Below are positions 1 to 64,000 of a stretch of DNA of 64,000 bases, one piece after another (position 1 is the stretch's first letter; each line of letters opens with the position of its first letter). This DNA is from an uncultured Dehalococcoidia bacterium (GTDB lineage: Bacteria > Chloroflexota > Dehalococcoidia > Lucifugimonadales > Lucifugimonadaceae), in contig OY282385.1 of the NCBI GenBank assembly GCA_958295935.1, forward strand, positions 1 to 64,000, written 5' to 3'. The position numbers were made by a program, and so were the translations under genes. The notes beneath the pieces are model-generated. The model saw only the letters and a program-made list of their open reading frames with translations. It did no database searches and had not been told where the DNA came from.

Positions 1-769
1 CTATTTCGCCTTGTTCCATCGCCCGTATGAGGGCCGCTTCGTCTACGACTCCGCCTCGGCAGCAGCTAACGAACATTGCGCTGGATTTCATTGCTGCGAA
101 CTCTGCATCGCCGATCATGTGTCGGGTCTGGGTATTCAGGGGGACTTGCAGCGATACGTAGTCTGAGATGGAGAGCATTTCGTGCAGGCTGTTGAATCGT
201 TCTACGGCGTACTCCCGGAAGGGCCAATCTTCCGCTATGGGGTCGTAGGCGACCACTCTGAGGCCGAAGGGCTGCAGGCGCTTTGCGAGGGAACGTCCTA
301 TTGCGCCGAGGCCGATGAGGCCGGCGACTTCGCCGTCTAATGGCCCGACGGGTCTGCCTGCTGGCCTGTCCCATACTCCGGAGCGCATAGCGCGATCGTA
401 CTGTACGAGGTTGCGGTTTAGGGCGAGTATCATGGCGGCGGCGTGGTTTGCGACTTCCCAGTTGCATATGTATGCGGCGTTTGTGACGATGATGCCGGAT
501 CGCGTGGCGGCGTCCACGTCCACCTTGTCGAAGCCGTGGCCGAAGATGCATACCCCTCTGGCCCGCTTCATGGCGCTGATCAGTTCGGCGTCCAGGCTGA
601 AACCGGTCATCACCACGTCAGCGTCCTGTACGGCCTCGATAGCCTCGCCCCGGCTATCTATTCTCACGTCGTCTATGTCGACGTCTATGCCCTCGAAGGC
701 TGAATGGTCGAGCCGGAAGGGAAAGATTTGGGATTTTTCCGAGAGCATTACCAGTCTTTGTCTGGTCAC
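1..769 (-). CDS. D-2-hydroxyacid dehydrogenase family protein (C-terminus beyond window)
   Basis: The reverse strand reads as the NAD-binding and part of the catalytic domain of the D-isomer-specific 2-hydroxyacid dehydrogenase family, which interconverts 2-oxoacids and D-2-hydroxyacids. A glycine-rich Rossmann motif GLIGLGAIGRS lies near residue 150, followed by the segment SCCRGGVVDEAAL that holds the conserved substrate-binding Arg. The start is a GTG at 769 preceded by AGGAG about eight bases upstream, and an in-frame TAG lies just before it, so no longer start is possible. The catalytic Glu/His region falls past base 1. The sequence resembles phosphoglycerate or glyoxylate/hydroxypyruvate reductases; the exact substrate cannot be told. 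Its neighbours are sugar-uptake and sugar-oxidation genes, which fits a hydroxyacid or glyoxylate step. Confidence 0.85.
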   Translation of the reverse strand, partial: MTRQRLVMLSEKSQIFPFRLDHSAFEGIDVDIDDVRIDSRGEAIEAVQDADVVMTGFSLDAELISAMKRARGVCIFGHGFDKVDVDAATRSGIIVTNAAYICNWEVANHAAAMILALNRNLVQYDRAMRSGVWDRPAGRPVGPLDGEVAGLIGLGAIGRSLAKRLQPFGLRVVAYDPIAEDWPFREYAVERFNSLHEMLSISDYVSLQVPLNTQTRHMIGDAEFAAMKSSAMFVSCCRGGVVDEAALIRAMEQGEI

Positions 770-891
770 TTCGAGCGTCTCCTATGGGTGTCGCGGTTCT
801 CCGTGAGGGGATGGTCATTCCGAGCGCACGTCGTCAAGCGAACATTGTACGCGCCTTCTTTTCCTGTAGCGGGGGCTGGGCTGCCGTTGGC

Positions 892-2286
892 TCATGCCTG
901 GCTGTGCCGCTTGATCACGTTCCAGATTTCCGGCGAGAGGCTGTTGTATACGAAGTAGCAGTATCGCGTCACGCCCTGGGTCCTCATTTCTGCAAGGAGG
1001 CGGTCGAGTTCGGACGGGGTGACCCAGTTCGATCCGAAGTGCTCGAGGCCGACCCATGGGACGAGTCGGTCGGCGGTTTCCGCGGCTGCCATCATCTTGC
1101 GGGTCTGGTCTCTGACGGAGGTTGTGAACCAGGCGTCGGTGGCTTCGGACTCGTAGGCGGATACCGGGTAGTCTTTGGGCATTGGGTAGTCGAAGGCTGC
1201 GCTGAACCACTTTTCTGCGAGGTCGCGGTCGAGGCCGGGGTTCCATTCGCACAGCGTTTTCAGCCAGTTCACGACCGTTCCCCTGAAGCCTGCGACGCCT
1301 CCCGACCACCAGTATTCCTTGGGCATCTGGAAGTCGGTATATGCCTGCTTGCGCGGGAGGTTGTGTCCGGTGATGGTGGCGACGAAGGGCAGTCGGGATG
1401 AGTTTCCCACCATCACGTTGGGCAGGTGGGTCTTTATGGCTCGGTAGGACTGGGAGACACTCCACTCTACGGCGTCCTGCTTGAAGCGGTACCAGTCTGC
1501 GAATTGCGGGCGCTCGGCCCACCATCGATGGTCTGCGAGCGCTCCCGGGGAGTGTTCGATGAATCGGCGGGCTGCGTCCGGGTGCAGCGATTGCAGGAAC
1601 TCTTTGAATCGCTCCCTGCCGTCCAGCACGCTCTGCATTTCGATGCCTCGCGCGGAAGCGAACTGACGGTTTGCCGGGGTGTCGATAGGCTCTACCCACA
1701 TGTCGTCCCTGTGACCGGGGGCTATTTCCCATTTGAAGTCCGGGCCATCCAGTAGGATTCCGTTGATTTCGGGGAAGTTGGCGATGGTGTCTCTCGCCCT
1801 TGCGGCAGTCATCGCGGGTCCGTCCGGGTCGGTCACGCTGGGTATGGGTCGGTTCGTGTTGAGTCGGCCGGTGCCGAAACTGCCTAGGAGAAAGTACGCC
1901 TTGTCGTCCATGGCGTAGATTTTGAAGCCCTTTTCTGCGCCGGTTCGGAGAGCGTCTCGCATTCTCTGCGACTCTCCGGCGAGGTGTGCCGGCATCTGGG
2001 GCGGTTGCCATTCCATGCCTTGGTACAGGTCGGGATCTGGCTGGAATGCGGCGACCGGGACGCGTTGGACAGGGGATCCTCCCACGGCGGCGAGTGCGCG
2101 CGGGTGGGTGTCCTCGACCTGCGGGTAGCGGTTTCCGAGGTTCTGTCTTTCGTCCAGCAGGCATAGCCACTGGAGGGCGACCTCATAGATGCCTGCGTCG
2201 GCGAGTTCGTCCCAGAATGACTCGTCGTACAGGATCGAGTTTGGGGGCCTCACGAGCATCATCGGTTTTAAGGGGGCGTTTGGCAC
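892..2286 (-). CDS. Conserved protein of unknown function, possibly TIM-barrel glycosidase-like
   Basis: A 464-residue soluble protein with no signal peptide or membrane segment. It is rich in Trp and aromatic residues (for example EYWWSGG, ILLDGPDFKWE and a C-terminal YCYFVYNSLSPEIWNVI), a composition and motif spacing reminiscent of (beta/alpha)8 glycoside-hydrolase-like proteins, but I recognise no diagnostic catalytic pair. The real frame is chosen over overlapping long ORFs because it encodes globular protein, while the others are Arg/Pro-rich. It is divergent from the downstream importer and follows the hydroxyacid dehydrogenase direction, so a role in sugar or glycoside processing is plausible but is inference only. 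Confidence 0.6.
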   Translation of the reverse strand: MPNAPLKPMMLVRPPNSILYDESFWDELADAGIYEVALQWLCLLDERQNLGNRYPQVEDTHPRALAAVGGSPVQRVPVAAFQPDPDLYQGMEWQPPQMPAHLAGESQRMRDALRTGAEKGFKIYAMDDKAYFLLGSFGTGRLNTNRPIPSVTDPDGPAMTAARARDTIANFPEINGILLDGPDFKWEIAPGHRDDMWVEPIDTPANRQFASARGIEMQSVLDGRERFKEFLQSLHPDAARRFIEHSPGALADHRWWAERPQFADWYRFKQDAVEWSVSQSYRAIKTHLPNVMVGNSSRLPFVATITGHNLPRKQAYTDFQMPKEYWWSGGVAGFRGTVVNWLKTLCEWNPGLDRDLAEKWFSAAFDYPMPKDYPVSAYESEATDAWFTTSVRDQTRKMMAAAETADRLVPWVGLEHFGSNWVTPSELDRLLAEMRTQGVTRYCYFVYNSLSPEIWNVIKRHSQA

Positions 2287-2622
2287 TTTGCGATTCCTTG
2301 CTGCGCGCGGGAGTCTGTTGGGCTGGAACGTTACGCCCGCGGGCGCGTCTCCGGCAAGGGCTCGGTGGGGCGGCGAGTGTTTGCCGGCGTCCTCGTGAAG
2401 CCGGGCTTTGCATTCCGAATTCTTGCTGGAAGGGCGGCGAAAGATCGTTTGCGGTACGCGGTACGTTGATCGAGTACATTCTGCGGCCGTTGTTGCGCGT
2501 AAGCCGATTAAGTACTAATATCTTTGCCGTCAACGCGTGTGGACAGGGTATCCACTTGCGTCATATTGCGTGTAAACGCGACAGAGAGCCTGAATTTTCC
2601 AATTCACTTCAAGGAGGAGATG
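2287..2622. other. Divergent intergenic region
   Basis: About 336 bases between the start of the minus-strand unknown gene and the binding-protein start. It holds a candidate sigma-70-type promoter and a strong Shine-Dalgarno (AAGGAGG at 2611-2617) for the plus-strand operon. I see no additional gene; the ORFs that run through it lack a ribosome site and codon bias. Confidence 0.6.
2493..2521 (+). promoter_or_regulatory. Candidate promoter of the first ABC importer operon
   Basis: TTGCGC at 2493-2498 and TAATAT at 2516-2521 are separated by exactly 17 bases, about 100 bases upstream of the substrate-binding protein start. The -10 matches consensus at four of six positions and the -35 at three. 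This is a motif match only. Confidence 0.35.
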
Positions 2623-4620
2623 ATGGGATCAGTCTGGAAGAGGGGCAGGCGAACGCGCCTGTTCACGCTTGGGCTGCTTGCCGTCGGCAGTATGTTGGCT
2701 GCTTTGGCGGCTGCTTGCGGCGGTACGGAGACGGTGGTCGAGACTGTAATAGTCGAGAGGACAGTCCCTGAGAGAGTCGTTGAGACGGTTGTGGTCGAAA
2801 AGGAGGTCACCCGTACTGAGAGGGTGGTCGAGACGGTTGTGGTCGAGAGACAGGTCCAGGGCGAGACTGTCAGGGTCGTAGAGACCGTGGTGGTGGAGCG
2901 GCCTGTGACGGTTGTCGAGACTGTTGTTGTTGAGCGGCCCGTGGTGGTGGTGGCGACTCCGGTTGCTCCGCCGACGCCTGCTCCTACGCCTGCGGGCGGT
3001 CCTTCCGGGACTTTCCGTCTTGCTATTCGGAACATCATTCCTCCGTTGTTCGTCCCGGCGCTTGGCGGCGTTGGCCACGAGCAGGACTACGCATCCTGGG
3101 GGATGGTGGAGTTCCTTCTCTATGCGGACTACGACGAGAACATCGACCCTGACATCAGCATGGCGACGTCGTGGGAGGTAGCGCCGGACCAGAGCAAGGT
3201 TCGGTTCACGCTTCGCGACGGGATCATGTTCCACAAGGGTTACGGCGAGATGACCGCGGATGACGTGGTCTGGAGCATGAACAACGCGATCCGCGAGGGT
3301 TCCACGTTCTGGGGCGTTGGCGGCCTGCAATCCTGGATGGACCGCTGGGAGAAGGTTGACGACAACACAGTCGATCTTTTCTTCCGGACCTACCGGGCGA
3401 CGTGGGACGTTACCTTGTCGAACCTTTCGACGCACCAGCCTTGGATCTACCCCAAGAAGGCTGTTGATGAGTTGGGCGAGTCGGTTGCGAACGTAACTCC
3501 GCTGGGTACGGGTCCGTTCGAGAACGTTCTGTACCGGACGGACGACATCGTCATCGTGGAGGCGTTCAACGAGGGCAACCACTGGCGTGCGGATCCTGCT
3601 GCGCAGCGCATGGAAGTGGTGGAGATCGAAGAGCCTCTGGTGAGGAACGCTGCTTTCACGACTCGTGAAATGGACATAATCGAGGTTGCCAACAAGGACA
3701 TCCCGCAGTTGAAGCGGGCAGTGACCGGCGCTTACGAGCAGATCGCTCGCGGCACGACCTGGCCGCACGTGGTCTACTACACGGGCAACTACTGGCGGGG
3801 CGAAGAGGCTTGCGAGTCCACTTTGACCACCACCTGGACGGCGGACGCTGAGTGGCCTCGGCCCGGGTTCAAGCCGGATGCGGAGCACCCCTGGATAGGC
3901 GACCCCTGGGGCAACGGGAACAGCATGGAAAGCGCTCTGAAGGTTCGGCAGGCCATGTCGATGGCCATAGACCGCCAGACGCTGCTGAACACGGTATTCG
4001 GCGGACTTGGCCTTCCGACGGCCACGTACACCGGTTTCATACCTTCCGATCCAGGTTGGAAGGATGAGTGGGACGTATCGTACGATCTGGATGCTGCCAA
4101 GGCTCTGCTTGCGGAGGCTGGTTACCCGGATGGTTTCGAGTTCACGTTCTACGTACCGCCGGACCACATCGTGGTGAACCCGGAGGCTGGTCAGGCAGTG
4201 GCGCAGATGTGGCGTCAGCTTGGTTTGCAGGTGAACATCGAGCAGAGCGCCTACGCAACTGCGCGTCCTCGCCACTTCAAGGGTGTGGACGACATAATCT
4301 GGTACCACCACTCGGGCGGCGGTAACCTTGATCGGGAGAAGATCGGGGCGTACGGTCGCTACAACACCTTCCACGGCGCTGAGGTTCCCTGTGACATACA
4401 GGACCTGGCTGCGTCGGTGTTGGAAGAGGACGACGAGCAGACGAGGATCGAGAGCAACCGCAAGGTTCAGGACTACGTGAGCGAGTGGCGTTTGAACATT
4501 CCTCTGGGCACGATCAGCGACTACTTCATGGTCGGGCCGAGGATCGAGGCGTGGACGCCGCACCGGATAGCCGGGCGTTACTTCACCAACCCTGAGACGG
4601 TGCAGGTGCGAGCCGAGTAA
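2623..4620 (+). CDS. ABC transporter substrate-binding lipoprotein, family 5 (peptide/sugar type)
   Basis: A 665-residue extracytoplasmic solute-binding protein of the SBP_bac_5 (DppA/OppA-like) family. It has a basic N-terminus, a hydrophobic stretch and a lipobox-like LAAAC with Cys32, so it is probably membrane-anchored. Residues 38-110 are a low-complexity linker with five repeats of VVETVVVE, then a Pro/Thr-rich stretch, then the binding domain. The start at 2623 is favoured over 2620 because it sits five bases after AAGGAGG. Two permease genes follow in the same direction after a hairpin. No ATPase gene is nearby. The substrate is not predictable; surrounding sugar isomerase and Gfo/Idh genes suggest an oligosaccharide or modified sugar as readily as a peptide. 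Confidence 0.9.
   Translation: MGSVWKRGRRTRLFTLGLLAVGSMLAALAAACGGTETVVETVIVERTVPERVVETVVVEKEVTRTERVVETVVVERQVQGETVRVVETVVVERPVTVVETVVVERPVVVVATPVAPPTPAPTPAGGPSGTFRLAIRNIIPPLFVPALGGVGHEQDYASWGMVEFLLYADYDENIDPDISMATSWEVAPDQSKVRFTLRDGIMFHKGYGEMTADDVVWSMNNAIREGSTFWGVGGLQSWMDRWEKVDDNTVDLFFRTYRATWDVTLSNLSTHQPWIYPKKAVDELGESVANVTPLGTGPFENVLYRTDDIVIVEAFNEGNHWRADPAAQRMEVVEIEEPLVRNAAFTTREMDIIEVANKDIPQLKRAVTGAYEQIARGTTWPHVVYYTGNYWRGEEACESTLTTTWTADAEWPRPGFKPDAEHPWIGDPWGNGNSMESALKVRQAMSMAIDRQTLLNTVFGGLGLPTATYTGFIPSDPGWKDEWDVSYDLDAAKALLAEAGYPDGFEFTFYVPPDHIVVNPEAGQAVAQMWRQLGLQVNIEQSAYATARPRHFKGVDDIIWYHHSGGGNLDREKIGAYGRYNTFHGAEVPCDIQDLAASVLEEDDEQTRIESNRKVQDYVSEWRLNIPLGTISDYFMVGPRIEAWTPHRIAGRYFTNPETVQVRAE
2734..2952 (+). 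repeat. VVETVVVE-type coding repeat in the lipoprotein linker
   Basis: Five in-frame copies of VVET(V/I)(V/I)VE(R/K), at residues 38, 52, 68, 85 and 97 of the binding protein, spaced 12 to 17 residues apart. They sit between the lipidated Cys and the folded domain and alternate hydrophobic valines with acidic and basic residues. Such stalks are seen in Chloroflexota binding proteins; the repeat probably forms an extended or beta-rich spacer. Confidence 0.8.
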
Positions 4621-4648
4621 CGGACACACCAGCGTACGCGTTCATAGT

Positions 4649-4722
4649 AAAGCCGCCATGCAGGTGCACAGGCTTCGTCGCTGATCATTCAGCGGCGGGG
4701 CCTGTGCACCCCGGCGGCTTTG
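4649..4722 (+). terminator. Long hairpin between binding protein and permease (attenuator-like)
   Basis: Nested inverted repeats: AGCCGCC (4651-4657) pairs with GGCGGCT (4713-4719), GGTGCACAGGC (4663-4673) with GCCTGTGCACC (4700-4710), and CGCTGA (4679-4684) with TCAGCG (4689-4694) around the loop TCAT. A short TTTGCTTT run follows. It lies 30 bases after the binding-protein stop and about 55 before the permease start. This is the usual place for a partial terminator or mRNA-stabilising structure that gives excess binding protein. Confidence 0.75.
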
Positions 4723-4775
4723 CTTTAGCAACGGGGTACAGGCTTCCAGCGCATGTCAGACGCCGGTAAGACAAA

Positions 4776-5696
4776 TTGAGGCGGTTCTTTCTGCGGCGGG
4801 TCATCACCTCGCTGCTGATGGTCCTGCTCACCACGGTCTTCGTATTCGCGCTCTCGCGTGCGGCAGGGGATCCGCGGTACCTATACCTGAACGAGTACAC
4901 TACGACAGAGGTGTGGGAGCAGTGGGGCGAGGCGATGGGTTTGAACAGGCCGTACTATATTCAGTACCTGAGTTGGCTGGGTGACGCGCTGCGGTTTGAC
5001 TTTGGAGACTCCCAAGCGCAGAAGCGCCCTGCGCTGGAGCTGATCTTGAACCGGGCGCCGGCAACAATCAGGCTCTCTGCCGCGGCTTTCGTCTTCGCTC
5101 TCCTGGTAGGCGTTCCGCTTGGCGTGCTGTCTGCGGTCAAGCGCAGTTCTATGGGTGACTATCTAGGCCGAGGCTTTGCTCTGTTGGGGCAGTCTGCACC
5201 GCCGTTTGCTCTAGGCATAGCACTCATCTATATATTCGCGGTGGGACTGGGTTGGCTGCCGACCGGCAGGCAGGACCATGGGATCCGGAGCTACATACTG
5301 CCGGCTGTAACCTTGGGCTGGTATCCGGCGGCAGGTCTTTTGCGTCTGATCCGTTCTTCACTGCTCGAGGTGCTGGACTCGGAGTACGTAAAGATGGCAC
5401 GCGCCAAGGGTGTGCGTAACTTCGCTATCGTATGGAAACACGCCTTGCGGAATGCCCTGATCGCGCCATTGACCTACTCCAGTCTGCTGCTGGCCGGCTT
5501 CGTTACCGGCGCGCTTCTGGTGGAAACCGTATTTTCGTGGCCGGGCCTGGGACAGCTTGGGTTTCAGGCGGTAGGGCACAACGATTTTGCGTTGATGGTA
5601 GCGGTGGTAGTACTGACGGGGGCTATCTTCATAACGGCGAATCTGGTGGCGGACCTGCTCTACGCGTACCTCGATCCGAGGATCAGGTTGAGTTGA
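4776..5696 (+). CDS. ABC transporter permease, DppB type
   Basis: A 306-residue integral membrane protein with about six hydrophobic segments and the binding-protein-dependent transport signature near the C-terminus (MARAKGV, then HALRNALIAPLT), which contacts the ATPase. The N-terminus RRFFLRRVITSLL is typical of DppB/OppB permeases. The start is a TTG at 4776, giving the expected short cytoplasmic N-terminus; the ribosome site is weak. It forms the inner-membrane channel with the next gene, 13 bases downstream. Confidence 0.88.
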   Translation: MRRFFLRRVITSLLMVLLTTVFVFALSRAAGDPRYLYLNEYTTTEVWEQWGEAMGLNRPYYIQYLSWLGDALRFDFGDSQAQKRPALELILNRAPATIRLSAAAFVFALLVGVPLGVLSAVKRSSMGDYLGRGFALLGQSAPPFALGIALIYIFAVGLGWLPTGRQDHGIRSYILPAVTLGWYPAAGLLRLIRSSLLEVLDSEYVKMARAKGVRNFAIVWKHALRNALIAPLTYSSLLLAGFVTGALLVETVFSWPGLGQLGFQAVGHNDFALMVAVVVLTGAIFITANLVADLLYAYLDPRIRLS

Positions 5697-5709
5697 AGGC
5701 GGGTACGAC

Positions 5710-6651
5710 TTGACGACCAGAGTTACGACCGACCAGGGGGTCAGATTCCGCAATCTGGAGTCCAGGCGGGGCTTGGGTTGGGCCGTTTACCGTTTCATTC
5801 GGGAGTGGCCGTTGATTCCGCTGGCGATACTGGTTCTCTTCCTGGTGTTTGCCATCTTTGCGGACGTCATATCGGGTTACGACTCCACCGGTAATGACCC
5901 CGACCCCGACCGCACCGCTAGCCAGCTTCATGACCGACTCGCTCCTCCGATGTGGTATCCGGAGGGTTCGTCGGCCCACCTACTGGGTGCGGATGCTCTG
6001 GGCCGGGACATCATGACTCGGATCATGCACGGCACCCGTATTTCCCTTATGTTCGTTGGTATCGTGCTTTCGGCGGGCGCGGTTGCGGGGACGTCGCTGG
6101 GTCTGATATCGGGCTGGTACGGCGGCGTGGTGGACGAGGTCATTCAGCGCGCAATAGAGCTATTGATCGCGCTTCCATTCATACTTGTGGCGTTGGTAGT
6201 GGTGATCGTGTGGAGCCAAAGCCTCCAACTAATCATAATTCTTCTGGTCATCTTCAGTTGGGGCGGTTTTGCCCGGCAGGTGCGCGCGGAAACTCTGCAA
6301 CTGAGGAACATGGACTACGTTTCGCTTGCCAGGGTGGCGGGGGCTTCGACTCCTCGGTTACTCTCGCGCCACGTCTTTCCAGGTGTGATCAATACCGTGA
6401 TGGTGCTGATCAGCCTCAACGTGGGCGGGCTGATCATTACGGAATCGATACTGAGCTACCTCGGTGTAGGCATTCCGCCGCCCACTCCGGCGTGGGGAGT
6501 GATGGTGAACGACGGAAAGAATTACCTTACGGATGCCCCGTGGATCTCGCTGTTTCCGGCTCTCGCCATCACCCTGACGGTTATGGCGTTCAACTTCCTT
6601 GGTGACTGGTTGCGGGACCGCTTCGATCCAAGGCTGCGGCAACTGATCTAA
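5710..6651 (+). CDS. ABC transporter permease, DppC type
   Basis: A 313-residue membrane protein of the DppC/OppC group. A cytoplasmic N-terminal segment precedes the first membrane helix at about residue 36. A periplasmic loop follows, containing HLLGADALGRDIMTRI, a hallmark of this subfamily, and the transport signature is near SLARVAGASTPRLL. The start is TTG at 5710 with GAAGG about ten bases upstream. It pairs with the DppB-type permease; an ATPase must be supplied from elsewhere. Confidence 0.88.
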   Translation: MTTRVTTDQGVRFRNLESRRGLGWAVYRFIREWPLIPLAILVLFLVFAIFADVISGYDSTGNDPDPDRTASQLHDRLAPPMWYPEGSSAHLLGADALGRDIMTRIMHGTRISLMFVGIVLSAGAVAGTSLGLISGWYGGVVDEVIQRAIELLIALPFILVALVVVIVWSQSLQLIIILLVIFSWGGFARQVRAETLQLRNMDYVSLARVAGASTPRLLSRHVFPGVINTVMVLISLNVGGLIITESILSYLGVGIPPPTPAWGVMVNDGKNYLTDAPWISLFPALAITLTVMAFNFLGDWLRDRFDPRLRQLI

Positions 6652-6753
6652 GGACTTACTGCTGAATGCGGAATAATCGTCCGGTCGTGAAGTGGCATGA
6701 GCCAAGCGTCGGGCGAAGGAGCGCGAGCGCTCCAAAGAGGTGACCTGATACCG

Positions 6754-7797
6754 ATGCTCGCTGACTTCGATCTTCCGCTTCTTCCGACCTCTGTGGTTGG
6801 GAGCCATGCCAAGCCGAGCTGGTTGTGGACGGCGCTGGCTGCGGCTCGCGCGGGGGAGTATGGCGCGGCTGACCTTGAGGAGACTCTGGAGGATGCGACG
6901 GCTATCGCTATCCGGGATCAGACGGATGCGGGTGTTGACGTTATCAGCAGCGGGGAGATGCGCCGCGAGGACTTCATCATGGGGTTCTACGAGCGCATAG
7001 AGGGATTGCGGCCGGTGCCGGCGAGGCGCGCGGTGGGTTCCGCGGGTTATGACCAGATAGGCACTTTCAGGGCTGTGGACAGGCTTTCTGCGCCGGGCGG
7101 TCTGGGTATCGTGGAGGAGCTCCGCCAGACTTTCGCACTGACTGACAGGCCGCTCAAGGCGACGTGTCCGGGGCCGCTCACCCTGGGTTTCCGCATAGAT
7201 CCCGGCGAGGCGTACCGGAGCTCGGAGGATGTTGCTGCGGACGTTTCGCGGATCGTGAATGCGGAGTTGAAGTCGATGGTTGCAGCGGGTGCGAGGTTCA
7301 TTCAGATAGACGAGCCTCGTTATGCGAATTTTCCGGGCGGCGGGCGTCAGTGGGCGGAGTTGTTCAACGAGACGACGGCGGGGGTGGATGCGGAGCTTGC
7401 GCTGCACATTTGCTTTGGGAATTACCAGAATCGTTCGGCGAGCCGCCGAGTCTACGCCTCGATGTTTCCTGAGATACTGGACGTTAGGGCAGGGCAGTTG
7501 GTGCTGGAGTTCGGGAACCGCGAGATGAGCGAGGTTGATCTATGGCAGAGGTTTCCGAATGACAAGACGTTGGGGCTTGGCGTGATAGACATCAAGTCTT
7601 ACTACGTCGAGACGCCGGAGGACGTTGCGGGTCGAATTCGGCAGGCATTGCGGTTCGTGCGGGCTGAGCAGTTGTGGATCAACCCGGACTGCGGTTTCAA
7701 TCACACGCCTCGGCACGCGGCGCGGGCCAAGTTGAGGGCGATGGTCGAGGGGGTGAGGATCGTCCGGCGGGAGTTGGCTGGGGGTCAAGTGGACTGA
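6754..7797 (+). CDS. MetE C-terminal-like (cobalamin-independent methionine synthase family) methyltransferase
   Basis: About 347 residues matching the UROD/MetE barrel of cobalamin-independent methionine synthase without the N-terminal MetE half. Putative zinc ligands are visible as HIC (two residues apart), the Glu in LVLEFGNRE, and Cys in NPDCGF. Proteins of this stand-alone type act on thiols, as core MetE, epoxyalkane:coenzyme-M transferase-like enzymes or other alkyl transferases. The start at 6754 is preferred because AGAGGTGA lies ten bases upstream; an ATG at 6697 would add 19 residues. It stands between the importer and sugar-enzyme genes on the same strand, so a catabolic thiol or methyl transfer is as likely as methionine synthesis. 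Confidence 0.8.
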   Translation: MLADFDLPLLPTSVVGSHAKPSWLWTALAAARAGEYGAADLEETLEDATAIAIRDQTDAGVDVISSGEMRREDFIMGFYERIEGLRPVPARRAVGSAGYDQIGTFRAVDRLSAPGGLGIVEELRQTFALTDRPLKATCPGPLTLGFRIDPGEAYRSSEDVAADVSRIVNAELKSMVAAGARFIQIDEPRYANFPGGGRQWAELFNETTAGVDAELALHICFGNYQNRSASRRVYASMFPEILDVRAGQLVLEFGNREMSEVDLWQRFPNDKTLGLGVIDIKSYYVETPEDVAGRIRQALRFVRAEQLWINPDCGFNHTPRHAARAKLRAMVEGVRIVRRELAGGQVD

Positions 7798-7882
7798 TAG
7801 TAGCGAGTTTTTCGCGGGCGTGCGGCGTTCCGCGGTTGTGGGTTCCGAGTTTGCCGGCAGGGATGCCGAATGGAGAATGCGA

Positions 7883-8665
7883 ATGACGACGGGCAGAACT
7901 TTCCGCCTGGGCTATAACACTCTGACCTGGGGCGCGACTCCTGACATGGAGGAGATGCTGGGGGCCATATCGGGCGCGGGATGGGAGGGAGTGGAGTTCA
8001 TATCGTCGTCTCTTGACTGGCTGGGCACACCGTCTCGGCTGCGCGGTCTGGTCGACCGGTACGGTCTTGAGCCGGTCAGCGTGTTCGGGAACGTGAGCGT
8101 GGACTCGGACGCGGAGGAGGTGATGGAGCGTCAGCGCCGACGCATGGAGTTTGCGGCGGAGTTGGGGGCTACGGTCTACCCCTTCCTGGGCGGCAAGCGG
8201 GCGGCGCAGCGCTATCCGAGCGACGAGGACTTCAAGCGGCTGGCGGAGCAGTGCAACATATTGATGGAGTATGCCGGTGGGTTGGGTCTTACGGTGGCTT
8301 ACCATGCTCACCCGCTCTGCACCGTGGAGACGGAGGAGGAACAGGATCGTCTGCTGGAGTTCGCGCCGGATCTTCCGCTGTGCCTCGACGTTTCGGTGTC
8401 GGCCCGCATGGGTGAGGATCCTGTTCCTCAGATCGTGAAGTACCGGGATCGGTTGGCGTATCTTCACATGAAGGACGACGGCGTGGGCAAGTTTTGCGTG
8501 ATGGGTCAGGGTGTTGCGGGTCTGGACTTCGGCAAGATCCGTGAGACTCTGAACAGCATCGGCTACTCAGGATGGGTCATGGGCGAGCTTTCAAACTACG
8601 CCGATACTCCGGCCGTGGAGTCTTGCTATGCGAACATGGATCATCTGAAGTCGGTGGGTTACTGA
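7883..8665 (+). CDS. Sugar phosphate isomerase/epimerase family (xylose isomerase-like TIM barrel)
   Basis: A 260-residue AP-endonuclease-2/IolE-like barrel protein. Characteristic features are the start LGYNTLTWG, WEGVEFISSS, the metal-site His/Asp segments YHAHPLC and LCLDVS, and the YLHMKDD motif near the end, with Glu in MGELSNY. Members isomerise or epimerise keto sugars or dehydrate inososes. The ATG at 7883 is chosen because GGAG lies seven bases upstream; longer starts lack a site. It is followed 60 bases later by a Gfo/Idh dehydrogenase, a classic pairing in inositol and sugar oxidation. Confidence 0.82.
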   Translation: MTTGRTFRLGYNTLTWGATPDMEEMLGAISGAGWEGVEFISSSLDWLGTPSRLRGLVDRYGLEPVSVFGNVSVDSDAEEVMERQRRRMEFAAELGATVYPFLGGKRAAQRYPSDEDFKRLAEQCNILMEYAGGLGLTVAYHAHPLCTVETEEEQDRLLEFAPDLPLCLDVSVSARMGEDPVPQIVKYRDRLAYLHMKDDGVGKFCVMGQGVAGLDFGKIRETLNSIGYSGWVMGELSNYADTPAVESCYANMDHLKSVGY

Positions 8666-8725
8666 TCGGGGCTGACTGTTCGGCGCGATATTGGTCGTGC
8701 CGCAATTCGACGAAGGAGCGCTCTC

Positions 8726-9979
8726 TTGGAAAAGGTTCCGCTTTGTCTCGTAGGCAGCGGGGGCATGGGCCACCGCCACATTCTGGCGTACAAGGAACTG
8801 GAAGACAGCGGCATCGGCAACATAGATTTGATTGCCGTTTGCGACGTGAACCCGGCTAACGCGGCTCTGGGGGCGCGCGAGATCGAGCGGCTGTTCGGGC
8901 GCAAGCCGCTGGTGTTTACGGACCTGGAGGATGCGCTGGCCCACCCGGACGTCGCCGCGGTGGACGTGGTTACCGATCCATCGTTCCACCACACTGTTGC
9001 GGTACCTGCGCTTGAGGCGGGCAAACATGCGCTTGTGGAGAAGCCTCTGGGCATCACGGTGCGTGCGTGCCAGGCGATCATCAGCGCGGCGAAACGCGGC
9101 GGGGCTGTACTTGCGACTGCTGAGAACCTGCGTCGGGATCCGCCGAATCGGTTGGCGCGGTCGATTATCGACCACGGCTTGCTGGGCGACCCGTATTTGA
9201 TGCTGCACAACGCTCTTGGCGGGAACGATGAGATCATCATCACTCCGTGGCGTCATCTGAAGGAGCGGGCGGCGATAGGGCTGGACATGGGTGTTCACTA
9301 CACGGACATAATCCAGTACTACATGGGTGAGTACGATCAGATCTTTGGTCTTGGGCTCATCGTGGAGCCGGTGCGCCGCCGTCCTGCCGAGTTCGACCAC
9401 ATGCTGGAATCTTACCGGGAGCGGTTCAAGACGTTTCCGGCTGAAGTGGAGGCTACGGGTGAGGACTCGGCGATAGCGTTGTATCGAATGAAGTCCGGGG
9501 CTACGGTGCAGTTTTCCTACGTTGGAGCAGGGAAGGGCAGCCGGACGTTCGAGCGCAGCGTTCACGGCAAGCGGGGGGCTCTGTACGCTCCGGGCGACCG
9601 GAACGGCAATCCGGTCGTGCTGCGTCTGGACGGGCGCGAGTTGAAGGGCGGGGAGATTCTGGAGTTGCTGCCGGACTTTCAGATGACGGAGATAACCGAG
9701 CGTCTGTTTGGGAAGGACGTCGTGGTTTACGACTTGCCGTTTCCGCCGATCGACGCGAAGCACATGGCGATTGAGATGCATGACTTTGCTGCGGCTATCC
9801 TCGACGGGGGCGCTCCGGAGGTGGACGGCTACCTGGGTATGACGGCAGTGGCGGCCATACACGGGGCTTATGAGTCGGCAGTTGCCGGTCGCGCGGTGAC
9901 GATGGAGGAGATGCTTTCGGGGGAGGTCAGCGCCTACCAGGACGAGATCGACGAGGCGTTGGGGCTGATCGACTCGTAG
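8726..9979 (+). CDS. Gfo/Idh/MocA family NAD(P)-dependent oxidoreductase
   Basis: A 417-residue two-domain dehydrogenase. The N-terminal Rossmann domain carries LVGSGGMGHRH, and the EKPLGIT motif supplies the conserved Lys near the cofactor. The C-terminal alpha/beta domain follows, with the putative catalytic segment LDMGVHYTD. The start is TTG at 8726 with GAAGGAG seven bases upstream. It is closely similar to the product of 33000-34268, sharing GITVRACQA and the downstream NRLA patch, so the two are paralogues. It probably oxidises or reduces a sugar or cyclitol made or used by the adjacent isomerase. Confidence 0.88.
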   Translation: MEKVPLCLVGSGGMGHRHILAYKELEDSGIGNIDLIAVCDVNPANAALGAREIERLFGRKPLVFTDLEDALAHPDVAAVDVVTDPSFHHTVAVPALEAGKHALVEKPLGITVRACQAIISAAKRGGAVLATAENLRRDPPNRLARSIIDHGLLGDPYLMLHNALGGNDEIIITPWRHLKERAAIGLDMGVHYTDIIQYYMGEYDQIFGLGLIVEPVRRRPAEFDHMLESYRERFKTFPAEVEATGEDSAIALYRMKSGATVQFSYVGAGKGSRTFERSVHGKRGALYAPGDRNGNPVVLRLDGRELKGGEILELLPDFQMTEITERLFGKDVVVYDLPFPPIDAKHMAIEMHDFAAAILDGGAPEVDGYLGMTAVAAIHGAYESAVAGRAVTMEEMLSGEVSAYQDEIDEALGLIDS

Positions 9980-10173
9980 CCGACACGGGCGGGGTTAGAA
10001 AGAGGGGCGAGCGTGGGGCGCGGGGAGATGCTCGGTCACGGGCCGTTTCCTTGGTGGTTGAGGCGGAGTAAGGGCTGGCCGAGGAGCGCGGTTGTGCCGG
10101 CTCTGGCGGGGTCGGGGATAGGCGAGGCAGGTTCCGGCCCGGGAGCGCCGGCGGCGCTGAAACGGCGAACGTT

Positions 10174-10189
10174 CCGGTTGAAAAACCGG
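10174..10189. terminator. Hairpin with GAAA loop between convergent genes
   Basis: CCGGTT and AACCGG enclose the tetraloop GAAA. It sits in the 280-base gap between the convergent Gfo/Idh gene and the second importer. A GC palindrome (GCGCCGGCGGCGC) lies about 20 bases upstream. There is no clear U-run on either strand, so it is a candidate bidirectional terminator only. Confidence 0.35.
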
Positions 10190-10258
10190 GTCCCGGCGCG
10201 GGCGCGCGGGCGTCGTTGGGGTTTTTAGCGGGGCGGTGTGCGTTGTTGCGTTTTTGGC

Positions 10259-11191
10259 TTATATCTGGCGGAGGCGGGGGTCCCAGCGGTCTCTTAGCCA
10301 GTCGCCTAGGAAGTTGAGGGCCATGACGGTGAGGAATATGGCGAGGCCTGGGAAGAAGGATATCCACCATGCTTCGCTGAGGAAGGCTCGTCCGTCGCTG
10401 ACCATGTTTCCCCAGGTGGCTTGTGGCTTGGGTATTCCGACGCCGAGGAAGCTGAGGCTTGCCTCTGCGAGTATGAGTCCGCCGACTCGCAGGGTGGCTA
10501 TTACTACGACGGTGTTTATGGTGTTGGGGAGTATGTGGCGCCACATGATGCTGGCGGGTCCTGCTCCGGCGATTTTCGCCTGAGCCACGTAGTCTCGTTC
10601 GCGGAGGGTGAGGGTTTCGGCCCGCACGTTTCTGACGAAGGAGCTCCATGAGACCATGGCGAGCAGCCCCATTACGATCGTGAGGCTGTTTCCGACGACT
10701 GTGGCGATGATGAGGGCGATGAGCAGGAAGGGTATAGCGGCCCATATGTCCCATATGCGTGAGATTATCTCGTCGATTATTCCTCCGAAGTATCCTGCGA
10801 CGAGTCCGAGTGTGGTTCCAATGAACATTCCGGAGGCTAGTGATACAGCCATGACCATTAGTGATATGCGTGCGCCGTCGACCATGCGGCTGAAGACGTC
10901 CCTTCCGACGCCGTCGGCTCCGAGGAGGAAGCGTCCTTCAACCCTTGGGTTTTGCTCGTACCATTCGCTGTTCCATAGGGGGGGCGCTGTTTTGGCGCGC
11001 AGTTGTCCGTAATTGGGGTTGTGGGGCATGATGAGCGGGGCGAATATCCCTACTACGAGCAGGCTGCCGATGATGGCTATGGAGATTATGGGGTAGCGCC
11101 TGAAGATGTTCAGGAAGCGTATAGCCGGGTTTTCCCTCTGCCTGATTTCGGCCGTGGTCTCTCCGTAATCCGCTGTTACCGCCTGGGTCAT
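10259..11191 (-). CDS. ABC transporter permease, DppC type (second importer)
   Basis: A 310-residue membrane protein. The cytoplasmic N-terminus is followed by the first helix near residue 35, the loop motif FLLGADGVGRDVFSRM, five further hydrophobic segments and the signature QAKIAGAGPASIMW. It starts at an ATG with GAGGG upstream, 16 bases after the stop of the DppB-type gene, so the two are co-transcribed. Its overall order and motifs parallel the plus-strand DppC at 5710-6651, consistent with an old operon duplication. It forms the channel with the next gene. Confidence 0.88.
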   Translation of the reverse strand: MTQAVTADYGETTAEIRQRENPAIRFLNIFRRYPIISIAIIGSLLVVGIFAPLIMPHNPNYGQLRAKTAPPLWNSEWYEQNPRVEGRFLLGADGVGRDVFSRMVDGARISLMVMAVSLASGMFIGTTLGLVAGYFGGIIDEIISRIWDIWAAIPFLLIALIIATVVGNSLTIVMGLLAMVSWSSFVRNVRAETLTLRERDYVAQAKIAGAGPASIMWRHILPNTINTVVVIATLRVGGLILAEASLSFLGVGIPKPQATWGNMVSDGRAFLSEAWWISFFPGLAIFLTVMALNFLGDWLRDRWDPRLRQI

Positions 11192-11207
11192 TGTGAAGGC
11201 CCTCTGG

Positions 11208-12146
11208 CTACGTCAGCCTGATTCTTGGGTCAATGACCACGTATAGGACGTCTGCGATGAAGTTGGTGGTGACCCATAGGGCGGTGAATACCATGGTGAT
11301 GCCTGAGACGAGGGGGAAGTCGTTGTTTGTGACGGACTGTATGGCTAGGCTTCCGAGTCCCGGTATGGCGAATACGGACTCGGTGATGAGTGATCCGGTG
11401 ATGAATCCGGCCATGAGTACTGCGGAGACTGTCAGGGGTGGTATGAGTGCGTTTCTGAGTGCGTGCTTCCATACAACGGGGCCGCCCTGGACACCCTTTG
11501 CGCGTGCGAGTTTTACATATTCGGAGTCCAGGACTTCCAGCATTGCGGATCGTGTGATGCGCAGGTATCCGCCAGCGGTGGCGGTACCGAGTACGATCAC
11601 GGGCATGACGTAGTGCCTCCAGCTCAAGAAGCCTTCGCCGGCGGTGGCGCTTGGGAGCCAGTCAAATCGTACTGCGAATAGGAAGATCATCATTATTCCG
11701 AGCCAGAAGTTTGGCACGGCCTGTCCGAAGAGTGCGAATCCTCTTCCTATGTAGTCCCATACGGTGGCTCTCTTGACTGCGGAGAGTATTCCCATGGGGA
11801 TTCCGACGGCGGTGGCGAAGATCCAGGAGAGTATTCCAAGTTTGAGTGTGACGCCGACTCGTTCGTTTATCTTGTCGGTTACGGGTCTTTCGTCGAATAT
11901 GCTGTCGCCCAAGTCGCCTCTCAGGGCTCTTCCGATCCATAGCAGGTACTGGACGACGAGGGGTCTATCTAGTCCGAGTTTGGCTTTTAGGGCGTCTCGT
12001 TGCTGCTCAGTCACTCCGTATCCGGTGGGCTTTACGTATAGGAGCAGTGGGTCATCGGAAGCGATGGAGATCATGAAGACGAGGCAGGTCGCACCTATCA
12101 GTGACAGGAACGCGGAGACGGCTCTTCTTAGCAGGAAGGTCCTCAC
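11208..12146 (-). CDS. ABC transporter permease, DppB type (second importer)
   Basis: A 312-residue protein with the RTFLLRRAVSAFLSL start, six membrane segments and the ATPase-contact signature LARAKGV...HALRNALIPPLT. The start is a GTG at 12146 with GAAG immediately upstream. It lies between the binding protein (105 bases upstream) and the DppC-type gene. Same role as the plus-strand DppB-type protein at 4776, with which it shares most motifs. Confidence 0.88.
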   Translation of the reverse strand: MRTFLLRRAVSAFLSLIGATCLVFMISIASDDPLLLYVKPTGYGVTEQQRDALKAKLGLDRPLVVQYLLWIGRALRGDLGDSIFDERPVTDKINERVGVTLKLGILSWIFATAVGIPMGILSAVKRATVWDYIGRGFALFGQAVPNFWLGIMMIFLFAVRFDWLPSATAGEGFLSWRHYVMPVIVLGTATAGGYLRITRSAMLEVLDSEYVKLARAKGVQGGPVVWKHALRNALIPPLTVSAVLMAGFITGSLITESVFAIPGLGSLAIQSVTNNDFPLVSGITMVFTALWVTTNFIADVLYVVIDPRIRLT

Positions 12147-12196
12147 TCTTCAGGTTTCTCCGTTTTTGCGTGTTGGTTATTCGGAACGTGCAAATA

Positions 12197-12224
12197 GGGG
12201 CCGCCCATATTCTGGACGGCCCCC
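12197..12224 (-). terminator. Hairpin between second binding protein and permease
   Basis: GGGGCCGCCC (12197-12206) and GGACGGCCCC (12214-12223) form a ten-base stem with one mismatch and a seven-base loop. It sits about 30 bases downstream of the binding-protein stop on the minus strand. Its position mirrors the hairpin at 4649-4722 in the first importer, suggesting conserved attenuation or mRNA protection. Confidence 0.6.
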
Positions 12225-12251
12225 ATCGCTCATCAAAGCAGCGTCTAAGCT

Positions 12252-14165
12252 CTAGCGAGCAGGGACGATGTTCTGTGTTTCACAGGTGCAGTTGTTGCCG
12301 TCGTTGTTCCAGGACTGTATGGCGTTGGGGTTGTAGATGATCTGAGTTGGGATCGTAAACACGCCGGTCAGCGTTCTCCAGTGGTGGAAGAAGTCTGCTA
12401 CCTGGTTGTTGAGTTCGACTCTCTTCTGGACATCCGGCTCGAGGTTGCCCTGTACGTATGCCTGGGCAACGATTGGGGCTTCGAGAGCGCAGCTGAAGCC
12501 GCCTCTGCTGACGCTGGAGAGAGTCAATCCCTTTGGCCAGTCCCACGGTACGGGGAACGGGCCGTCGCATGAGTTCATGAATGGGATGCTTGCTTCCCGG
12601 CCCACGATGGAGGGTCGGAATACTCGGTAGTGGAAGGACTGTACGATGACGTCTAGTCCGAGGTTCTGGTTCCAGTAAGAGGCGATGGCTTCGGCGGTTT
12701 GCTGGCGTATCAGTGTGTTTGACTGTCCGAAGATTTCGATCTGGAATCCATCCGGATAGCCTGCCTGTGCGAGTTTCTGCCGAGCGCCTGCGGGGTCGTA
12801 TGGCATCGACCACTTGTTGTCCCACTGGGGCATTCTGGGGTTGAATTTTCCGATGTAGAGGGGCCATCCCTGTCCGTCGGTCAGAACGTCTACGAGTTCC
12901 TCTCGGTCGTATGCTTCGGACAGTGCGGTTCGGACGAGGCGCGCCTGTTCCATGTCCGCCGGGTCATCGGGGTCTCCGATCCAAGGCTTTTCGACCTGTA
13001 GGCCGCCGCGTGTGAGTGGTTCGCCTGTGACGGCGTGTACGGTCTCCCACAGGTTGCCGGCCCATGCGATGTTCAGTTCGGATCCGCCGAGGTTCTGCCG
13101 CTTGAAGCCGGCTGCGAGGAGCGGTGGAGCGTCCTTGAGCTGCAGGTCTGGTACAGCGTCGGCCTCACCGGTTTTCATCTGTGCGAGCCTGACGGTTGGG
13201 TCAGGGATGTCCAGGACGACGAGTCTGTCGATCTGTGCATTCTTTCGCCAGTGGTCATACGGGACCTTTGTGAGGACTATGCGGCTGTCTTGGGTCCACT
13301 CTTCGACCTCGAAGTGTCCGGTTCCTACGATGTTGTCTCTCATCCAGTCCTCGCCCATCTGGTCTCGGACTGCGGTGGACTGTACTCCGGTGGGCTGGAA
13401 CCCCTGGCTGAGCGCTACGGACTGCCAGCGTATGTCGAATCGTGTGAATGGGATTTGGACGGTGTAAGTGTCGATCTGTACTGCTTCGCCGAACATGGCG
13501 GCGAGGTCACCTGCCTGAGCGTGAATGCTCGTTGGCGTGACGTTTGGGTTTGCGTCGTTGAGTGAGTAGACGACGTCTGCGGCGGTCATTTCGCCAAAGC
13601 CGTCGTGGAACTGTACTCCCTGTTCAAGTGTCAGATCGACGGAGCTGAGGTCTGCTGCGAGTCTCCACTCCTTTACGAGCCAGGGTTCTCCGAAGACGGG
13701 TCCTGATCCGAGGTCTGCGTTTCTGAACATGCCTTCCATGGCGCCCCATCGTACGGGTCCCTCACCGCCCTGTGCCCTGTGCAGGCCGATACCGGGTCCC
13801 ACGTCCTGTACGACGATGGTTATGGTGCCTCTTGGGCTCTTGGGTTGGGGCAGGTCGATTTGCTCGAAGGGCAATGGTGTTGCGGTAGGAGTGGGTGTTG
13901 GCAGTACAAGTTGTCCGCTGCCTGACGGCACTGCGGTGGCTGCCGGCCTTGCGGTGGCTGCCGGGGCCGGGTTCATTGCCGGGGCTGCCGTGGGTGCGGG
14001 CATTGCCGTTGGGGCCATGGCGGCGGCTTCCGGCGCTTTGGGTTGTTGTGGTTGAGCAGGCATCGCGGTCGGGTCCGCGCTACCGCCACATGCTGTAGCG
14101 ATGGCTAAACCCAGCGCTAGCAGCATTAGGGGCAGAAATTTGAATTGGGTTCGAGATCGTCTCAT
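12252..14165 (-). CDS. ABC transporter substrate-binding lipoprotein, family 5 (second importer)
   Basis: A 637-residue SBP_bac_5 protein. The N-terminus has basic residues, a hydrophobic core and a lipobox-like ATAC. A long Ala/Pro/Thr-Met linker (about residues 30-95, with many AP, MPAP and TPTPT units) replaces the VVETVVVE linker of the first importer. The binding domain follows, with the motif FHDGFGEMTAADVVYSLND typical of the family. GGGGGTG precedes the ATG. Both permeases follow on the same strand. The substrate is unknown; the domain differs clearly from the first binding protein, so the importers probably take up different ligands. Confidence 0.9.
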   Translation of the reverse strand: MRRSRTQFKFLPLMLLALGLAIATACGGSADPTAMPAQPQQPKAPEAAAMAPTAMPAPTAAPAMNPAPAATARPAATAVPSGSGQLVLPTPTPTATPLPFEQIDLPQPKSPRGTITIVVQDVGPGIGLHRAQGGEGPVRWGAMEGMFRNADLGSGPVFGEPWLVKEWRLAADLSSVDLTLEQGVQFHDGFGEMTAADVVYSLNDANPNVTPTSIHAQAGDLAAMFGEAVQIDTYTVQIPFTRFDIRWQSVALSQGFQPTGVQSTAVRDQMGEDWMRDNIVGTGHFEVEEWTQDSRIVLTKVPYDHWRKNAQIDRLVVLDIPDPTVRLAQMKTGEADAVPDLQLKDAPPLLAAGFKRQNLGGSELNIAWAGNLWETVHAVTGEPLTRGGLQVEKPWIGDPDDPADMEQARLVRTALSEAYDREELVDVLTDGQGWPLYIGKFNPRMPQWDNKWSMPYDPAGARQKLAQAGYPDGFQIEIFGQSNTLIRQQTAEAIASYWNQNLGLDVIVQSFHYRVFRPSIVGREASIPFMNSCDGPFPVPWDWPKGLTLSSVSRGGFSCALEAPIVAQAYVQGNLEPDVQKRVELNNQVADFFHHWRTLTGVFTIPTQIIYNPNAIQSWNNDGNNCTCETQNIVPAR

Positions 14166-14716
14166 GCGGCACCCCCGTGTGGGTCACCTATCGACGGCTG
14201 ACATTCGGCAATCGATTATTCTCTTGCCTGTGAATGTCCAATGACGACGGCGCGTGCACCTTCTGAATCGAGAGGCTCAAGCAGAGCCTCGTTACTTTGC
14301 TGGCGTAGTTTAACAAAACCTGAGAATCTTCGCACACAGCGTTTGCAAGTTGTCGAACGCGCGAGGTTGGGCTGCGAGTTACTGTGCGGGGAATGGGGAT
14401 GGAAGGGGGGTGAAAGAGCGCAAACGGCGGCTCATGGTGGGAGCCAAGCCGTTCCCCGCCTTGTAGGTGGAGCCTCGGAGCCTCGGATGCTCGGTCTGGG
14501 GCATAGCGGGTCGGCGGGAAATTCCGTATGAGCCGGTTCGGGCGGGCGGTTCCGGTTCGGCCTGTTCGAGGGTTTTAGCTACTACTTCCCTGAAGGGGGC
14601 CGCCTTCCGGGCCTCATTTTGCCTTGTGGATTCATTGGGGGGAGGCTCGGCGCGGCTTTCGGCCCTCTGTGGTTCTACGAAAGGGGAGGTTTGGGTGCGG
14701 CCGAGGGCTGCATGGC
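14166..14716. other. Intergenic region without a gene
   Basis: About 550 bases between the helicase-loader-like gene and the second importer. The plus-strand ORFs crossing it are compositionally random and lack ribosome sites. It holds a hairpin at 14272-14290. On the minus strand there is a possible promoter for the importer: TTGGAC followed, 15 bases later, by AATAAT, within about 14208-14242. Nothing else is recognised. Confidence 0.5.
14272..14290 (-). terminator. Small inverted repeat upstream of the second importer
   Basis: GAGGCTC (14272-14278) and GAGCCTC (14284-14290) form a perfect seven-base stem with a five-base loop. It could terminate the helicase-loader transcript about 430 bases after its stop, or act as an operator for the importer. 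Orientation and role are uncertain. Confidence 0.3.
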
Positions 14717-16159
14717 CTATTTAGCTAGTCTGCTCGACGGTCTGCGGGATTTCTTACTGCTGCCTCTGAAGCGGTAGTCGGGGGCGGCTATGAGTCTTTC
14801 GGTTACTACGAGACCGTCTCTCAGCCTGGATGCTATGGCTTCCGAGTAGAGTGAGCCGAAACCGCCTTGGTATTCGGCTTTGGAGTTTTTGGCGGCGCTT
14901 TCGAGCAGCACTCGGCTTGTGATCACTGTGGGGATGGCTGCATCGTGGCGATGTACGATCAGCTGGTAGAGCTTTTCCTCTGCCCAGGGTGTGGAGACTT
15001 GTGCGCCGAGGTCGTCGAGTATGAGGAGTTCGGCGTATTTGACGCTGTCGAACAGCCTATCGAAGGTGGTGCGCCCGACGTTGGAGTATCCCATTCGTAG
15101 GTGGTCGAGGAGGTTGGGGGTTTTCCAGAAGAGGGCCGGTTCTCGCTTCTCGATGCGCGCGTTTGCGATAGCGACGGCGAGGTGTGTCTTTCCGACGCCG
15201 GTTGGTCCTGCGAGGTAGAGCCATCCGTCGGGGTGTCCTGCGAAGGATTTGGCGGCCTTGAGGGCTTCCCGCAAAGTGGCCCTGTGTTCGGTTGTAGAGC
15301 CGGAACCTCCTCGCTGGTTAAAGCTATCGAGGGTCATAGAGGCCTGCAATCTGGGTTCAATGCCGGGGTCGTCGAGGCGGGAGTTGTACCATCCCGGCCG
15401 TATGTGTGCGACGGTGGAGAGCACGGGATCGGTTATGCGCGAGCGCAATCTGTCGGGCAAGTCTTCGAGGGGGGTGGAGCTGATTATGACCGTTGGCATC
15501 CGGCCGTCGTACCTGTGGGCGAGTATCTGGTCTAGTTTTTCCTCTGCCCATGGTGAAGGGGAGTGTGCGGTCAGGTCGTTGAGAATCAGCAGTGGTGCGG
15601 AGAGGGTTTGATCGAAGAGTTCATCGTAGTTGGCGGTGGCTTCGGGTCCGAATGCCGCGCGTAGGTGGTCGAGGAGTTCAGGTACTGCGACGAAACGGGT
15701 GGGGAGTCCTCTTGCCATGGCCCTGTTGGCTATGGCGGCTGCGAGGTGTGTCTTTCCTGCTCCGGAGGGGCCTATGAGTGTGAACCATCCGGCCGGTCGG
15801 TCAGCGAACCTCTCGGCCTGTGTGCAGGCTCTTCGGAAGGAAGAGGGTTCTACGTAGCCGTCTCTCCCTGCGGGATCGATTGAGTCGAACGTGAGCGTCT
15901 TCAGGGGTCCGAGTTCGCTGTAGTCGAGCAGTCGCTCGGACTGATTGACTCCCCATGCTCTTTCCTGGCACGTGCATGGGGCTACTCTTCCGAATTCGGG
16001 AGTACCTACGGGGGCCTTGAGGTTGAGCCATCTTGCGTCGTCGCAAACGTTGCAGTGGTACTCATCCTCAGCGGTTGCCGCGCTGCTGCTGGCGGTTGCG
16101 GTACCAGCGGATAAATTGGTCAGACCTGACCTCTTGAGAATTTCCTCCAGGCTTTCCAT
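14717..16159 (-). CDS. Helicase loader-like protein with two DnaC/IstB AAA+ domains
   Basis: A 480-residue protein. Its N-terminal region has a probable zinc site (Cys36, Cys39, Cys62, Cys64). Two consecutive DnaC/DnaI-type ATPase domains follow, each opening with a T(F/L)DS motif (about residues 88-265 and 276-450). Walker A is GPSGAGKT (130-137) in the first and GPTGVGKT (318-325) in the second. Walker B is LILND in the first, where Asn194 replaces the Mg-binding Asp, and LILDD in the second. Both keep an SR(I/L) segment that could hold an arginine finger. The family loads replicative helicase; here dnaB and a DnaD-like gene lie directly upstream. Its start overlaps the DnaD-like gene by 92 bases. 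The alternative role, an IstB transposition helper, is unlikely without a transposase. Confidence 0.85.
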   Translation of the reverse strand: MESLEEILKRSGLTNLSAGTATASSSAATAEDEYHCNVCDDARWLNLKAPVGTPEFGRVAPCTCQERAWGVNQSERLLDYSELGPLKTLTFDSIDPAGRDGYVEPSSFRRACTQAERFADRPAGWFTLIGPSGAGKTHLAAAIANRAMARGLPTRFVAVPELLDHLRAAFGPEATANYDELFDQTLSAPLLILNDLTAHSPSPWAEEKLDQILAHRYDGRMPTVIISSTPLEDLPDRLRSRITDPVLSTVAHIRPGWYNSRLDDPGIEPRLQASMTLDSFNQRGGSGSTTEHRATLREALKAAKSFAGHPDGWLYLAGPTGVGKTHLAVAIANARIEKREPALFWKTPNLLDHLRMGYSNVGRTTFDRLFDSVKYAELLILDDLGAQVSTPWAEEKLYQLIVHRHDAAIPTVITSRVLLESAAKNSKAEYQGGFGSLYSEAIASRLRDGLVVTERLIAAPDYRFRGSSKKSRRPSSRLAK

Positions 16160-16808
16160 GTTCGGTCTGCTTCTCCCTCCGGGGTCGTCTCAGCACGGCT
16201 GCTACGTAGCTCCAGTTTCTTGCGTCTCGTTCGACAGCCTCTCGTATGGCATCCAGTACGTCGTTTTCCGAGTATTCGGATATGGCATCGCGAATTTTTT
16301 CGGCGACCATGGGCGTGATCGGGCCGATATTTTCCTCGTATGCGACGGCAGCGGGAGTGGGTTTTAGCGCGGCGTGTAGGTAGGGCCACGTCTCCAGTTC
16401 TGCGTGATCGGTATCCGATTCGCTGCCGGTTGCGGCGGCGCGGTGGAGTTCCGGGCGCCGCTTGGCCAAGGCTCTTCGCACCGGCTCGGTATTGAGGTAG
16501 TAGTTGTCGGGTGCGCGGAGTTCGGGGGTTCTTAGCAGAGTACCACGTTGTACTGCCTGGTCGAGGATGGCTGAGATCCTGTCTTGTAGTTCTTCGTCGT
16601 CGGCGCCGAGCATGGCTGCCACGGTTGGGTCAGAGGCGAGGTCGGCTTGCGTCAGGGACGGCGGGAAGCCTCTTTTCTGGTGCAGGGCCCATATTGCTCG
16701 CAGTGTCAGGCGTAGTTCGTCGGGGTCGGATATTTCGACCAAGAGTTGGGCAAGCAGGGGGTTTGGCACGGGAGTGGAGCGGTATCCCCTGGGAAATGGC
16801 GATGGCAT
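16068..16808 (-). CDS. DnaD-like replication initiation protein
   Basis: A 246-residue protein. Residues about 155-210 match the DnaD/DnaB_2 domain, with YEENIGPITPMVAEKI and the following WSYVAAVLRR. In Firmicutes this domain serves primosome assembly on DNA. The N-terminal half is helical with a winged-helix-like composition but is not clearly recognisable. It starts two bases after the dnaB stop and runs 92 bases into the helicase-loader gene, so the three are translated from one message. The genetic setting (DnaB helicase, loader) supports a loading role. Confidence 0.75.
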   Translation of the reverse strand: MPSPFPRGYRSTPVPNPLLAQLLVEISDPDELRLTLRAIWALHQKRGFPPSLTQADLASDPTVAAMLGADDEELQDRISAILDQAVQRGTLLRTPELRAPDNYYLNTEPVRRALAKRRPELHRAAATGSESDTDHAELETWPYLHAALKPTPAAVAYEENIGPITPMVAEKIRDAISEYSENDVLDAIREAVERDARNWSYVAAVLRRPRREKQTEHGKPGGNSQEVRSDQFIRWYRNRQQQRGNR

Positions 16809-16810
16809 GG

Positions 16811-18268
16811 TCAGTTGGCGCTGGGCGCGTGCACGCCGGCGGGGATCGTTTGCTCCATGAATTGGCCTATGGAGTCACGCACTGCCATCATGAGGTCATC
16901 TGTGGGTCCGTGCCTGTGCTTGGCGACGATGATTTCGGCGAGGCCTCGGGGGTAGGGGGAGCTGGGGTTGTTCCTGTTCCATTCCTCCTCGGTCATGTAC
17001 TTGTCGACCCGGTGAATGAACATAACTACGTCGGAGTCCTGCTCGATGCTGCCGCTTTCTCGTAGGTCGGAGAGTACGGGCCTGTGGGATGGGCGCTGCT
17101 CTATGGCCCGGCTCAACTGTGATACTGCAAGCACGGGTACGTTGAGGTCTCTTGCCATGCCCTTTAGGGAGCGTGAGATTTCGCTGACCTCTTGTGATCG
17201 GTTCTGGTCTCGGCGCCAGCCTGATCCACCTCCGGTTATGAGTTGCATGTAGTCGACGACGGCGAAGTCCATTCCGGCTTCGAGTTGGAGTCGTCGGGCC
17301 TTGCCTCTGATTTCGGCGACTGTCTGCAAGGGGGTGTCGTCTACGTATATGGAGAGGTCTGACAAGAAGCCTATGGAGTCGACGATGCGCGCCTGCTCAT
17401 CTTCACTTACGAGGCGTGTTCTTATGCGGTGCATGTTGACCCTTGCCTCGGCGGAGAGTAGCCGCATGGCGACCTGTTCGCGTCCCATTTCGAGGCTGAG
17501 TATGCCTACGCGCGCTCCGTTGACTGCGGCATTGCGCGCCAAGTTCAGCGCCAGGGTGCTCTTGCCCACGCTGGGGCGGGCGGCCAGTACGATCATGTCT
17601 GACCGCTGGAGGCCTCCCAGCAGGGCATCGAGGTTTGGGAAGCCGGACGGTATGGGCCCCGTGGTCTGCTCATCGAGGTCAGGCACGGGCGAGGTTGACT
17701 CCAGGTATGGCTCCAAGGCTTCCCTTATGGGGATGAAGTCTCGGGTTCTCGTTCCGGATCGGACGCTGAAGAGGAGGTCTTCGGCGTTGCTGAGCGCGAG
17801 GTCTATGTCGGCCTGATCCTGGAAGCCGATGTCAGCTATCTTGTGCGACACGTCGATGAGCCGTCTCATGGTCGAGGTTCGGTAGACTATTTCGCCGTAG
17901 TGCTTTACGTGTACGGAGGTGGGCACGACGGTCACGATGTGGTTGAGGTATAGGCTGCCGCCGACTTCTTCGAGTACTCCCATGGTTTCGAGTTCGTGGG
18001 CAAGGGTTACCTGGTTTATGGCTTCGTTGCGGTTCAGCAGTTCAATGCAGGCCTCGAAACACCATCGGTTGCGCTCGCGGTAGAAGTCTTCCGGCTTGAG
18101 GAATCCCGAGATGGTTGTGATGGACTCTCCGTCTATAAGCAGGGACCCGATGACGGATTCCTCGGCCTGAATGTCATGTGGTGGCAGTCGGTCAGCTTGC
18201 AAGGCCTTGAAGCTCCAATGGGGGGGCGTACGCGGGTCGTGCGGCCCTCGCGTTTGCGCCTTTTGCAA
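16811..18268 (-). CDS. dnaB: Replicative DNA helicase DnaB
   Basis: A 485-residue hexameric helicase of the replication fork. The N-terminal collar domain (about residues 28-130, beginning PPHDIQAEESVIGSLL) is followed by the RecA-like motor. Walker A ARPSVGKST is at 230-238, the Walker B region is DFAVVDYMQLI, and the DnaB-specific segments LSQLSRAIEQR and DLRESGSIEQDSDVV are present. No intein is seen in the motor region, where inteins are common. It follows rplI by 40 bases, the frequent bacterial order, and is co-directional with the DnaD-like and loader-like genes. Confidence 0.96.
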   Translation of the reverse strand: MQKAQTRGPHDPRTPPHWSFKALQADRLPPHDIQAEESVIGSLLIDGESITTISGFLKPEDFYRERNRWCFEACIELLNRNEAINQVTLAHELETMGVLEEVGGSLYLNHIVTVVPTSVHVKHYGEIVYRTSTMRRLIDVSHKIADIGFQDQADIDLALSNAEDLLFSVRSGTRTRDFIPIREALEPYLESTSPVPDLDEQTTGPIPSGFPNLDALLGGLQRSDMIVLAARPSVGKSTLALNLARNAAVNGARVGILSLEMGREQVAMRLLSAEARVNMHRIRTRLVSEDEQARIVDSIGFLSDLSIYVDDTPLQTVAEIRGKARRLQLEAGMDFAVVDYMQLITGGGSGWRRDQNRSQEVSEISRSLKGMARDLNVPVLAVSQLSRAIEQRPSHRPVLSDLRESGSIEQDSDVVMFIHRVDKYMTEEEWNRNNPSSPYPRGLAEIIVAKHRHGPTDDLMMAVRDSIGQFMEQTIPAGVHAPSAN

Positions 18269-18308
18269 ATGCTCGGTTAAGGGGGGACAGTAGACGGCCC
18301 CCGGTTCG

Positions 18309-18836
18309 TCAACCGCTTATTTCGGGTGCGCCGGCAGGGGGAGTTTCTTCGTTCTCGCCAGAGCCACCCTCATTTGGGGAAGGCTTTTCGGAGTCGGATT
18401 TGACGAGGATACGGAGGTCTGCTTCCACTTCTCCGGGGAATCTGACGGGTATGAGGTAGTTTCCGATGGTGCGTATTGGTGCGGGTATTCGGACTGATCG
18501 TCGGTCTACTTCGCGCTGTATCAACTCTGAGACCTTTTCGGCAATCATGGCGCTTGTTACTGAGCCGTACAAGCGGCCGGTGGGGCCTGAGCGTACTTCG
18601 ACCTCGATGGGGGTTTCTGCGATTCCCTCAGCGACGTCTCGCCACTCCTGGGCCTCTCTCAGCCTGCGCTTCTCTGCGGCCTTGCGGAGCTTGTCGGCCC
18701 TTTGCAATTCGTCTCGAGTGGCGAGTACGGCGAGTTTGTTGGGCAGCAAATAGTTTCGTGCAAATCCGTTCTTGACTTCCTTGACGTCTCCGGCCCTTGC
18801 GGTTGGCCGCACGTCTTGCAAAAAGAGCACCTTCAT
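18309..18836 (-). CDS. rplI: 50S ribosomal protein L9
   Basis: A 175-residue large-subunit protein that binds 23S rRNA. The N-terminal domain (MKVLFLQDV, then KEVKNGFARNYLLP) and the long connecting helix rich in Lys/Arg/Glu are diagnostic. The start is the ATG at 18836 with AGAGGA eight bases upstream, not the longer ORF beginning at 18986. Compared with the usual length of about 148, it has a roughly 25-residue acidic, Pro/Gly-rich tail. It leads the dnaB cluster; rpsF, ssb and rpsR, often upstream, are absent. Confidence 0.96.
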   Translation of the reverse strand: MKVLFLQDVRPTARAGDVKEVKNGFARNYLLPNKLAVLATRDELQRADKLRKAAEKRRLREAQEWRDVAEGIAETPIEVEVRSGPTGRLYGSVTSAMIAEKVSELIQREVDRRSVRIPAPIRTIGNYLIPVRFPGEVEADLRILVKSDSEKPSPNEGGSGENEETPPAGAPEISG

Positions 18837-19081
18837 ACGGTTCGATCCTCTACGGGGGCTTTGCTTCGCGCTCGATGCTGACTTGACCCGGGTCAGCCCG
18901 CTCGCTGCGTTCCCCTGACTGTTTTCCTTATTTCGCACTATAGCAGTTGCAGGCCGGCGGTCTGCAAGCGTCCTGGTCTTTGGCATGGTTCAGGGATTCC
19001 TTTATATTCCCCCCATAGATCACCCAGTATGGTCGGAGGCTCGTCCGCGTCATGCGGCGAGCAGGGAGCAACGGAGCAACG

Positions 19082-20842
19082 ATGATGGATTACGAAGTTA
19101 TCGGCAAGCCATCGGCACAGTACGAGGGATTGACGCCCAACCTCTCGGACTACGAATCGGCGAGGGAGGGGTTCGATTGGTACCGAGACGCCTTCCCGGA
19201 GCTGGACTGGCTGCCTGGCGGCGGGCTTAACAATGCCTATGAGGCGATCGACCGGCACGTGCATCATGGGTACGGGGATAAGTCTGCGATGATTTGGGCG
19301 GGCAAGAACGGTGAGGAGGAGACCTATACCTATGCCGAGATGAAGGAGTTGTCGGATCGCTTTGGTTCGGTGATGAACGGGTTGGGGATCCAAAGAGGCG
19401 ACCGGGTGTTCATCTTCATGGATCGGTTGCCGGAGCTTTACGTGGCGGCTCTGGGAGTACTGAAGGCGGGGGGGGTGATCGGTCCGCTCTTTTCGGCTTT
19501 TGGTCCGGATCCGGTGCTGGACAGGATGCAGGATGCGGGAGCGCGGTTCCTGATCACGACTCCTGAGTTGCGCAACAAGATCGAGTCGATCCTGTCCAAG
19601 GTGGAAACGCTAGAGAAGGTGATCGTGGTCAACAAGGGCGGACGCTACCGGGAACCTCTGGCAAAGGGTGACCTGGACTACTACGAGCTCATGTCGGTAG
19701 CGAGTTCGGAGGGCTTCCAGATCGCCGGTACCGGTCAGTACGACTACTCGATCATGCACTACACGTCGGGTAGCACTGGCAAGCCAAAGGGGGTGCTTCA
19801 CCGGCATCAGGCGGTGGTTCAGCAGTACATGACGGGCAAATGGTGCCTGGACCTCAATTTCGATGACGTGTATTTCTGTACGGCGGATCCTGGCTGGGTC
19901 ACGGGCACTTCTTACGGGATGATGGCGCCCTGGACGAACGGTGTGACGAACGTGATCTACGAGGGGGGATTTGGGGCTAACGCGTATTACGACGTGATCG
20001 ACAGGTACAAGGTGACGGTGTGGTACACGGCTCCGACGGCTATCCGTCTTTTGATGCGTGCGGGCGCCGGTCCGGTGGCTTCGCACGACCTTTCTTCGCT
20101 GCGCTTCATCGCGAGTGTGGGTGAGCCTCTGAACCCGGAGGCGGTGGTTTGGGGTAACGAGCACTACAAGATGCCTATTCACGACAATTGGTGGCAGACG
20201 GAGACGGGGGCGATCATGTGCTCGAACTATGCGTCTATGGAGGTTCGAGCGGGTTCTATGGGCCGGCCGATTCCGGGCGTGGAGATGGCGGTTCTGGATG
20301 AGGACTACAACCCGAAGCCTGCCGGCGAGGCGGGGATATTGGCCTTGCGGCCGGGCTGGCCCTCGATGATGCACGCCTATTGGGGGCAGGATGAGATGTA
20401 CTCGTCTCGTTTCAGGAAGGGTTGGTACATTACCGGGGATCAGGCATCGCTGGACGAGGACGGCTATTTCTGGTTCCAGGGCAGGGCGGATGACGTGATC
20501 AACACGGCTGGGCACCTCGTCGGGCCGTTCGAGGTTGAGAGCGCGCTCATCGAGCATCCGGCGGTGGCAGAGGCTGGGGTGATCGGCAAACCGGACCCGA
20601 TTGCGATGGAGGTGGTAAAGGCGTTCGTGACGCTCAACCCGGACTACGAATGGTCGACGGCTCTGCGTCGCGAGTTGATGCAGTTCTCTCGGCAGAAGCT
20701 GGCGGCGGGCGTTGCGCCCCGTGAGATCGACGTGGTGGACGTGATGCCGAAGACCCGCTCCGGGAAGATCATGCGGCGGCTGCTGAAGGCCCGTGAACTT
20801 GGTTTGCCTGAGGGAGACACTTCCACTCTGGAAGACGACTGA
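19082..20842 (+). CDS. Acetyl-CoA synthetase-like AMP-forming acyl-CoA ligase
   Basis: A 586-residue ANL-superfamily enzyme activating acetate or a similar short acid to its CoA thioester through an acyl-adenylate. The phosphate loop YTSGSTGKPKG is near residue 235, the acetyl-CoA-synthetase motif NWWQTETGAIM follows, the hinge region includes FQGRADDVINTAGH, and the catalytic Lys is in KTRSGKIMRR near the C-terminus. The length is close to Bacillus-type AcsA (about 570) and shorter than Acs (about 650). ATG codons at 19082 and 19085 share the same GGAG. It is a single gene, oriented away from rplI. Confidence 0.9.
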   Translation: MMDYEVIGKPSAQYEGLTPNLSDYESAREGFDWYRDAFPELDWLPGGGLNNAYEAIDRHVHHGYGDKSAMIWAGKNGEEETYTYAEMKELSDRFGSVMNGLGIQRGDRVFIFMDRLPELYVAALGVLKAGGVIGPLFSAFGPDPVLDRMQDAGARFLITTPELRNKIESILSKVETLEKVIVVNKGGRYREPLAKGDLDYYELMSVASSEGFQIAGTGQYDYSIMHYTSGSTGKPKGVLHRHQAVVQQYMTGKWCLDLNFDDVYFCTADPGWVTGTSYGMMAPWTNGVTNVIYEGGFGANAYYDVIDRYKVTVWYTAPTAIRLLMRAGAGPVASHDLSSLRFIASVGEPLNPEAVVWGNEHYKMPIHDNWWQTETGAIMCSNYASMEVRAGSMGRPIPGVEMAVLDEDYNPKPAGEAGILALRPGWPSMMHAYWGQDEMYSSRFRKGWYITGDQASLDEDGYFWFQGRADDVINTAGHLVGPFEVESALIEHPAVAEAGVIGKPDPIAMEVVKAFVTLNPDYEWSTALRRELMQFSRQKLAAGVAPREIDVVDVMPKTRSGKIMRRLLKARELGLPEGDTSTLEDD

Positions 20843-20908
20843 ACGCGCGGGGCTTGCGTCCCGAACCGATGATGGAGTGTGGGTGCGACTTTTGGTGGGA
20901 GAGATTCC

Positions 20909-21772
20909 ATGAACATCCTGATTACCGGTGCGCTGGGGTGGCTTGGTAAGGCTTTGACTGAGACGTTGGGCCGCGCTCATGCGGTGACGGCGTTCGATCT
21001 TGAGAGCCCGGACGCTCCGCGCGAGGATCTGGACCTGTCGAGTTCGGCGTCGTGCGATGGATTGCGGTCGGTGTCGGTTCGGTATGGCGACGTGACAGAG
21101 TTCGACTCGGTGAGCGCTGCGATGGCGGGGCAGGACGCAGTGGTGCACGCGGCCATAGCGAGTACAGTTACGAGGGGTTTGTACCGGGCGGATGATCCGG
21201 CGCCATTCGCCGTAAACGTGCGGGGCGCGTACAACGTCCTGGAGGCGGCTCGTCGTAACGGTGTCCGCCGTGCGGCGCTGGTTGCATCGGCAGAGACGCA
21301 CGTTTCGCACCCTCCGGGCAGGTTTATCGACCACGCAAGTTTCTACCGCGGCGCGGGCAGCATCTATGATCTGACCAAGGCTTTGCAGGAGGAGGTTGCC
21401 AGGTGGTTTTGCGATCTGCACGGTATGAACGTGTCCGTTCTACGTTTAGGCGATATTCTCGATCTGGGGGCGGGTGCGGCGAAGGCGATAGGGCTTGAAG
21501 AGGATGCGAGCGATGATGCCAAGGTGCAGGCTCGCGGGGAGGAGACGTGGCAGGAAAGCATGAATACGAACAGTTGGATAGACCGCTACGACGTTGCCCG
21601 GGCTTGCCTGAAGGCCCTGGAATCCGATCAGCAGGGCTTCAACGTGTTCCACGCGGTTGCCGCGGCTGAGGCCCGAGGCAGGTTTGACGTTGACAGGACG
21701 GAGCGGGTTCTGGGTATCAGGTTTCGTCGAGATTTTGATCTTCGGCCCGCGTCGCAAAGGACTCCAACATGA
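20909..21772 (+). CDS. NAD-dependent epimerase/dehydratase family protein
   Basis: A 287-residue extended-SDR protein. The Rossmann motif ITGALGWLGKAL is at the start, the active-site Tyr and Lys lie in IYDLTK (YxxxK), with a Ser-containing ASAETH segment before it. Such enzymes epimerise, dehydrate or reduce nucleotide sugars or lactonise sugars (for example uronate dehydrogenase-like). The ATG is preceded by GGGAGAG. Its stop overlaps the start of the next gene in ATGA, indicating translational coupling with the SelA-fold enzyme, so the two probably work in one pathway. Confidence 0.82.
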   Translation: MNILITGALGWLGKALTETLGRAHAVTAFDLESPDAPREDLDLSSSASCDGLRSVSVRYGDVTEFDSVSAAMAGQDAVVHAAIASTVTRGLYRADDPAPFAVNVRGAYNVLEAARRNGVRRAALVASAETHVSHPPGRFIDHASFYRGAGSIYDLTKALQEEVARWFCDLHGMNVSVLRLGDILDLGAGAAKAIGLEEDASDDAKVQARGEETWQESMNTNSWIDRYDVARACLKALESDQQGFNVFHAVAAAEARGRFDVDRTERVLGIRFRRDFDLRPASQRTPT

Positions 21773-22902
21773 ATTCGGGTACGGGATCGGCGATATTCGA
21801 CAGCCTTGGCGTGAGGCGGATCATCAACGGTCGCGGTTGGATCACCGCGCTGGGGGGCAGCATCATGCCCCCGGAGGTGTGCGAGGCTATGGCTGAGGCG
21901 GTGAACACGTACGTTGACTTCGATGAGCTGAACCTTGCGGCTGGCAGAAAGATTGCCGGGTATACGGGGGCGGAGGCTGGGCTCGCGGTGGCAGGAGCGG
22001 CGGCTGGATTGCTACTTCAGACAGCGGCATGCATGACGGGAGACGATCCGGCGCTGATCGATCAGCTGCCCGATTGCTCCGGGCTGCGCGACGAGGTGGC
22101 GCTTTATTACCTGCATCAGACGAACTACGACCGCTGCTACCGGGCTGCAGGAGCGAAGCTGGTCATCTGGGGGGAGGGTGATGGGTCTGCGGAGGAGCAG
22201 CTGGAGGAGGCGATAGGGGAGAGCACTGCGGCCCTGGCCTACGTTTTTCATCCCTGGAACTCGTGTCCGATACCGCTGGAACGAGCGGTTGAGATAGCCC
22301 ATGGTCGGGGTGTGCCTGTGATCGTGGACGCGGCTGTCATGCTTCCTCCGGCTTCCAACCTGACGGCTTATATCGATGCGGGGGCTGACATGGTGGCATT
22401 CTCCGGCGGCAAGGGTCTTCGGGGGCCCCAGTCAACGGGCATTTTGTGCGGCAGGGCGGATCTGATAGAGGCGGCTCGGCTGAGCACGTCGCCGTACAAG
22501 GGGGTCGGCCGAGCTGCGAAGGTGTGCAAGGAAGAGATTGCGGGTTTGCTTGCCGCGCTGGATCTGTTCGTTCGCACCGACCATGAGGCTGAGTGGGCGG
22601 TATGGCGGTCCAGGTCGGCGGCGATTGCCTCGGCGGTTGGGGATATTCCCGGTCTGGAGGTTCGTATAGAGGAAGATGACCCGAATCGGCAGGGGCCACA
22701 AGCGGTGGTTTACTTCCGGGATGGTTGGGCCGGTGCATCCTCTTCGGCGGTTTTGGAGAGGCTGGCGTCTCGTGAGCCGTCCATTCGCATTGGCCAAGGC
22801 GGTTATGGGGATGAGCTGTTCATCAGCCCGGTAACGCTGTGCGAGGGAGAGGAGGAGGCCGTGGGGCGTGCGCTGAGGGAGGAATTGCTGGCGGCGGAGT
22901 GA
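21769..22902 (+). CDS. SelA-fold PLP-dependent enzyme (D-glucosaminate-6-phosphate ammonia-lyase/DgaE-like)
   Basis: A 377-residue fold-type I PLP enzyme. The PLP Lys is in FSGGKGLRGPQSTG, the conserved Asp in VPVIVDAAVMLPP, and the N-terminus INGRGWITALGGS matches the SelA/DgaE group. True SelA is about 460 residues with an N-terminal tRNA-binding domain, which is missing here, so a sugar-amine lyase or transferase role is more likely than selenocysteine synthesis, even though selB lies 35 kb away. It overlaps the epimerase gene by four bases. Confidence 0.75.
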   Translation: MNSGTGSAIFDSLGVRRIINGRGWITALGGSIMPPEVCEAMAEAVNTYVDFDELNLAAGRKIAGYTGAEAGLAVAGAAAGLLLQTAACMTGDDPALIDQLPDCSGLRDEVALYYLHQTNYDRCYRAAGAKLVIWGEGDGSAEEQLEEAIGESTAALAYVFHPWNSCPIPLERAVEIAHGRGVPVIVDAAVMLPPASNLTAYIDAGADMVAFSGGKGLRGPQSTGILCGRADLIEAARLSTSPYKGVGRAAKVCKEEIAGLLAALDLFVRTDHEAEWAVWRSRSAAIASAVGDIPGLEVRIEEDDPNRQGPQAVVYFRDGWAGASSSAVLERLASREPSIRIGQGGYGDELFISPVTLCEGEEEAVGRALREELLAAE

Positions 22903-23013
22903 GCGGGGTGTCGGGGGCGCGGGTGCGGCCGCGGCGGGGTTCGAGTCGGTTTTGGTAGTGCGCAGGCAGGTGGGGAGGGCTTTTTGCTGGCGGCTCTTCT
23001 TGATGGATCCCGG

Positions 23014-23943
23014 TTACGCAAATTGCGGGATCACCTTGTCGATGAACAATTTCATCTGCGTGGTGTCCTGAAAATCGTTGAAGTAGGCGATCAGTAGATC
23101 GAACCCCAAGGATCGCAGTTCCTCACACTTTTCCTTTACGGCCACCGGGTCTCCGGCTATGACGTTTGGGGCGGCGCTTCCTCTGAGCCGTGCCATTTCG
23201 AGGGCCTTCGAGTGCGAGGGGTGTATGAATATTCCCATAGAGACTGTCTTTCGGATCGAGTCGTAATTTCGTCCTACGTGTTCGCAGTGTTTCTTCAAGA
23301 CAGCCAGCTTGTGCCGCAGTTCCGGGACTGTGCGGGCGATATCGTTCCACCAGTCGGCATGTTTTGCGACGACTCGCAGGGTCTTCTTCTCTCCGCCGCC
23401 TCCGATCATGATGGGCGGTACGGGGTTTGGCCTGGGCTCTGCGTGAGCGTTGGAGATGGAGTAGTAGCGGCCTGAGAAGCTGGCTGGGGAGTCTGACCAG
23501 AGGGTCTTTATGACCTGTATGGCCTCTTCCATTCGGTCGATGCGCGGGCCCGGGCTGGGCAGATCTATTCCGAATGCCCGATGCTCTCCCTGGTGCCAGC
23601 CTGCGCCGTAGCCGAGGACGAACCGGCCCTGGCTGAGTTCCTGTAGGGATGCGGCCATCTTGGCCATCACAGCGGGATGGCGGAAGGTGTTGCTCATGAC
23701 GATGGTGCTCAGCCCTACGTTGGGGTAGCGGGCTGCGATCCACGTTAGCAGGGTCCAGCACTCGATCCGCCACTCATTCGAGTAGTTGAGGTGGTCGGAT
23801 ACCCATATAGAGTCGAAGCCCTGTGCTGCGACGTCGAGCGCGTCGTGCAGGTCGGCCAGGTACTCGCGGGGCCTGATGGTTTCGCGTCCTCTCTCTCCAG
23901 AGGGCGGGTTGTAGCCGAACTCCATGCGCTGCGATTTTGTCAT
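23014..23943 (-). CDS. LLM-class F420/flavin-dependent oxidoreductase
   Basis: A 309-residue luciferase-like barrel. Diagnostic are the N-terminal FGYNPP strand, the FDSIWVSDHL segment, RFVLGYGAGWHQGEHRAFG, and PPIMIGGGGEKKTLRV near residue 190. The family uses F420 or FMN to oxidise or reduce diverse organic compounds. SAR202-type Chloroflexota carry many paralogues. The ATG has GGAG upstream. It is divergent from the amidohydrolase and convergent with the SelA-fold gene. Confidence 0.88.
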   Translation of the reverse strand: MTKSQRMEFGYNPPSGERGRETIRPREYLADLHDALDVAAQGFDSIWVSDHLNYSNEWRIECWTLLTWIAARYPNVGLSTIVMSNTFRHPAVMAKMAASLQELSQGRFVLGYGAGWHQGEHRAFGIDLPSPGPRIDRMEEAIQVIKTLWSDSPASFSGRYYSISNAHAEPRPNPVPPIMIGGGGEKKTLRVVAKHADWWNDIARTVPELRHKLAVLKKHCEHVGRNYDSIRKTVSMGIFIHPSHSKALEMARLRGSAAPNVIAGDPVAVKEKCEELRSLGFDLLIAYFNDFQDTTQMKLFIDKVIPQFA

Positions 23944-24164
23944 TTGAGCCTGCTCCCGAAGTTCGCGCCATGTTATCCGTATACCGGCGATGCCGTAGGG
24001 AGAATGACGGGTGGTTGGGCGGCAATGGGGTGAGTGAAACGCGATGGTATTGCGTATCTGCGCGGGACGAGGCTTTTGCGCCTATAGTGCATACTGTCTT
24101 ACTCTCGATGCGACCTGGGGCCTGCGCAAGGGTCTTCTTCGTATTCTTCCAAGGAGGGAACGGC

Positions 24165-25277
24165 TTGCTCTTCGATTCACATGCGTACTGCTTTCCACCC
24201 CTGGACGGTGACGGAGGGTTTGAGGATCCGGAGGAGTTTCGCCGTCACTTGCAACATGCTACGGCTCGGCATCACCAGCCGGCATGGCGAGCTAGGGATC
24301 GCGCTTCCGCGGATACAAGCGCTCTGATGGGTTCCGCTAACAGGGGGTCTCTGGATTCCCTGAAGGAGGCTGGCTTCCGCGCGGCGGGTCACGGCCGCTT
24401 CGAGTGGACGGATGCCGGGGAGACTTACGTCAAGCAGTGGTTGCCGCCGTCGGTTACGGACATGTCGTACCCGCCTGAGCGTCTCATAGCGGAGATGGAT
24501 TACGCGGGGGTGGACATGGCTCTGCTGCATCGCACGCCGTATCTTGGTTTGGGTAACGAGTTCATAGTGGATTGCGTGCGCCGCTTTCCGGATCGCTTAC
24601 GGGGTTTGGCCCATACGCCGGAGTGGCTGGTACCTGCGGCCCCGGCGGTGGCTGCGGCGCAGGTAGTTTCGGCTGTTCGGGATGAGGGTCTTTCCGGCCT
24701 CCAGTTTCTTTCGCACCAGATGGACCTGTACAACGACTGGGGCGCTTGGGATCGGAAAGAGTTCTTGCCGTTCTGGGATGCGGTGGTGGAGGCGGGTGTT
24801 CCGGTCTTCTTTTCCTTGAAGCCCAGGCGCGAGCCATTTCTGGAAAGTTATCTTGCGGAGCACGAGACGCTGCGGCGCTGGATGAGGCGCTACCCCGATG
24901 CCAGCGTAGTCATGACTCATGGTGTGTCCTGGGATTTCTGGGTTGGGGATGACTCGCTGAACATTCCGGCGTGGGTGTGGGAGACGTTCGATGGGAACGG
25001 GCTGATGCTTCAGTTGATGTTTCCTATTGCAGTGGCGCTGAACTTCGATTACCCGATGCCGCAGGCGCGCTCTGTCATCCGAACTTGCTTTGAAAGAATC
25101 GGGGCCGAGCGGCTGACGTGGGGAACGGACATGCCGATGGTGATGCGTGACTGGACGTATCGGCAGAACATCACGTTCATACGAGACTACTGCGACTTTC
25201 TGAGCGCGTCTGAGGCTGACATGTTCTTCGGCGGCACGATTGCCGGGCTTCTGGATGCGAGCGCTGTTGCGAAGTGA
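24165..25277 (+). CDS. Amidohydrolase family protein (amidohydrolase 2 type)
   Basis: A 370-residue metal-dependent hydrolase or decarboxylase barrel. Metal-site elements are visible as DSHAYCF near the N-terminus (a single His instead of HxH), VVMTHGVSWDF in the middle, and LTWGTDMPMV towards the end. The absence of the second His of HxH resembles the decarboxylase-type ACMSD/amidohydrolase 2 proteins, but the substrate is unknown. The start is a TTG at 24165 preceded by AAGGAGGG; the longer upstream reading frame to 23937 runs into the divergent promoter region. An LLM oxidoreductase is divergent next to it. Confidence 0.8.
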   Translation: MLFDSHAYCFPPLDGDGGFEDPEEFRRHLQHATARHHQPAWRARDRASADTSALMGSANRGSLDSLKEAGFRAAGHGRFEWTDAGETYVKQWLPPSVTDMSYPPERLIAEMDYAGVDMALLHRTPYLGLGNEFIVDCVRRFPDRLRGLAHTPEWLVPAAPAVAAAQVVSAVRDEGLSGLQFLSHQMDLYNDWGAWDRKEFLPFWDAVVEAGVPVFFSLKPRREPFLESYLAEHETLRRWMRRYPDASVVMTHGVSWDFWVGDDSLNIPAWVWETFDGNGLMLQLMFPIAVALNFDYPMPQARSVIRTCFERIGAERLTWGTDMPMVMRDWTYRQNITFIRDYCDFLSASEADMFFGGTIAGLLDASAVAK

Positions 25278-25488
25278 TGCGTTAGCGCCTGTGGCATCCG
25301 GGTTCGCGTGCGTCTATCCTGACAACGGAGCGCGGGCTGTGCGAAGGGCGCATTTCGTTCCACTTGCTGCGAGGACAATCGCTGATGCGCTGAGGCGTAC
25401 GGTAAGGGAAGAGGGGCGCGAACACTGCGGCCGGCGGATTGGATTTGTTGGACGCGCTTGAGGGAAGGCGGTAAGAGACATTCTCGAT

Positions 25489-26253
25489 TTGCAAGGCTCT
25501 TCGGCGTTGATCGCGGGCACCAAGCGCGTTGGCGAGAGAGTCGCTGAGCGCCTGGCGCTTGAGGGCGTGAACCTGGCGGTCGCTTACAGGAGTTCGAGAA
25601 TAGAGGCGGAACGGCTTACGAGCGCGGTGGCGGCGCAGGTCGAGCGCGTTTGCCTGGTGCAGGGGGATCTGAGCCTGGAGGATGACGCTCGTCGTATGGT
25701 GGATGAGGCAGCCGAGGCTCTTGGCGGTCTGCGATTCGTGGTCAACCTTGCGTCTGATTATCCCCGTGCGACGTTGGAGGAGCTGGACGGCGCGGCCTGG
25801 GATCGTGCGATGCGCTCTGCGAAGGGGAGTTACCTGCTTTGCATAAACGCGGCCCGCGTGATCCGGCGGAATGGGCTGCGTACGAACGGCCACTTGATCA
25901 TGTTTAGCGATTGGGCGGCTGGCGAGACCCCTTACACGGATTACTTGCCTTATCTGACTGCCAAGGCGGCGGTGGATTTCATGACCCGGGCTTTCGCGGC
26001 GGAGTTGGCGCATTACCGAATCCTCGTGAACTCGATAGCGCCTGGTCCGACGATGCGCCCGCCTGAGATCAGCCGTGAGAGTTGGGCCCGGGAGGTGGTC
26101 GCTCTGTCGCCTCTGAAGCGTGAGTCCTCGGCGGATGAGATCGCGGAGATGGTTGTGACGCTCCTCAAGAGCGAGACGATCACCGGGGAGACTATACGCG
26201 TAGATTCGGGGCGCCACTTTGCCGGGCCGGGGGTGTTCGATCATGCCGGTTAA
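25489..26253 (+). CDS. SDR family oxidoreductase, pteridine-reductase-like
   Basis: A 254-residue short-chain dehydrogenase. The cofactor motif is AGTKRVGERVAERL, where the usual first TGxxxGxG glycines are partly replaced as in FolM/PTR1-type enzymes. NLASDYPR stands in place of NNAG, the catalytic Tyr/Lys are in YLTAKAAVDF, and the end GRHFAG resembles the pteridine reductase tail. The start is a TTG at 25489; no strong ribosome site is visible. It overlaps the next gene, a QueD-like pterin synthase, by 11 bases, which supports a pterin-type substrate. A generic 3-oxoacyl reductase is the alternative. Confidence 0.78.
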   Translation: MQGSSALIAGTKRVGERVAERLALEGVNLAVAYRSSRIEAERLTSAVAAQVERVCLVQGDLSLEDDARRMVDEAAEALGGLRFVVNLASDYPRATLEELDGAAWDRAMRSAKGSYLLCINAARVIRRNGLRTNGHLIMFSDWAAGETPYTDYLPYLTAKAAVDFMTRAFAAELAHYRILVNSIAPGPTMRPPEISRESWAREVVALSPLKRESSADEIAEMVVTLLKSETITGETIRVDSGRHFAGPGVFDHAG

Positions 26254-26680
26254 TCGTCACGCGAGAGGCGCGAGGCACCTGGTGACGAAGCAGATCGACT
26301 TTGCATACGGGCACCGGCTGGTCAACTATGAAGGCAAGTGCCGTTACCTCCACGGCCACAATGGCTTGCTGGAGGTGGATATCGCGGCGGATGAGCTTGA
26401 TGAGCGGGGTATGGTGGTGGATTTCGTGGACGTGAAGAGTCTGGTCAAGGGGTGGATCGACTCGAACCTCGACCACCGTATGATCCTGTACAGGGGCGAC
26501 CCTATGGTGGAGGTGTTGCGCGGGATGGATGAGCCGGTGTACGTGATGGATCACAACCCGACAGCGGAGAGCATGGCGCGGCACATATTCGCCAAGGTCG
26601 TCGAGATGGGCTTGCGCATCGTGGAGGCCAGGCTTTGGGAGACTCCATCGAGTTACGCGGCCTATCGGGAGGACGGCTAA
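26243..26680 (+). CDS. queD: 6-carboxytetrahydropterin synthase/6-pyruvoyl tetrahydropterin synthase (QueD-like)
   Basis: A 145-residue T-fold enzyme. It keeps the zinc ligands His24 (YGHRL), His37 and His39 (CRYLHGHN) and the catalytic Cys33 in the C-x3-HGH arrangement of QueD, which converts 7,8-dihydroneopterin triphosphate to 6-carboxytetrahydropterin. The later VDFVDVKSLV and LDH motifs also match. The ATG at 26243 overlaps the end of the SDR gene. QueC-like follows two bases after its stop, so the three genes are one transcription unit. queE and queF are not in this window. Confidence 0.88.
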   Translation: MPVNRHARGARHLVTKQIDFAYGHRLVNYEGKCRYLHGHNGLLEVDIAADELDERGMVVDFVDVKSLVKGWIDSNLDHRMILYRGDPMVEVLRGMDEPVYVMDHNPTAESMARHIFAKVVEMGLRIVEARLWETPSSYAAYREDG

Positions 26681-26681
26681 C

Positions 26682-27338
26682 TTGATACAGACTGCGGTGC
26701 TCACCAGCGGAGGTCTGGACAGCGCGGCGCTTCTTGCCGAGATGGCCTCGGATGGAGTGGCATGGCCGATCTACGTGGAGGCGGGTATGATCTGGGAGGC
26801 AGTGGAAAAGCGTTCGCTTGACAGGTTCATCCAGTCTTTGGGGAGTTCCTCGGTAAGGCCGGTCACTTTTCTTACGGTTCCGGTGGGGCCGCTGATTTCC
26901 GGGCACTGGAGCGTTACAGGGGAGGGCGTTCCATCTGCGGATGCTGCGGATGAAGAGATGTACATTCCGGGCCGGAACATTCTGCTCATAGGGCTTGCCG
27001 CGGTGTGGTGCAGTGTTCACGGGGTGAACCGGATCGTGATCGGGTCGCTTGGGGCGAACCCTTTTCCGGATGCCACGCCCGGTTTCTTTGCCTCTTACTC
27101 GGAGTTGCTGAGCGCCGGTCTGAACCATGCGATCACCGTAGAAGCGCCTTTTCGCGGGATGCACAAGGAGGACCTCATCCGCAGGTACGGGCATCTTCCA
27201 CTCTACAAAACGCTTACTTGCGCCAACCCAGTCGGAGAGTCCCACTGCGGGGCGTGCAACAAGTGCTTCGAGCGGCAGTCTGCATTTAGAGCGGCGGGCG
27301 TGATCGACAAGACTCCATATGCGGAGGCCGTACTATAG
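26682..27338 (+). CDS. 7-cyano-7-deazaguanine synthase-like protein (QueC-like)
   Basis: A 218-residue ATP-pyrophosphatase/adenine-hydrolase fold. The P-loop SGGLDS is at residues 9-14, the PGRN motif at 96-99, and four zinc ligands at Cys180, 189, 192 and 195 (HCGACNKC). These are the hallmarks of QueC, which makes preQ0 from 7-carboxy-7-deazaguanine. It departs from the textbook sequence in the middle (NPFPDATPGF for the usual YPDC-type motif), so a different acid substrate is possible. The start is TTG at 26682 with GGGAGGA upstream. It is translated with the QueD-like gene. Confidence 0.82.
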   Translation: MIQTAVLTSGGLDSAALLAEMASDGVAWPIYVEAGMIWEAVEKRSLDRFIQSLGSSSVRPVTFLTVPVGPLISGHWSVTGEGVPSADAADEEMYIPGRNILLIGLAAVWCSVHGVNRIVIGSLGANPFPDATPGFFASYSELLSAGLNHAITVEAPFRGMHKEDLIRRYGHLPLYKTLTCANPVGESHCGACNKCFERQSAFRAAGVIDKTPYAEAVL

Positions 27339-27417
27339 TTCTGTGACCTATACGCCAATTGCCTGACAGCGGATCAACGCCTTGGGCTCTGCGCCCCGGT
27401 CGTACTCGAGGTTTGAA

Positions 27418-28200
27418 ATGTCCGTCGAAGATAAGCCCGTGAAGCCGTCCACCGCGCCCTGGTACGTGGAGTTCTTCGAGGAGGATTACCGGGCCGCTTA
27501 CGGCTCTACGCTTACGGAGGAGCGGAGTGATGCGGAGGCGGCTTTCGCTTCGTGGGCGCTCGATCTGTCTGCCGGCCAGGAAGTGCTCGACCTGTGCTGC
27601 GGGCACGGTCGGCACGCGCTGCGCCTTGCGGCGGCCGGAATGAAGGTGACGGGACAGGACCTCAACGGGGATTACCTCGCAGAGGCTCGCGCTGCGGCTT
27701 CGGAGAAGGGCTTGTCTCTGGAGTTGGTGCAGGGGGACATGCGGGAGATCCCGTTTTCAGGCCGTTTCGATGCGGTGATCAACATGTTTTCTGCCTTTGG
27801 GTACCTGGAGTCTGAAGCCGAGGATCAAAAGGCGCTGGAGGCGGTTCACGGGGCGTTGAAGCCTGGGGGTGCGTTTCTGGTCGACCTGATCAACAGGGAA
27901 TGGGTGATTACAAACTTCGAGGAGAAGGATTGGCGGGTGGATGAGGACGGCACGACGATATTGGAGCGTCGTCGGCTCGATCTGCTGTCGAGCAGAAACT
28001 ACGTGAGTTTTTCGATCATCGGGTCTGACGGCACGCGCAGGGAGTCTTCCGGCCATCGTATGCGGCTGTACACGCTGACGGAGATGGCTGGAATGCTTGG
28101 CCGCGCGGGTCTTTTGCTGGAGAAGACTTTCGGCGACTATGACGCGGGGGCGTATTCTATAAATTCCCGGCGGATGATACTGGCGGCTAGGAAGCCGTAG
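27418..28200 (+). CDS. Class I SAM-dependent methyltransferase
   Basis: A 260-residue Rossmann-like methyltransferase. The SAM site is VLDLCCGHGRHALRLA near residue 60, with VTGQDLN (second strand acid), QGDMREIPF and a hydrophobic NMFSAFGYL segment corresponding to motif IV. The ATG has GAGG five bases upstream. It lies 79 bases after the QueC-like gene on the same strand and may methylate a pterin or deazapurine product, though this is inference from position. Confidence 0.8.
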   Translation: MSVEDKPVKPSTAPWYVEFFEEDYRAAYGSTLTEERSDAEAAFASWALDLSAGQEVLDLCCGHGRHALRLAAAGMKVTGQDLNGDYLAEARAAASEKGLSLELVQGDMREIPFSGRFDAVINMFSAFGYLESEAEDQKALEAVHGALKPGGAFLVDLINREWVITNFEEKDWRVDEDGTTILERRRLDLLSSRNYVSFSIIGSDGTRRESSGHRMRLYTLTEMAGMLGRAGLLLEKTFGDYDAGAYSINSRRMILAARKP

Positions 28201-28239
28201 ATACGCCCGGGTACGGCGGGACGTCGTGGACCTGTGGGA

Positions 28240-29277
28240 TTATTGCAGGGGCAGAGGGGGCTGAAGCCACTTGGAGGTTCTGTTGACCTGGATGGATGCC
28301 ACCCACTTCACCCATTCGAATCCTCGTCTGCCTGGGGCCACGAGCCGCAGCGGTGCGCCGTGTCCGTGGGACAAGGGTTCACCGCCCACGCGAGTCGCGA
28401 GAAGATAGTTGCGGGCTTCTTCCAGAGAGGCTCGCCTGTAGTATCCGGTGACTGACGTAAAGGTGACGCTTCGAGCGCCTTCTTCGAGAACCGCGCTGTC
28501 CAGCAGGTCTGCAACCCATATTCCGCTCCATTGTCGTTGGGCGTACCAGCCGCCGGTGCAGTCGAGAGTCGCTGTCAGAGCGTCTTCAGACTTGCGATGC
28601 GTGAGCAACTCGTTGAGTTCCAGGTCGAGCTCGTTTACTACGAGCCCGTGGATGCGTAGTCGCCAAGCGTCCGTATCAACGGGCGGGGGTCGGTCGTTTA
28701 GCCATGACGTGACGGGGAAGGCGTTTGCTCCGGCGCCGCTTTGTTCATGGGAACCGGTGAACCTTCTCGAAGATCCTTCCAGATCGATGCGCCTGAGTAC
28801 TCCCTCGTAGGCAAGCCACAGTCCGGCGCCTGCGACAGTGGCTGCGACCCATCGGATAGCGGCTCTTCGGCCGGCGTCTACTCCGACTTTCATCCTGCGG
28901 GTGTACTTGAGGGCGTGCCACACGGCTAGGGGAAGGGCGAGGCCTCCCACGAACATGTGCCAGTTGAGGCCGGTGATGCCGGCCACTCGAAAGAACCCTC
29001 CCAAGGTCCATGAGAATCCCAGGCCGATGGAGAGGACTATCAGGAATGCCAACGCAAGGGAGGCTGTTCTTGCCGCGCCGTTGGGCCGGCGTCTGAGCGA
29101 GCGGGCGACAAGCGCGACTTTCCATCCGGCGATGGCGAGAATGGCGAAGGCGCCGACGTTGTGCAGTACGATGAAGATGGCCCTGTCGGGTGAGCCGGCA
29201 ACCAGTCCGAACAGACCGGTTGCCAACTCGAACGCGAGCAGTCCGACCAGTGCGGTATTCGACCAGCTGTGCCTCAA
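28240..29277 (-). CDS. Membrane-bound sulfite-oxidase-like molybdopterin oxidoreductase with cytochrome b-like N-terminus
   Basis: A 345-residue fusion. Residues 1-160 hold four or five hydrophobic segments with His39, His107 and His121 in membrane positions suitable for b-type haem. Residues 190-345 are the oxidoreductase molybdopterin-binding domain with the molybdenum-ligand Cys240 in LDCTGGW, then GAPLRLVAPGRRGF. The family includes sulfite oxidase and YedY/MsrP-type enzymes. The start is TTG at 29277 with GGGAG upstream. Here catalytic and membrane electron-transfer parts (normally MsrP and MsrQ, or SorA and a cytochrome) share one chain. The substrate is uncertain. mogA, for cofactor synthesis, lies in this window. 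Confidence 0.8.
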   Translation of the reverse strand: MRHSWSNTALVGLLAFELATGLFGLVAGSPDRAIFIVLHNVGAFAILAIAGWKVALVARSLRRRPNGAARTASLALAFLIVLSIGLGFSWTLGGFFRVAGITGLNWHMFVGGLALPLAVWHALKYTRRMKVGVDAGRRAAIRWVAATVAGAGLWLAYEGVLRRIDLEGSSRRFTGSHEQSGAGANAFPVTSWLNDRPPPVDTDAWRLRIHGLVVNELDLELNELLTHRKSEDALTATLDCTGGWYAQRQWSGIWVADLLDSAVLEEGARSVTFTSVTGYYRRASLEEARNYLLATRVGGEPLSHGHGAPLRLVAPGRRGFEWVKWVASIQVNRTSKWLQPPLPLQ

Positions 29278-29396
29278 GAGCCTGCTCCCTAATCTGACTC
29301 CTCTTGTAGAACGACGAGGCTGGCAAGTCGGTTTACATAGGGAAAGGGTTCCCTGGTTTCATGGGGTCTTGCAGGACGCTTGCGAGAACGGGGTGG

Positions 29397-29419
29397 GGCA
29401 GGCCGTCGCTTGGCCTGCC
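29397..29419 (-). terminator. Hairpin after the hydroxypyruvate isomerase gene
   Basis: GGCAGGCC (29397-29404) and GGCCTGCC (29412-29419) form a perfect eight-base stem, eight bases beyond the minus-strand stop at 29428. No U-run follows, so termination is suggested by position rather than proven by composition. Confidence 0.5.
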
Positions 29420-29427
29420 GGACCCGG

Positions 29428-30204
29428 TTAAAGGTATTTTCTGGTCCAGCCGAGGCCGTCTTGGGTCCGGCCTGCCGGGCGGTATTCGCATCCGACCCAT
29501 CCCTCGTATCCGAGGCTGTCTACGTATGGCAGGATGAAGTCGTAGTTGATCTCTCCGGTGCCGGGCTCATTCCGGCCTGGGTTGTCTGCGAGCTGGAAGT
29601 GGTGGATGACGTCCATGTTGGCCTCTATGGTCATGGCGAGGTCACCCTCCATGATCTGCATGTGGTAGACGTCGTACTGTAGTTTGACGTTGCTCTCTCC
29701 GACGGCCTCCAGCAGGGCTCTGCCGTGGGTTGAAGTAGAGACGTATGTTCCTGGCACGTCTCGTGTGTTCAGGGGCTCTATGAGGACGGTTATACCGGCG
29801 TCGGCGGCCTGTTTGGCTGCAAACTTGAGGTTGTCCACCATGGTTTGCTCAATGGTTTCGGGTTTTACGTTTTCGGGTGCGATGCCGGCCAGACACGTTA
29901 GGCGTGAGCAGGAAAGGGTGTGCGCGTATTCGAGGGCCTTACCTACGGAGTCCTGGAATTCGCCGAGGCGATCCGGTATGCAGGCCAAGCCCCGGTCGCC
30001 TGCATCCCAGTTTCCGGCAGGGAAATCGAACAGCACCTGTTGAAGGCCGCGTGCCTCAAGTCTGTCTGCGATTGCGTCGGCTTCATAGTCGTATGGGAAC
30101 AGGTACTCGACGCCCTTGAACCCGGCGTCGGCAGCTGCGCCGAAGCGGTCTAGGAAGTCGGCCTCGTTGAACATCATGGTGAGGTTTGCGGCTAGTTTGA
30201 CCAT
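29428..30204 (-). CDS. hyi: Hydroxypyruvate isomerase family protein
   Basis: A 258-residue TIM barrel of the Hyi type, which interconverts hydroxypyruvate and tartronate semialdehyde in glyoxylate metabolism. Recognisable features are LAANLTMMFNE at the start, FKGVEYLFPYDY, the metal-binding Glu in VLIEPLNTRDVPG, LQYDVYHMQIMEGDL, and the terminal GWVGCEYRP. The ATG has GGAG eight bases upstream. It ends 46 bases after the aminotransferase stop upstream on the same strand, so a two-gene operon is likely. Related 2-oxo-tetronate isomerases (OtnI) cannot be excluded. Confidence 0.88.
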   Translation of the reverse strand: MVKLAANLTMMFNEADFLDRFGAAADAGFKGVEYLFPYDYEADAIADRLEARGLQQVLFDFPAGNWDAGDRGLACIPDRLGEFQDSVGKALEYAHTLSCSRLTCLAGIAPENVKPETIEQTMVDNLKFAAKQAADAGITVLIEPLNTRDVPGTYVSTSTHGRALLEAVGESNVKLQYDVYHMQIMEGDLAMTIEANMDVIHHFQLADNPGRNEPGTGEINYDFILPYVDSLGYEGWVGCEYRPAGRTQDGLGWTRKYL

Positions 30205-30249
30205 TTGCAGTTCTCCATTTTGGGTTTCAGGGATTGTGTGTGTTCCATG

Positions 30250-31650
30250 CTATACGCCCAGGCCGAGGTCGATAGAGACTTCGGCGATGGACTCGTCGAG
30301 TGCGCGCACTATTTCATCGACTTCGCCTCGCGTGATGCACAGCGGAGGGCCGATGGACATACTGCTCTGGTAGGCTCGGAAGATCATGGCCCGGTCGGCC
30401 ATCTTCTGCCCAATGCGTGCGCCGACGTCGGCTTCCTGCCCGAGGGGTTCCCTTGTTTCCCTGTCCTTGACCAGTTCTACTCCGAGGAATAGTCCGAGTC
30501 CTCTTACGTCTCCGATGATGTCGTGCTTGTCTTTTAGTTCTTCAAGGGATTCGAGGAAGTATTTGCCTGTTTTCTCGGAGTTGTCGACCAGATTTTCGGT
30601 TTCGAGGATTTCGATGTTCTTGAGAGCGGCTGCTGCTGCGACGGGGTGTCCTGAGAAGGTCAGGGTGTGGTTGAGTTGTCGGTTCTTGCTGTTGGGGCCT
30701 CCTGCGAATGCTTGGGCGACCTGCTCGGTGGCTATGGCGGCGCCAATGGGCAGGTAGCTGCTGACGATGCCCTTGGCAACGGTCATGACGTCGGGGGTTA
30801 CGCCCCAGTGCTCGACGGCGAACATCTTTCCCGTTCTGCCAAAGCCTGTTACGACCTCGTCGGCGATCAGTACTACTCCGTACCTGGTGCAGGTTTCGCG
30901 CAACATCGGCCAGTACTCTCCGCCTGGCACTGCGGCGCCTAGCGGGGAGGCTACGGGTTCGGCGATCACGGCGCATACGCTTTCCTCGCCGTGGAATTGG
31001 ATCAGACTCTTGACGGCTTCGGCGCACAGCGCGGCGCACTCGGAGGGTGTTCGTCCTCCAAGCTCGCATCGGTAGGGCAGAGGCTGGGGTGCGTACACCA
31101 TGCCTGGGTATGAGGGGCCGTAGTCTTCGCGATGCTGACCGGGGAGGCCTCCTAGCCACATAGTTTGTCCAAGGGCGCCGTGGTATGACCCTCGTCGGCT
31201 TATGACGATATGCCGGCCGGGGTAGCCTGTACGCTGCTGAAATGCCCTTGCCATCTTGAGGGCGCTTTCGTTGGCCTCTGAACCACCGGAGACGAAGTAG
31301 CTGCGCGTGAGATTTCCGGGCGTGATTTCGGCAAGTTTTCGGGCGAGTTTCGGCGTGGGCTCGGCCGTGGTGGTGTTGGCCATGTATGGGAGGCGTTTCA
31401 TCTGCTCATACGCGGCGTCGGCTATTTCGGTGCGGCCGTATCCTGCATGGACCGACATATATCCGCCGTTGACGTCCATCCACCACTTGCCCGAGGCATC
31501 CTTTACCCTGACGCCGCTTCCCTCCACCAGGACGTTAGGCTCCCCCGACTCTGCCATCTCGGTCCAGCCTCGGCTGTTCATCCACAGGTGGTCGATGGCT
31601 GCTCGACGCGCGTCCTCGGATGCTTCTGTCGAATGGGTCGCTGTAACCAT
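30250..31650 (-). CDS. Class III PLP-dependent aminotransferase
   Basis: A 466-residue aminotransferase of the class III group (omega-amino acids, GABA, beta-alanine, diamines). The PLP-binding Asp lies in LIADEVVTGFGRTGK and the Schiff-base Lys in TVAKGIVSSYLPIG; SGGSEANESALKMAR near the middle binds the cofactor phosphate. The ATG at 31650 is chosen for AAGGGAG seven bases upstream; the frame extends further but without a site. With the hydroxypyruvate isomerase it suggests handling of amino or hydroxy three-carbon acids, or a taurine/beta-alanine-type donor. Confidence 0.88.
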   Translation of the reverse strand: MVTATHSTEASEDARRAAIDHLWMNSRGWTEMAESGEPNVLVEGSGVRVKDASGKWWMDVNGGYMSVHAGYGRTEIADAAYEQMKRLPYMANTTTAEPTPKLARKLAEITPGNLTRSYFVSGGSEANESALKMARAFQQRTGYPGRHIVISRRGSYHGALGQTMWLGGLPGQHREDYGPSYPGMVYAPQPLPYRCELGGRTPSECAALCAEAVKSLIQFHGEESVCAVIAEPVASPLGAAVPGGEYWPMLRETCTRYGVVLIADEVVTGFGRTGKMFAVEHWGVTPDVMTVAKGIVSSYLPIGAAIATEQVAQAFAGGPNSKNRQLNHTLTFSGHPVAAAAALKNIEILETENLVDNSEKTGKYFLESLEELKDKHDIIGDVRGLGLFLGVELVKDRETREPLGQEADVGARIGQKMADRAMIFRAYQSSMSIGPPLCITRGEVDEIVRALDESIAEVSIDLGLGV

Positions 31651-31858
31651 TTTGCGGCTCCCTTTTGCGAGGGTTGGAGTTTGGGTCATCCTGAGCGTTG
31701 GCGGGGTGGTTGTCAACGCGGAACGCCGCGAGGGGCTGGGAGATCCAGATTTGCCTTTGCTTTTTGGAGATACTGGTTGGGGTTAGGGAGATTCTCATGA
31801 AGCAAGGGCGTAGAATCCCGTCAAGGACGGATCGAGCACCGGAAGGAGCGCACGCATC

Positions 31859-32875
31859 ATGAGAGTTGCAACCTGGCATGGCGGCACGCAGTTCACTGTT
31901 GACGAGGCGCCGGATCCTGTGCCGGGGCCCGGTGAGGTGCTGCTGAAGATCGACACTTGCGGCATATGCGGCACGGACGTTCACATAACGCAGGGGCTGT
32001 TTCCCGGCGACCCTCCTTCTGTGCTGGGGCATGAGTGGAGCGGAACGATCGTGGATACCGGGCTGGGGGTTGATGCGTCGCGCGTGGGTATGGACGTTGC
32101 GCCGGAGCCGAGCGCTTACTGTCTCCAATGCTGGAATTGCCGCATAGGGCGCCACTCGCGTTGCGAGCGGGCAGATCGTTGGCCTCGCAACGGCGGATTT
32201 GCGGAGTATGCGGTTCTTCCGGATCGGATCGTGCACGATCTTCCTGAGGGGCTTTCATTGGCCGATGCTGCGATGGGCGAGCCGGCTTCGGTTTGCCTTG
32301 TGGGACTGGAGCGGTGCAGAACTCCCGGCGGTTCTAACATGACGATCATCGGGGGCGGCCTCATAGGGCTGCTCACTTTGGCGTTCGCGAAGTCTCGCGG
32401 TATAGGTACGACGATCCTGTCCGATCCTGTCCGGTTCAGACGCGAGCAGGCCCTGCGCATGGGGGCCGAGTACGTTCACGATCCGGCTGACGGGCCGCTC
32501 AGGGAGATGGTGGATGAGGTGTCGGAGGGCCGCGGTGCGGACCTGGCGGTGGAGGCGGTGGGCAAGCCGGAGTTGGTCGACCTGGCGATACAGGCGGCAA
32601 GGCCGCGCGGGGAGGTGCTGATCCTGGGGGTCAGCCCGCGCGGGACCGTGATACCGAGCGATCTATTCGAGACGCAGTACAAAGAGTTGGTAATTGTGAA
32701 CTCTTTTGGTCGCGGTGATGGATACTTGCGAGCCGTCAACCTCTTGGCCAAGACCGACCTTACGGGCCTGATGGGGGATCGCTATCCGCTTGAGCGGGCA
32801 GGGGAAGCGATGGAGGCGGCTAGCAAAGTCACGTCGAAGTCTGTGAAGACGTCGATAGCGCCGCACATGGATTGA
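31859..32875 (+). CDS. Zinc-dependent alcohol/polyol dehydrogenase (MDR family)
   Basis: A 338-residue medium-chain dehydrogenase. Catalytic zinc ligands appear in CGICGTD and GHEWSG. The structural zinc site has its four Cys in CLQCWNCRIGRHSRC. The NAD-binding strand is IIGGGLIGLL. GGAAGGAG stands about ten bases before the ATG. Similar to L-threonine, sorbitol and galactitol-phosphate dehydrogenases. It precedes a Gfo/Idh dehydrogenase by about 124 bases and is probably part of the same sugar-oxidation unit. Confidence 0.88.
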   Translation: MRVATWHGGTQFTVDEAPDPVPGPGEVLLKIDTCGICGTDVHITQGLFPGDPPSVLGHEWSGTIVDTGLGVDASRVGMDVAPEPSAYCLQCWNCRIGRHSRCERADRWPRNGGFAEYAVLPDRIVHDLPEGLSLADAAMGEPASVCLVGLERCRTPGGSNMTIIGGGLIGLLTLAFAKSRGIGTTILSDPVRFRREQALRMGAEYVHDPADGPLREMVDEVSEGRGADLAVEAVGKPELVDLAIQAARPRGEVLILGVSPRGTVIPSDLFETQYKELVIVNSFGRGDGYLRAVNLLAKTDLTGLMGDRYPLERAGEAMEAASKVTSKSVKTSIAPHMD

Positions 32876-32999
32876 AGTTTCCAGCATTGCGACCCCTTTT
32901 CGACGAGGACAGTCGGAATGGAGTAGATAGTGCGGCGGCCGGTATGGGAAGGACCTGCCGGGGTCGTACTCCTTCACATAGTCACAGAGGAGTGAGGCA

Positions 33000-34268
33000 T
33001 TGACCGTTTACAGCGCGCTGGTAGGTTGCGGGGGCATGGGTCTGAGGCATGCTCATGGTTACTTTGAGCTTCGCAAGCATTTCGCCGACGTAAAGATGGT
33101 GGCGGTGTGCGATCTGCACGAGTCCGCGGCCGACTACGTGGCGTCGGCGGTGGAGGCTGCGACGGGCGACCGGCCTGCGGTGTTCACGGATTTCGATCGC
33201 ATGTTGGATGAGCAGAAGCCGCTTGACATGGTGGACATAGTTACGGACACGCGTATGCACCATGTTTTTGCCGTGAAGGCTCTGGACGCGGGTGTAAACG
33301 TTCTGACGGAGAAGCCTATGGGCATCACGGTGCGTGCGTGCCAGGCTATGCGTGCGGCTGCTGCGCGGTCTGGCAAGTCTTTGTCGGTTGCAGAGAACTA
33401 CCGGCGGGACCCGATGAATCGTTTGGCGAAGGCATTGATAGATGGCGGGGCGATTGGGGAGCCTTACTACATCTTCAAGGCTGGATTGTCCGGCGGTTCG
33501 GCTTTGATGCACGACACCGCCTGGCGCGGTCTGAAGAGTCGCGGCGGTTTTCTGATCGACGGGGGTGTTCATGAGAGCGACTTGCTGCTGTACTTCATGG
33601 GCGAGGTGGAGACTATCTATGCCGTGACGGGCCTCTTTACTCCTATGCGCAAGCGGCAGGGTGGTCTGGTTGGCAACTTGGTACCGTTCTACCAACACCG
33701 TACTGAGGACGTGTTCGCGGGGCAGTCGACCGTAGAGATAGATCAGGAGGACACGGCTTTCGCCGTTCTGCGGTTTGCCTCGGGAGCGATCGGTACGTAT
33801 GCGAGCAGCAACGCTTCGCACGGCTACCACGTTGGCGTGAACACGGTGCACGGCAGCTCGGGGACCATCCAATTGCCGCCGAGCCGGAGCGGGATCGGGC
33901 CGAGGATACATTTGGAGGGCAGGGAGGAACCTATCGAGGGCGACGACCTGCTTTCGCTGGTTCCCGATTGGGAGCTGGACGACCTGACTGCGCCTTTCTG
34001 GGACGGCGCGCGGCGGCTGTCCTCGTATGACCAGGATTTTCCTGCGACGGATCGCAAGATCATTGGGCTGGAGTATCTTGAGTTGGCGCGCGCAATCGAG
34101 ACCGGCTCTACCCTTGAGGTGGGCCCTGATACTGGTATGGAGGCGCTGGCGATCAGCTACGGCACGTTGGAATCGGGGCTGTCGGGTCAGCCTGTCAGGA
34201 TGTCGGAATTGCTTGAGGGGGAGGTGGAAGAGTACCAGTCTGAGATAAACGAATCGGCGGGGCTTTGA
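33000..34268 (+). CDS. Gfo/Idh/MocA family NAD(P)-dependent oxidoreductase (second paralogue)
   Basis: A 422-residue dehydrogenase. The Rossmann motif VGCGGMGLRHAH, the conserved Lys in EKPMGIT, and LIDGGVHESDLLLYF in the catalytic region are visible. The start is a TTG at 33000 with AGAGGAG upstream. It shares long stretches with the 8726-9979 product, including GITVRACQA and the AEN(Y/L)RRDP motif, but differs in the C-terminal substrate half. Probably oxidises a sugar or cyclitol; context is the zinc alcohol dehydrogenase. Confidence 0.88.
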   Translation: MTVYSALVGCGGMGLRHAHGYFELRKHFADVKMVAVCDLHESAADYVASAVEAATGDRPAVFTDFDRMLDEQKPLDMVDIVTDTRMHHVFAVKALDAGVNVLTEKPMGITVRACQAMRAAAARSGKSLSVAENYRRDPMNRLAKALIDGGAIGEPYYIFKAGLSGGSALMHDTAWRGLKSRGGFLIDGGVHESDLLLYFMGEVETIYAVTGLFTPMRKRQGGLVGNLVPFYQHRTEDVFAGQSTVEIDQEDTAFAVLRFASGAIGTYASSNASHGYHVGVNTVHGSSGTIQLPPSRSGIGPRIHLEGREEPIEGDDLLSLVPDWELDDLTAPFWDGARRLSSYDQDFPATDRKIIGLEYLELARAIETGSTLEVGPDTGMEALAISYGTLESGLSGQPVRMSELLEGEVEEYQSEINESAGL

Positions 34269-34360
34269 GGGCCGCGGGCAGCGCCGGGGACATAGGGGGA
34301 CGGGTGTCGGGTTGTGCGACGGTTTCGTTGCGGGAAGGGTGAAAGGTTTCCGGTGTTGCG

Positions 34361-35128
34361 ATGAAGGTTTCCCGTGGCTCGCAGATTGGTAGGGAGGTGG
34401 TGCACGTTGGGAGTACGCGATCGACGATGGATTTGGCTGCGCGCATGGCTCGTGAGGGAGCGGCGGAGGGCCTTGTGGTGTCTGCGGACGAGCAGACGGC
34501 TGGTCGGGGCAGGCATGGCAGGAACTGGGTTTCGACGCCTGGCCGGGATTTGCTGGCGTCCATAGTTTTTCGGCCTCGCCCGGCTCTGTTGCCGCAGATG
34601 CAGTTTGTCGCGGCCCTTGCGGCCGTCGAGGCAGTTAGAGTGACGACCGGAGCTTCTCCGACGATAAAGTGGCCGAACGACGTTCGGGTCGCTGGCAGCA
34701 AGGTGTGCGGAGTGCTGGTTGAGAGTTATGACGGCCCGGGCGGGCTGATCGCTATAGCCGGTTTTGGGATAAACGTACATACTTCAAGCGCCAATAGCCC
34801 TGATCTTCCCCCTGCCGTGAGTTTGTCCGAGCTGGCCGGGCGCGAGGTTGACAGGGCTGGTCTGTTGGAGCGGCTTGTGGAGAGCGCGGGGTGGTTTTAC
34901 CGGAGGGCGATGCAGGGGGAGTCTCTGCTGCGCGCGTGGTCGTCCCTGCTCGATACGACCGGCCAGTTCGTGGAGGTGCGAGCAGGCGTGGGCGGGCATC
35001 GTGAAAGCGTTGTTTCAGGAACCGCGGAGGGGGTGGATGAGCATGGCCGGCTGCTGGTTCGCGACGAGGTTGGGCGGGTGTGGCCTCTTTCGGCGGGGGA
35101 CGTCACTCTGTCTGAGACCTTGGGATGA
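34361..35128 (+). CDS. birA: Biotin--[acetyl-CoA carboxylase] ligase
   Basis: A 255-residue biotin protein ligase joining biotin to carboxylase carriers through biotinyl-AMP. The STRSTMDLA segment, the biotinyl-AMP loop AGRGRHGRNW, KWPNDV and VCGVLVES are all present. The SH3-like C-terminal domain spans about residues 205-255. There is no N-terminal helix-turn-helix, so it is the monofunctional class and not a repressor. The ATG at 34361 gives the expected start. Confidence 0.93.
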   Translation: MKVSRGSQIGREVVHVGSTRSTMDLAARMAREGAAEGLVVSADEQTAGRGRHGRNWVSTPGRDLLASIVFRPRPALLPQMQFVAALAAVEAVRVTTGASPTIKWPNDVRVAGSKVCGVLVESYDGPGGLIAIAGFGINVHTSSANSPDLPPAVSLSELAGREVDRAGLLERLVESAGWFYRRAMQGESLLRAWSSLLDTTGQFVEVRAGVGGHRESVVSGTAEGVDEHGRLLVRDEVGRVWPLSAGDVTLSETLG

Positions 35129-35276
35129 TTCCCGGGCGCGTGGTGCGCGCACTCGTCCGGCCTTATCCTTTCTCGTAAATCGAGGGTGTATCTTGCTTCT
35201 GGCATCACGTGGAGTTCTTGGAGCGGAACGGTGAGGGGCCAGGAAATTGGCGGCCATGGGCCGAGAGGAGGAAAGT

Positions 35277-36071
35277 ATGCTGCGCCTAGACGGCGAGACG
35301 GCGCTGGTTACGGGCGGTGGTTCGGGTCTTGGTCGTGCCATGGCTCTTGGGCTGGCTCGCGCGGGGGCTGTCGTGGCGGTCGCGGGTCGGAGGAAGGGGC
35401 CGCTGGAGGAGGTGTCGGATGAGGTCGTCAGGTCCGGCGGAAGGGCGCTGGCGGTGCCTGCGGACCTTACTGATTCATCGGACGTTGCCAGGGCAGCGGC
35501 CAGGGTCGAGAGCGAGTTGGGAGCGGTGAGCGTGCTTGTGAACAACGCGGGTTTGGTGCGCGACCAGGGTGGAACTGCGATCTGGGACGTTACGGACGAC
35601 GCCTGGCGCGGTGGTATCGCGGGGATTCTCGACCCTGCCTTCTACTGTTCACGGGCGGTTGCCAGAGGCATGTGCGAGAGGGGACGCGGGAAGATAGTGA
35701 ACGTTTCATCGGGTTTGGGGCTACGGGGCACTCGGGATAACTACATGTACGCTTGCGCGAAGGGTGCGGTGATACAGCTGACTCGTTCGTTGGCTGTAAG
35801 CCTGGGTCGGTGGGGTGTGACGGCCAACTGCATAGCGCCGGGCTTCTTTCCGACAGAGGCGACGGACGCTTCTCCGATGGCGCTGCCGCCGGCTGAGTTC
35901 ATACCGGTTGGCCGGACGGGCCGGGTCGATGAGCTTGCTCCGTTGGTGGTCTGGCTGGCCTCTTCGGCCTCTGACTACATGACCGGGGAGATTTTCGTGA
36001 TAGACGGCGGGGGATTGGCCGGGGGGTACGCTCCAACGGGATGGCGGCCTTCTTCTTCCTCGCGGGGGTGA
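35277..36071 (+). CDS. SDR family oxidoreductase (catalytically intact)
   Basis: A 264-residue classical short-chain dehydrogenase. It has TGGGSGLGRAMA for NAD(P), NNAG, the catalytic Ser in VNVSSGLG, and Tyr/Lys in YACAKGA. The C-terminal IDGGGLAGG is typical. The start is the ATG at 35277 with AGAGGAGG directly upstream. It resembles 3-oxoacyl-ACP reductase or gluconate 5-dehydrogenase. The next gene, three bases downstream, is an SDR with its active site lost, so the two are likely made together. Confidence 0.88.
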   Translation: MLRLDGETALVTGGGSGLGRAMALGLARAGAVVAVAGRRKGPLEEVSDEVVRSGGRALAVPADLTDSSDVARAAARVESELGAVSVLVNNAGLVRDQGGTAIWDVTDDAWRGGIAGILDPAFYCSRAVARGMCERGRGKIVNVSSGLGLRGTRDNYMYACAKGAVIQLTRSLAVSLGRWGVTANCIAPGFFPTEATDASPMALPPAEFIPVGRTGRVDELAPLVVWLASSASDYMTGEIFVIDGGGLAGGYAPTGWRPSSSSRG

Positions 36072-36074
36072 GCG

Positions 36075-36788
36075 ATGGCAGGCATACTTTCGGGCAAGGT
36101 TTCGGTGGTGCGTTCCGACGATGCGCGGTGGCTAAGGCCGATATGCGGGGCTCTATTGGGCGCCGGCGCGAAGGTTGCGCTTGTGGGTGAGAACGTTTCG
36201 GGGGTTGAGCGCCACGCGTCTATCAGCGGGCCTTGCGGGGATGAGGAGTCGGTGCGGGATGCTCTGAGCGAGATCGAGGCTGATGTGGGGAGGATTGGCG
36301 CGCTGGTGAACGGCCCTGTGCGGCCGCTCTTTCGCAGCGCATCGCGGGTTGTGGATGAGGACGTGGTGCGGGCACAGGCGTCGTCGGCGTCGGCGCATCG
36401 CTGGATGCGCCTGGCGGGTACGGCGATGGCGGCACGGGGCGCGGGGTCTATCGTGTCGTTCGTAACGGGGCTGGCCAGGCGCGGGGTTGCGGAGGCTTCG
36501 GTGGGTTCGATGACCCAGGCATCGATAGAAGCGATGACGAGGTCGTTTGCCCTGGAGTGGGCTGCTGCGGGCGTGCGAGTGAACGCGATCGGTCTGGGCT
36601 GGTTCGAGATGGAGGGCAGGCCTATCGAGGAGCAGCGTTCTGAGCGTTTAGTTCGCTATATTCCTCTACGGCGCAGGGGGATACCGGACGACGTTGCCAG
36701 TTTGCTGGTTTATCTGCTGTCTGACGAATCGGGCTACGTTACGGGTCAGACGGTGTACGTGGACGGGGGGGCCATGTCCCACGCGTAA
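36075..36788 (+). CDS. SDR-fold protein lacking cofactor and catalytic motifs
   Basis: A 237-residue short-chain dehydrogenase homologue, recognisable by the terminal TGQTVYVDGGAMSH and the VRVNAIGLGWF segment. The glycine motif is replaced by VVRSDDARWLR (residues 11-21), NNAG by NGPV (79-82), and the catalytic Tyr and Lys by Gly144 and Gln148; the Ser position is Thr131. The frame is intact and codon use matches neighbours, so it is a maintained pseudoenzyme rather than a decayed gene. It follows the intact SDR by three bases. A structural partner or regulator role is inference. Confidence 0.82.
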   Translation: MAGILSGKVSVVRSDDARWLRPICGALLGAGAKVALVGENVSGVERHASISGPCGDEESVRDALSEIEADVGRIGALVNGPVRPLFRSASRVVDEDVVRAQASSASAHRWMRLAGTAMAARGAGSIVSFVTGLARRGVAEASVGSMTQASIEAMTRSFALEWAAAGVRVNAIGLGWFEMEGRPIEEQRSERLVRYIPLRRRGIPDDVASLLVYLLSDESGYVTGQTVYVDGGAMSHA

Positions 36789-36860
36789 GGGGAATTGCTA
36801 TTATTACTGGGTTTATCCGAGTGACGATGACTGGAGAGATACCCCATGTCTAAAACGCAC

Positions 36861-36876
36861 GTGAGGAGCTGCTCAC
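36861..36876 (+). promoter_or_regulatory. Palindrome covering the zinc-ribbon ribosome binding site
   Basis: GTGAG (36861-36865) and CTCAC (36872-36876) flank GAGCTG; the Shine-Dalgarno GAGGAG is inside. It could hide the site in the mRNA or be a protein operator. Sequence pattern only. Confidence 0.3.
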
Positions 36877-37005
36877 ATGGAGACTATATTCTTTTACTGC
36901 CCCAACTGTGATGGATATTTCGGGATGCTTGAGTGCTATGTGGACCCGGAAGAACCAGATTGTATGGAGTGTGGCGGCCCATTGGAGAGAGACGATCCGG
37001 AATGA
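36877..37005 (+). CDS. Small zinc-ribbon protein (42 residues)
   Basis: A short reading frame with strong support: GAGGAG lies eight bases before the ATG at 36877, and the product has two CxxC pairs (Cys8/Cys11 and Cys29/Cys32), plus a lone Cys20, as in rubredoxin-like or zinc-ribbon miniproteins. It is acidic at both ends. The stop at 37003 leaves 45 bases before the DUF167 gene. Function unknown; possible roles are metal binding, or a subunit of a larger complex. The ribosome site lies inside an imperfect palindrome (GTGAG...CTCAC at 36861-36876). Confidence 0.75.
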   Translation: METIFFYCPNCDGYFGMLECYVDPEEPDCMECGGPLERDDPE

Positions 37006-37050
37006 CGAGAGGCCATGGCCGACGCGTAAGGGGAGCTGCGCGTAACTGTC

Positions 37051-37338
37051 ATGCCTTTGCGAACGATACGCATATCGGTTCGTCTCCAGCCTCGCGCATC
37101 GTCGAACGAGACTCTCGGCTTTGACGAGGCCGGCTTCCTGCGGGTACGGGTGACGGCTGCTCCGGTTGGGGGGAAGGCAAACGAGGCGTTGGTCAGGTTG
37201 CTTGCGAGCGAGTTGGGGGTGTCACGCGGGGCTGTGCGGGTCGTGCGCGGGGCTGCCTCGAGGCGCAAATTGGTAGAGGTTCAGGGGGTGGACGAGGCTC
37301 GGGCCGGGGTCAGGCTCTCAGGTGTGCAGCCTGGTTGA
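37051..37338 (+). CDS. DUF167 (YggU) family protein
   Basis: A 95-residue protein with the DUF167 core: VRLQPRASSNE, then APVGGKANEALVRLLA, and RGAASRRKLVEV. The family is widespread and small; its role is unknown, though yggU often neighbours yggT and proC. Here those two lie directly opposite, which supports the call. The first ATG is used; the ribosome site is weak. Confidence 0.88.
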   Translation: MPLRTIRISVRLQPRASSNETLGFDEAGFLRVRVTAAPVGGKANEALVRLLASELGVSRGAVRVVRGAASRRKLVEVQGVDEARAGVRLSGVQPG

Positions 37339-37423
37339 ACGGGGGTCTAAAAGTGTAGGTTCCCCCCCCCTTGGTCATTGCGGCGTCTCATGGGTGCAGC
37401 CTGGTTGAACGGGGGTCTAAAAG
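37325..37423. repeat. 29-base direct repeat around the yggU/yggT ends
   Basis: The 29 bases at 37325-37353 recur exactly at 37395-37423, 70 bases apart. Both begin TGCAGCCTGG and end GGTCTAAAAG. The first copy contains the DUF167 stop codon and the second the yggT stop codon. Between them lie a run of C (about 37362-37371) and the sequence TTGGTCATTGCGG. This looks like a local tandem duplication; the C-run could also mark a sequencing problem. Confidence 0.8.
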
Positions 37424-37680
37424 GTTCTTATTCCGAGGATGCCTGCGACGACCTGGAGGACGACGAATGCGATCATTGGGCTTATGTCCAGCATTCCTAT
37501 TCTGGGTACGATTTTCTGAATAGGGAGAATTACGGGGTCGGTAATCTGGTGCAGTAGATCGACGGCGGGGTGATTTCGCGCGTCCGGGAACCAGGAGAGG
37601 AGTGCTCGTGCGATGATGAGCCATGAGAATATGTATATGGCTACTCCTATGAGCCTCAGGAGTTGTTCTACGCCGCTCAC
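37417..37680 (-). CDS. YggT family membrane protein
   Basis: An 87-residue protein with two hydrophobic segments (about residues 5-22 and 61-80) and the YggT patterns IIARALLSWFP and DPVILPIQKIVPRIGMLDISP. The GTG start at 37680 overlaps the proC stop as GTGA, so translation is coupled to proC. YggT proteins are linked to osmotic or division functions in other bacteria; here the role is inferred from family only. Confidence 0.85.
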   Translation of the reverse strand: MSGVEQLLRLIGVAIYIFSWLIIARALLSWFPDARNHPAVDLLHQITDPVILPIQKIVPRIGMLDISPMIAFVVLQVVAGILGIRTF

Positions 37681-38480
37681 TTCTTTCCGGCTCCCAATTC
37701 TTCGCCTCTGCGCCATGCGGCGAGAACCGCTTCGCTGGCGGCGGCTCGCAGTCCCTTTTCTTCGAGTGCGTGTAGTCCTGCGGCGGTGGTGCCTCCGGGT
37801 GAGGTGACCATGTTTCTGAGTTCGCCTGTGTGCTTGCCGGTTTGGCGGGCCAATTCTGCACTGCCTGCGATGGTCTGAATGGTCAGTCTGCGGGCCACGT
37901 CCTGGGGCATTCCGAGTTGTACTCCGGCGTCTATGAGGGACTCCATGAAGACGTATACGAATCCTGGTCCGCTGGCGCTGAGTGCGGTGGCTACGTCGAG
38001 GAGTTTTTCGTCGTGGAGCCTTACCTGGTCGCCGAGGGCGTCGAGCATGGCCGCGGTGAAGCTGAGCGCTTCGTCCGGGACTTCGTCGGCGGCTATCCAG
38101 ACGGACATGCCCATTCGGACGTGTGCGGGGGTATTTGGCATGACTCGTATGAGGCGTCGGTGGTTCAGTGCGAGTCCGACGGAATGGATCTTGATGCCTG
38201 CCATGATGGAGAGCACGGTTTGTTCCGGTGAGAGCGATTCTGTGATTTCGCGTGCTGCTCCGGGGAATTGCTGTGGCTTTACGGCCAATATGACGATCTG
38301 TGAGCCGTCGATGGCCTTTGCGTTGGAGCCATGGGCCGTGAGGTCGTAGTTTGCGGCGAGACGTTCCCGTCGTGTGGGTATGGGTTCTCCTACGGAGACG
38401 CGGGCGTCGAGTCGGGCGTTTCGTATGCCGGCGATGATGGCTTCGGCCATTGCTCCGCCGCCTATGAAGCCGAGATTCAT
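37677..38480 (-). CDS. proC: Pyrroline-5-carboxylate reductase
   Basis: A 267-residue NAD(P)H enzyme that makes proline from pyrroline-5-carboxylate. The Rossmann motif GFIGGGAMAEAII is at the N-terminus, VKPQQ in the middle of the domain, and the signature in the C-terminal dimer domain (LSASGPGFVYVFME, then the VTSPGGTTAAGL signature) is exact. Its stop overlaps the start of yggT. Confidence 0.95.
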   Translation of the reverse strand: MNLGFIGGGAMAEAIIAGIRNARLDARVSVGEPIPTRRERLAANYDLTAHGSNAKAIDGSQIVILAVKPQQFPGAAREITESLSPEQTVLSIMAGIKIHSVGLALNHRRLIRVMPNTPAHVRMGMSVWIAADEVPDEALSFTAAMLDALGDQVRLHDEKLLDVATALSASGPGFVYVFMESLIDAGVQLGMPQDVARRLTIQTIAGSAELARQTGKHTGELRNMVTSPGGTTAAGLHALEEKGLRAAASEAVLAAWRRGEELGAGKK

Positions 38481-38637
38481 GTTGAGGGCCGCTCCGCTGG
38501 GGCCTGTCCGTGGGCTGCCGCCGTTGTGGTTTGTTTGGGTTGCAACGTAGAGGGGATTATACGTCTGCCGGGTTTGGCTCTGCGCGGGGGGTCAGGCTCT
38601 AAACCATCTGTGTTAGGGGGGTGTTTTGGTGCGGGCT

Positions 38638-39648
38638 TCAGCGGGGTTTCAGTCCGGAGCGGGTTGCGAGGGATGCTGCCATTTTGAGGGCTTCTACCAT
38701 GCTGGTTTCGTCTGCGCGGTTCTTACCTGCGATGTCGAATGCCGTTCCGTGGTCTACTGAGGTTCTTATGAATGGGATTCCGAGGTTGACGCTTATGCTT
38801 TCCTGGAATCCGTGTACTTTTATGGCTACGTGCCCCTGGTCGTGGTACATGACTACTACGACGTCGAATTTGCCGTCGATTGCCTGGTTGAACACGGAGT
38901 CGGCGGGATGCGGCCCGGTTGCCTGGATGCCTTCGGTCTGGGCTGCTTTCACGGCCGGGGCTATGTGGTCTATTTCCTCCCGGCCTATGAGTCCGTTGTC
39001 GCTGGCGTGTGGGTTGAGTCCTGCTACTGCGATGCGCGGGTCGTCGAAGCCCCAGCGTGTGAAGTGTGTGTGTGTGAGCCTTATGGCTCGCAGGACGTTT
39101 GGCGCGGTTACGTAGTCGCATGCATCTCGCAGGGATCGGTGTGTGGAGAGGTGCATACATCGCAGTTCGCCGGACACGAGCATGGTGGCGACGTACTCGG
39201 AGCCTGTGAGTCGTCGGAATACTTCCTGGTGTCCGAGGTCTGGGGATCCGGCCATTTGCCATGATTCTTTGTTGACGGGGGCTGTGGCTATGGCGTGTAC
39301 TTCTTGCCGTATGGCCATAGCGGCGGCTTGCTCGACCCATGCATGAGAGGCTTTGCCGGATTCGGCGGAGTGTCGGCCTTTTGGGAAGTCGAGGTTTTGC
39401 GTGCCGTCGATTTCCAGGACTTCCACGATTTCGGGCCTGCCGTTGATTTCGGCCGTGGACTTCACCCGTGCGGTGCGTGCGTCTGAGCGGATCATTCGCA
39501 GGGCGTCGTTCATTTGGCTGACTGCGCCGACCACGAAGGGTTTCATCCGTCTGTGGATTTCGGGTTGTCTGAGGGCCTTGGCTACCACCTCGGGGCCGAT
39601 ACCGGACGGGTCGCCCATGGTGATTGCTATGAGTGGTTTGTCTTTCAC
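38638..39648 (-). CDS. pdxA: 4-hydroxythreonine-4-phosphate dehydrogenase family (PdxA/PdxA2)
   Basis: A 336-residue NAD-dependent enzyme. The start MGDPSGIGPEVV, the zinc ligand region ending in HQEVFRRLTG, MHLSTHRSLRDAC, AVAGLNPHASDNG, and YHDQGHVAIK all match the PdxA family. PdxA makes the pyridoxal precursor; the PdxA2 branch works on four-carbon sugar phosphates. The motif around HLSTH is closer to the latter, and pdxJ is not adjacent, so vitamin B6 synthesis is not certain. The start is GTG at 39648. Confidence 0.82.
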   Translation of the reverse strand: MKDKPLIAITMGDPSGIGPEVVAKALRQPEIHRRMKPFVVGAVSQMNDALRMIRSDARTARVKSTAEINGRPEIVEVLEIDGTQNLDFPKGRHSAESGKASHAWVEQAAAMAIRQEVHAIATAPVNKESWQMAGSPDLGHQEVFRRLTGSEYVATMLVSGELRCMHLSTHRSLRDACDYVTAPNVLRAIRLTHTHFTRWGFDDPRIAVAGLNPHASDNGLIGREEIDHIAPAVKAAQTEGIQATGPHPADSVFNQAIDGKFDVVVVMYHDQGHVAIKVHGFQESISVNLGIPFIRTSVDHGTAFDIAGKNRADETSMVEALKMAASLATRSGLKPR

Positions 39649-40012
39649 GCTAAGCGTCCGTGGTCGGGGAGAGGATTTGCTTCGGGGTTTTGGTTTCTGC
39701 GCCTGGGCGTCTATGTTCGACGGTTGGCTTCATGATTTGCAAGGGGGTCGGGCGTTGCCTTGGCAGTCAACCTTCCCGCGTGAATAGGGGAGGGCGCGGG
39801 ATTACGGGATCAGCCTTGGGGCCAGAGTGACGGCAGGGGATGGGGCGAGCCGTTTCCGGGTGCGGCGTCGGAGCGGCGGTTGGGGGGCTTACGTCTTGGA
39901 GAGCAACAGGGCCCGCCGGCGGCGCAGCCGGCGGGCCCGAAGAAGTCGCTCGGGCCGTGGGATCGGGCGGCCTGAGCCTTAGTTTGGCAGGATTCCGGCT
40001 GTATCCCAAGAA
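39649..40012. other. Intergenic region between ftsZ and pdxA
   Basis: About 364 bases with no convincing gene. It holds the strong hairpin at 39909-39938 about 75 bases after the ftsZ stop and, towards 39649, presumably the pdxA promoter, for which no clear motif was found. Confidence 0.5.
39909..39938 (-). terminator. Strong hairpin downstream of ftsZ
   Basis: GGGCCCGCCGGC (39909-39920) and GCCGGCGGGCCC (39927-39938) form a perfect 12-base GC stem with a six-base loop, 75 bases after the ftsZ stop on the minus strand. A pyrimidine-rich stretch follows rather than a U-run. Confidence 0.65.
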
Positions 40013-41125
40013 TCAGCTAAGTACGGCGCTCCTCGTGGTCCTTCGCCTTGCAGCGGGGTGGCTTCGGAGGAACGGGGGTATATCCATGGAGGACTGGTCT
40101 CCGAGAACGTCTCTCAGAGCGGTCCTGTCTTCCTTTTCCTTTTCGACCCATGCTTCTGCGGGCGGGAATCCGGTTGCGATGACGGTTAGTTTGACCTCGT
40201 TTTCCATCTTTGGGTCAGTGACTGTTCCGAAGATGATGTTTGCGTCCGGGTCTACCATTTGAGAGATGACTTCGGATGCCTGGTGTACTTCGGCGAGTGT
40301 GAGGTCTCTTCCCCCGGTGACGTTGAAGATGACTCCTCTGGCGCCCTGAATGGAGACTTCGAGGAGTGGGCTGTCGATGGCGGCTTCTGCGGCGGTGACG
40401 GCTCGGTCGGGTCCTGATCCTGAACCGATGGCCATCCATGCGGGTCCTGCGTTGCTCATGACGGCTTTGATGTCTGCGAAGTCGAGGTTTATCTCGCCTG
40501 GTACGAGGATCAGTTCTGCGATGGACTGTACTCCCTGTCTGAGTACGTCATCTGCGAGTCTGAAAGCGGTGTCCATGCAGAGGGTTTCGTCGGACATGAT
40601 CAGGAGTCTGTCGTTGGGTATGACTATGAGGGTGTCGACGGCTTCTTTGAGTCTTGCCATACCTTCCTCGGCCTGTCTCTGTCGTCTGTTTCCCTCGAAG
40701 GCGAAGGGTTTAGTAACGACTCCTACGGTGAGTGCGCCGAGTTCCTTTGCGACGTCTGCGACGACCGGGCTTCCGCCTGTTCCAGTTCCTCCGCCCATAC
40801 CTGCTGCGATGAAGACCATGTCAGCGCCTTCGAGGATTTCGAGGATTTCTTCTCGGTCTTCCTCGTGACAATCCCGCCCTCTTTCGGGGTCACCTCCGAC
40901 TCCGAGTCCTCGTGCGGTTCGGTCTCCGACCCTTAGCCTCATGGGTACGTCGCTTCGTACGAGCGCTTGTGCGTCGGTGTTTATGGTGACGTATTCAACT
41001 TCGGGTATACGGTCTCTGTACATGCGTGATACGGCGTTGGAGCCTCCGCCGCCGACTCCTACGACCTTTATATTGGCCATGCCGATCTTGTGGGTTGCGT
41101 GTTCTTCCACTGTGGTTGCTTGCAT
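40013..41125 (-). CDS. ftsZ: Cell division protein FtsZ
   Basis: A 370-residue tubulin-like GTPase forming the division ring. The tubulin signature GGGTGTG is at 111-117, [14 protein letters not shown] at the N-terminus, NTDAQAL after it, and the T7 region [12 protein letters not shown]. The C-terminal peptide MDIPPFLR, which binds FtsA, is present but the linker before it is only about 25 residues. AGGAG precedes the ATG; an internal ATG at 41080 would remove 15 residues. ftsA lies directly upstream. Confidence 0.97.
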
Positions 41126-41234
41126 CGCTCTTGTCTCCTGATCCTGAAGCGACCTTGCGATCAGCTCCGCTTTTTTTGTGGTCAGTCCGGCCCCTCCACC
41201 GGCTGACTTGCCTTGTTGATTTACGTTTGTTCGT

Positions 41235-42560
41235 TCAGTGTCTTCTTCCGAACCATGCGGTTATGGCTGAGAATCTTCTTCGTATGCCTCCCTGGGTTGG
41301 GAGTTCGATTTGCTGCGGCTCGACTGTGGGGGCGGGCTGTGCGGCCGTGGGAGCATCGGGCACGGGTGCAGGTGCAGGTGCGGGTGCGGGTTTTCCGACG
41401 TGGTTTTCTCTGGGGAGGTTTCTCATGCTCCAGAGTATGATTCCGGCGGCTGCGGAGCAGCTGGGGTCTCGGTACTCGTTGGAGAGGCCATCGATGGCTC
41501 TTGGGGTTGCGATCCTGACCTTTCGTTGGAAGACGAATTTGGCGAGGCTCGTGAAGCCTTCGACCTTTGCTCCGCCGCCGGTGAAGACGATGTTCTCTAT
41601 GGGTACATCCTGGAGGCGTTCGTCTTCCAGTTTTATTTGAACCATGTTGAAGATTTCCTGCACCCGTTCCTTTATCACCTGTCCGATTTCTCTTCGTGTG
41701 ATGAGTATGGGTTGTTCCATGGTGGTTGGGTGCAGGGGTATTTCTTCGGAGAGGCCTACGAGTTCAGGTGCGGCGGTTCCGTGTTTCGTCTTGATGTCTT
41801 CTGCGTCTTGGTATCTGATCGAGAAGGCTATGGCGAGGTCGTTGGTGATCTGATGTCCTCCAACGGGCAGGGCATCGGTATATGCGATGGAGCCTTCGTG
41901 GAAGACGGCTATGTCGGAGGTTCCTCCGCCGACGTCTATGAGGGCGACGCCTTCTTCCCGCTCGTCAGCGGCTAGTACAGAGTCACCGGTTGCGACGGGT
42001 CCCACGATGAATTCGGCGGGAATTATGCCTGCAGCTCTGACTGCCTGGTCCACGTCTTCGACGTGTTCGATTGATCCGGCGATGTTGTGGCTGTTTACGT
42101 GTAGTTCTACGGCGTGCATACCGAGTGGATTCCGTACTCCGTGTAGGCCGTCGAGTGAGTATCCTCTGGGTATTACGTGCAGGAGTTTCATCCCGGGGCT
42201 GAGTTTTATCCTGCTGGCGGTGCGAAGAGCTGCGTTGATGTCCTGCTGAGTGACGGCTCTGGCGTTTCCTTCTCTTGGGACGTTGTGGGATCGGTTCAGC
42301 GACTCAATTCGGCTGGCGTTTAGTCCGACGTATGCTCGTGCGATTTGCTTTCCGGCCTGTGCGGAGGCTTCTTCGACGGCGCTTCTTACGGCCTGTGCGA
42401 TAGCGTTCCTATCTTCGACCTCGCCTCTTTTCATTCCGGAGCACGGTGCGACGCCGGCTCCTACGAGTTCGACTCTCTGGTCGGGCTTTCGTCTTGCGAG
42501 CATGGCGACCACTTTGGTATCGCCCACGTCAATTGCGGCTCTGTAGTCGTCCTGGATCAT
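41235..42560 (-). CDS. ftsA: Cell division protein FtsA
   Basis: A 441-residue actin-like ATPase that ties FtsZ to the membrane. Phosphate motifs AIDVGDTKVVAM near the start and LIDVGGGTSDIAVF near residue 205 are clear, and the adenosine motif is FTGGGAKVEGF. A Pro/Ala-rich linker (about 385-420) leads to the C-terminal amphipathic helix GGIRRRFSAITAWFGRR, the expected membrane anchor. It lies between rsmH and ftsZ, in the usual order. Confidence 0.95.
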   Translation of the reverse strand: MIQDDYRAAIDVGDTKVVAMLARRKPDQRVELVGAGVAPCSGMKRGEVEDRNAIAQAVRSAVEEASAQAGKQIARAYVGLNASRIESLNRSHNVPREGNARAVTQQDINAALRTASRIKLSPGMKLLHVIPRGYSLDGLHGVRNPLGMHAVELHVNSHNIAGSIEHVEDVDQAVRAAGIIPAEFIVGPVATGDSVLAADEREEGVALIDVGGGTSDIAVFHEGSIAYTDALPVGGHQITNDLAIAFSIRYQDAEDIKTKHGTAAPELVGLSEEIPLHPTTMEQPILITRREIGQVIKERVQEIFNMVQIKLEDERLQDVPIENIVFTGGGAKVEGFTSLAKFVFQRKVRIATPRAIDGLSNEYRDPSCSAAAGIILWSMRNLPRENHVGKPAPAPAPAPVPDAPTAAQPAPTVEPQQIELPTQGGIRRRFSAITAWFGRRH

Positions 42561-42614
42561 GTGAGTGTGCTCGGCGTCGAGTGCCGGTTTGTGTGCCGGC
42601 CTCGAGGCGCTTTT

Positions 42615-43541
42615 CTAGATCCTCTCTGCTGCCCTGAGCCTTGCGCTTCGGCTGCGCGGGTTTGCCTTTATTTCGGTTTCAGTGGGGACTACGGCTCTTC
42701 GTCGGATGAGTTTGAGCGTAGGCCGGTGGCTGCATATGCATATGGGTGTTCCCGGCGGGCATACGCATTCTGAGGACTGTCTGCGCATGAAGTTCTTTAC
42801 GATTCGGTCTTCGAGGGAGTGGTATGAGATGGCGACGAGTCTTCCGCCCTGTCCGAGTACGGAGACGGCCTGTTCGAGCGCTGATTCGATGGCTGCGAGT
42901 TCATCGTTGACGGCTATGCGGAGGGCCTGGAAGGTTCGTGTTGCCGGGTGTATTCGGCTTCGTCGTCTTGGTAGTGCGTTCTTGACTATTTCTGCGAGTT
43001 CTCCGGAGGTGGTGACGGGTCTTGCTCCGACGATGGCTCGTGCGAGTTTTCTTGCGCTTCTGTCCTCGCCGAGGTGGTATATGAGGTCTGCGAGTTCGAC
43101 TTCGGTGTATGAGTTGACGATATCGGCGGCGGTTGTCTTTTGATCGAGTCCGAAGCGCATGTCGAGCGGGTCGGGTCTTCGGAAAGAGAATCCTCTTGTT
43201 TCGACGTCGAGTTGTAGTGAGGAGACTCCGAGGTCGAATATCACACCGTGAACGGGTACGAAGCTATTTTGCAGGGCTATGGCTCTTATGTCTCTGAAGT
43301 TTTCGTTTACTGCGAGGAAGGATTGTTCGAACCCGCTGAGTCGGTCTCGTGCGACGGAGACGGCTTCGGGGTCTGCGTCGAGTCCTAGGAGCTGTCCTCC
43401 GGGGCTTGCTGCTCTGAGGACGGCGTTAGCGTGTCCGCCTTCTCCGAGCGTGGCGTCTATGTATCGTCCGCCTGGCTGCACGTCTAGTGCGTCGAGTGTT
43501 TCGGGGACCAGGGCGGGTCGATGGTGGAGTTCGAGGTCCAT
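42615..43541 (-). CDS. rsmH: 16S rRNA (cytosine(1402)-N(4))-methyltransferase
   Basis: A 308-residue SAM methyltransferase (formerly MraW). The SAM site is DATLGEGGHANAVL, with FDLGVSSLQLD and RRPDPLDMRF following; the C-terminal AISYHSLEDRIVK completes the family signature. The ATG at 43541 is used; the longer upstream frame runs into the divergent promoter region. It is the first gene of a reduced division cluster: mraZ, ftsL, ftsI, mur and mraY genes are missing beside it. Confidence 0.95.
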   Translation of the reverse strand: MDLELHHRPALVPETLDALDVQPGGRYIDATLGEGGHANAVLRAASPGGQLLGLDADPEAVSVARDRLSGFEQSFLAVNENFRDIRAIALQNSFVPVHGVIFDLGVSSLQLDVETRGFSFRRPDPLDMRFGLDQKTTAADIVNSYTEVELADLIYHLGEDRSARKLARAIVGARPVTTSGELAEIVKNALPRRRSRIHPATRTFQALRIAVNDELAAIESALEQAVSVLGQGGRLVAISYHSLEDRIVKNFMRRQSSECVCPPGTPICICSHRPTLKLIRRRAVVPTETEIKANPRSRSARLRAAERI

Positions 43542-43798
43542 CAGGGTCAACTCCGCCCCTCCCCGCGAGTTGCTGCGGCGCGGATCAGGGAGACGGTGTT
43601 GCCGGGTGTGTTTGCGCTGTTGGGTTTCACTTTTCGGTAGGGTCGCGCGGTGCGGCGCGGGGTTGTGTGATTCCGCGCCGGGTGTGTGGTGGGTTTGCGT
43701 ACTCAACTAGTAACAGGCGCTTGAGCCGCGCGCATAGGTAAATCGCCAGCGTGTTTGAGCGGTTTGTGTCGTGATTCGACTGTTATGCTGGGCTTGCG

Positions 43799-44290
43799 AT
43801 GGCGACTTATGCGGTGTTGACGAGCAGCGATCTTGGGGCTCGCGGGGAGCGCGCGGATACGAGCGGCGACGCGATAGTCGAGCTGATGGATTCGGCCGGT
43901 CACACGCTGGCGGCGCGGGTTATCCTTCCGGATGACGTTGATCGGTTGAGCGGTCAGTTGGCGTCGTGGTGTGGTTCGGGGCGTGTTGGCGCGGTGTTGA
44001 CGACTGGGGGTACAGGGCTGGGCGCCCGCGACGTCATGCCTGAGGCGACGGCCCGGGTGCTGGATTTCGAGATACCTGGAATTGCGGAGGCGATGCGCTC
44101 TCAGACCTTGCACAAGACGCCTATGGCGATGCTCAGCCGCTCTCGTGCGGGGGTTCGGGGTCGGACTTTGATAGTGAACCTTCCCGGCAGCCCTGCGGGG
44201 GTGCGTGAGACGCTGGCGGTGGTTCTTCCGGTGCTGGAGCATGCGGTGGAGGTGTTGCAGGGCCGGCACGCGGGGCCGCATCCTCTCTAG
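43799..44290 (+). CDS. mogA: Molybdopterin adenylyltransferase (MogA/MoaB family)
   Basis: A 163-residue protein activating molybdopterin with ATP for molybdate insertion. The signature TTGGTGLGARDVMPEAT and NLPGSPAGVRE are exact family features. A possible -10 element TATGCT lies just before the ATG, suggesting a short leader. It begins a plus-strand run with trmD and rplS. The membrane molybdenum enzyme at 28240 is a likely client. Confidence 0.92.
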   Translation: MATYAVLTSSDLGARGERADTSGDAIVELMDSAGHTLAARVILPDDVDRLSGQLASWCGSGRVGAVLTTGGTGLGARDVMPEATARVLDFEIPGIAEAMRSQTLHKTPMAMLSRSRAGVRGRTLIVNLPGSPAGVRETLAVVLPVLEHAVEVLQGRHAGPHPL

Positions 44291-44333
44291 AGGGCCGGTT
44301 CGGGTATTTGGTCGAGGTTGTCGAGGGGCTGCT

Positions 44334-45053
44334 ATGACGCTCAGGATCAGGGTTTTGACGTTGTTCCCCAGGATGTTCGACGTTCCGCTGGGAGAGAGCA
44401 TCGTGGGGCGCGCCCGTGCGCGGGGCCTGGTGTCTCTGACGGTGCATGATCTTCGGGACTATGCTCTGGGCCGGCACAGGCGGGTTGACGATGAGCCTTA
44501 TGGGGGCGGTCCTGGCATGGTGATGCGGGCTGAGCCGCTCATTTCGGCGGTGGAGGGTCTGAGGTGCGAGGCGCTGGCCCAGGGCGAGCCGGAGCCTCTG
44601 GCGGCTTTGATGTCTCCTCAGGGGGCCTTGTTCGATCAGTCTGCGGCGGCCCGGCTGAGCAGGCGGCCGTCTCTGCTGCTGGTGTGCGGCCATTACGGCG
44701 GGGTTGACGAGCGTTTCATCAGTCGCTGCGTGGATGAGGAGTTGTCGATCGGCGACTACGTACTGACGGGCGGGGAGTTGGCTGCGATGGTGGTAGTGGA
44801 TGCAGTGACGCGTTTGCTGCCGGGGGTCGTGGGGAATGCGGATTCGGTTGATCTGGACACTTTCGGCGCTGGTGCGGGTGGACTGCTTCAGGGGCCGGTG
44901 TATACGAGGCCGGAGGAGGTTGAGGGTATGCGTGTACCGCCGGAGTTGCTGTCCGGGGACCACGGGCGGGTGGAGGAATGGCGTCTGCGTCAGTCGGTTG
45001 AGCGTACGCGTCGTCGTCGTCCGGATCTGCTGGAGGGGTGGCCCGGCGGGTGA
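44334..45053 (+). CDS. trmD: tRNA (guanine(37)-N(1))-methyltransferase
   Basis: A 239-residue SPOUT enzyme that methylates G37 of tRNAs. The knot region is LVCGHYGGVDERF with SIGDYVLTGGELAA, and the N-terminus LTLFPRMFD and DEPYGGGPGMVM are diagnostic. The ATG at 44334 has GAGGGG upstream. It precedes rplS, as in most bacteria, here separated by about 150 bases; rimM and rpsP are not next to it. Confidence 0.95.
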   Translation: MTLRIRVLTLFPRMFDVPLGESIVGRARARGLVSLTVHDLRDYALGRHRRVDDEPYGGGPGMVMRAEPLISAVEGLRCEALAQGEPEPLAALMSPQGALFDQSAAARLSRRPSLLLVCGHYGGVDERFISRCVDEELSIGDYVLTGGELAAMVVVDAVTRLLPGVVGNADSVDLDTFGAGAGGLLQGPVYTRPEEVEGMRVPPELLSGDHGRVEEWRLRQSVERTRRRRPDLLEGWPGG

Positions 45054-45204
45054 GTCCGTGGGTTGCGCGGGCTGCGGGCGTGTTGATACGGGGGTCGTGG
45101 AGGATGTAAACTTTAGGCCACTTACTGCTCAACTTCGTTCGTAGACAGCGCGCCGGGTGCGCTTCTTTGCGCCGGCCGTTTGGATTTTCGAGGACCTACC
45201 CATC

Positions 45205-45558
45205 ATGGATGCGCGCCAGATATTGGATATAAAGCCTTCGGATGCGATGGAGGAGTTTCGTCCTGGGGACACGGTGATAGTGAACGTGCGGATTCGCGAG
45301 GGTGAGCGGGAGCGTGTGCAGGCATATCAGGGCAACGTGATCGTGGGTTCTCACCGGAAGGATCATATTCCTCAGCCTGGGGCTACTTTCACGGTGCGGC
45401 GCGTGTCTTACGGGGTGGGGGTGGAGCGGATATTTCCGTTGTGCTCGCCGATGATCGAGTCGGTGAAGGTGACGCGTCGGGGCAAGGTGCGCAGGGCCCG
45501 GCTGTTCTATCTGCGCGGTCTTACGGGTCGGAAGGCTCGTATCAAGGAGCGCCGCTAG
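45205..45558 (+). CDS. rplS: 50S ribosomal protein L19
   Basis: A 117-residue protein located at the 30S-50S interface. [13 protein letters not shown], the conserved [12 protein letters not shown] and the basic C-terminal [14 protein letters not shown] are hallmark. The ATG at 45205 gives the normal length. Follows trmD. Confidence 0.95.
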
Positions 45559-45724
45559 CTGCTTTGGGGCGTCGCTCGCTTCATCGCCTGAGCCTGCCTG
45601 GGCTGTCGCGCGGTGCGGCGGGCGGGAGTGTTTTTCGCTGGCGCTAGTTGTTATGGGCTGTGCTAATATTTTGTTAATTGGATGAGAAGCCGTTCGATGG
45701 GTAGGGCTACGAGGAGGTGTGGAG

Positions 45725-46555
45725 ATGGCAAATATATTAGTACGTCTGGTATGGGTTTTCGCCCTGTCTCTATCGCTGAGCCTTGTGGTTTTTGTGGCGT
45801 GGATGCTGGGGCAGCCTTCCGGGACGATCAAGGGTTATGAGGATTGGTTCTGCGACGCTCATCCTGAGTTGTGCAGGACGATGTCGACTCCCACTTCCCA
45901 GCCTACTGCGACGACGTCTCCGGGGGTTGCGGTGACGCCGCAGGGGGTTTCGTATCCTCGCGCTGTTTCGGCGGAGGAGTTGAAGGGTCTCTGCAAATAT
46001 TCCGGTGAGTTGGGATCCAGTTCCACTGTAAAGCGTACAAAGCATTATGAAGAAGTGGACGGTCGATTTGAGCTTGTGAGAGAGGACATGTCTATCAGTT
46101 CTATAGATGCGAACTTGAACATGCAGTGGACGTTCATAGATGAGAACGGGGTTAAATATTTTGAGACATATTACGTTGATGGCTTTACTTATACTCGCGT
46201 CAGTGAAGATGAGGCCGATGGTTGGAACGTGGAGGCGTCTCCCGGGTTCTGGGGCGATCTGATACCCGACGCCGACGACCCTGTGGGACCGACCGGTCGG
46301 GTTATCGATCTGCCCGATGGGTCTGACACGGTATGTGCGCACTCGCCTGAGGACTTGGAGGACGTTACGGACTATGGTATGGAGATGTTGGATGGAGTGC
46401 GGGTCAGGCACGTGGGCGTTACTCTGAAACCTCGTCCCTACGATCGGTCACAGATGATCGTAGAGTACTGGGTGGATTTGGACGGTCAGGGGGTCCAAAT
46501 CAAGGACACCCGGATCTGGGCTTCAAGGGGCGAATACCCTGACGCGTCGGTCTGA
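45725..46555 (+). CDS. Membrane-anchored protein of a tandem triplicated family, copy 1
   Basis: A 276-residue product with a hydrophobic N-terminal segment (about residues 5-28) instead of a lipobox, then a Ser/Thr-rich linker and the body shared with copies 2 and 3, including YSGELGSSSTV, HYEEVDGRFEL, the DLPDGSDTVC stretch and YGMEMLDGVRVRHVG. GAGGAGG lies seven bases before the ATG. The pattern of a DGVRVRHVG strand followed by a VEYWVD strand resembles LppX/LprAFG-type lipoproteins, a weak match. An indel near 46540 shifts the frame, so the last 36 or so residues present in the other copies are replaced by a short end. Confidence 0.8.
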   Translation: MANILVRLVWVFALSLSLSLVVFVAWMLGQPSGTIKGYEDWFCDAHPELCRTMSTPTSQPTATTSPGVAVTPQGVSYPRAVSAEELKGLCKYSGELGSSSTVKRTKHYEEVDGRFELVREDMSISSIDANLNMQWTFIDENGVKYFETYYVDGFTYTRVSEDEADGWNVEASPGFWGDLIPDADDPVGPTGRVIDLPDGSDTVCAHSPEDLEDVTDYGMEMLDGVRVRHVGVTLKPRPYDRSQMIVEYWVDLDGQGVQIKDTRIWASRGEYPDASV

Positions 46556-46657
46556 GGGGATTACTACATCTATAGATCGTGACCCGTCCATTTTGATAAC
46601 GGCGCCGGCGGGCGCTGCTACGCCTGCGGCGGGGCCGTGAGGGGGTGGGTTGCGGTC

Positions 46658-47695
46658 ATGCGCGGCTTTTGGGGGCTGACGTCGGGAGTGCGGTTGCAGT
46701 CTTGCGGTTCCATCTTGCCGGGGTTGTTTCGAGTTGGACTGCTGACGATCGCAGGAATCGTCGTGCTTGCAGCCCTACCCGGTTGCGGGACGATTCGAGA
46801 GGGAGCTGCGCCGGGGGGTGATGCTGTGGCGGGGACGCAGGTCGTTTTGGTGAGTTCGCCGGAGGGTGAGGGGACGGCTACTGCGACGACGTCTCCGGAG
46901 GTTGTGGCGACGCCGCAGGGGGTTGTATCCACGGCTACAGCGGAAGCTTCGCCTCGGGCTGGCGAGGCCACGGCCACGGCTACGGCTTCACCGGAGGTTT
47001 CGTATCCGCGCTCTGTTTCGGCGGAGGATTTGAAGGGTCTCTGCAAATATTCCGGTGAGTTGGGATCCAGTTCCACTGTGATACGTACAAAGTATTATGA
47101 AGAAGTGGACGGTCGATTTGAATTTGTGAGAGAGGACATGTCTATCGGTTCCATAGATGCGAACTTGAACATGAACTGGGTGTCCATGGATGCGAACGGG
47201 GTTAAATATAGCGAGACATATTACGTTGATGGCTTTACTTATTATAGCGTGAGTGAAGATGAGGCCGATGGTTGGAGGGTGGAGGCGTCTCCCGGGTTCT
47301 GGGACTATCTGATACCCGACTCCGACGACCCTGTGGGACCGACCGGTCGGGTTATCGATCTTCCCGATGGGTCTGACACGGTATGTGAGCACTCGCCTGA
47401 GGACTTGGAGGACGTTACGGACTATGGCATGGAGATGTTGGACGGAGTGAGAGTCCGGCACGTGGGGGCTAATTTGAAACCTCATCTTTTCCATAGGGCT
47501 TGGACGCAGATGATCGTGGAGTACTGGGTGGATTCGGACGGTCAGCTGGTCCAAACCAAGGACACCGAGATTGGGGCTTCAAGCGGTGAATACCCTGCGA
47601 GTCGGTCTGAGGCGGTTTCTACATTTATAGATCGTGATCCGTCCATTTTGATAACGGCGCCGGCGGGCGCGGCTACGCCTGCGGCGGGGCCGTGA
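46658..47695 (+). CDS. Secreted lipoprotein of the triplicated family, copy 2
   Basis: A 345-residue protein with a signal peptide and lipobox LPGC at about residue 42, then a low-complexity Ala/Thr/Glu-rich linker of roughly 70 residues and the conserved body with YSGELGSSSTVI and the DLPDGSDTVC stretch. The C-terminus ends ITAPAGAATPAAGP. The ATG is used; an in-frame GTG lies at 46637. The body is about as long as in copy 1, but the N-terminus is unrelated to that of copy 1. Two Cys are conserved in the body (near GLC and TVC) and could form a disulfide. Confidence 0.85.
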   Translation: MRGFWGLTSGVRLQSCGSILPGLFRVGLLTIAGIVVLAALPGCGTIREGAAPGGDAVAGTQVVLVSSPEGEGTATATTSPEVVATPQGVVSTATAEASPRAGEATATATASPEVSYPRSVSAEDLKGLCKYSGELGSSSTVIRTKYYEEVDGRFEFVREDMSIGSIDANLNMNWVSMDANGVKYSETYYVDGFTYYSVSEDEADGWRVEASPGFWDYLIPDSDDPVGPTGRVIDLPDGSDTVCEHSPEDLEDVTDYGMEMLDGVRVRHVGANLKPHLFHRAWTQMIVEYWVDSDGQLVQTKDTEIGASSGEYPASRSEAVSTFIDRDPSILITAPAGAATPAAGP

Positions 47696-47712
47696 GGGGG
47701 TGGGTTGGGGTC

Positions 47713-48672
47713 ATGCGCGGTTTTTGGGGTCTAACGTCGGGTGTGCGGTTACAGTTTTGCGGTTTCATCTTGCCGGGGTTGTTTCGGGTTGGGCTGCTGG
47801 CGGTCTCAGGAATCGTCGTGCTTGCAGCCCTACCCGGTTGCGGGACGCTGCCGGAGGGAGCTGTGGCGGGGGGTGATGCTGCTGCGGGGACGGCTTCACC
47901 GGAGGTTTCATATCCGCGCTCTGTTTCGGCGGAGGATTTGAAGGGTCTCTGCAAATATACCAGTGAGCCGGGAGCCAATTCCACTGTACAGCGTAGAAAG
48001 CATTATGAAGAAGTGGACGGTCGATTTGAGCTTGTGGGAGAAGACATGATTATCATGTCTATAGATGCGAACTTGAACGTGCACTGGGTGTTCATGGATG
48101 AGAACGGGGTTAAATATGACGAGACATATTACGTTGATGGCTTTACTTATAATTGGGTGAGTGAAGATGAGGCCGATGGTTGGAACGTGGAGGCGTCTCC
48201 CGGGTTCTGGGGCGATCTGATACCTGACGCCGACGACCCTGTGGGACCGGTGGGCGGGGTTGGCGGCCCGTCGGATGGAACCGGCTCGACGCCCGGGGGC
48301 GACTCTGAGGGATCTGTGGGCCCGACCGGTCGGGTTGTGGATCTGCCCGATGGGTCTGACACGGTATGTTTGCACTCGCCGGACGAATTGGAGGACGTTA
48401 CGGACTATGGCATGGAGATGTTGGATGGAGTGCGGGTCAGGCACGTGGGGGCTACTGTGAAATCTCGTCCCTACGATTGGGCGCAGATGCTCGTGGAGTA
48501 CTGGGTGGATTCGGAGGGACAGTCGGTCCAAATCAAGCACACCGATATCTGGGCTTCTAGGGGTGAATACCCTGCGAGTCGGTCTGAGGGGATTTCTACA
48601 TCTATAGATCGTGATCCGACCATTTTGATAACGGCGCCGGCGGGCGCTGCTACGCCTGCGGCGGGGCCGTGA
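47713..48672 (+). CDS. Secreted lipoprotein of the triplicated family, copy 3
   Basis: A 319-residue lipoprotein with the same signal peptide (MRGFWGLTSGVRL start, LPGC lipobox) and body as copy 2, but with a shorter linker and a Gly/Ser-rich insert of about 25 residues (GGVGGPSDGTGSTPGG near 48251-48300) before the DLPDGSDTVC stretch. A GTG at 47692 overlaps the copy 2 stop. The reading frame is intact, suggesting selection. Confidence 0.85.
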   Translation: MRGFWGLTSGVRLQFCGFILPGLFRVGLLAVSGIVVLAALPGCGTLPEGAVAGGDAAAGTASPEVSYPRSVSAEDLKGLCKYTSEPGANSTVQRRKHYEEVDGRFELVGEDMIIMSIDANLNVHWVFMDENGVKYDETYYVDGFTYNWVSEDEADGWNVEASPGFWGDLIPDADDPVGPVGGVGGPSDGTGSTPGGDSEGSVGPTGRVVDLPDGSDTVCLHSPDELEDVTDYGMEMLDGVRVRHVGATVKSRPYDWAQMLVEYWVDSEGQSVQIKHTDIWASRGEYPASRSEGISTSIDRDPTILITAPAGAATPAAGP

Positions 48673-48770
48673 GGGGGGGTGGGTTGCGGTCATGCGCGGC
48701 TTTTGGGGTCTAACATCGGGTGTGCGGTTACAGTTTTGCCGCGCCACAGTGCCGGGGTTGTTTCGAGTTG
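48669..48770 (+). pseudogene. Fourth copy of the family's 5' leader, fused to the priA start
   Basis: The bases from 48669 match, nearly without gaps, the sequence around the ATG of copies 2 and 3, encoding MRGFWGLTSGVRL again, and similarity ends at TTTCGAGTTG, which includes the TTG start of priA at 48768. It is either a truncated fourth copy or the source segment of the duplicated leader. It adds no complete protein. Confidence 0.75.
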
Positions 48771-51278
48771 CGCTACGCAGAGGTGGCGGTCGATCTGCCG
48801 ACCAGCCACTCGGAGACCTTCACATACTCTATTCCCGACCAGCTGGTCGTGTCTCCGGGGGATCTCGTGTGGTCGCCTTTTGGGGCTCGTTCGCTACAGG
48901 GAATCGTGTTTGAGACCGGTGGGGAGTCGGAGGTCGAGCGGACTCGTGAGATCATCCGTGTGGCGGAGGGGGGGCCGTTCATCGATCCGGTTCGGTTGAT
49001 GCTGGCGCGTTGGGTGGCGTCTTACTATCGTACGGGCCTGTATGCGGCTGCCAGCGCTATGCTGCCGCCCGGCTCATCCACCCGTCTGCGTTGGTGGCTG
49101 GAGCGGGCTGAGTTTCCGCCGTTCGAGGGGGAGCTGTTGCGGCCGCGGGAGCGTCGTGCACTGGACTACGTGCCTCCGGGCGGGCGGGTCAGGCGGGACC
49201 GGGTGATTCGTAAGCTGGGCAGGGGCGGTTTGGGGGTTGTGGAGCGGTTGGTGCGTCGGGGCTATCTTGTGATGACGTCGTCGTGGGAACGTCCTCGCGT
49301 CAAGGCTCGTTACGCGGCGTCGGTGGAGTTGGGGGTTGCGGCTGAGGAGGCTCTGAGGGCTGCCGGGGTTTATCGCGGCGGTTCCAGCAGGCGCCGGGCG
49401 GATCTGCTTGAGTGGCTTGCCGAGGGGAATGGCGGGGAGACTCGCGCTGAGTTGGGTAGGCGCTTTGGCGTTTCTGCGGTGAAGGGCGTGTTGGCTGCGG
49501 GCCTGGCCAGGCTGGAGCGGGTGCGCGTGGAGCGGGATCCTCTGGAGGGGTATGCGGTGCAGCGTCGGATTCCTAACGATCCGACGAGTGAGCAGGCTGC
49601 GGCTATCGGGGAGATCACGCGTGCGCTGGGTCTCTCCGGTGCAGGACCACGCTCGGCTGACGGCGGTCAGGAGGGGGTTGAGGGGGAGCGCGACGGTAAG
49701 AAGGCCTTTCTTCTGTACGGGGTGACGGGCAGCGGTAAGACGGAGGTTTATCTGCGCGCGGTGGATGCCTGCCTGAAGCTGGGCCGGCGTGCGCTGGTGC
49801 TGGTGCCTGAGATCGCTCTCACGCCTCAGACGCTTGAGCGTTTTGCATCTCGTTTTCCGGGGAAGATAGCGCTTCAGCACTCCGGGCTGTCGGATGGGCA
49901 GCGCTATGACCAGTGGCGGCGTATTCGGTCGGGAGATTTCCCTATCGTTCTTGGCTCACGCGGGGCTGTGTTTGCGCCGGTTGAGAATCTGGGTTTGTTG
50001 GTGATGGACGAGGAGCATGAGTGGACGTACAAGCAGCACGACCAGACGCCTCGTTACCATGCGCGGGCGGTTGCGGAGCGGTTGTGCAGGTTGTCGGGGG
50101 CTGTTCTGGTCCTTGGGAGCGCTACGCCGGATGCGGTTACTTACAGGCGGGCCTGCCGCGGCGGTCTGGGTCTTTTGAGGCTGCCTCACCGGGTCGTTTC
50201 GGATGGTGGGGGGAGGCCGTCGGGCCGGCCCGGTGCGCGGGCGGAGGTGCGGGTGGTGGACATGCGGGATGAGTTGCGTGCGGGGCATACGGAGATGTTG
50301 AGCAGGCCATTGATAGAGGCGATGCGCGTTTCGCTGGATTCCGGGGGAAGGGCGATCCTGTTCATCAACCGTCGTGGGTCTGCGTCGTTCGTGCAGTGCC
50401 GGGATTGCGGGGGTATACGCAGGTGTCGGCGTTGCGATACGTCTCTTACGTATCATCGGTCTGAGGGGGATTCGACGCCGGACATGCTGGTGTGCCACTA
50501 CTGCAACTATCGAATACGGGCGGAGCGGGGTTGCCGGGATTGCGGGGGTCTTCAGGTCAGGCGGTTGGCTCCCGGGACTCAGGCGGCCGCGGCCGCCGTG
50601 GCGTCGTACTTTCCGAGAGCGGGGGCCATTCGGTGGGACTCGGACTCGGCGAGGACTGCCAGGGACCATGCTCGAATCGTGGAGGAGTTCGAGCGGGGGG
50701 AGGCGCGCGTGCTGGTGGGCACGCAGATGGTGGCAAAGGGGCTGGACATTCCGTCGGTGACGCTCGTCGGGGTGTTGTCGGCGGATACCGGGCTTGCGAT
50801 ACCGGACTACCGGTCGAGCGAGCGAACGTTCCAGTTGCTGGCGCAGGTCGTGGGTCGTTCGGGTCGAGGTTTGAGGGGCGGGCGTGCGATCATCCAGACT
50901 TTTCAGCCCGGTCACTATGCGATCAGTGCGGCTGCCGCTCAGGACTATGAGTCTTTCTATGAGTCTGAGATCTCGATGCGCAGGATGTTGGCGAATCCGC
51001 CGTTTACCCGTTTGATCCGGCTGACGTACTCTTCGTCGGATATGGACGAGGCGCACGAGACGGCGCGTAGCATCGCAGCCCGCTTGCGGGCCGACCGTTC
51101 GAGGACGGGGCTGACGGACACGCTCGTTTCGGGGCCGACTCCCGGATTTCCGTTGCGAGTGCGTGACACGTACCGTTGGCACATTGCGCTCAAGGGGCCG
51201 CGGCCGGAGCGTTTGTTGGATGCGTCTCCGCCGGGGCGGGATTGCGTGGTTGACGTGGATCCCGTGAGTCTGGCGTGA
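48768..51278 (+). CDS. priA: Primosomal helicase PriA
   Basis: An 836-residue superfamily 2 helicase that restarts stalled forks. An N-terminal DNA-binding domain (AEVAVDLPTSHSETFTYSI) is followed by the helicase with Walker A GVTGSGKTEVYL, VPEIALTPQ, and DEEHEWTYKQHD. The zinc-binding insert has paired Cys (CRDCGG, CRRCDTS, CHYCNY, CRDCGG), then GTQMVAKGLDIP. The start is a TTG at 48768, inside a segment copied from the neighbouring lipoprotein genes; the conserved N-terminal strand starts right after it. Full length is normal. Confidence 0.95.
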   Translation: MRYAEVAVDLPTSHSETFTYSIPDQLVVSPGDLVWSPFGARSLQGIVFETGGESEVERTREIIRVAEGGPFIDPVRLMLARWVASYYRTGLYAAASAMLPPGSSTRLRWWLERAEFPPFEGELLRPRERRALDYVPPGGRVRRDRVIRKLGRGGLGVVERLVRRGYLVMTSSWERPRVKARYAASVELGVAAEEALRAAGVYRGGSSRRRADLLEWLAEGNGGETRAELGRRFGVSAVKGVLAAGLARLERVRVERDPLEGYAVQRRIPNDPTSEQAAAIGEITRALGLSGAGPRSADGGQEGVEGERDGKKAFLLYGVTGSGKTEVYLRAVDACLKLGRRALVLVPEIALTPQTLERFASRFPGKIALQHSGLSDGQRYDQWRRIRSGDFPIVLGSRGAVFAPVENLGLLVMDEEHEWTYKQHDQTPRYHARAVAERLCRLSGAVLVLGSATPDAVTYRRACRGGLGLLRLPHRVVSDGGGRPSGRPGARAEVRVVDMRDELRAGHTEMLSRPLIEAMRVSLDSGGRAILFINRRGSASFVQCRDCGGIRRCRRCDTSLTYHRSEGDSTPDMLVCHYCNYRIRAERGCRDCGGLQVRRLAPGTQAAAAAVASYFPRAGAIRWDSDSARTARDHARIVEEFERGEARVLVGTQMVAKGLDIPSVTLVGVLSADTGLAIPDYRSSERTFQLLAQVVGRSGRGLRGGRAIIQTFQPGHYAISAAAAQDYESFYESEISMRRMLANPPFTRLIRLTYSSSDMDEAHETARSIAARLRADRSRTGLTDTLVSGPTPGFPLRVRDTYRWHIALKGPRPERLLDASPPGRDCVVDVDPVSLA

Positions 51279-51333
51279 TAGGCGCTGAGGGATTGGGTCG
51301 ACGGGGGTCTCGGCGCGGTGCGAGAATGGATGT

Positions 51334-52089
51334 ATGCCGCTTCTTGAAATCCGCATAGCCCCGGACCCTATCCTTCGCAAGAAGGCCCGCGCGATAAGGC
51401 GTGTGGATGATGCCGTTCGCAAGCTGGCGTGTGACATGATCGAGACGATGCAGGATGCTCAGGGGGTGGGGCTTGCTGCGAACCAGGTGGGCGTGCTCAA
51501 GCGGCTCGTGACTATCCAGATACCAGAGGAGGATCCTCGGGTGTTGATAAACCCGGAGGTCACGAGGCGGGAGGGTTGTCGGGAGGTGCAGGAGGGTTGT
51601 CTGAGCGTTCCTGGGTACACGGGTTTGATCAATCGCTCTGTTCGGATACGTGCTCGTGCTCTGGATGAGTGGGGGGGGAAGTTCCGGTTTTCTGCGGAGG
51701 AGTTGCTTGCGCAGGCTATCGAGCACGAGATCGATCACCTCAACGGCATCCTGTTTCTGGACCATCTTGAGAGCCACGAGAAGTTGTGGCGCAACGATAA
51801 CCCGCCTCCTATGGGTCCACATCTCCATGACGTGGACATAGAGGTTCACGCGGACCACTCGGACGGGGATGACGCGGGTTCAGCCGGAGGCGGGGCCGCT
51901 GGTGAGAAGGCGGATGGCGGGGCTGAGGGAGACGATGACGGGGGTGACACTGAAATCCTGGCAGTAAGGGCGAGGTTGTCGGCCGTGACTTCCGATGCGG
52001 GGATGAGGGATCTTGCGTATGACCTGTCGGACGCGAGGGCGATCCGGCCGGGCTCCGGCTTTGTGCAGGGTTCGAGGGGGCCGGAGTGA
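51334..52089 (+). CDS. def: Peptide deformylase with acidic C-terminal extension
   Basis: A 251-residue enzyme that removes the formyl group of new proteins. Motif 1 GVGLAANQVG (44-53), motif 2 EGCLS with the metal Cys89, and motif 3 HEIDH (131-135, catalytic Glu132) are intact. The core ends near residue 165; the rest is a Gly/Asp-rich linker and a helical tail not normally present. It follows priA by 55 bases, on the same strand, as priA-def pairs often do. Confidence 0.93.
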   Translation: MPLLEIRIAPDPILRKKARAIRRVDDAVRKLACDMIETMQDAQGVGLAANQVGVLKRLVTIQIPEEDPRVLINPEVTRREGCREVQEGCLSVPGYTGLINRSVRIRARALDEWGGKFRFSAEELLAQAIEHEIDHLNGILFLDHLESHEKLWRNDNPPPMGPHLHDVDIEVHADHSDGDDAGSAGGGAAGEKADGGAEGDDDGGDTEILAVRARLSAVTSDAGMRDLAYDLSDARAIRPGSGFVQGSRGPE

Positions 52090-52461
52090 TGCGCGTTCGG
52101 GCCGGTGGGTCACGGGAGTTGGCGGGTTGGATCGAATGGGCGTTTGGTCGGTGGGCGTCGGTTCGGCGTACCTGGAAATGATCGGTGATATACTCTTTGT
52201 CGGCTGCGAATGCCCTGGGGCGTCGGGGCCGTTTTTTTGTCAAGACCATCGTTGTTTCGGCCAAATTGGACTTTACTCTGCGCTTCAGCATGTTCCTATC
52301 CGGGTTGTCGTACAGGCTGGGGGCTGATGGTTTCCGGCATATCTTTCCATACCGAGACAAGACTATCTTGCGACCTTCCGCCTTCACGTCCGCCCGCGGC
52401 TCTGCGCGGGTATGCGACCCGTCCGGCGTGCTTAGAAGGTCCCAGGTTTGAGGTTTCCTGA
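52090..52461. other. Intergenic region before secD
   Basis: About 372 bases. A TATACT hexamer at 52189-52194 may be a -10 element, without a good -35 at 17 bases. The ORF at 52185-52451 has no ribosome site and is not convincing. No RNA gene recognised. Confidence 0.45.
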
Positions 52462-54501
52462 TTGTTCAGGCATTTGAGGCGTCTTAGCTTCTTCCTGGTG
52501 TTGGCAGTTCTTGCGGCTGCGCTGCTTGCTATTCCCGAGCTGCGGCTGAGCGCGTTTGGCAACACGTTCGTTCGGGGCAACGAGGACGCTTTCCTCGGTC
52601 TGTCGCTTGGTCTCGACCTGCAGGGGGGTACACACCTGGTGTACGTTGCGCAAGAGGAAGAGGGTCGCGAGATTACGCTGGAGGACCTGGAGGGGGTGCG
52701 TAGGATAATCGAGAGTCGTGTCAATCAATTCGGGGTTAGCGAACCGACGGTGCAGTTGCTTGGGAATCCTCCGGACCGTGTGATGATCCAGCTTCCCGGT
52801 CTGAGCGGCGCTTCGGTGACCGTTTCTTTCGCGGGCAATCCGGTTACGGCAGAGGAGGTGGAGAGTTTCTTCAGGGATGAGCTTGATCGTTCGGATGCCG
52901 AGGTTCAGCAGAACGACGACGGTTCGCTGTTGGTGAGGCTGGACGAGATTGCGGGGGAGTTGCGAGACGAATCCGGCGAGGTGACTCGGCGGGCGGAGGG
53001 GGAGGTGTTCCGGGAACGTTTGGAGGAGCGTTTCCCCGTGAGTTTGACGGCGGTTTTCAATCCGGAGCTGATCGTTCAGGTTACTACCGGGGACGATACC
53101 GGGGGCGAGCCGACGCCGACGCCTGCGGCGGATGATACCGGGGGCGAGTCGGAAGGCGAGGCGCCGTCTGTGCCGACTCCCACTGTGCCCACCGTTGCTG
53201 AGGTGCAGGCGGCGTTTGCTGCTGCGGGGCGGCCTGATGCGGAGGTTGCCGAGGTGGGGGAAGGCACCGGCCTTTTCGCTATCACGCTGTACGGGATATC
53301 CGAGGACGTCGTTGACGAGGAGGGCAACGTCGAGCCTGGGGACGTCAGCAAGATTACCGATGCGCTGCGCGCCATTGGCGATCTTGCCAACAACCTGACA
53401 ATCACCGGCAACATCACCACCTGGTCGGTTGGCGGCGGTGTGCTGGAGGCTAAGCAGCTGATTGGCTCGACCGCGCAGCTGGAGTTTCGCGAGCGGGTGT
53501 GCGGCGGTACCGAGGATGAGCCTCAAGACGGTCTGCCGGACGAGGTTTGGCGGGTCGCGCGATGTGCAGACCCCAAGTACTACCAGCATCAGGCTACCAA
53601 CCTGGAGGCGGACGACCTGGTGAACGCGTTCGCCAGTGTGGATCCTTCCTTTGGCCCTGTGGTGAACGTGGTGTTCAACGATGAGGGTGCGGATGAGTTC
53701 TACGTTCTTACCGACAGGATTTCTCGTACCAACGGGCGTCTGGCCATCTACCTGGACGGCGTTGAGCTAGTTTCTCCGACCACTCAGAGCGGCATTCAGG
53801 GCGGCCGCGCGATCATCTACGGCAATTTCACGCCTGAGCGTGCTCGGACCGTGGCTATCCAGCTGCGCTCCGGTTCCCTGCCGGTCACGCTGGACCTGAT
53901 CCAGGAGCGCACTGTGGACGCGACGCTTGGAGCGGATTCTCTTCAGCGCAGTCTGATAGCCGGGGGAGTGGGTCTGCTTCTTCTATTGGTGTTCATGATT
54001 GCGTATTACAAGGTTCCGGGTGTGGTGGCTGCGATTGCGCTTGTGATCTATACGGCGCTGCTGCTGGCGGTGTTCAAGGGGATTCCGGTTACTCTGACTC
54101 TGGCGGGAGCGGCTGCGATAGTTCTTTCGCTGGGATTTGCGGTGGATGCCAACATCCTGATCGCTGAACGTATGAAGGAGGAGTTGCGAACCGGTCGTAG
54201 TTTGATGGCTGCGATCAGTGAGGGTTTCGACCGTGCATGGCCATCCATCCGGGACGGGAACATTTCCACGATCATCACTGCGATCGTGCTGTTCTGGTTT
54301 GGCGACCGGTTTAGCACCAGCATCATGCAGGGCTTTGCGCTGACTCTGGGCATCGGGGTGGCTCTGAGCATGTTTACTGCGTTCTTCGCTAGCCGTGTGA
54401 TGCTGGGCGTGGCTGCTGCGACTCCGCTGGGTCGGCGTCAGGGCCTCTTCGTTCCGGTTCCAGATGCGCCTTCGTCCGAGGGAACGGGGGAGGCCAGGTA
54501 A
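52462..54501 (+). CDS. secD: Protein translocase subunit SecD
   Basis: A 679-residue RND-type partner of SecYEG. The N-terminal membrane helix is followed by LGLDLQGGTHLVY, the periplasmic P1 region, and five C-terminal membrane helices, including AIVLSLGFAVDANILIAERMKEE. The P1 region is long and includes an unusual acidic, Pro/Thr-rich piece (residues 209-243). The start is TTG at 52462 with TGAGG upstream. secF overlaps its stop by one base. Confidence 0.95.
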   Translation: MFRHLRRLSFFLVLAVLAAALLAIPELRLSAFGNTFVRGNEDAFLGLSLGLDLQGGTHLVYVAQEEEGREITLEDLEGVRRIIESRVNQFGVSEPTVQLLGNPPDRVMIQLPGLSGASVTVSFAGNPVTAEEVESFFRDELDRSDAEVQQNDDGSLLVRLDEIAGELRDESGEVTRRAEGEVFRERLEERFPVSLTAVFNPELIVQVTTGDDTGGEPTPTPAADDTGGESEGEAPSVPTPTVPTVAEVQAAFAAAGRPDAEVAEVGEGTGLFAITLYGISEDVVDEEGNVEPGDVSKITDALRAIGDLANNLTITGNITTWSVGGGVLEAKQLIGSTAQLEFRERVCGGTEDEPQDGLPDEVWRVARCADPKYYQHQATNLEADDLVNAFASVDPSFGPVVNVVFNDEGADEFYVLTDRISRTNGRLAIYLDGVELVSPTTQSGIQGGRAIIYGNFTPERARTVAIQLRSGSLPVTLDLIQERTVDATLGADSLQRSLIAGGVGLLLLLVFMIAYYKVPGVVAAIALVIYTALLLAVFKGIPVTLTLAGAAAIVLSLGFAVDANILIAERMKEELRTGRSLMAAISEGFDRAWPSIRDGNISTIITAIVLFWFGDRFSTSIMQGFALTLGIGVALSMFTAFFASRVMLGVAAATPLGRRQGLFVPVPDAPSSEGTGEAR

Positions 54502-55454
54502 TGGACATAGTCGGCAAGCGGCGCATCTACCTTAGCTTTTCGGGAGCGCTGGCAGCGATCAGTATCATTTTTCTGTTAGCTCAGAACCTCGGTCTGAACT
54601 TTGGGGGGCTGAACCTGGGGATCGACTTCATATCCGGCACGGCCGTTACTTACTCTTTCGAGTCTACTGACGACCCCGGCCCGGACGCTTTGAGGGACGC
54701 TCTTGGCACGGCAGGGCACGATGAGGCGGTCGTGCAGAGCTTGGGGGAGTCCCGATATTTCGTGCGGATGACCGACCTGGGATCGGATGGGATAAACGCT
54801 GTCAACGCGTCTCTGGAAGATAGTTTCGGTTCGGATTTCTCCATGTTGGACACGACTACGGTGGGGCGTTCAGTGGCGGACGACACTATCCGGAACGCCT
54901 TTACCGCGGTTCTCGTGGCTGCGGTGTTCGTGATGCTGTACATCATCTACGCCTTTCGCTCGGTGCCTTATTCGTACCGCTACGCCATTGCGGCGGTGAT
55001 TGCGCTGATGCACGACGTGCTGTTGGTGTTCGGGCTGTTCTCGGTTCTCGGGATTTTGATCAACGCTGAGGTGAACGCCATATTCATCGTGGGGATTCTT
55101 ACGGTGATCGGGTACAGCGTGAACGACACGATCGTTGTATTCGACCGGATCAGGGAGAACGTGCGTCTGACGCCTGGCAGGGCTTTCCGGTCTACGGTGA
55201 ACCTATCCATCCGCGAGACGTTCACCCGTTCTTTGGCGACCAGCGTGACGACGATGACGGTTATCCTGGCTATGTTGCTCTTCGGGGGCTCTTCGCTGAG
55301 GGATTTCCTGATAGTGCTTCTGGCGGGTGTCGTGGTGGGTACTTACAGTTCGATATTCATCGCGGCGCAGATTCTGGTGGCTTGGGATTCCGCCGGCGGT
55401 CTTGGGCAGTTTGTTCCGAGGCGGTTCCGGCGCGGGTCCGTGGAGGCGGCGTAG
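54501..55454 (+). CDS. secF: Protein translocase subunit SecF
   Basis: A 317-residue membrane protein, six hydrophobic segments. GLNLGIDFISGTAVTYSF near the start and IGYSVNDTIVVFDRIREN in the fourth membrane segment are diagnostic. The ATG overlaps the secD TAA in TAATG, so translation is coupled. Together with SecD it uses the proton motive force to complete protein export. Confidence 0.95.
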   Translation: MDIVGKRRIYLSFSGALAAISIIFLLAQNLGLNFGGLNLGIDFISGTAVTYSFESTDDPGPDALRDALGTAGHDEAVVQSLGESRYFVRMTDLGSDGINAVNASLEDSFGSDFSMLDTTTVGRSVADDTIRNAFTAVLVAAVFVMLYIIYAFRSVPYSYRYAIAAVIALMHDVLLVFGLFSVLGILINAEVNAIFIVGILTVIGYSVNDTIVVFDRIRENVRLTPGRAFRSTVNLSIRETFTRSLATSVTTMTVILAMLLFGGSSLRDFLIVLLAGVVVGTYSSIFIAAQILVAWDSAGGLGQFVPRRFRRGSVEAA

Positions 55455-55588
55455 GGCTGCCGGGATCGGCAAAGAACCGGATCGCGGCGTAAGATGATGC
55501 GGGTTGTGCAAAGAATGAAGCGCGGGCCGGATTCCGCGCCCGGTACGGCCAGGACTTGCCTGGCGGTCTGAGACCCCTGGAGGTATGA

Positions 55589-56440
55589 ATGCTTATAGGC
55601 GCGCACGTATCTGCGGCCGGCGGTGTGGAGAAGGCGGTGGGTCGGGCCGTTGACATTGGCGCGGAGTGTATGCAGATCTTTGCGTCCTCTCCCCGCACCT
55701 GGCGCTTCCGTCCGATTCCCGAGTCGAACTCGGACAAATTCAGGGCTGCGGCCGAGGAGGCTTCCATGGGGCCGACGGTGTTGCACGCCAGCTATCTGGT
55801 GGCTATCGGCTCGCCGGATCCGTCGCTTGCGGAGAAGAGCGTGCAATCGCTTAGCGATCACCTGCAAGCGGCGGAACAACTTGGGGCTCTTGGGCTCATC
55901 TTCCATCCGGCGAGCCACCGGGGTAAGGGGTTCGATGCGGTCTTCGATCAGTTCGTGTCGAACGTGCAGAAGGCGCTGGATGCTTCTCCGGGCGATGCGC
56001 TTCTGATGCTTGAGACGAGTGCGGGGTCCGGGGACCACATTGGTTCGAAGTTCGAGGAGCTTGGTAGGCTGATAAAGGCCATTGACAGTCCGCGGGCTGC
56101 GGTGTGTTTCGATACTCAGCACGTATGGGCGGCGGGCTACAACATAGCGGATCGGGACGGTCTGGAGGCTACTCTGGAGGAGTTCGACCGGGAGATTGGG
56201 CTAGACCTTCTGCGATCGGTTCACGCCAATGACTCGATGCGCGAGCTGGGTTCTTCGGTGGACCGCCACGACAACATCGGGGACGGATTGATCGGGGAGG
56301 CCGGATTCCATACGATTATGAGTCATCCTGCTTTTCAGGAGGTTCCGTTTTACCTGGAGGTGCCCGGTGCGGGCAAGAGCGGCCCTGATCGGCCCAACGT
56401 GGAGGCTCTCAAGAGAATCCGCGCTGCTACGGGTGGCTAA
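55589..56440 (+). CDS. nfo: Endonuclease IV
   Basis: A 283-residue AP endonuclease TIM barrel cutting at abasic sites. MLIGAHVSAAGG at the start, HASYLVAIGSPD, LETSAGSGDHIGSKFEEL, CFDTQHVWAAGYNI and SVDRHDNIGDGLIG cover the three-zinc site, with the usual DT(C/Q)H position. GGAGG sits before the ATG. It is followed by a small metallopeptidase 15 bases later. Confidence 0.93.
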   Translation: MLIGAHVSAAGGVEKAVGRAVDIGAECMQIFASSPRTWRFRPIPESNSDKFRAAAEEASMGPTVLHASYLVAIGSPDPSLAEKSVQSLSDHLQAAEQLGALGLIFHPASHRGKGFDAVFDQFVSNVQKALDASPGDALLMLETSAGSGDHIGSKFEELGRLIKAIDSPRAAVCFDTQHVWAAGYNIADRDGLEATLEEFDREIGLDLLRSVHANDSMRELGSSVDRHDNIGDGLIGEAGFHTIMSHPAFQEVPFYLEVPGAGKSGPDRPNVEALKRIRAATGG

Positions 56441-56455
56441 TCGGGTGGCTGCGCC

Positions 56456-56821
56456 TTGAACCGCGGCAAGTTTGAGAGGCTTGTGCGGCGGGCGATAGAG
56501 AGTCTGCCTGATCGGTTCCTGGAGCGTTTGGACAACGTGGACGTGGTGGTGGAGGATGCGCCGAGTTCCGAGCAGGCGCAGGAGCATGGCCTGGCAGCCG
56601 GGGAGACGCTGTTCGGGCTGTACGAGGGTACTCCGCAGGTGGACCGCATCGAATACAGTTTCGCGGTTCCTGACAAGATCACCATCTTCCAGGGCGGCAT
56701 CGAGGAGTTTTGCCGGAACGAGAGGGAAATCGTGGAGCAGGTGCGGTTGACGGTGGTTCACGAGATCGCGCACCACTTTGGCATTTCGGACGATGCGCTG
56801 CACGAGATGGGGCTTTCCTGA
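56456..56821 (+). CDS. Metallopeptidase family protein (DUF1025 type)
   Basis: A 121-residue minimal zincin with HEIAHHFG (102-109) as the zinc/catalytic motif near the C-terminus and the family start FERLVRRAIESLPDRF. The start is TTG at 56456. Family members are common next to housekeeping genes; the substrate is unknown. Confidence 0.85.
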   Translation: MNRGKFERLVRRAIESLPDRFLERLDNVDVVVEDAPSSEQAQEHGLAAGETLFGLYEGTPQVDRIEYSFAVPDKITIFQGGIEEFCRNEREIVEQVRLTVVHEIAHHFGISDDALHEMGLS

Positions 56822-56826
56822 CGGGG

Positions 56827-57321
56827 CTATGGCCGGTTGATGTCTATGCCGGCGTCGGTTATCCGGACCCGTCGGCTACAGGCGGCTACTTCTACCTCTC
56901 CGAGCCGCATTACGTCGTCGAGGAACAGCTTCATACGTCGGCTGGTCTGTTCTTCCCTGGCACGCGGGCGGGTTCCCCATAGCGTTCTGTGCGGCTGCGA
57001 CTTGAGGGCTTGAGCGAGTTCCTCCATAAATGCGCAGAAGGCATCTTGTGAGACTCGTTGGAGCGGGGGGCCGCCGGGTGCGGCAAAGAACAGGTGGAGT
57101 TGTATGCGCCCGTCTTTGCCGTCTATGCGCGTCATGAGTGTTGGGGCCGGTCTGGACTCCGTGATTTGATGGCCGGTCTCGGTCCTGCTTGCGGCGTCCC
57201 GGACTGCGGCTTGCAAGGTTCGCAGCGTGGCGGATAGCGTGGACACCGGGTATACGTTCGAGCTCAGCTTCAGAATGAGCTGGCTCGCGGCGCCGGCGCT
57301 TTTCGTACTCCGGTTTGTCAT
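56827..57321 (-). CDS. Hypothetical protein
   Basis: A 164-residue protein with no membrane segment or known motif that I recognise. It has a beta-strand-like start (SQLILKLSSNVYPV) and a central DGRIQLHLFFAA. It is convergent with the metallopeptidase (five bases apart), and selB ends beyond its start on the same strand side. Codon use looks like real coding sequence. Confidence 0.6.
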   Translation of the reverse strand: MTNRSTKSAGAASQLILKLSSNVYPVSTLSATLRTLQAAVRDAASRTETGHQITESRPAPTLMTRIDGKDGRIQLHLFFAAPGGPPLQRVSQDAFCAFMEELAQALKSQPHRTLWGTRPRAREEQTSRRMKLFLDDVMRLGEVEVAACSRRVRITDAGIDINRP

Positions 57322-57376
57322 GACGGCCTCAGTGTATCGCGCGCCGTCTGCACGCCATGGGCGGCTGGTGAGCGTG

Positions 57377-59230
57377 TTACCTCAACACGCGGTTATCGCC
57401 GGATCGCCTTGTGATCTGCTGTCGGTCCATGTGTTCGAGGAGGGCGAGGGTGTACTTGCGGCTTGTGGAGAAGGCCTCTCGGACGTGTGAGATGGTCACC
57501 TCTCCATGTTGTTTGGCAAGTTGGACTACCTTTTCGGCCATTTCTTCGTAAGCGGATTTGAGGAACACTACGTCTTCGCTGACTCGCACGACTCGGCCCT
57601 GTGCGGCGAGGGCTTGCAGCAATTCCTGATCGATAGTTGCGTCGGAGGGCGGGGAGTAGAGGTTCGATGCCAGCAGTGCGAGGTACTCGTCGGCCCGGCG
57701 CTGCTGGGTTGGGGAGAGTTTTGCGGAGTGCGCGGGTAGTCTGACGGAGACTTGGCCTTCCGAGAGGACGCGGTCTGCTACCAACCTTGCGAGGGCTGGG
57801 TTGAATTCCGCTGCGTTCATGTTCAGTCGATTTCTCAGTTCTTCCCTGGGCATTCCCTCCCTGAGCGGGTATGTGCGGTGGTACTCGGCGAGATCGTTCG
57901 AGGCTGTGGCGACGACCTTTGCCCATCCTGTGGCGCTGAAGTATTCGAGTGCGGATTTTTCGCCTATGGCTACGACCTCGTTTCGGTTTAGCAGTTCGTC
58001 GAGGATGGCGGCGGTGCGGGCCTCGGACAAGTTTGCTGCCGGGGCCAGTTCAGCTACTGCTGCGGGTCCCAGTGAGTCGAGAGCGGCGATCAGTATCTCT
58101 GATTCGGCGCCGCTCTCCAGTGAAGCGAGGCGCTGCGCGGTCGGCTCGTGGAAGCGCCGCGGCCTGGGCGCGTTGGGGGCCAGGGCTTGCCCTCCGCCGA
58201 GCGTGGTTACGGTGTCACGGATCACGAAGTAGTCGCCCTTGACCACGGGGACGGGGGTATCGAGGCGAATCTGCGCCCATCCCGACTCTCCGGGCGGCAG
58301 GGCGTTTTGGTCGAGCAGGCGCACCACGGCCGGTGTCTCAGACGTTCCGGTGTAGAGTGTGACTCGGTGGTTGTGGCGTATGGGGCGCGGGGAGTCGTTT
58401 ATGGTTCTGATGGAGCAATCGAAGGCTGTGGAGGATTTGAGCCATCGCCCGGTTACCAGCACGTCTCCCCGCTCGATTTCATGCCGCTCGATGCCGCTGA
58501 GGTTCACGGCCACCCTGGAGCCTGGCATGGCCTCTTCCACTGCCTCCTTGTGGCTTTGCAGCCCCCGTATCCGTGCTTGTCGGCCGCTGGGTACGAGGTT
58601 GACCTGCTGGCCGGTTCTGAGGATTCCGCCGGATAGGGTCCCGGTCACGACTGCTCCGAAGCCTGACATGGTGAAAGACCTGTCGACCGGCAGGCGCGGG
58701 CGTCCGAGGTCTGGCCTTGGGGGTACGTTTGCGAGTTCTTCGTCGAGGTCATGGATGAGTTGATCGAGGCCTATGTCTTTCTCGGCGGATACGGCGACCA
58801 CCTTGGACCCTGCGAGGGAATAGCTTTCCAAGGCTTCCTCGACGTCTGCAACGACGAGTTCGAGCCACTCTTCTTCGACGAGATCGACTTTCGTGATGAC
58901 GGCGATTCCGCGTTCGATGCGCAGTAGGTCTAGGATGGCGAGGTGCTCTCTGGTCTGCGGCATGACGCCCTCATCCGCTGCGACTATGAGCATGGCGAGG
59001 TCTACGCCTCCTGCGCCCATGAGCATGTTCTTGATGAAGCGTTCGTGTCCCGGCACGTCGACGATGCTGACTTCAAGGCCGCTGGGCAGTCCGAGCCATG
59101 CGAATCCGAGTTCGATGGTCATACCTCGTTCCTTCTCCTCGTGCAGCCTGTCGGGGTCGATGCCGGAGAGGGAACGTATGAGGGTGGACTTGCCGTGGTC
59201 GACGTGTCCGGCGGTTCCAATTACGTACAT
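57377..59230 (-). CDS. selB: Selenocysteine-specific elongation factor SelB
   Basis: A 617-residue translation GTPase delivering Sec-tRNA to recoded UGA codons. G1 GHVDHGKST, switch II DVPGHERF and NKxD-like ITKVDLV are present; domains II and III follow (about 180-350) and the C-terminal part has the winged helices that bind SECIS RNA. The ATG at 59230 (MYVIGTAGHVDHGKS) is preferred over the longer frame. selA and selD are not in this window. Confidence 0.93.
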   Translation of the reverse strand: MYVIGTAGHVDHGKSTLIRSLSGIDPDRLHEEKERGMTIELGFAWLGLPSGLEVSIVDVPGHERFIKNMLMGAGGVDLAMLIVAADEGVMPQTREHLAILDLLRIERGIAVITKVDLVEEEWLELVVADVEEALESYSLAGSKVVAVSAEKDIGLDQLIHDLDEELANVPPRPDLGRPRLPVDRSFTMSGFGAVVTGTLSGGILRTGQQVNLVPSGRQARIRGLQSHKEAVEEAMPGSRVAVNLSGIERHEIERGDVLVTGRWLKSSTAFDCSIRTINDSPRPIRHNHRVTLYTGTSETPAVVRLLDQNALPPGESGWAQIRLDTPVPVVKGDYFVIRDTVTTLGGGQALAPNAPRPRRFHEPTAQRLASLESGAESEILIAALDSLGPAAVAELAPAANLSEARTAAILDELLNRNEVVAIGEKSALEYFSATGWAKVVATASNDLAEYHRTYPLREGMPREELRNRLNMNAAEFNPALARLVADRVLSEGQVSVRLPAHSAKLSPTQQRRADEYLALLASNLYSPPSDATIDQELLQALAAQGRVVRVSEDVVFLKSAYEEMAEKVVQLAKQHGEVTISHVREAFSTSRKYTLALLEHMDRQQITRRSGDNRVLR

Positions 59231-59466
59231 GCGGGAATCATACAGCGCGGGGCGTTGTCGATTGCGGAGCGCGGCCATGCGCGACGGCGGATGTCCATGG
59301 TTTTTCGACCAGGCCGATTTTTTGGCCTTTGCCGAGTCGGGTACACCAGCGGGTTGTGTGTGGCGTTGGCGCGGTCTGTGGGGTGGACCCGCGGTTGTGC
59401 GAGCGGCAAGTGGGTTGTATGCGGGCGCGGCCGGGTTGTTGCGTTGGGGAGTCTGCCGGGGGTTGG

Positions 59467-60729
59467 CTATGCGGCCTGTCCCGGTCTGAACTGTGCGGCT
59501 TTGGATGATGCCTCAACCAGTCGGGCAAATACCTCGTTGCCCAGCAGCCTGCCCCTCGGTGTGAGCCTTGCGCCGGCGTGGTCGTGGATGATCAGCCCTG
59601 CGTCTGAGAGATCGCGCAGTTCTTCGTAAAAGACGTCGCTCATGTCTACGCCGAATCGGTGGTTGAAGTCGGCGTTCGAGACGCCTCGCGACAGGCGCAT
59701 GCCCATCATCATAGTTTCCGCGATGGCGGTTTGTCGGTCCATGGTTTCGGCCTCTCCGACGGTACCGAGTGCGCGCATTGCGTCTACGGGGTGTGCGCGG
59801 TTGTTGTGGATTGCTGCGTCGGATTCGAGGCAACGGGCGTAGGCTCTCGGCGATTTGACGTTGGCAAAGCGTCGGCCATGGAGAAATGAGTGTGCGCCCG
59901 ATCCCACGCCCAGGTATGGCTGGAGAGTCCAGTAGGCGAGGTTGTGTTGGCTTTCCTTGCCGCGTCGGGCCCAGTTTGAGATTTCGTAGTGTTCGAAACC
60001 GGCCTGGCCGAGGGTGTCCTCTGCGAGTGTGTACATATCGGCTGCGAGGTCGTTGTCGACGTCCGGCGTTCTGCCCAGTCTTACGTCTGCTTCCATGGGT
60101 GTGCCCGGCTCTAGTTGCAGCCCGTAGATGGAGAGGTGTTGCGGTTCCAGGTCGATGGCCGTGTTGAGTGAATTTTGCCACTGTCCAAGCGTTTGTAGCG
60201 GGAGGCCGAACATCAGATCGAGGCTAAGGTTTTCGAGGCCGCGTGACGCGGCGCAGAGGGCTGCACGTGCGGCCTCTTGGGAGGTGTGGCGCCTGCCCAG
60301 CGTCTTGAGTAGAGCGTCGTCGAAGCTCTGTACGCCGATGCTGAGTCTGTTTATTCCGGCCTTCATCCACGAATCGATTTGTTCCGGGGCGACGTCGCCC
60401 GGGTTTGCCTCCAAGGTGAGTTCGGCATCGCGGCTTACCTCGAAGAGGTTGGTGACGGTTTGCAGTGAAGAGGCTATCGAGTGTGGCGGGACGTAGGACG
60501 GGGTGCCTCCGCCGTAGTAGATGGATGAGACGGGTGGGCCGTGCAGCAACTCGGCCCACAGGCGGATTTCGCGTTCGAGGGCGGCCATGTATGCGGGTAT
60601 CAGCGGTGTCAGGCCTTCGTAAGTGTTGAAGTCGCAGTAGGGGCATTTACTGAGGCAAAAGGGGACATGCAGGTAGAGCCCTATGCCGGAAGCCGCGTTG
60701 GGCAGCCGGCACGGCATGGGCGGGGACAC
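59467..60729 (-). CDS. hemW: Radical SAM heme chaperone HemW (coproporphyrinogen oxidase-like)
   Basis: A 420-residue radical SAM protein. The cluster motif is CLSKCPYCDF, followed by YYGGGTPSYVPP, LTLEANPGDV and the GINRLSIGVQSFDD motif. The C-terminal winged-helix-like domain is present, but the extra N-terminal HemN segment is lacking, favouring HemW over oxygen-independent coproporphyrinogen oxidase. The start is a GTG at 60729; an ATG at 60717 is the alternative. It begins two bases before the stop of the upstream gene. Confidence 0.9.
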   Translation of the reverse strand: MSPPMPCRLPNAASGIGLYLHVPFCLSKCPYCDFNTYEGLTPLIPAYMAALEREIRLWAELLHGPPVSSIYYGGGTPSYVPPHSIASSLQTVTNLFEVSRDAELTLEANPGDVAPEQIDSWMKAGINRLSIGVQSFDDALLKTLGRRHTSQEAARAALCAASRGLENLSLDLMFGLPLQTLGQWQNSLNTAIDLEPQHLSIYGLQLEPGTPMEADVRLGRTPDVDNDLAADMYTLAEDTLGQAGFEHYEISNWARRGKESQHNLAYWTLQPYLGVGSGAHSFLHGRRFANVKSPRAYARCLESDAAIHNNRAHPVDAMRALGTVGEAETMDRQTAIAETMMMGMRLSRGVSNADFNHRFGVDMSDVFYEELRDLSDAGLIIHDHAGARLTPRGRLLGNEVFARLVEASSKAAQFRPGQAA

Positions 60730-60730
60730 T

Positions 60731-61456
60731 CTAGGATTGTCCGGGAACCCAGAGGCCGGCGCCTCCGGGGCGGTCCTGCGCGTCCGACTTCGGCTGTTCC
60801 CCGGGTTGTTCTGCGGAGCGTTGGGCTTCTTCTGCGCGTCGCATGGCTGCTTCGGCGATGCTCCTGGCGAGTCGACCCAATTCGTCGAGTTCCGGCGGGG
60901 ATACTATGAACCGCTCAACGCCAGTCGGCAGGATCTGGCCTACTCCGGTGAAGTCCATTATCAGGGCGGCTTCGGTTTCCTCGATGGCTGAATCGAGGCG
61001 GGTCTTGAGGTGTTCGAGGCGTTTCTCCCTGGCTGAGTTGAAGTATTCCCGTGCGAGATTGGCGACTGTGTTGCCTACGAACCCGCCTTGAAGTATGCGG
61101 CCCCAGTCTATGAGTTGTTCATAGAGATCCTGGTCTTCGTAAGGTTCCAGCGCTGCGCCGGCGTCTATCCTGGATTTGGCGAGTGCGTGGGCTTGCGGGC
61201 TCGTTTGCCGGATGCTGAGCAGCCCCTCTTCACCTCCGACCCCTACTCCCTCGATGAATATGCGAGCTACTCGTCCTGCCCGCGTTTCCAGGTTTGCTAC
61301 CTGTTCGTCGACGGCGCGCCAGTATTTATCTTGCAGTGCTCGGTATTCGGGCGGGGCGTCGGGCATGGGCCCGGTGAGGGTTACCTGGTAGGCCTTTCGC
61401 CTTGTCATGACGTCCCCGGCTGCGGGCCTGTTGATGCGTGCTAGTTCCTCTGCCAA
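60731..61456 (-). CDS. Hypothetical protein, coiled-coil-like
   Basis: A 241-residue soluble protein with charged heptad-like helices (for example LARSIAEAAMRRAEEAQRS). The middle part has LYEQLIDWGRILQGGFVGN. The tail is Pro/Gln/Gly-rich. I do not recognise the family. It sits between ychF and hemW on the same strand, two bases from hemW, so they may be co-transcribed. Confidence 0.65.
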   Translation of the reverse strand: MAEELARINRPAAGDVMTRRKAYQVTLTGPMPDAPPEYRALQDKYWRAVDEQVANLETRAGRVARIFIEGVGVGGEEGLLSIRQTSPQAHALAKSRIDAGAALEPYEDQDLYEQLIDWGRILQGGFVGNTVANLAREYFNSAREKRLEHLKTRLDSAIEETEAALIMDFTGVGQILPTGVERFIVSPPELDELGRLARSIAEAAMRRAEEAQRSAEQPGEQPKSDAQDRPGGAGLWVPGQS

Positions 61457-61553
61457 TCTGGTTTTTCTCCGGTATCCGTTTTCGTCGCGGGCAGGGCGTT
61501 TATCGTGCCATCTCTCCGGCGTCTGCGGGTATCTGCGGTTCAGTGCGGCGGGC

Positions 61554-62645
61554 CTAGACTGAGAACAGGAAGTTGATCACGTCTCCGTCATTGACCTCGT
61601 AGTTGCGGCCTTCCTGCCTTAGGGCCCCTCTCTTTCTCGCTTCGACGAAGGAGCCGCACTCCAGCAAGCGGTCGCAGCTGACGACCTCAGCCCGTATGAA
61701 CCCGCGTTCCATGTCGGTGTGTACTGCGCCCGCGGCGCGGGGCGCGATCGTGCCGGTGGGGATGGACCATGCTCGTACCTCTTTGTCGTTGGCGGTGTAG
61801 AAGGATATGAGGCCCAATACATCGTACGCGAGCCTGACTATGCGCGAAAGTCCGGACTCTCCGGCCTGGAGGCCGGAGCGCATGTCGGCCTCGTCCTGCT
61901 CATCCATCTGTGCGAGTTCCATTTCCAGCCCGGCTGCGATGGGCGCGCCGCCGGTCCGGGGGCCGTTCAGGAGTTCGCTCAGGGCGGACTCTATTTCGGT
62001 TGACTGGTCCAGATCGCCTTCATTGACGTTTACGGCGGCGAGGAATGGCAGGGCGCTCAGCAGGAAGGCGCCTTGTAGGTGGTTATCGTCGGCTGCGGTG
62101 AGGTTTTGGGCGCGCACCGGTATCGCGTCCTCCAGCCTGGCCTGTACGTTTTGGAAAGTTCGGATGGCGTTCAGTGCGGCGTCGCGCTGTGCGGAGCGCA
62201 TTCCCTTCATGGATTCGTTGATGCGCTCTATGCGCCGTTCGATTAGGGCGACGTCGGCGAAAGTTACTTCAAACACCAATTCTTCCAAGTCCCTGCGCCA
62301 GTCGATCGATCCGGCTACGTGGGGCACGTCGTCGGCGTCGAAGGCTCTGACTACTGCCAGCAGTGCGTCCACCTGCTGGAGCTGATTGATCCTCTCCCCA
62401 CTGAATAGTTCGCGGCCGGGGTTTCGTCTCGTCTCAGGGAGGTCTACGCAGACTACCTCTACCTGAACGGAGGTTGGGGTTTGCAGCAGGTTGGCCAGCT
62501 GAGTGAGTCGCTGGTCGGGCACTCGCGCGACGCCTACGCGGCCATCGCGGCCGGACAGGGGGCCTGTCTGGGCGCGTCCTCGTGTCAGAGCGTTGAAGAG
62601 CGTGGTACGGCCGCTGGCGGGCAGTCCGATGATGGCTATTCGCAT
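61554..62645 (-). CDS. ychF: Redox-regulated ATPase/GTPase YchF
   Basis: A 363-residue Obg-family ATPase. The P-loop GLPASGRTTLFNAL replaces GKS with GRT, the G4 position reads NVNE as in YchF/OLA1, and the C-terminal TGS domain has AWSIPTGTIAPRAAGAVHTD with EVNDGDVINF at the end. YchF binds ribosomes and affects stress response. The Lys-to-Arg change in the P-loop is notable. Confidence 0.9.
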   Translation of the reverse strand: MRIAIIGLPASGRTTLFNALTRGRAQTGPLSGRDGRVGVARVPDQRLTQLANLLQTPTSVQVEVVCVDLPETRRNPGRELFSGERINQLQQVDALLAVVRAFDADDVPHVAGSIDWRRDLEELVFEVTFADVALIERRIERINESMKGMRSAQRDAALNAIRTFQNVQARLEDAIPVRAQNLTAADDNHLQGAFLLSALPFLAAVNVNEGDLDQSTEIESALSELLNGPRTGGAPIAAGLEMELAQMDEQDEADMRSGLQAGESGLSRIVRLAYDVLGLISFYTANDKEVRAWSIPTGTIAPRAAGAVHTDMERGFIRAEVVSCDRLLECGSFVEARKRGALRQEGRNYEVNDGDVINFLFSV

Positions 62646-62669
62646 GTGGTTCGGCCTGTCGGTAGGCGA

Positions 62670-62996
62670 TTATTCGGTCTTGGTATCTTCGTCGAGCCGC
62701 CGCGCGCTTCCTTCGATGGTGTTGTGCTGTTCGTCGTGCTGCTCGGTTCCGGTTTTGTCTGTGCGCTTCAGGCTGTCCGCAATGGCCTCTTTGGGGGATA
62801 GGACTATGAAGAGCGTCAAGAGGATGATGGTGATCAGCAGGTCGTCGATCAGGCCAAGGCCCAGTATGAAGTCCGGCCTGAGATCGAACGGGGAGATGAG
62901 GTAGAGAAGGGCGGCGACGGGTATTAGCTTTTGCAGCAGAGGTACGCGTGGGTCGAAGAGCAATCTCCATATGGCTCGCAGGAATTGGAATATCAT
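62670..62996 (-). CDS. DUF1232 (YkvA) family membrane protein
   Basis: A 108-residue protein with the YkvA core ALLYLISPFDLRPDFILGL followed by GLIDDLLI in two hydrophobic segments (about residues 24-43 and 46-66) and a charged acidic tail. It lies 24 bases upstream of ychF on the same strand. Function unknown. Confidence 0.82.
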   Translation of the reverse strand: MIFQFLRAIWRLLFDPRVPLLQKLIPVAALLYLISPFDLRPDFILGLGLIDDLLITIILLTLFIVLSPKEAIADSLKRTDKTGTEQHDEQHNTIEGSARRLDEDTKTE

Positions 62997-63111
62997 AGGA
63001 GCGCGGTTACTGCTGTCTTGGCGTCGTGAGTCGTGATCCGGCGGGTCGATTGGATTATACGCGTGCCCGCGGGTCGGGCTTGGCCAGAGGCAGTTTCCGA
63101 GGGTGTATGAA

Positions 63112-64000
63112 ATGATTCGAGTTCTTCATGGTCAAGACGAGTTCTCCATCGGGGAGGAACTTTCTCGCCTTGGGGAGATGGTGGGGCCGGCTGAAGTTCG
63201 CGATTCGAATACCACGGTATTCGAGGGAGACAACTTGAAGTTGGCTGAGGTCATTGGCACGGCTGCTGCGGGGCCCTTTCTAGCGGATCGTCGTCTGGTC
63301 ATCGTGCGCGGTATGCTGTCTCGGCTCGATCAGCGCGATCGTTCGGTTGGGGAAGAATGGCGCAACCTGTCGAAGCGGTTGTCGGAAGTTCCGGCGACTA
63401 CCGAGTTGGTATTCGTGGAGAGCGTGCGGCTGCGTCGCGGCGGTGTGGGCCTGCGCGCGGTGGGGACTGATGCGGATGCGCGGGAGTTTCCGGCACTGCG
63501 CGGGCGTGCGGTAGAGTCATGGATAGGCAACCGCTTCGTGCAGGAGGGCGCGTCGGCCGATGGTGGGGCGGTGTCCCGGTTGGCGTGGCTCGTGGGGGGG
63601 AATCTGCGACTGCTCGATCAGGAGATACGGAAGCTGGCGTTGTATGTGGATGGGCGTACCGTGACACGAGAGGACGTGGACGAGATGGTGACGGAGGCGA
63701 GGGATGCGAACATCTTCGCTGCCGTGGACGCCGTTTTGGAGCGCCGGCCGGCCGTGGCTATGCGCTTGCTGTATAGCCTGTTGGAAGGCGGCTCGTCGGT
63801 CAGCAACGTACTGGGATTGATGGCCCGGCAGGTGCGTATAGCGCTTCTTGCGGGTCACCTGTCCAGTAAGTCGGTGGAGCGTGAGGAGATAGGCCGCCGC
63901 ATCGGGGTTAGCAATCGCTTCGCTTTGGACAAGACTATTCGGCAGGCGGGCCATTTTTCCAGGGACTATCTTGCGGATACTCATCGCCGCCTGCTCTCTG
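63112..64000 (+). CDS. holA: DNA polymerase III subunit delta (C-terminus beyond window)
   Basis: The first 296 residues of the clamp-loader delta subunit, which opens the beta clamp. IRVLHGQDEFSIGEEL at the start, the segment WIGNRFVQEGASADGG and the ELSRLGE/ARDANIFAAVDAVLER regions match HolA. The ATG at 63112 has GAGGG eight bases upstream. It is divergent from the DUF1232 gene. Confidence 0.88.
   Translation, partial: MIRVLHGQDEFSIGEELSRLGEMVGPAEVRDSNTTVFEGDNLKLAEVIGTAAAGPFLADRRLVIVRGMLSRLDQRDRSVGEEWRNLSKRLSEVPATTELVFVESVRLRRGGVGLRAVGTDADAREFPALRGRAVESWIGNRFVQEGASADGGAVSRLAWLVGGNLRLLDQEIRKLALYVDGRTVTREDVDEMVTEARDANIFAAVDAVLERRPAVAMRLLYSLLEGGSSVSNVLGLMARQVRIALLAGHLSSKSVEREEIGRRIGVSNRFALDKTIRQAGHFSRDYLADTHRRLLS

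Follow-up and report, generated by a model that had tools for sequence, protein, structure and literature searches.

A Chloroflexota helicase loader with two tandem AAA+ modules, unequally damaged in Dehalococcoidia and in other classes

Textbook helicase loaders possess one AAA+ module, and the use of ATP by AAA+ loaders during opening of the DnaB ring has so far been argued from such one-module proteins. AAA+ proteins with two modules per chain exist in another clade, type II, which includes p97/Cdc48, NSF and Rix7. The closest described systems are Escherichia coli DnaC (6qel, 6qem), DnaI of Bacillus and Geobacillus (2w58, 4m4w), which joins an N-terminal domain to AAA+, and the DnaI-like loaders of phages; DnaI and the phage loaders have one module. 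Passages of Brezellec et al. (2016; PMC5109545) describe several domestications of phage dna[CI] genes, one of them in Chloroflexi, and note that dciA has been lost from genomes with a resident dna[CI]; in the main text of that paper, supplements aside, the Chloroflexi gene is described without the words "tandem" or "fused".

The gene studied here lies in a stretch of 64,000 nucleotides (the window) from a Dehalococcoidia genome. It spans positions 14717-16159 on the minus strand, as do all features given below, and is an ORF with an ATG start encoding 480 amino acids. Its N-terminal domain contains a Cys4 motif (C36-x2-C39 and C62-x-C64; 15968-16054), all four cysteines being invariant in a 20-row alignment, and three of them invariant, with the fourth conserved at 90% or above, in a larger alignment of 73 rows. 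This motif is probably a Zn site, and the domain is presumed to bind DnaB. Two AAA+ modules with 41% identity to each other follow: M1 (approximately residues 81-262; 15374-15919), with a predicted fold like that of DnaA and DnaC, and M2 (approximately residues 269-465; 14765-15355), the presumed ATPase core, with a predicted fold like DnaC 3ecc. Both match Pfam IstB_IS21 (PF01695; E 7.3e-30 for the protein), and in a genome-wide search two matches above the family cut-off fall within the loader gene. M1 carries the Walker A motif GPSGAGKT (residues 130-137; 15749-15772), the Walker B motif LLILNDLT (residues 190-197), in which Asn194 is encoded by AAC (15578-15580), and, by alignment, a probable Arg finger, Arg241 (15437-15439). 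M2 carries Walker A (GPTGVGKT, residues 318-325; 15185-15208), Walker B (LLILDDLG, residues 378-385 with D382/D383; 15005-15028), in the preferred alignment a probable Arg finger, Arg445 (14825-14827), and Arg463 at the sensor II position (APDYR; 14771-14773), which is invariant in 20 rows and aligns with DnaC R237. The earlier note on this DNA had described one chain with a four-Cys site and two DnaC-type modules, with Asn194 in the first and Asp382 in the second; the two PF01695 matches, the two sets of Walker motifs and a re-reading of the sequence confirm the architecture, both residues and their coordinates.

By sequence, the protein belongs with the initiator-clade AAA+ loaders. A phmmer search against structures retrieved 6qel_G (E 4.2e-11) and 2w58 (E 8.8e-11), both modules of the predicted fold aligned to DnaC/DnaA with Z ~21 in VIA-align, and the top NCBIfam match was PRK08116, at 185.4 bits narrowly short of its cut-off of 189. 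Like DnaC, the loader has Walker A and B, a probable Arg finger and, in M2, sensor II; it shares the ssDNA-contact positions, with Arg in place of K143 and Trp in place of Y179, and it would likewise act on DnaB. Unlike DnaC, it has two AAA+ modules and a Cys4 N-terminus, and the sensor I Asn is replaced by Ser in M1 and Arg in M2. That Asn lacks conservation among loader modules in general: the position (DnaC N203) is occupied by Arg416 in the window M2 (14912-14914) and by Arg in M2 of 63/120 chains of the order, and Asn is retained in M1 of 34/36 chains from other classes. The N-terminal domain followed by AAA+ recalls DnaI, and two modules per chain recall the type II proteins, to which a predicted arrangement of low pTM aligns, but in sequence the loader is nearest to DnaC/DnaI. 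It is almost certainly of the same gene family as the Chloroflexi dna[CI] that passages of PMC5109545 describe, and dciA is absent in both cases; we found no match to DciA anywhere in the 2.75-Mb one-contig genome.

The genomic context points the same way, a dnaB gene being the loader's partner. The gene order is rplI-dnaB-dnaD-like-loader on one strand, the loader being last. The block opens with an ORF that we named from its sequence as ribosomal protein bL9 (rplI; 18309-18986) and whose position is conserved, followed by the replicative helicase DnaB (485 aa; 16811-18268; TIGR00665, 460 bits against a cut-off of 385) and a conserved neighbor, a DnaD-domain protein (246 aa; 16068-16808; PF07261, TIGR01446). 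Among multi-module loci, some of them from genomes entered twice via two collections, 190 of 210 have both the dnaD-like gene and dnaB upstream of the loader; those without the pair include loci near contig ends. A DnaD-type or replisome-organiser gene also adjoins the phage DnaI-like loaders at L242 and L243.

The earlier note had proposed a survey of Chloroflexota for this architecture, and the survey finds it widespread in the phylum. Counting any match, tandem or not, loader relatives are present in 73/76 genomes of the family, 140/147 of the order, 146/148 of the class and 145/201 of the phylum. We examined 191 tandem chains, 155 from Dehalococcoidia (60 families) and 36 from other classes (17 families); the sample is not random, many chains being the top matches of each search, and rows that were incomplete, split or oddly aligned (L039, L091, L094, L253, L254, L255, L256, L258 and L263) were dropped from the counts. 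The tandem build recurs in the same operon in Dehalococcoidia and in other classes, and its recurrence in 191 chains means that it is not a product of chance. The nearest named relatives are Chloroflexota records, including one MAG of the SAR202 cluster and a number of Dehalococcoidia MAGs. The best 80 loci listed from the named bacterial collection bear titles of Chloroflexi/Chloroflexota, Dehalococcoidia, Dehalococcoidales, SAR202, Anaerolineae or Anaerolineales, except for "Bacterium HR23" (L206) and one with a Proteobacteria label (L209). The latter, Proteobacteria bacterium Centralia_MAG_106, has a tandem loader of Chloroflexota type and is probably mislabelled. No relative was found among viral contigs, and none of the 283 matched phage records has one place covering at least 80% of the loader, nor does any of the 40 matched plasmid records have one covering 80%. 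Outside subscription journals and supplements, the literature on helicase loaders, DnaC and DnaI yielded no description of a tandem loader; the gene family is known, its double form unusual and apparently undescribed.

The point of interest is the unequal wear of the two modules, which is reversed between classes. We scored a module as damaged if it had lost either Walker B acid, GK[ST] or the putative Arg finger. In Dehalococcoidia, damage affects M1 in 54/155 chains (21/60 families) and M2 in 9/155 (6/60 families), while in other classes it affects M1 in none of 36 chains (0/17 families) and M2 in 13/36 (4/17 families); Fisher tests of this contrast, uncorrected for relatedness, give p 3.3e-9 when chains are counted and 0.0067 when families are. 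The trend is evident for acid loss alone (M1 41 and M2 8 in Dehalococcoidia; M1 0 and M2 4 elsewhere; p 0.0017 and 0.024). The main M1 lesion in the window's order changes the catalytic acid, at the residue after the Asn194 position, to Gly in 37/120 chains from 15 families, with seven changes on the FastTree tree of M2, three of them forced by starred branches. Among 109 Dehalococcoidia chains, 95 have the sensor II motif after M2 and 2 have it after M1; among 26 chains from other classes, 15 have it after M1 and 7 after M2. These counts still included the incomplete rows L255 and L258. Taken together, the damage and sensor II counts identify the weak module as the first in Dehalococcoidia and the second in other classes. 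Within a module, damage to the site goes together with loss of the Arg finger, but this association weakened from p 2e-5 to 0.047 under a softer damage rule. Faster evolution of M1 was not borne out by pairwise identities (mean 0.517 for M1 versus 0.506 for M2 over 990 pairs).

The explanation that we consider, on balance, probable is that this is a phage-derived loader of the DnaC/DnaI type with a duplicated AAA+ module, one copy serving as ATPase core and the other as a DNA-holding or regulatory tier. The gene would be the chromosomal Chloroflexota loader of the kind reported as domesticated from phage, its module having been duplicated in tandem behind a single Cys4 domain that may hold DnaB, probably in one early event. 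In Dehalococcoidia, M2 would hydrolyse ATP. M1 would be a second tier, holding on to ssDNA and binding ATP but hydrolysing little or none of it, and would help to keep the DnaB ring open or to time release; in other Chloroflexota classes these roles would be swapped. The earlier note had proposed a division of labor within the chain; one chain with two unequal loader modules is supported, Asn194 as the mark of that division is not.

One rival is that the second module is simply redundant, damage and deletion reflecting neutral decay with no division of labor. It draws on the repeated deletion of M1 (five changes on a FastTree tree, at least two of them forced by starred branches), on the restriction of N194 to the window genome, and on three of the 191 chains (L281, L282 and L324) that have lost acids in both modules. 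These three perhaps represent loaders without ATP hydrolysis, which may then be dispensable. An initial set of 131 chains contained none damaged in both modules, and a stricter P-loop rule raises their number to 12, many of which rest on a change of the first Gly of M2 to Ser in one family. Neutral decay does not, however, readily account for damage that is module-specific and reversed between classes, nor for the persistence of the tandem form across many families. Moreover, damaged modules remain full length and keep the residues that putatively contact ssDNA. The Trp aligned with DnaC Tyr179 is present in 382/382 modules, including 80/80 of those damaged by the stricter rule, and Arg or Lys occupies the position of DnaC Lys143 in 34/35 damaged modules of the initial set. 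This retention favors a DNA-holding role over plain decay. Tyr179 is one of the ssDNA contacts of DnaC according to passages of Puri et al. (2021; PMC8213410), which also report that altering any of five DnaC motifs abolishes ATPase activity and that loading by the same mutants is partly or hardly reduced; a damaged module can thus remain useful. We regard simple redundancy as rather unlikely.

Loaders that have returned to one module bear on the same question. The 20 single-module Dehalococcoidia loaders examined, among them 7 loci from a genus in the same family as the window, all combine the N-terminal Cys-pair motifs (one with an altered second pair) with one module, and all six that were included in the careful tree fall among M2. 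Their loci have dnaB at the same place and include those of small-genome lineages without a dnaD-like match. The earlier note had set one-domain homologues at the same locus against its own reading; such loci do exist, and to that extent the objection holds. As for the origin of the two modules, the careful tree recovers a clade of the Dehalococcoidia-type M1s (29 rows, support 100/99), and in most chains from other classes the M2s fall into a clade of their own (11 rows, support 96/96). AU tests, for groups named after the tree had been seen, gave p-AU 0.29 for all M1 as one clade, 0.145 for all M2 with the Dehalococcoidia single modules, 0.31 for M1 with the other-class single modules, 0.22 for M2 with all single modules, 0.11 for two separate duplications and 0.044 for a reversed-core clade. 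The cost is 6.7-7.7 log units for a tree that unites all M1 or all M2, versus 23.8 for two separate duplications. A single duplication therefore fits the sequences best and is favored, yet the AU tests allow one or two. A fuller scenario, which we put forward tentatively, would be a two-tier loader built by ancient tandem duplication, with an ATP tier and an ssDNA-grip tier whose roles were swapped between Dehalococcoidia and the other classes, with a return to a single tier in several lineages that lost the non-catalytic module. Lineages in which one module is probably hydrolysis-dead, reversed or deleted offer natural separation-of-function variants.

The earlier note had further suggested that two modules per chain might halve the stoichiometry of the loader ring against DnaB. 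In such an arrangement three tandem chains would form one six-module ring of alternating M1 and M2 on the DnaB hexamer, ATP being bound by M1 and hydrolysed by M2. In its favor, the linker between the modules is short, and the putative Arg finger of M1 survives in the chains with the M1 acid-to-Gly change (L301 being the one exception listed), as it should if M1 donates it to M2. Under alternation, however, a module without its Arg finger would leave the site of its partner without an Arg; in all 28 cases in which the Arg finger of one module is changed or unaligned, the acids and P-loop Lys of the partner are intact (28/28), which points to like-with-like interfaces and hence to two tiers. 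Single-module loaders in related lineages also argue against alternation, as do two AlphaFold models (pLDDT 85 and 90; pTM 0.59 and 0.65, too low to lean on and with the orientation of the modules not confident) whose alignments to p97, NSF and Rix7 chains extend over both modules (9yrc_D: Z 12, 297 residues, rmsd 3.7; 3j94_F: Z 12.7, 289 residues, rmsd 4.2). The majority of solved two-module AAA+ chains are of this stacked kind. The alternating ring thus appears unlikely and the halved stoichiometry is disfavored, if weakly, by the intact partners and the low-pTM models; under the two-tier reading, a one-to-one match of modules between the loader ring and the helicase ring would not be required. 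The Arg-finger assignment itself depends on the alignment: the invariant Arg corresponds to DnaC R220 in two of three MAFFT modes and in hhalign with phage, plasmid and DnaI loaders, and to R216 in the direct DnaC alignment and one MAFFT mode. Since the alignments disagree, we dropped a candidate loss of the DnaC Arg coupler R216 from M2; the Arg upstream of the invariant one varies among phage loaders too.

Asn194 proved incidental to the architecture. At the first acid position of Walker B in M1, 190/191 tandem chains, including 40/40 same-family tandem relatives, have Asp, and the window alone has Asn, which rules this Asn out as a conserved trait and as the sign of module division that the earlier note had seen in it. 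As far as sequence tells, it is a private lesion in an often-crippled module, and M1, with D195 intact, may still hydrolyse ATP. An assembly error or strain polymorphism could produce it by a single-base change (GAC to AAC), and no relative carries it, the nearest one compared being ~54% identical. We find either origin improbable: the genome is one contig, the frame is intact, and two more window-private changes fall at conserved columns of M1 (3/35 with Asn194) and one at those of M2 (1/44). In any case, either would touch N194 alone and leave the architecture aside. The least tenable reading, an IS21 IstB transposition helper, takes its appeal from the name of PF01695 and can be discarded given a score of 129.3 bits against the NCBIfam IstB equivalog cut-off of 200, the rplI, dnaB and dnaD-like neighbors conserved over the phylum and the lack of an istA gene next to them.

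Several further features of these loci were observed. The dnaD-like and loader ORFs of the window overlap by 92 bp in different frames (16068-16159), and most relatives also show an overlap of these two ORFs. The rplI ORF (18309-18986) has ~50 residues ahead of the usual MKVLFLQDV start, so that its true start is probably internal, and its tail is acidic and proline-rich. In small-genome lineages (L246-L252, L053-L055, L037 and L038) the interval from dnaB to the loader gave no dnaD-like match, and some of these lineages also lack M1. Genome G002 has two complete rplI-dnaB-dnaD-loader loci (L044 and L045), possibly through MAG contamination (4%). At L254 (2916-4345) the loader is split into two overlapping ORFs, M1 and M2, by gene fission or an assembly frameshift, and at L253 (2982-3611) a 210-aa piece with an M2-like module lies directly downstream of a tandem loader, giving three modules at one locus. 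Finally, a DnaA-like ORF with a weak match to the module profile lies downstream of a single-module loader (L120, 4103-5758), where dnaA may adjoin the loader gene.

Follow-up and report, generated by a model that had tools for sequence, protein, structure and literature searches.

The rplS–priA interval of the window (the whole stretch of DNA analysed here, 64,000 nt from an uncultured Dehalococcoidia bacterium) contains three neighbouring genes on the same strand that encode a common body of approximately 200 aa, the bodies spanning 45947–48573 (Table 1). Repeat finding identified direct-repeat families of 300, 275, and 201 nt across these genes, each present in three copies, with spacings of approximately 1050 and 908–983 nt. 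Body DNA is 90.1% identical between copies 1 and 2 and between copies 1 and 3, and 88.2% identical between copies 2 and 3. The linkers of the three copies differ from each other, and the copy 3 body carries a 25-aa GP-rich insertion. Assembly collapse of one gene was ruled out as the source of the repeats, because the host genome is a single contig of 2.75 Mb and approximately 10% of sites differ between the copies.

Table 1. Features of the rplS–priA interval and its flanks (window coordinates)
Feature	Position	Strand	Description	Match
rplS	45157..45558	+	Ribosomal protein L19, left flank	Pfam PF01245, E 1e-38
Copy 1 (c1)	45725..46555	+	Unique N-terminal membrane anchor, TP-rich linker, body; tail lost by frameshift	
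Body of copy 1	45947..46540	+		
Orphaned copy 1 tail DNA	46541..46641	+	Out of frame, 93% identical to c2 tail	
Leader cassette 1	46641..46837	+	Part of copy 2	
Copy 2 (c2)	46658..47695	+	Lipoprotein (LPG↓C), TA/TP linker, body, tail	
Body of copy 2	46997..47596	+		
Leader cassette 2	47696..47892	+	Part of copy 3	
Copy 3 (c3)	47713..48672	+	Lipoprotein (LPG↓C), short linker, body, tail	
Body of copy 3	47905..48573	+		
Leader cassette 3	48675..48774	+	Truncated; reaches into priA 5' end	
priA	48720..51278	+	Primosomal protein N', right flank	TIGR00595, E 4.6e-156

The units are joined by a short boundary sequence, CGGGGCCGTGAG, with three exact occurrences in the window (46630, 47685, and 48662) against 0.03 expected by chance. 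The leader sequence MRGFWGLTSGVRL likewise occurs three times (46641, 47696, and 48675), at the start of copy 2, at the start of copy 3, and in a truncated stretch that enters priA. The first 100 nt are common to all three leaders, and the segment 46641–46837 (cassette 1) is also matched in copy 3. The signal peptides of copies 2 and 3 end in a lipobox (...LAALPG↓C). The N-terminus of copy 1 is unrelated to the MRGFWGLTSGVRL leader and consists of a hydrophobic, transmembrane-like segment with no lipobox cysteine. Copy 1 also ends early through a frameshift, and its displaced tail DNA (46541–46641) stays open in another frame. Leader cassette 3 has no hydrophobic core or lipobox (hydropathy 0.8 vs 2.2), and its frame is not that of priA. 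The most likely interpretation is that it marks either the original junction or the edge of a further unit that has lost its body. An earlier description made from the letters of the window (the sequence-only reading) had recognized the three consecutive genes with their shared body of about 200 residues, the differing linkers, and the contrast between lipoprotein copies 2 and 3 and a membrane-anchored copy 1, and the comparison of the three genes agrees with it on each of these points. It had also counted four unit boundaries and a fourth copy of the 5' leader; both counts come down to three in the window, the leader being missing from copy 1.

Little space separates the array genes, which may overlap by GTG/TGA at 46637 and 47692. 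Scanning for promoters and terminators between them gave nothing above chance; on both counts, co-transcription of the array into priA is plausible. The start codon of priA, for which GTG 48720, TTG 48768, and GTG 48783 are candidates, overlaps with the leader remnant. Comparison with relatives makes TTG 48768 or GTG 48720, in or at the edge of the remnant, the probable start.

The nearest named relatives of the window's priA are metagenome-derived genomes of Dehalococcoidia and other Chloroflexota. Of 20 relatives examined, 18 have priA directly after rplS, without a gene-sized gap. In G010, another gene occupies the gap, and in G030 there is no rplS near priA. The G010 gene (L083, 3792–4745) is apparently unrelated to the array and resembles a metallophosphoesterase, as judged from its sequence rather than by a database match; its position suggests that the junction tolerates insertions. 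Since rplS and priA adjoin in relatives, the array is an insertion at this junction peculiar to the lineage, and the placing of an exported tandem family inside a housekeeping stretch by the sequence-only reading is thereby upheld. Its further description of the family as expanding, and of the locus as an active site of recombination, is not supported by a set of copies that have diverged (dS about 0.14–0.18) and of which the first has a decaying tail. None of the close relatives searched, all from outside the genus, carries the array, so a recent change in copy number is not observable.

Over the whole body, dN/dS between copies is 0.5–0.7 at a dS of 0.14–0.18. All three bodies are open and free of stop codons, and the indels within them are multiples of three. 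The lack of stops, together with an overall dN/dS below 1, suggests that the bodies are under at least weak constraint; by a Fisher test, purifying selection reached significance (p 0.03) for only one of the three pairs of bodies. The two halves of the body differ, dN/dS being about 0.9–1.05 (0.90–1.05) in the N-terminal half and 0.3–0.5 in the C-terminal half. The former value would also be expected if the array were a decaying, largely non-functional duplication under relaxed constraint, as would the frameshifted tail of copy 1, the truncated and out-of-frame leader before priA, and the retention of the genes in no close relative. We regard decay as improbable, however, because the bodies have stayed open through approximately 10% divergence with indels only in multiples of three, because the C-terminal half has a low dN/dS, and because the residues that are invariant in the wider family (see below) are retained in all three copies.

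Ten codon columns carry three different residues, and multiply hit codons are modestly in excess. Codons that differ in all three copies number 11, equal to the chance expectation (9.7 from independent changes), and body dN/dS is not above 1, so diversifying selection is not claimed and was rejected. Several codons set within conserved stretches differ between copies at two or three of their bases, which could be taken for the work of a diversity-generating retroelement, or similar targeted mutagenesis, acting on hot codons. This explanation was rejected as extremely unlikely: there is no reverse transcriptase domain (RVT_1) in the genome by a search whose controls were positive, and the changes occur throughout the body rather than only at the adenines of one template.

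Direct searches with the window proteins in Pfam, NCBIfam, PADLOC, and the PDB gave no match, and protein and profile searches of 60 relatives and GTDB contigs gave nothing certain. Among 393 genomes of the class, a profile of the bodies (A2) picked out a single candidate, the lipoprotein P0004 in G375 (E 6.1e-4 for a search of one genome). Its alignment with the profile covers GMEMLDGVRVRHVG...EYWVDSDGQ. Used as the query in its turn, the P0004 body matched two copies of the window (E 1.9e-6 and 5.1e-5). It also brought in further family members: a second one in G375, three in tandem in G045, and others in G009, G128, and G497. The family is sparse (9/393 class genomes); it is uncatalogued and unnamed, within the same order. 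A profile of the window copies aligns with the rest of the family at an hhalign probability of 96.8% (score 68.8; shuffled maximum 23.5).

We aligned the three window copies with eight relatives (alignment A3, 11 sequences). The invariant positions are C16, E73, Y82, G100, W102, C130, W177, and G182 (c2 body numbering), all kept in every window copy. A C-terminal GEPNxIxAP segment is present in all eight relatives (as IERP or ITRP in two); the window retains it in copies 2 and 3 in the degenerate forms DPSILITAP and DPTILITAP, and copy 1 has lost the segment. Weak HMM matches in L017 and L120–L124 were low-complexity or unrelated proteins. A PDB profile match to designed 'Cake' beta-propellers and a 'Cell surface protein' was discarded, since it consisted of many copies of one short segment.

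A close parallel to the window is the G045 array (contig C159; L137, 715–3392), where three family members, plus an incomplete ORF with only a very weak match where the contig ends, stand in tandem in a genome of the same order, with membrane-anchored leaders as in the window. The G045 bodies are much more diverged than those of the window (62% in DNA), and the chromosomal neighbourhood is different. In G009 (L138, 4399–5655) and G497 (L142, 124–1560), the body is followed by leucine-rich repeats (LTGEIPxxL...) within one open frame.

The enlarged alignment points to a known superfamily. The comparison set was assembled by searching Chloroflexota of the same order with PF07161; these LppX_LprAFG proteins themselves match LprG (2.3e-15), LprF (1.6e-9), and LppX (5e-7) in the PDB. 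A3 aligns with this set at an hhalign probability of 94.1% (score 55.7) over 159–190 columns, nearly the whole domain, in a single pairwise comparison, to which the hhalign E-values refer, and not a library search. Column-shuffled controls scored at most 18.1 and the reversed control 14.9, and the score without the window proteins was 55.3. A first hhalign run with the body-only alignment (three near-identical rows) had found no match to LppX, and that null was overturned only once relatives had been added. The window-only profile reaches a probability of just 7.8% against the LppX set, and the link is for that reason transitive, leading from the window to the family (96.8%), from the family to LppX-type proteins, and from these to LprG. 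Kinship with LppX/LprAFG, raised by the sequence-only reading, thus stands by way of the intermediate relatives; by direct search the window proteins have no match. PF07161 at its curated score matches none of the proteins, the window proteins giving no match and the A3 members none at E up to 1, and because this cut-off fails we call the family LppX-like rather than a member. The best reading of these profile comparisons is that it represents a divergent branch of the LppX/LprG (LppX_LprAFG) superfamily.

With the LppX_LprAFG proteins (PF07161; LprG, LppX, LprF, and LprA of M. tuberculosis) the array family shares a lipoprotein anchor, a body of approximately 200 aa, and, via the relatives, a near full-length profile match that includes the terminal '..I.aP' segment. 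It differs from them in its two invariant cysteines, which are predicted to form a disulfide, the GEPNxIxAP tail, and the T/P-rich linkers, in the replacement of the lipobox by a transmembrane anchor in some members, and, at the array, in having no MFS or MmpL partner adjacent. A weak local likeness to DUF7537 (PF24381), around GVKYxETYYVDGFTY (E 0.09), covers 29 residues only and scores 12.7 against a cut-off of 31.7 bits. Two AlphaFold2 models made from the window sequences only have a pLDDT of 33–34, the alignment depth being too small, and are unusable; as regards a beta half-barrel with a hydrophobic cavity, only a strand-rich pattern was seen.

Tandem lipoprotein arrays as such are a familiar kind of arrangement. 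An example is the lpl cluster of tandem lipoprotein genes in the nuSa-alpha island of S. aureus (PMC4470592); it resembles the present array in organisation only, an analogy for which no sequence relation is claimed, and it lies on a pathogen's genomic island, whereas the array occupies the rplS–priA interval of a Dehalococcoidia-type genome.

Taken with the profile link, the array, its anchor motifs, and its family membership lead us to conclude that the triplet probably encodes extracytoplasmic, membrane-tethered LppX-like proteins that bind lipid or another hydrophobic ligand and were amplified in tandem at the rplS–priA junction. LppX and LprG are described as homologous lipid-binding lipoproteins (PMC8427324); LprG has a hydrophobic cleft in which it binds triacylglycerol, and it carries this lipid from one membrane to another (PMC4709180). 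What we infer about the fold, the ligand, the role, and the order in which recombination took place is as follows. Copies 2 and 3 would be tethered by an N-terminal lipid and copy 1 by its transmembrane helix, with the low-complexity T/P/A linker keeping the body off the membrane. By analogy with LprG and LppX, the body would fold into a beta-rich cup around a lipid or some other hydrophobic ligand, which it would pass on or buffer at the envelope. The array may have begun as one gene inserted between rplS and priA and then duplicated in tandem, with leader and linker segments exchanged and a leader remnant left at the priA edge; the duplication could provide dosage or slightly different ligands.

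No lipid transporter adjoins the array, and in some relatives the body is fused to leucine-rich repeats. Both observations would suit bodies that have kept LppX-like ancestry, lost lipid binding, and serve on their linkers as extracytoplasmic adhesion, sensor, or decoy domains, duplication diversifying the surface. The N-half dN/dS near 1 (0.90–1.05) against 0.3–0.5 in the C-half, the ten codon columns with three different residues, and the modest excess of multiply hit codons lean the same way. The three-way codon count, however, demonstrates no positive selection, and nothing found points to a partner; we consider such a function rather unlikely, if less so than decay. Under the preferred LppX-like reading, the analysis adds an uncatalogued lipoprotein family for uncultured bacteria with a poorly understood envelope, and ties it, via intermediate relatives, to a lipid-carrier superfamily studied mostly in mycobacteria. 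As it stands this is a modest gain in annotation and a real finding.

Leaders and bodies do not always travel together in these genomes. Five lipoproteins at two loci of G375 share leader and linker DNA (78–90% identity over 72–183 nt), and only two of the five have related bodies. In two neighbouring members in G045, the leaders are 88.9% and the bodies 62.3% identical in DNA. The window shows the reverse, one body type with two leader types. This small sample suggests that leaders and bodies may have been shuffled. A broader proposal, that cassettes are recycled throughout the order, near-constant leader and linker DNA being rejoined to different or fast-diverging bodies with the linkers as recombination hinges for surface-domain swaps, is doubtful at present; if leader recycling were general, it would offer such bacteria a simple route to diversify their surface proteins. 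At the G375 loci (L140, 4802–6555; L141, 5297–7628), the DNA for signal peptide and TP linker is nearly the same in neighbouring lipoproteins, whose bodies are mostly unrelated. Beside the lipoprotein pair, L140 (6568–8563) has a run of short membrane proteins, apparently tandem paralogues (IVLWLGVLxAxLGxxFAPxAAxYC...).

A 33-nt linker match found approximately 17 times elsewhere in the host genome was set aside as a simple-sequence coincidence: it is the antisense of GC-rich linkers within a fibronectin-III-like repeat protein. That protein is encoded by a 1945-aa open frame in the same genome (C1, approximately 1.790–1.796 Mb; L165, 3931–9768), in which a long TP-rich stretch is followed by approximately 18 repeats of 261 nt corresponding to fibronectin-III-like domains.
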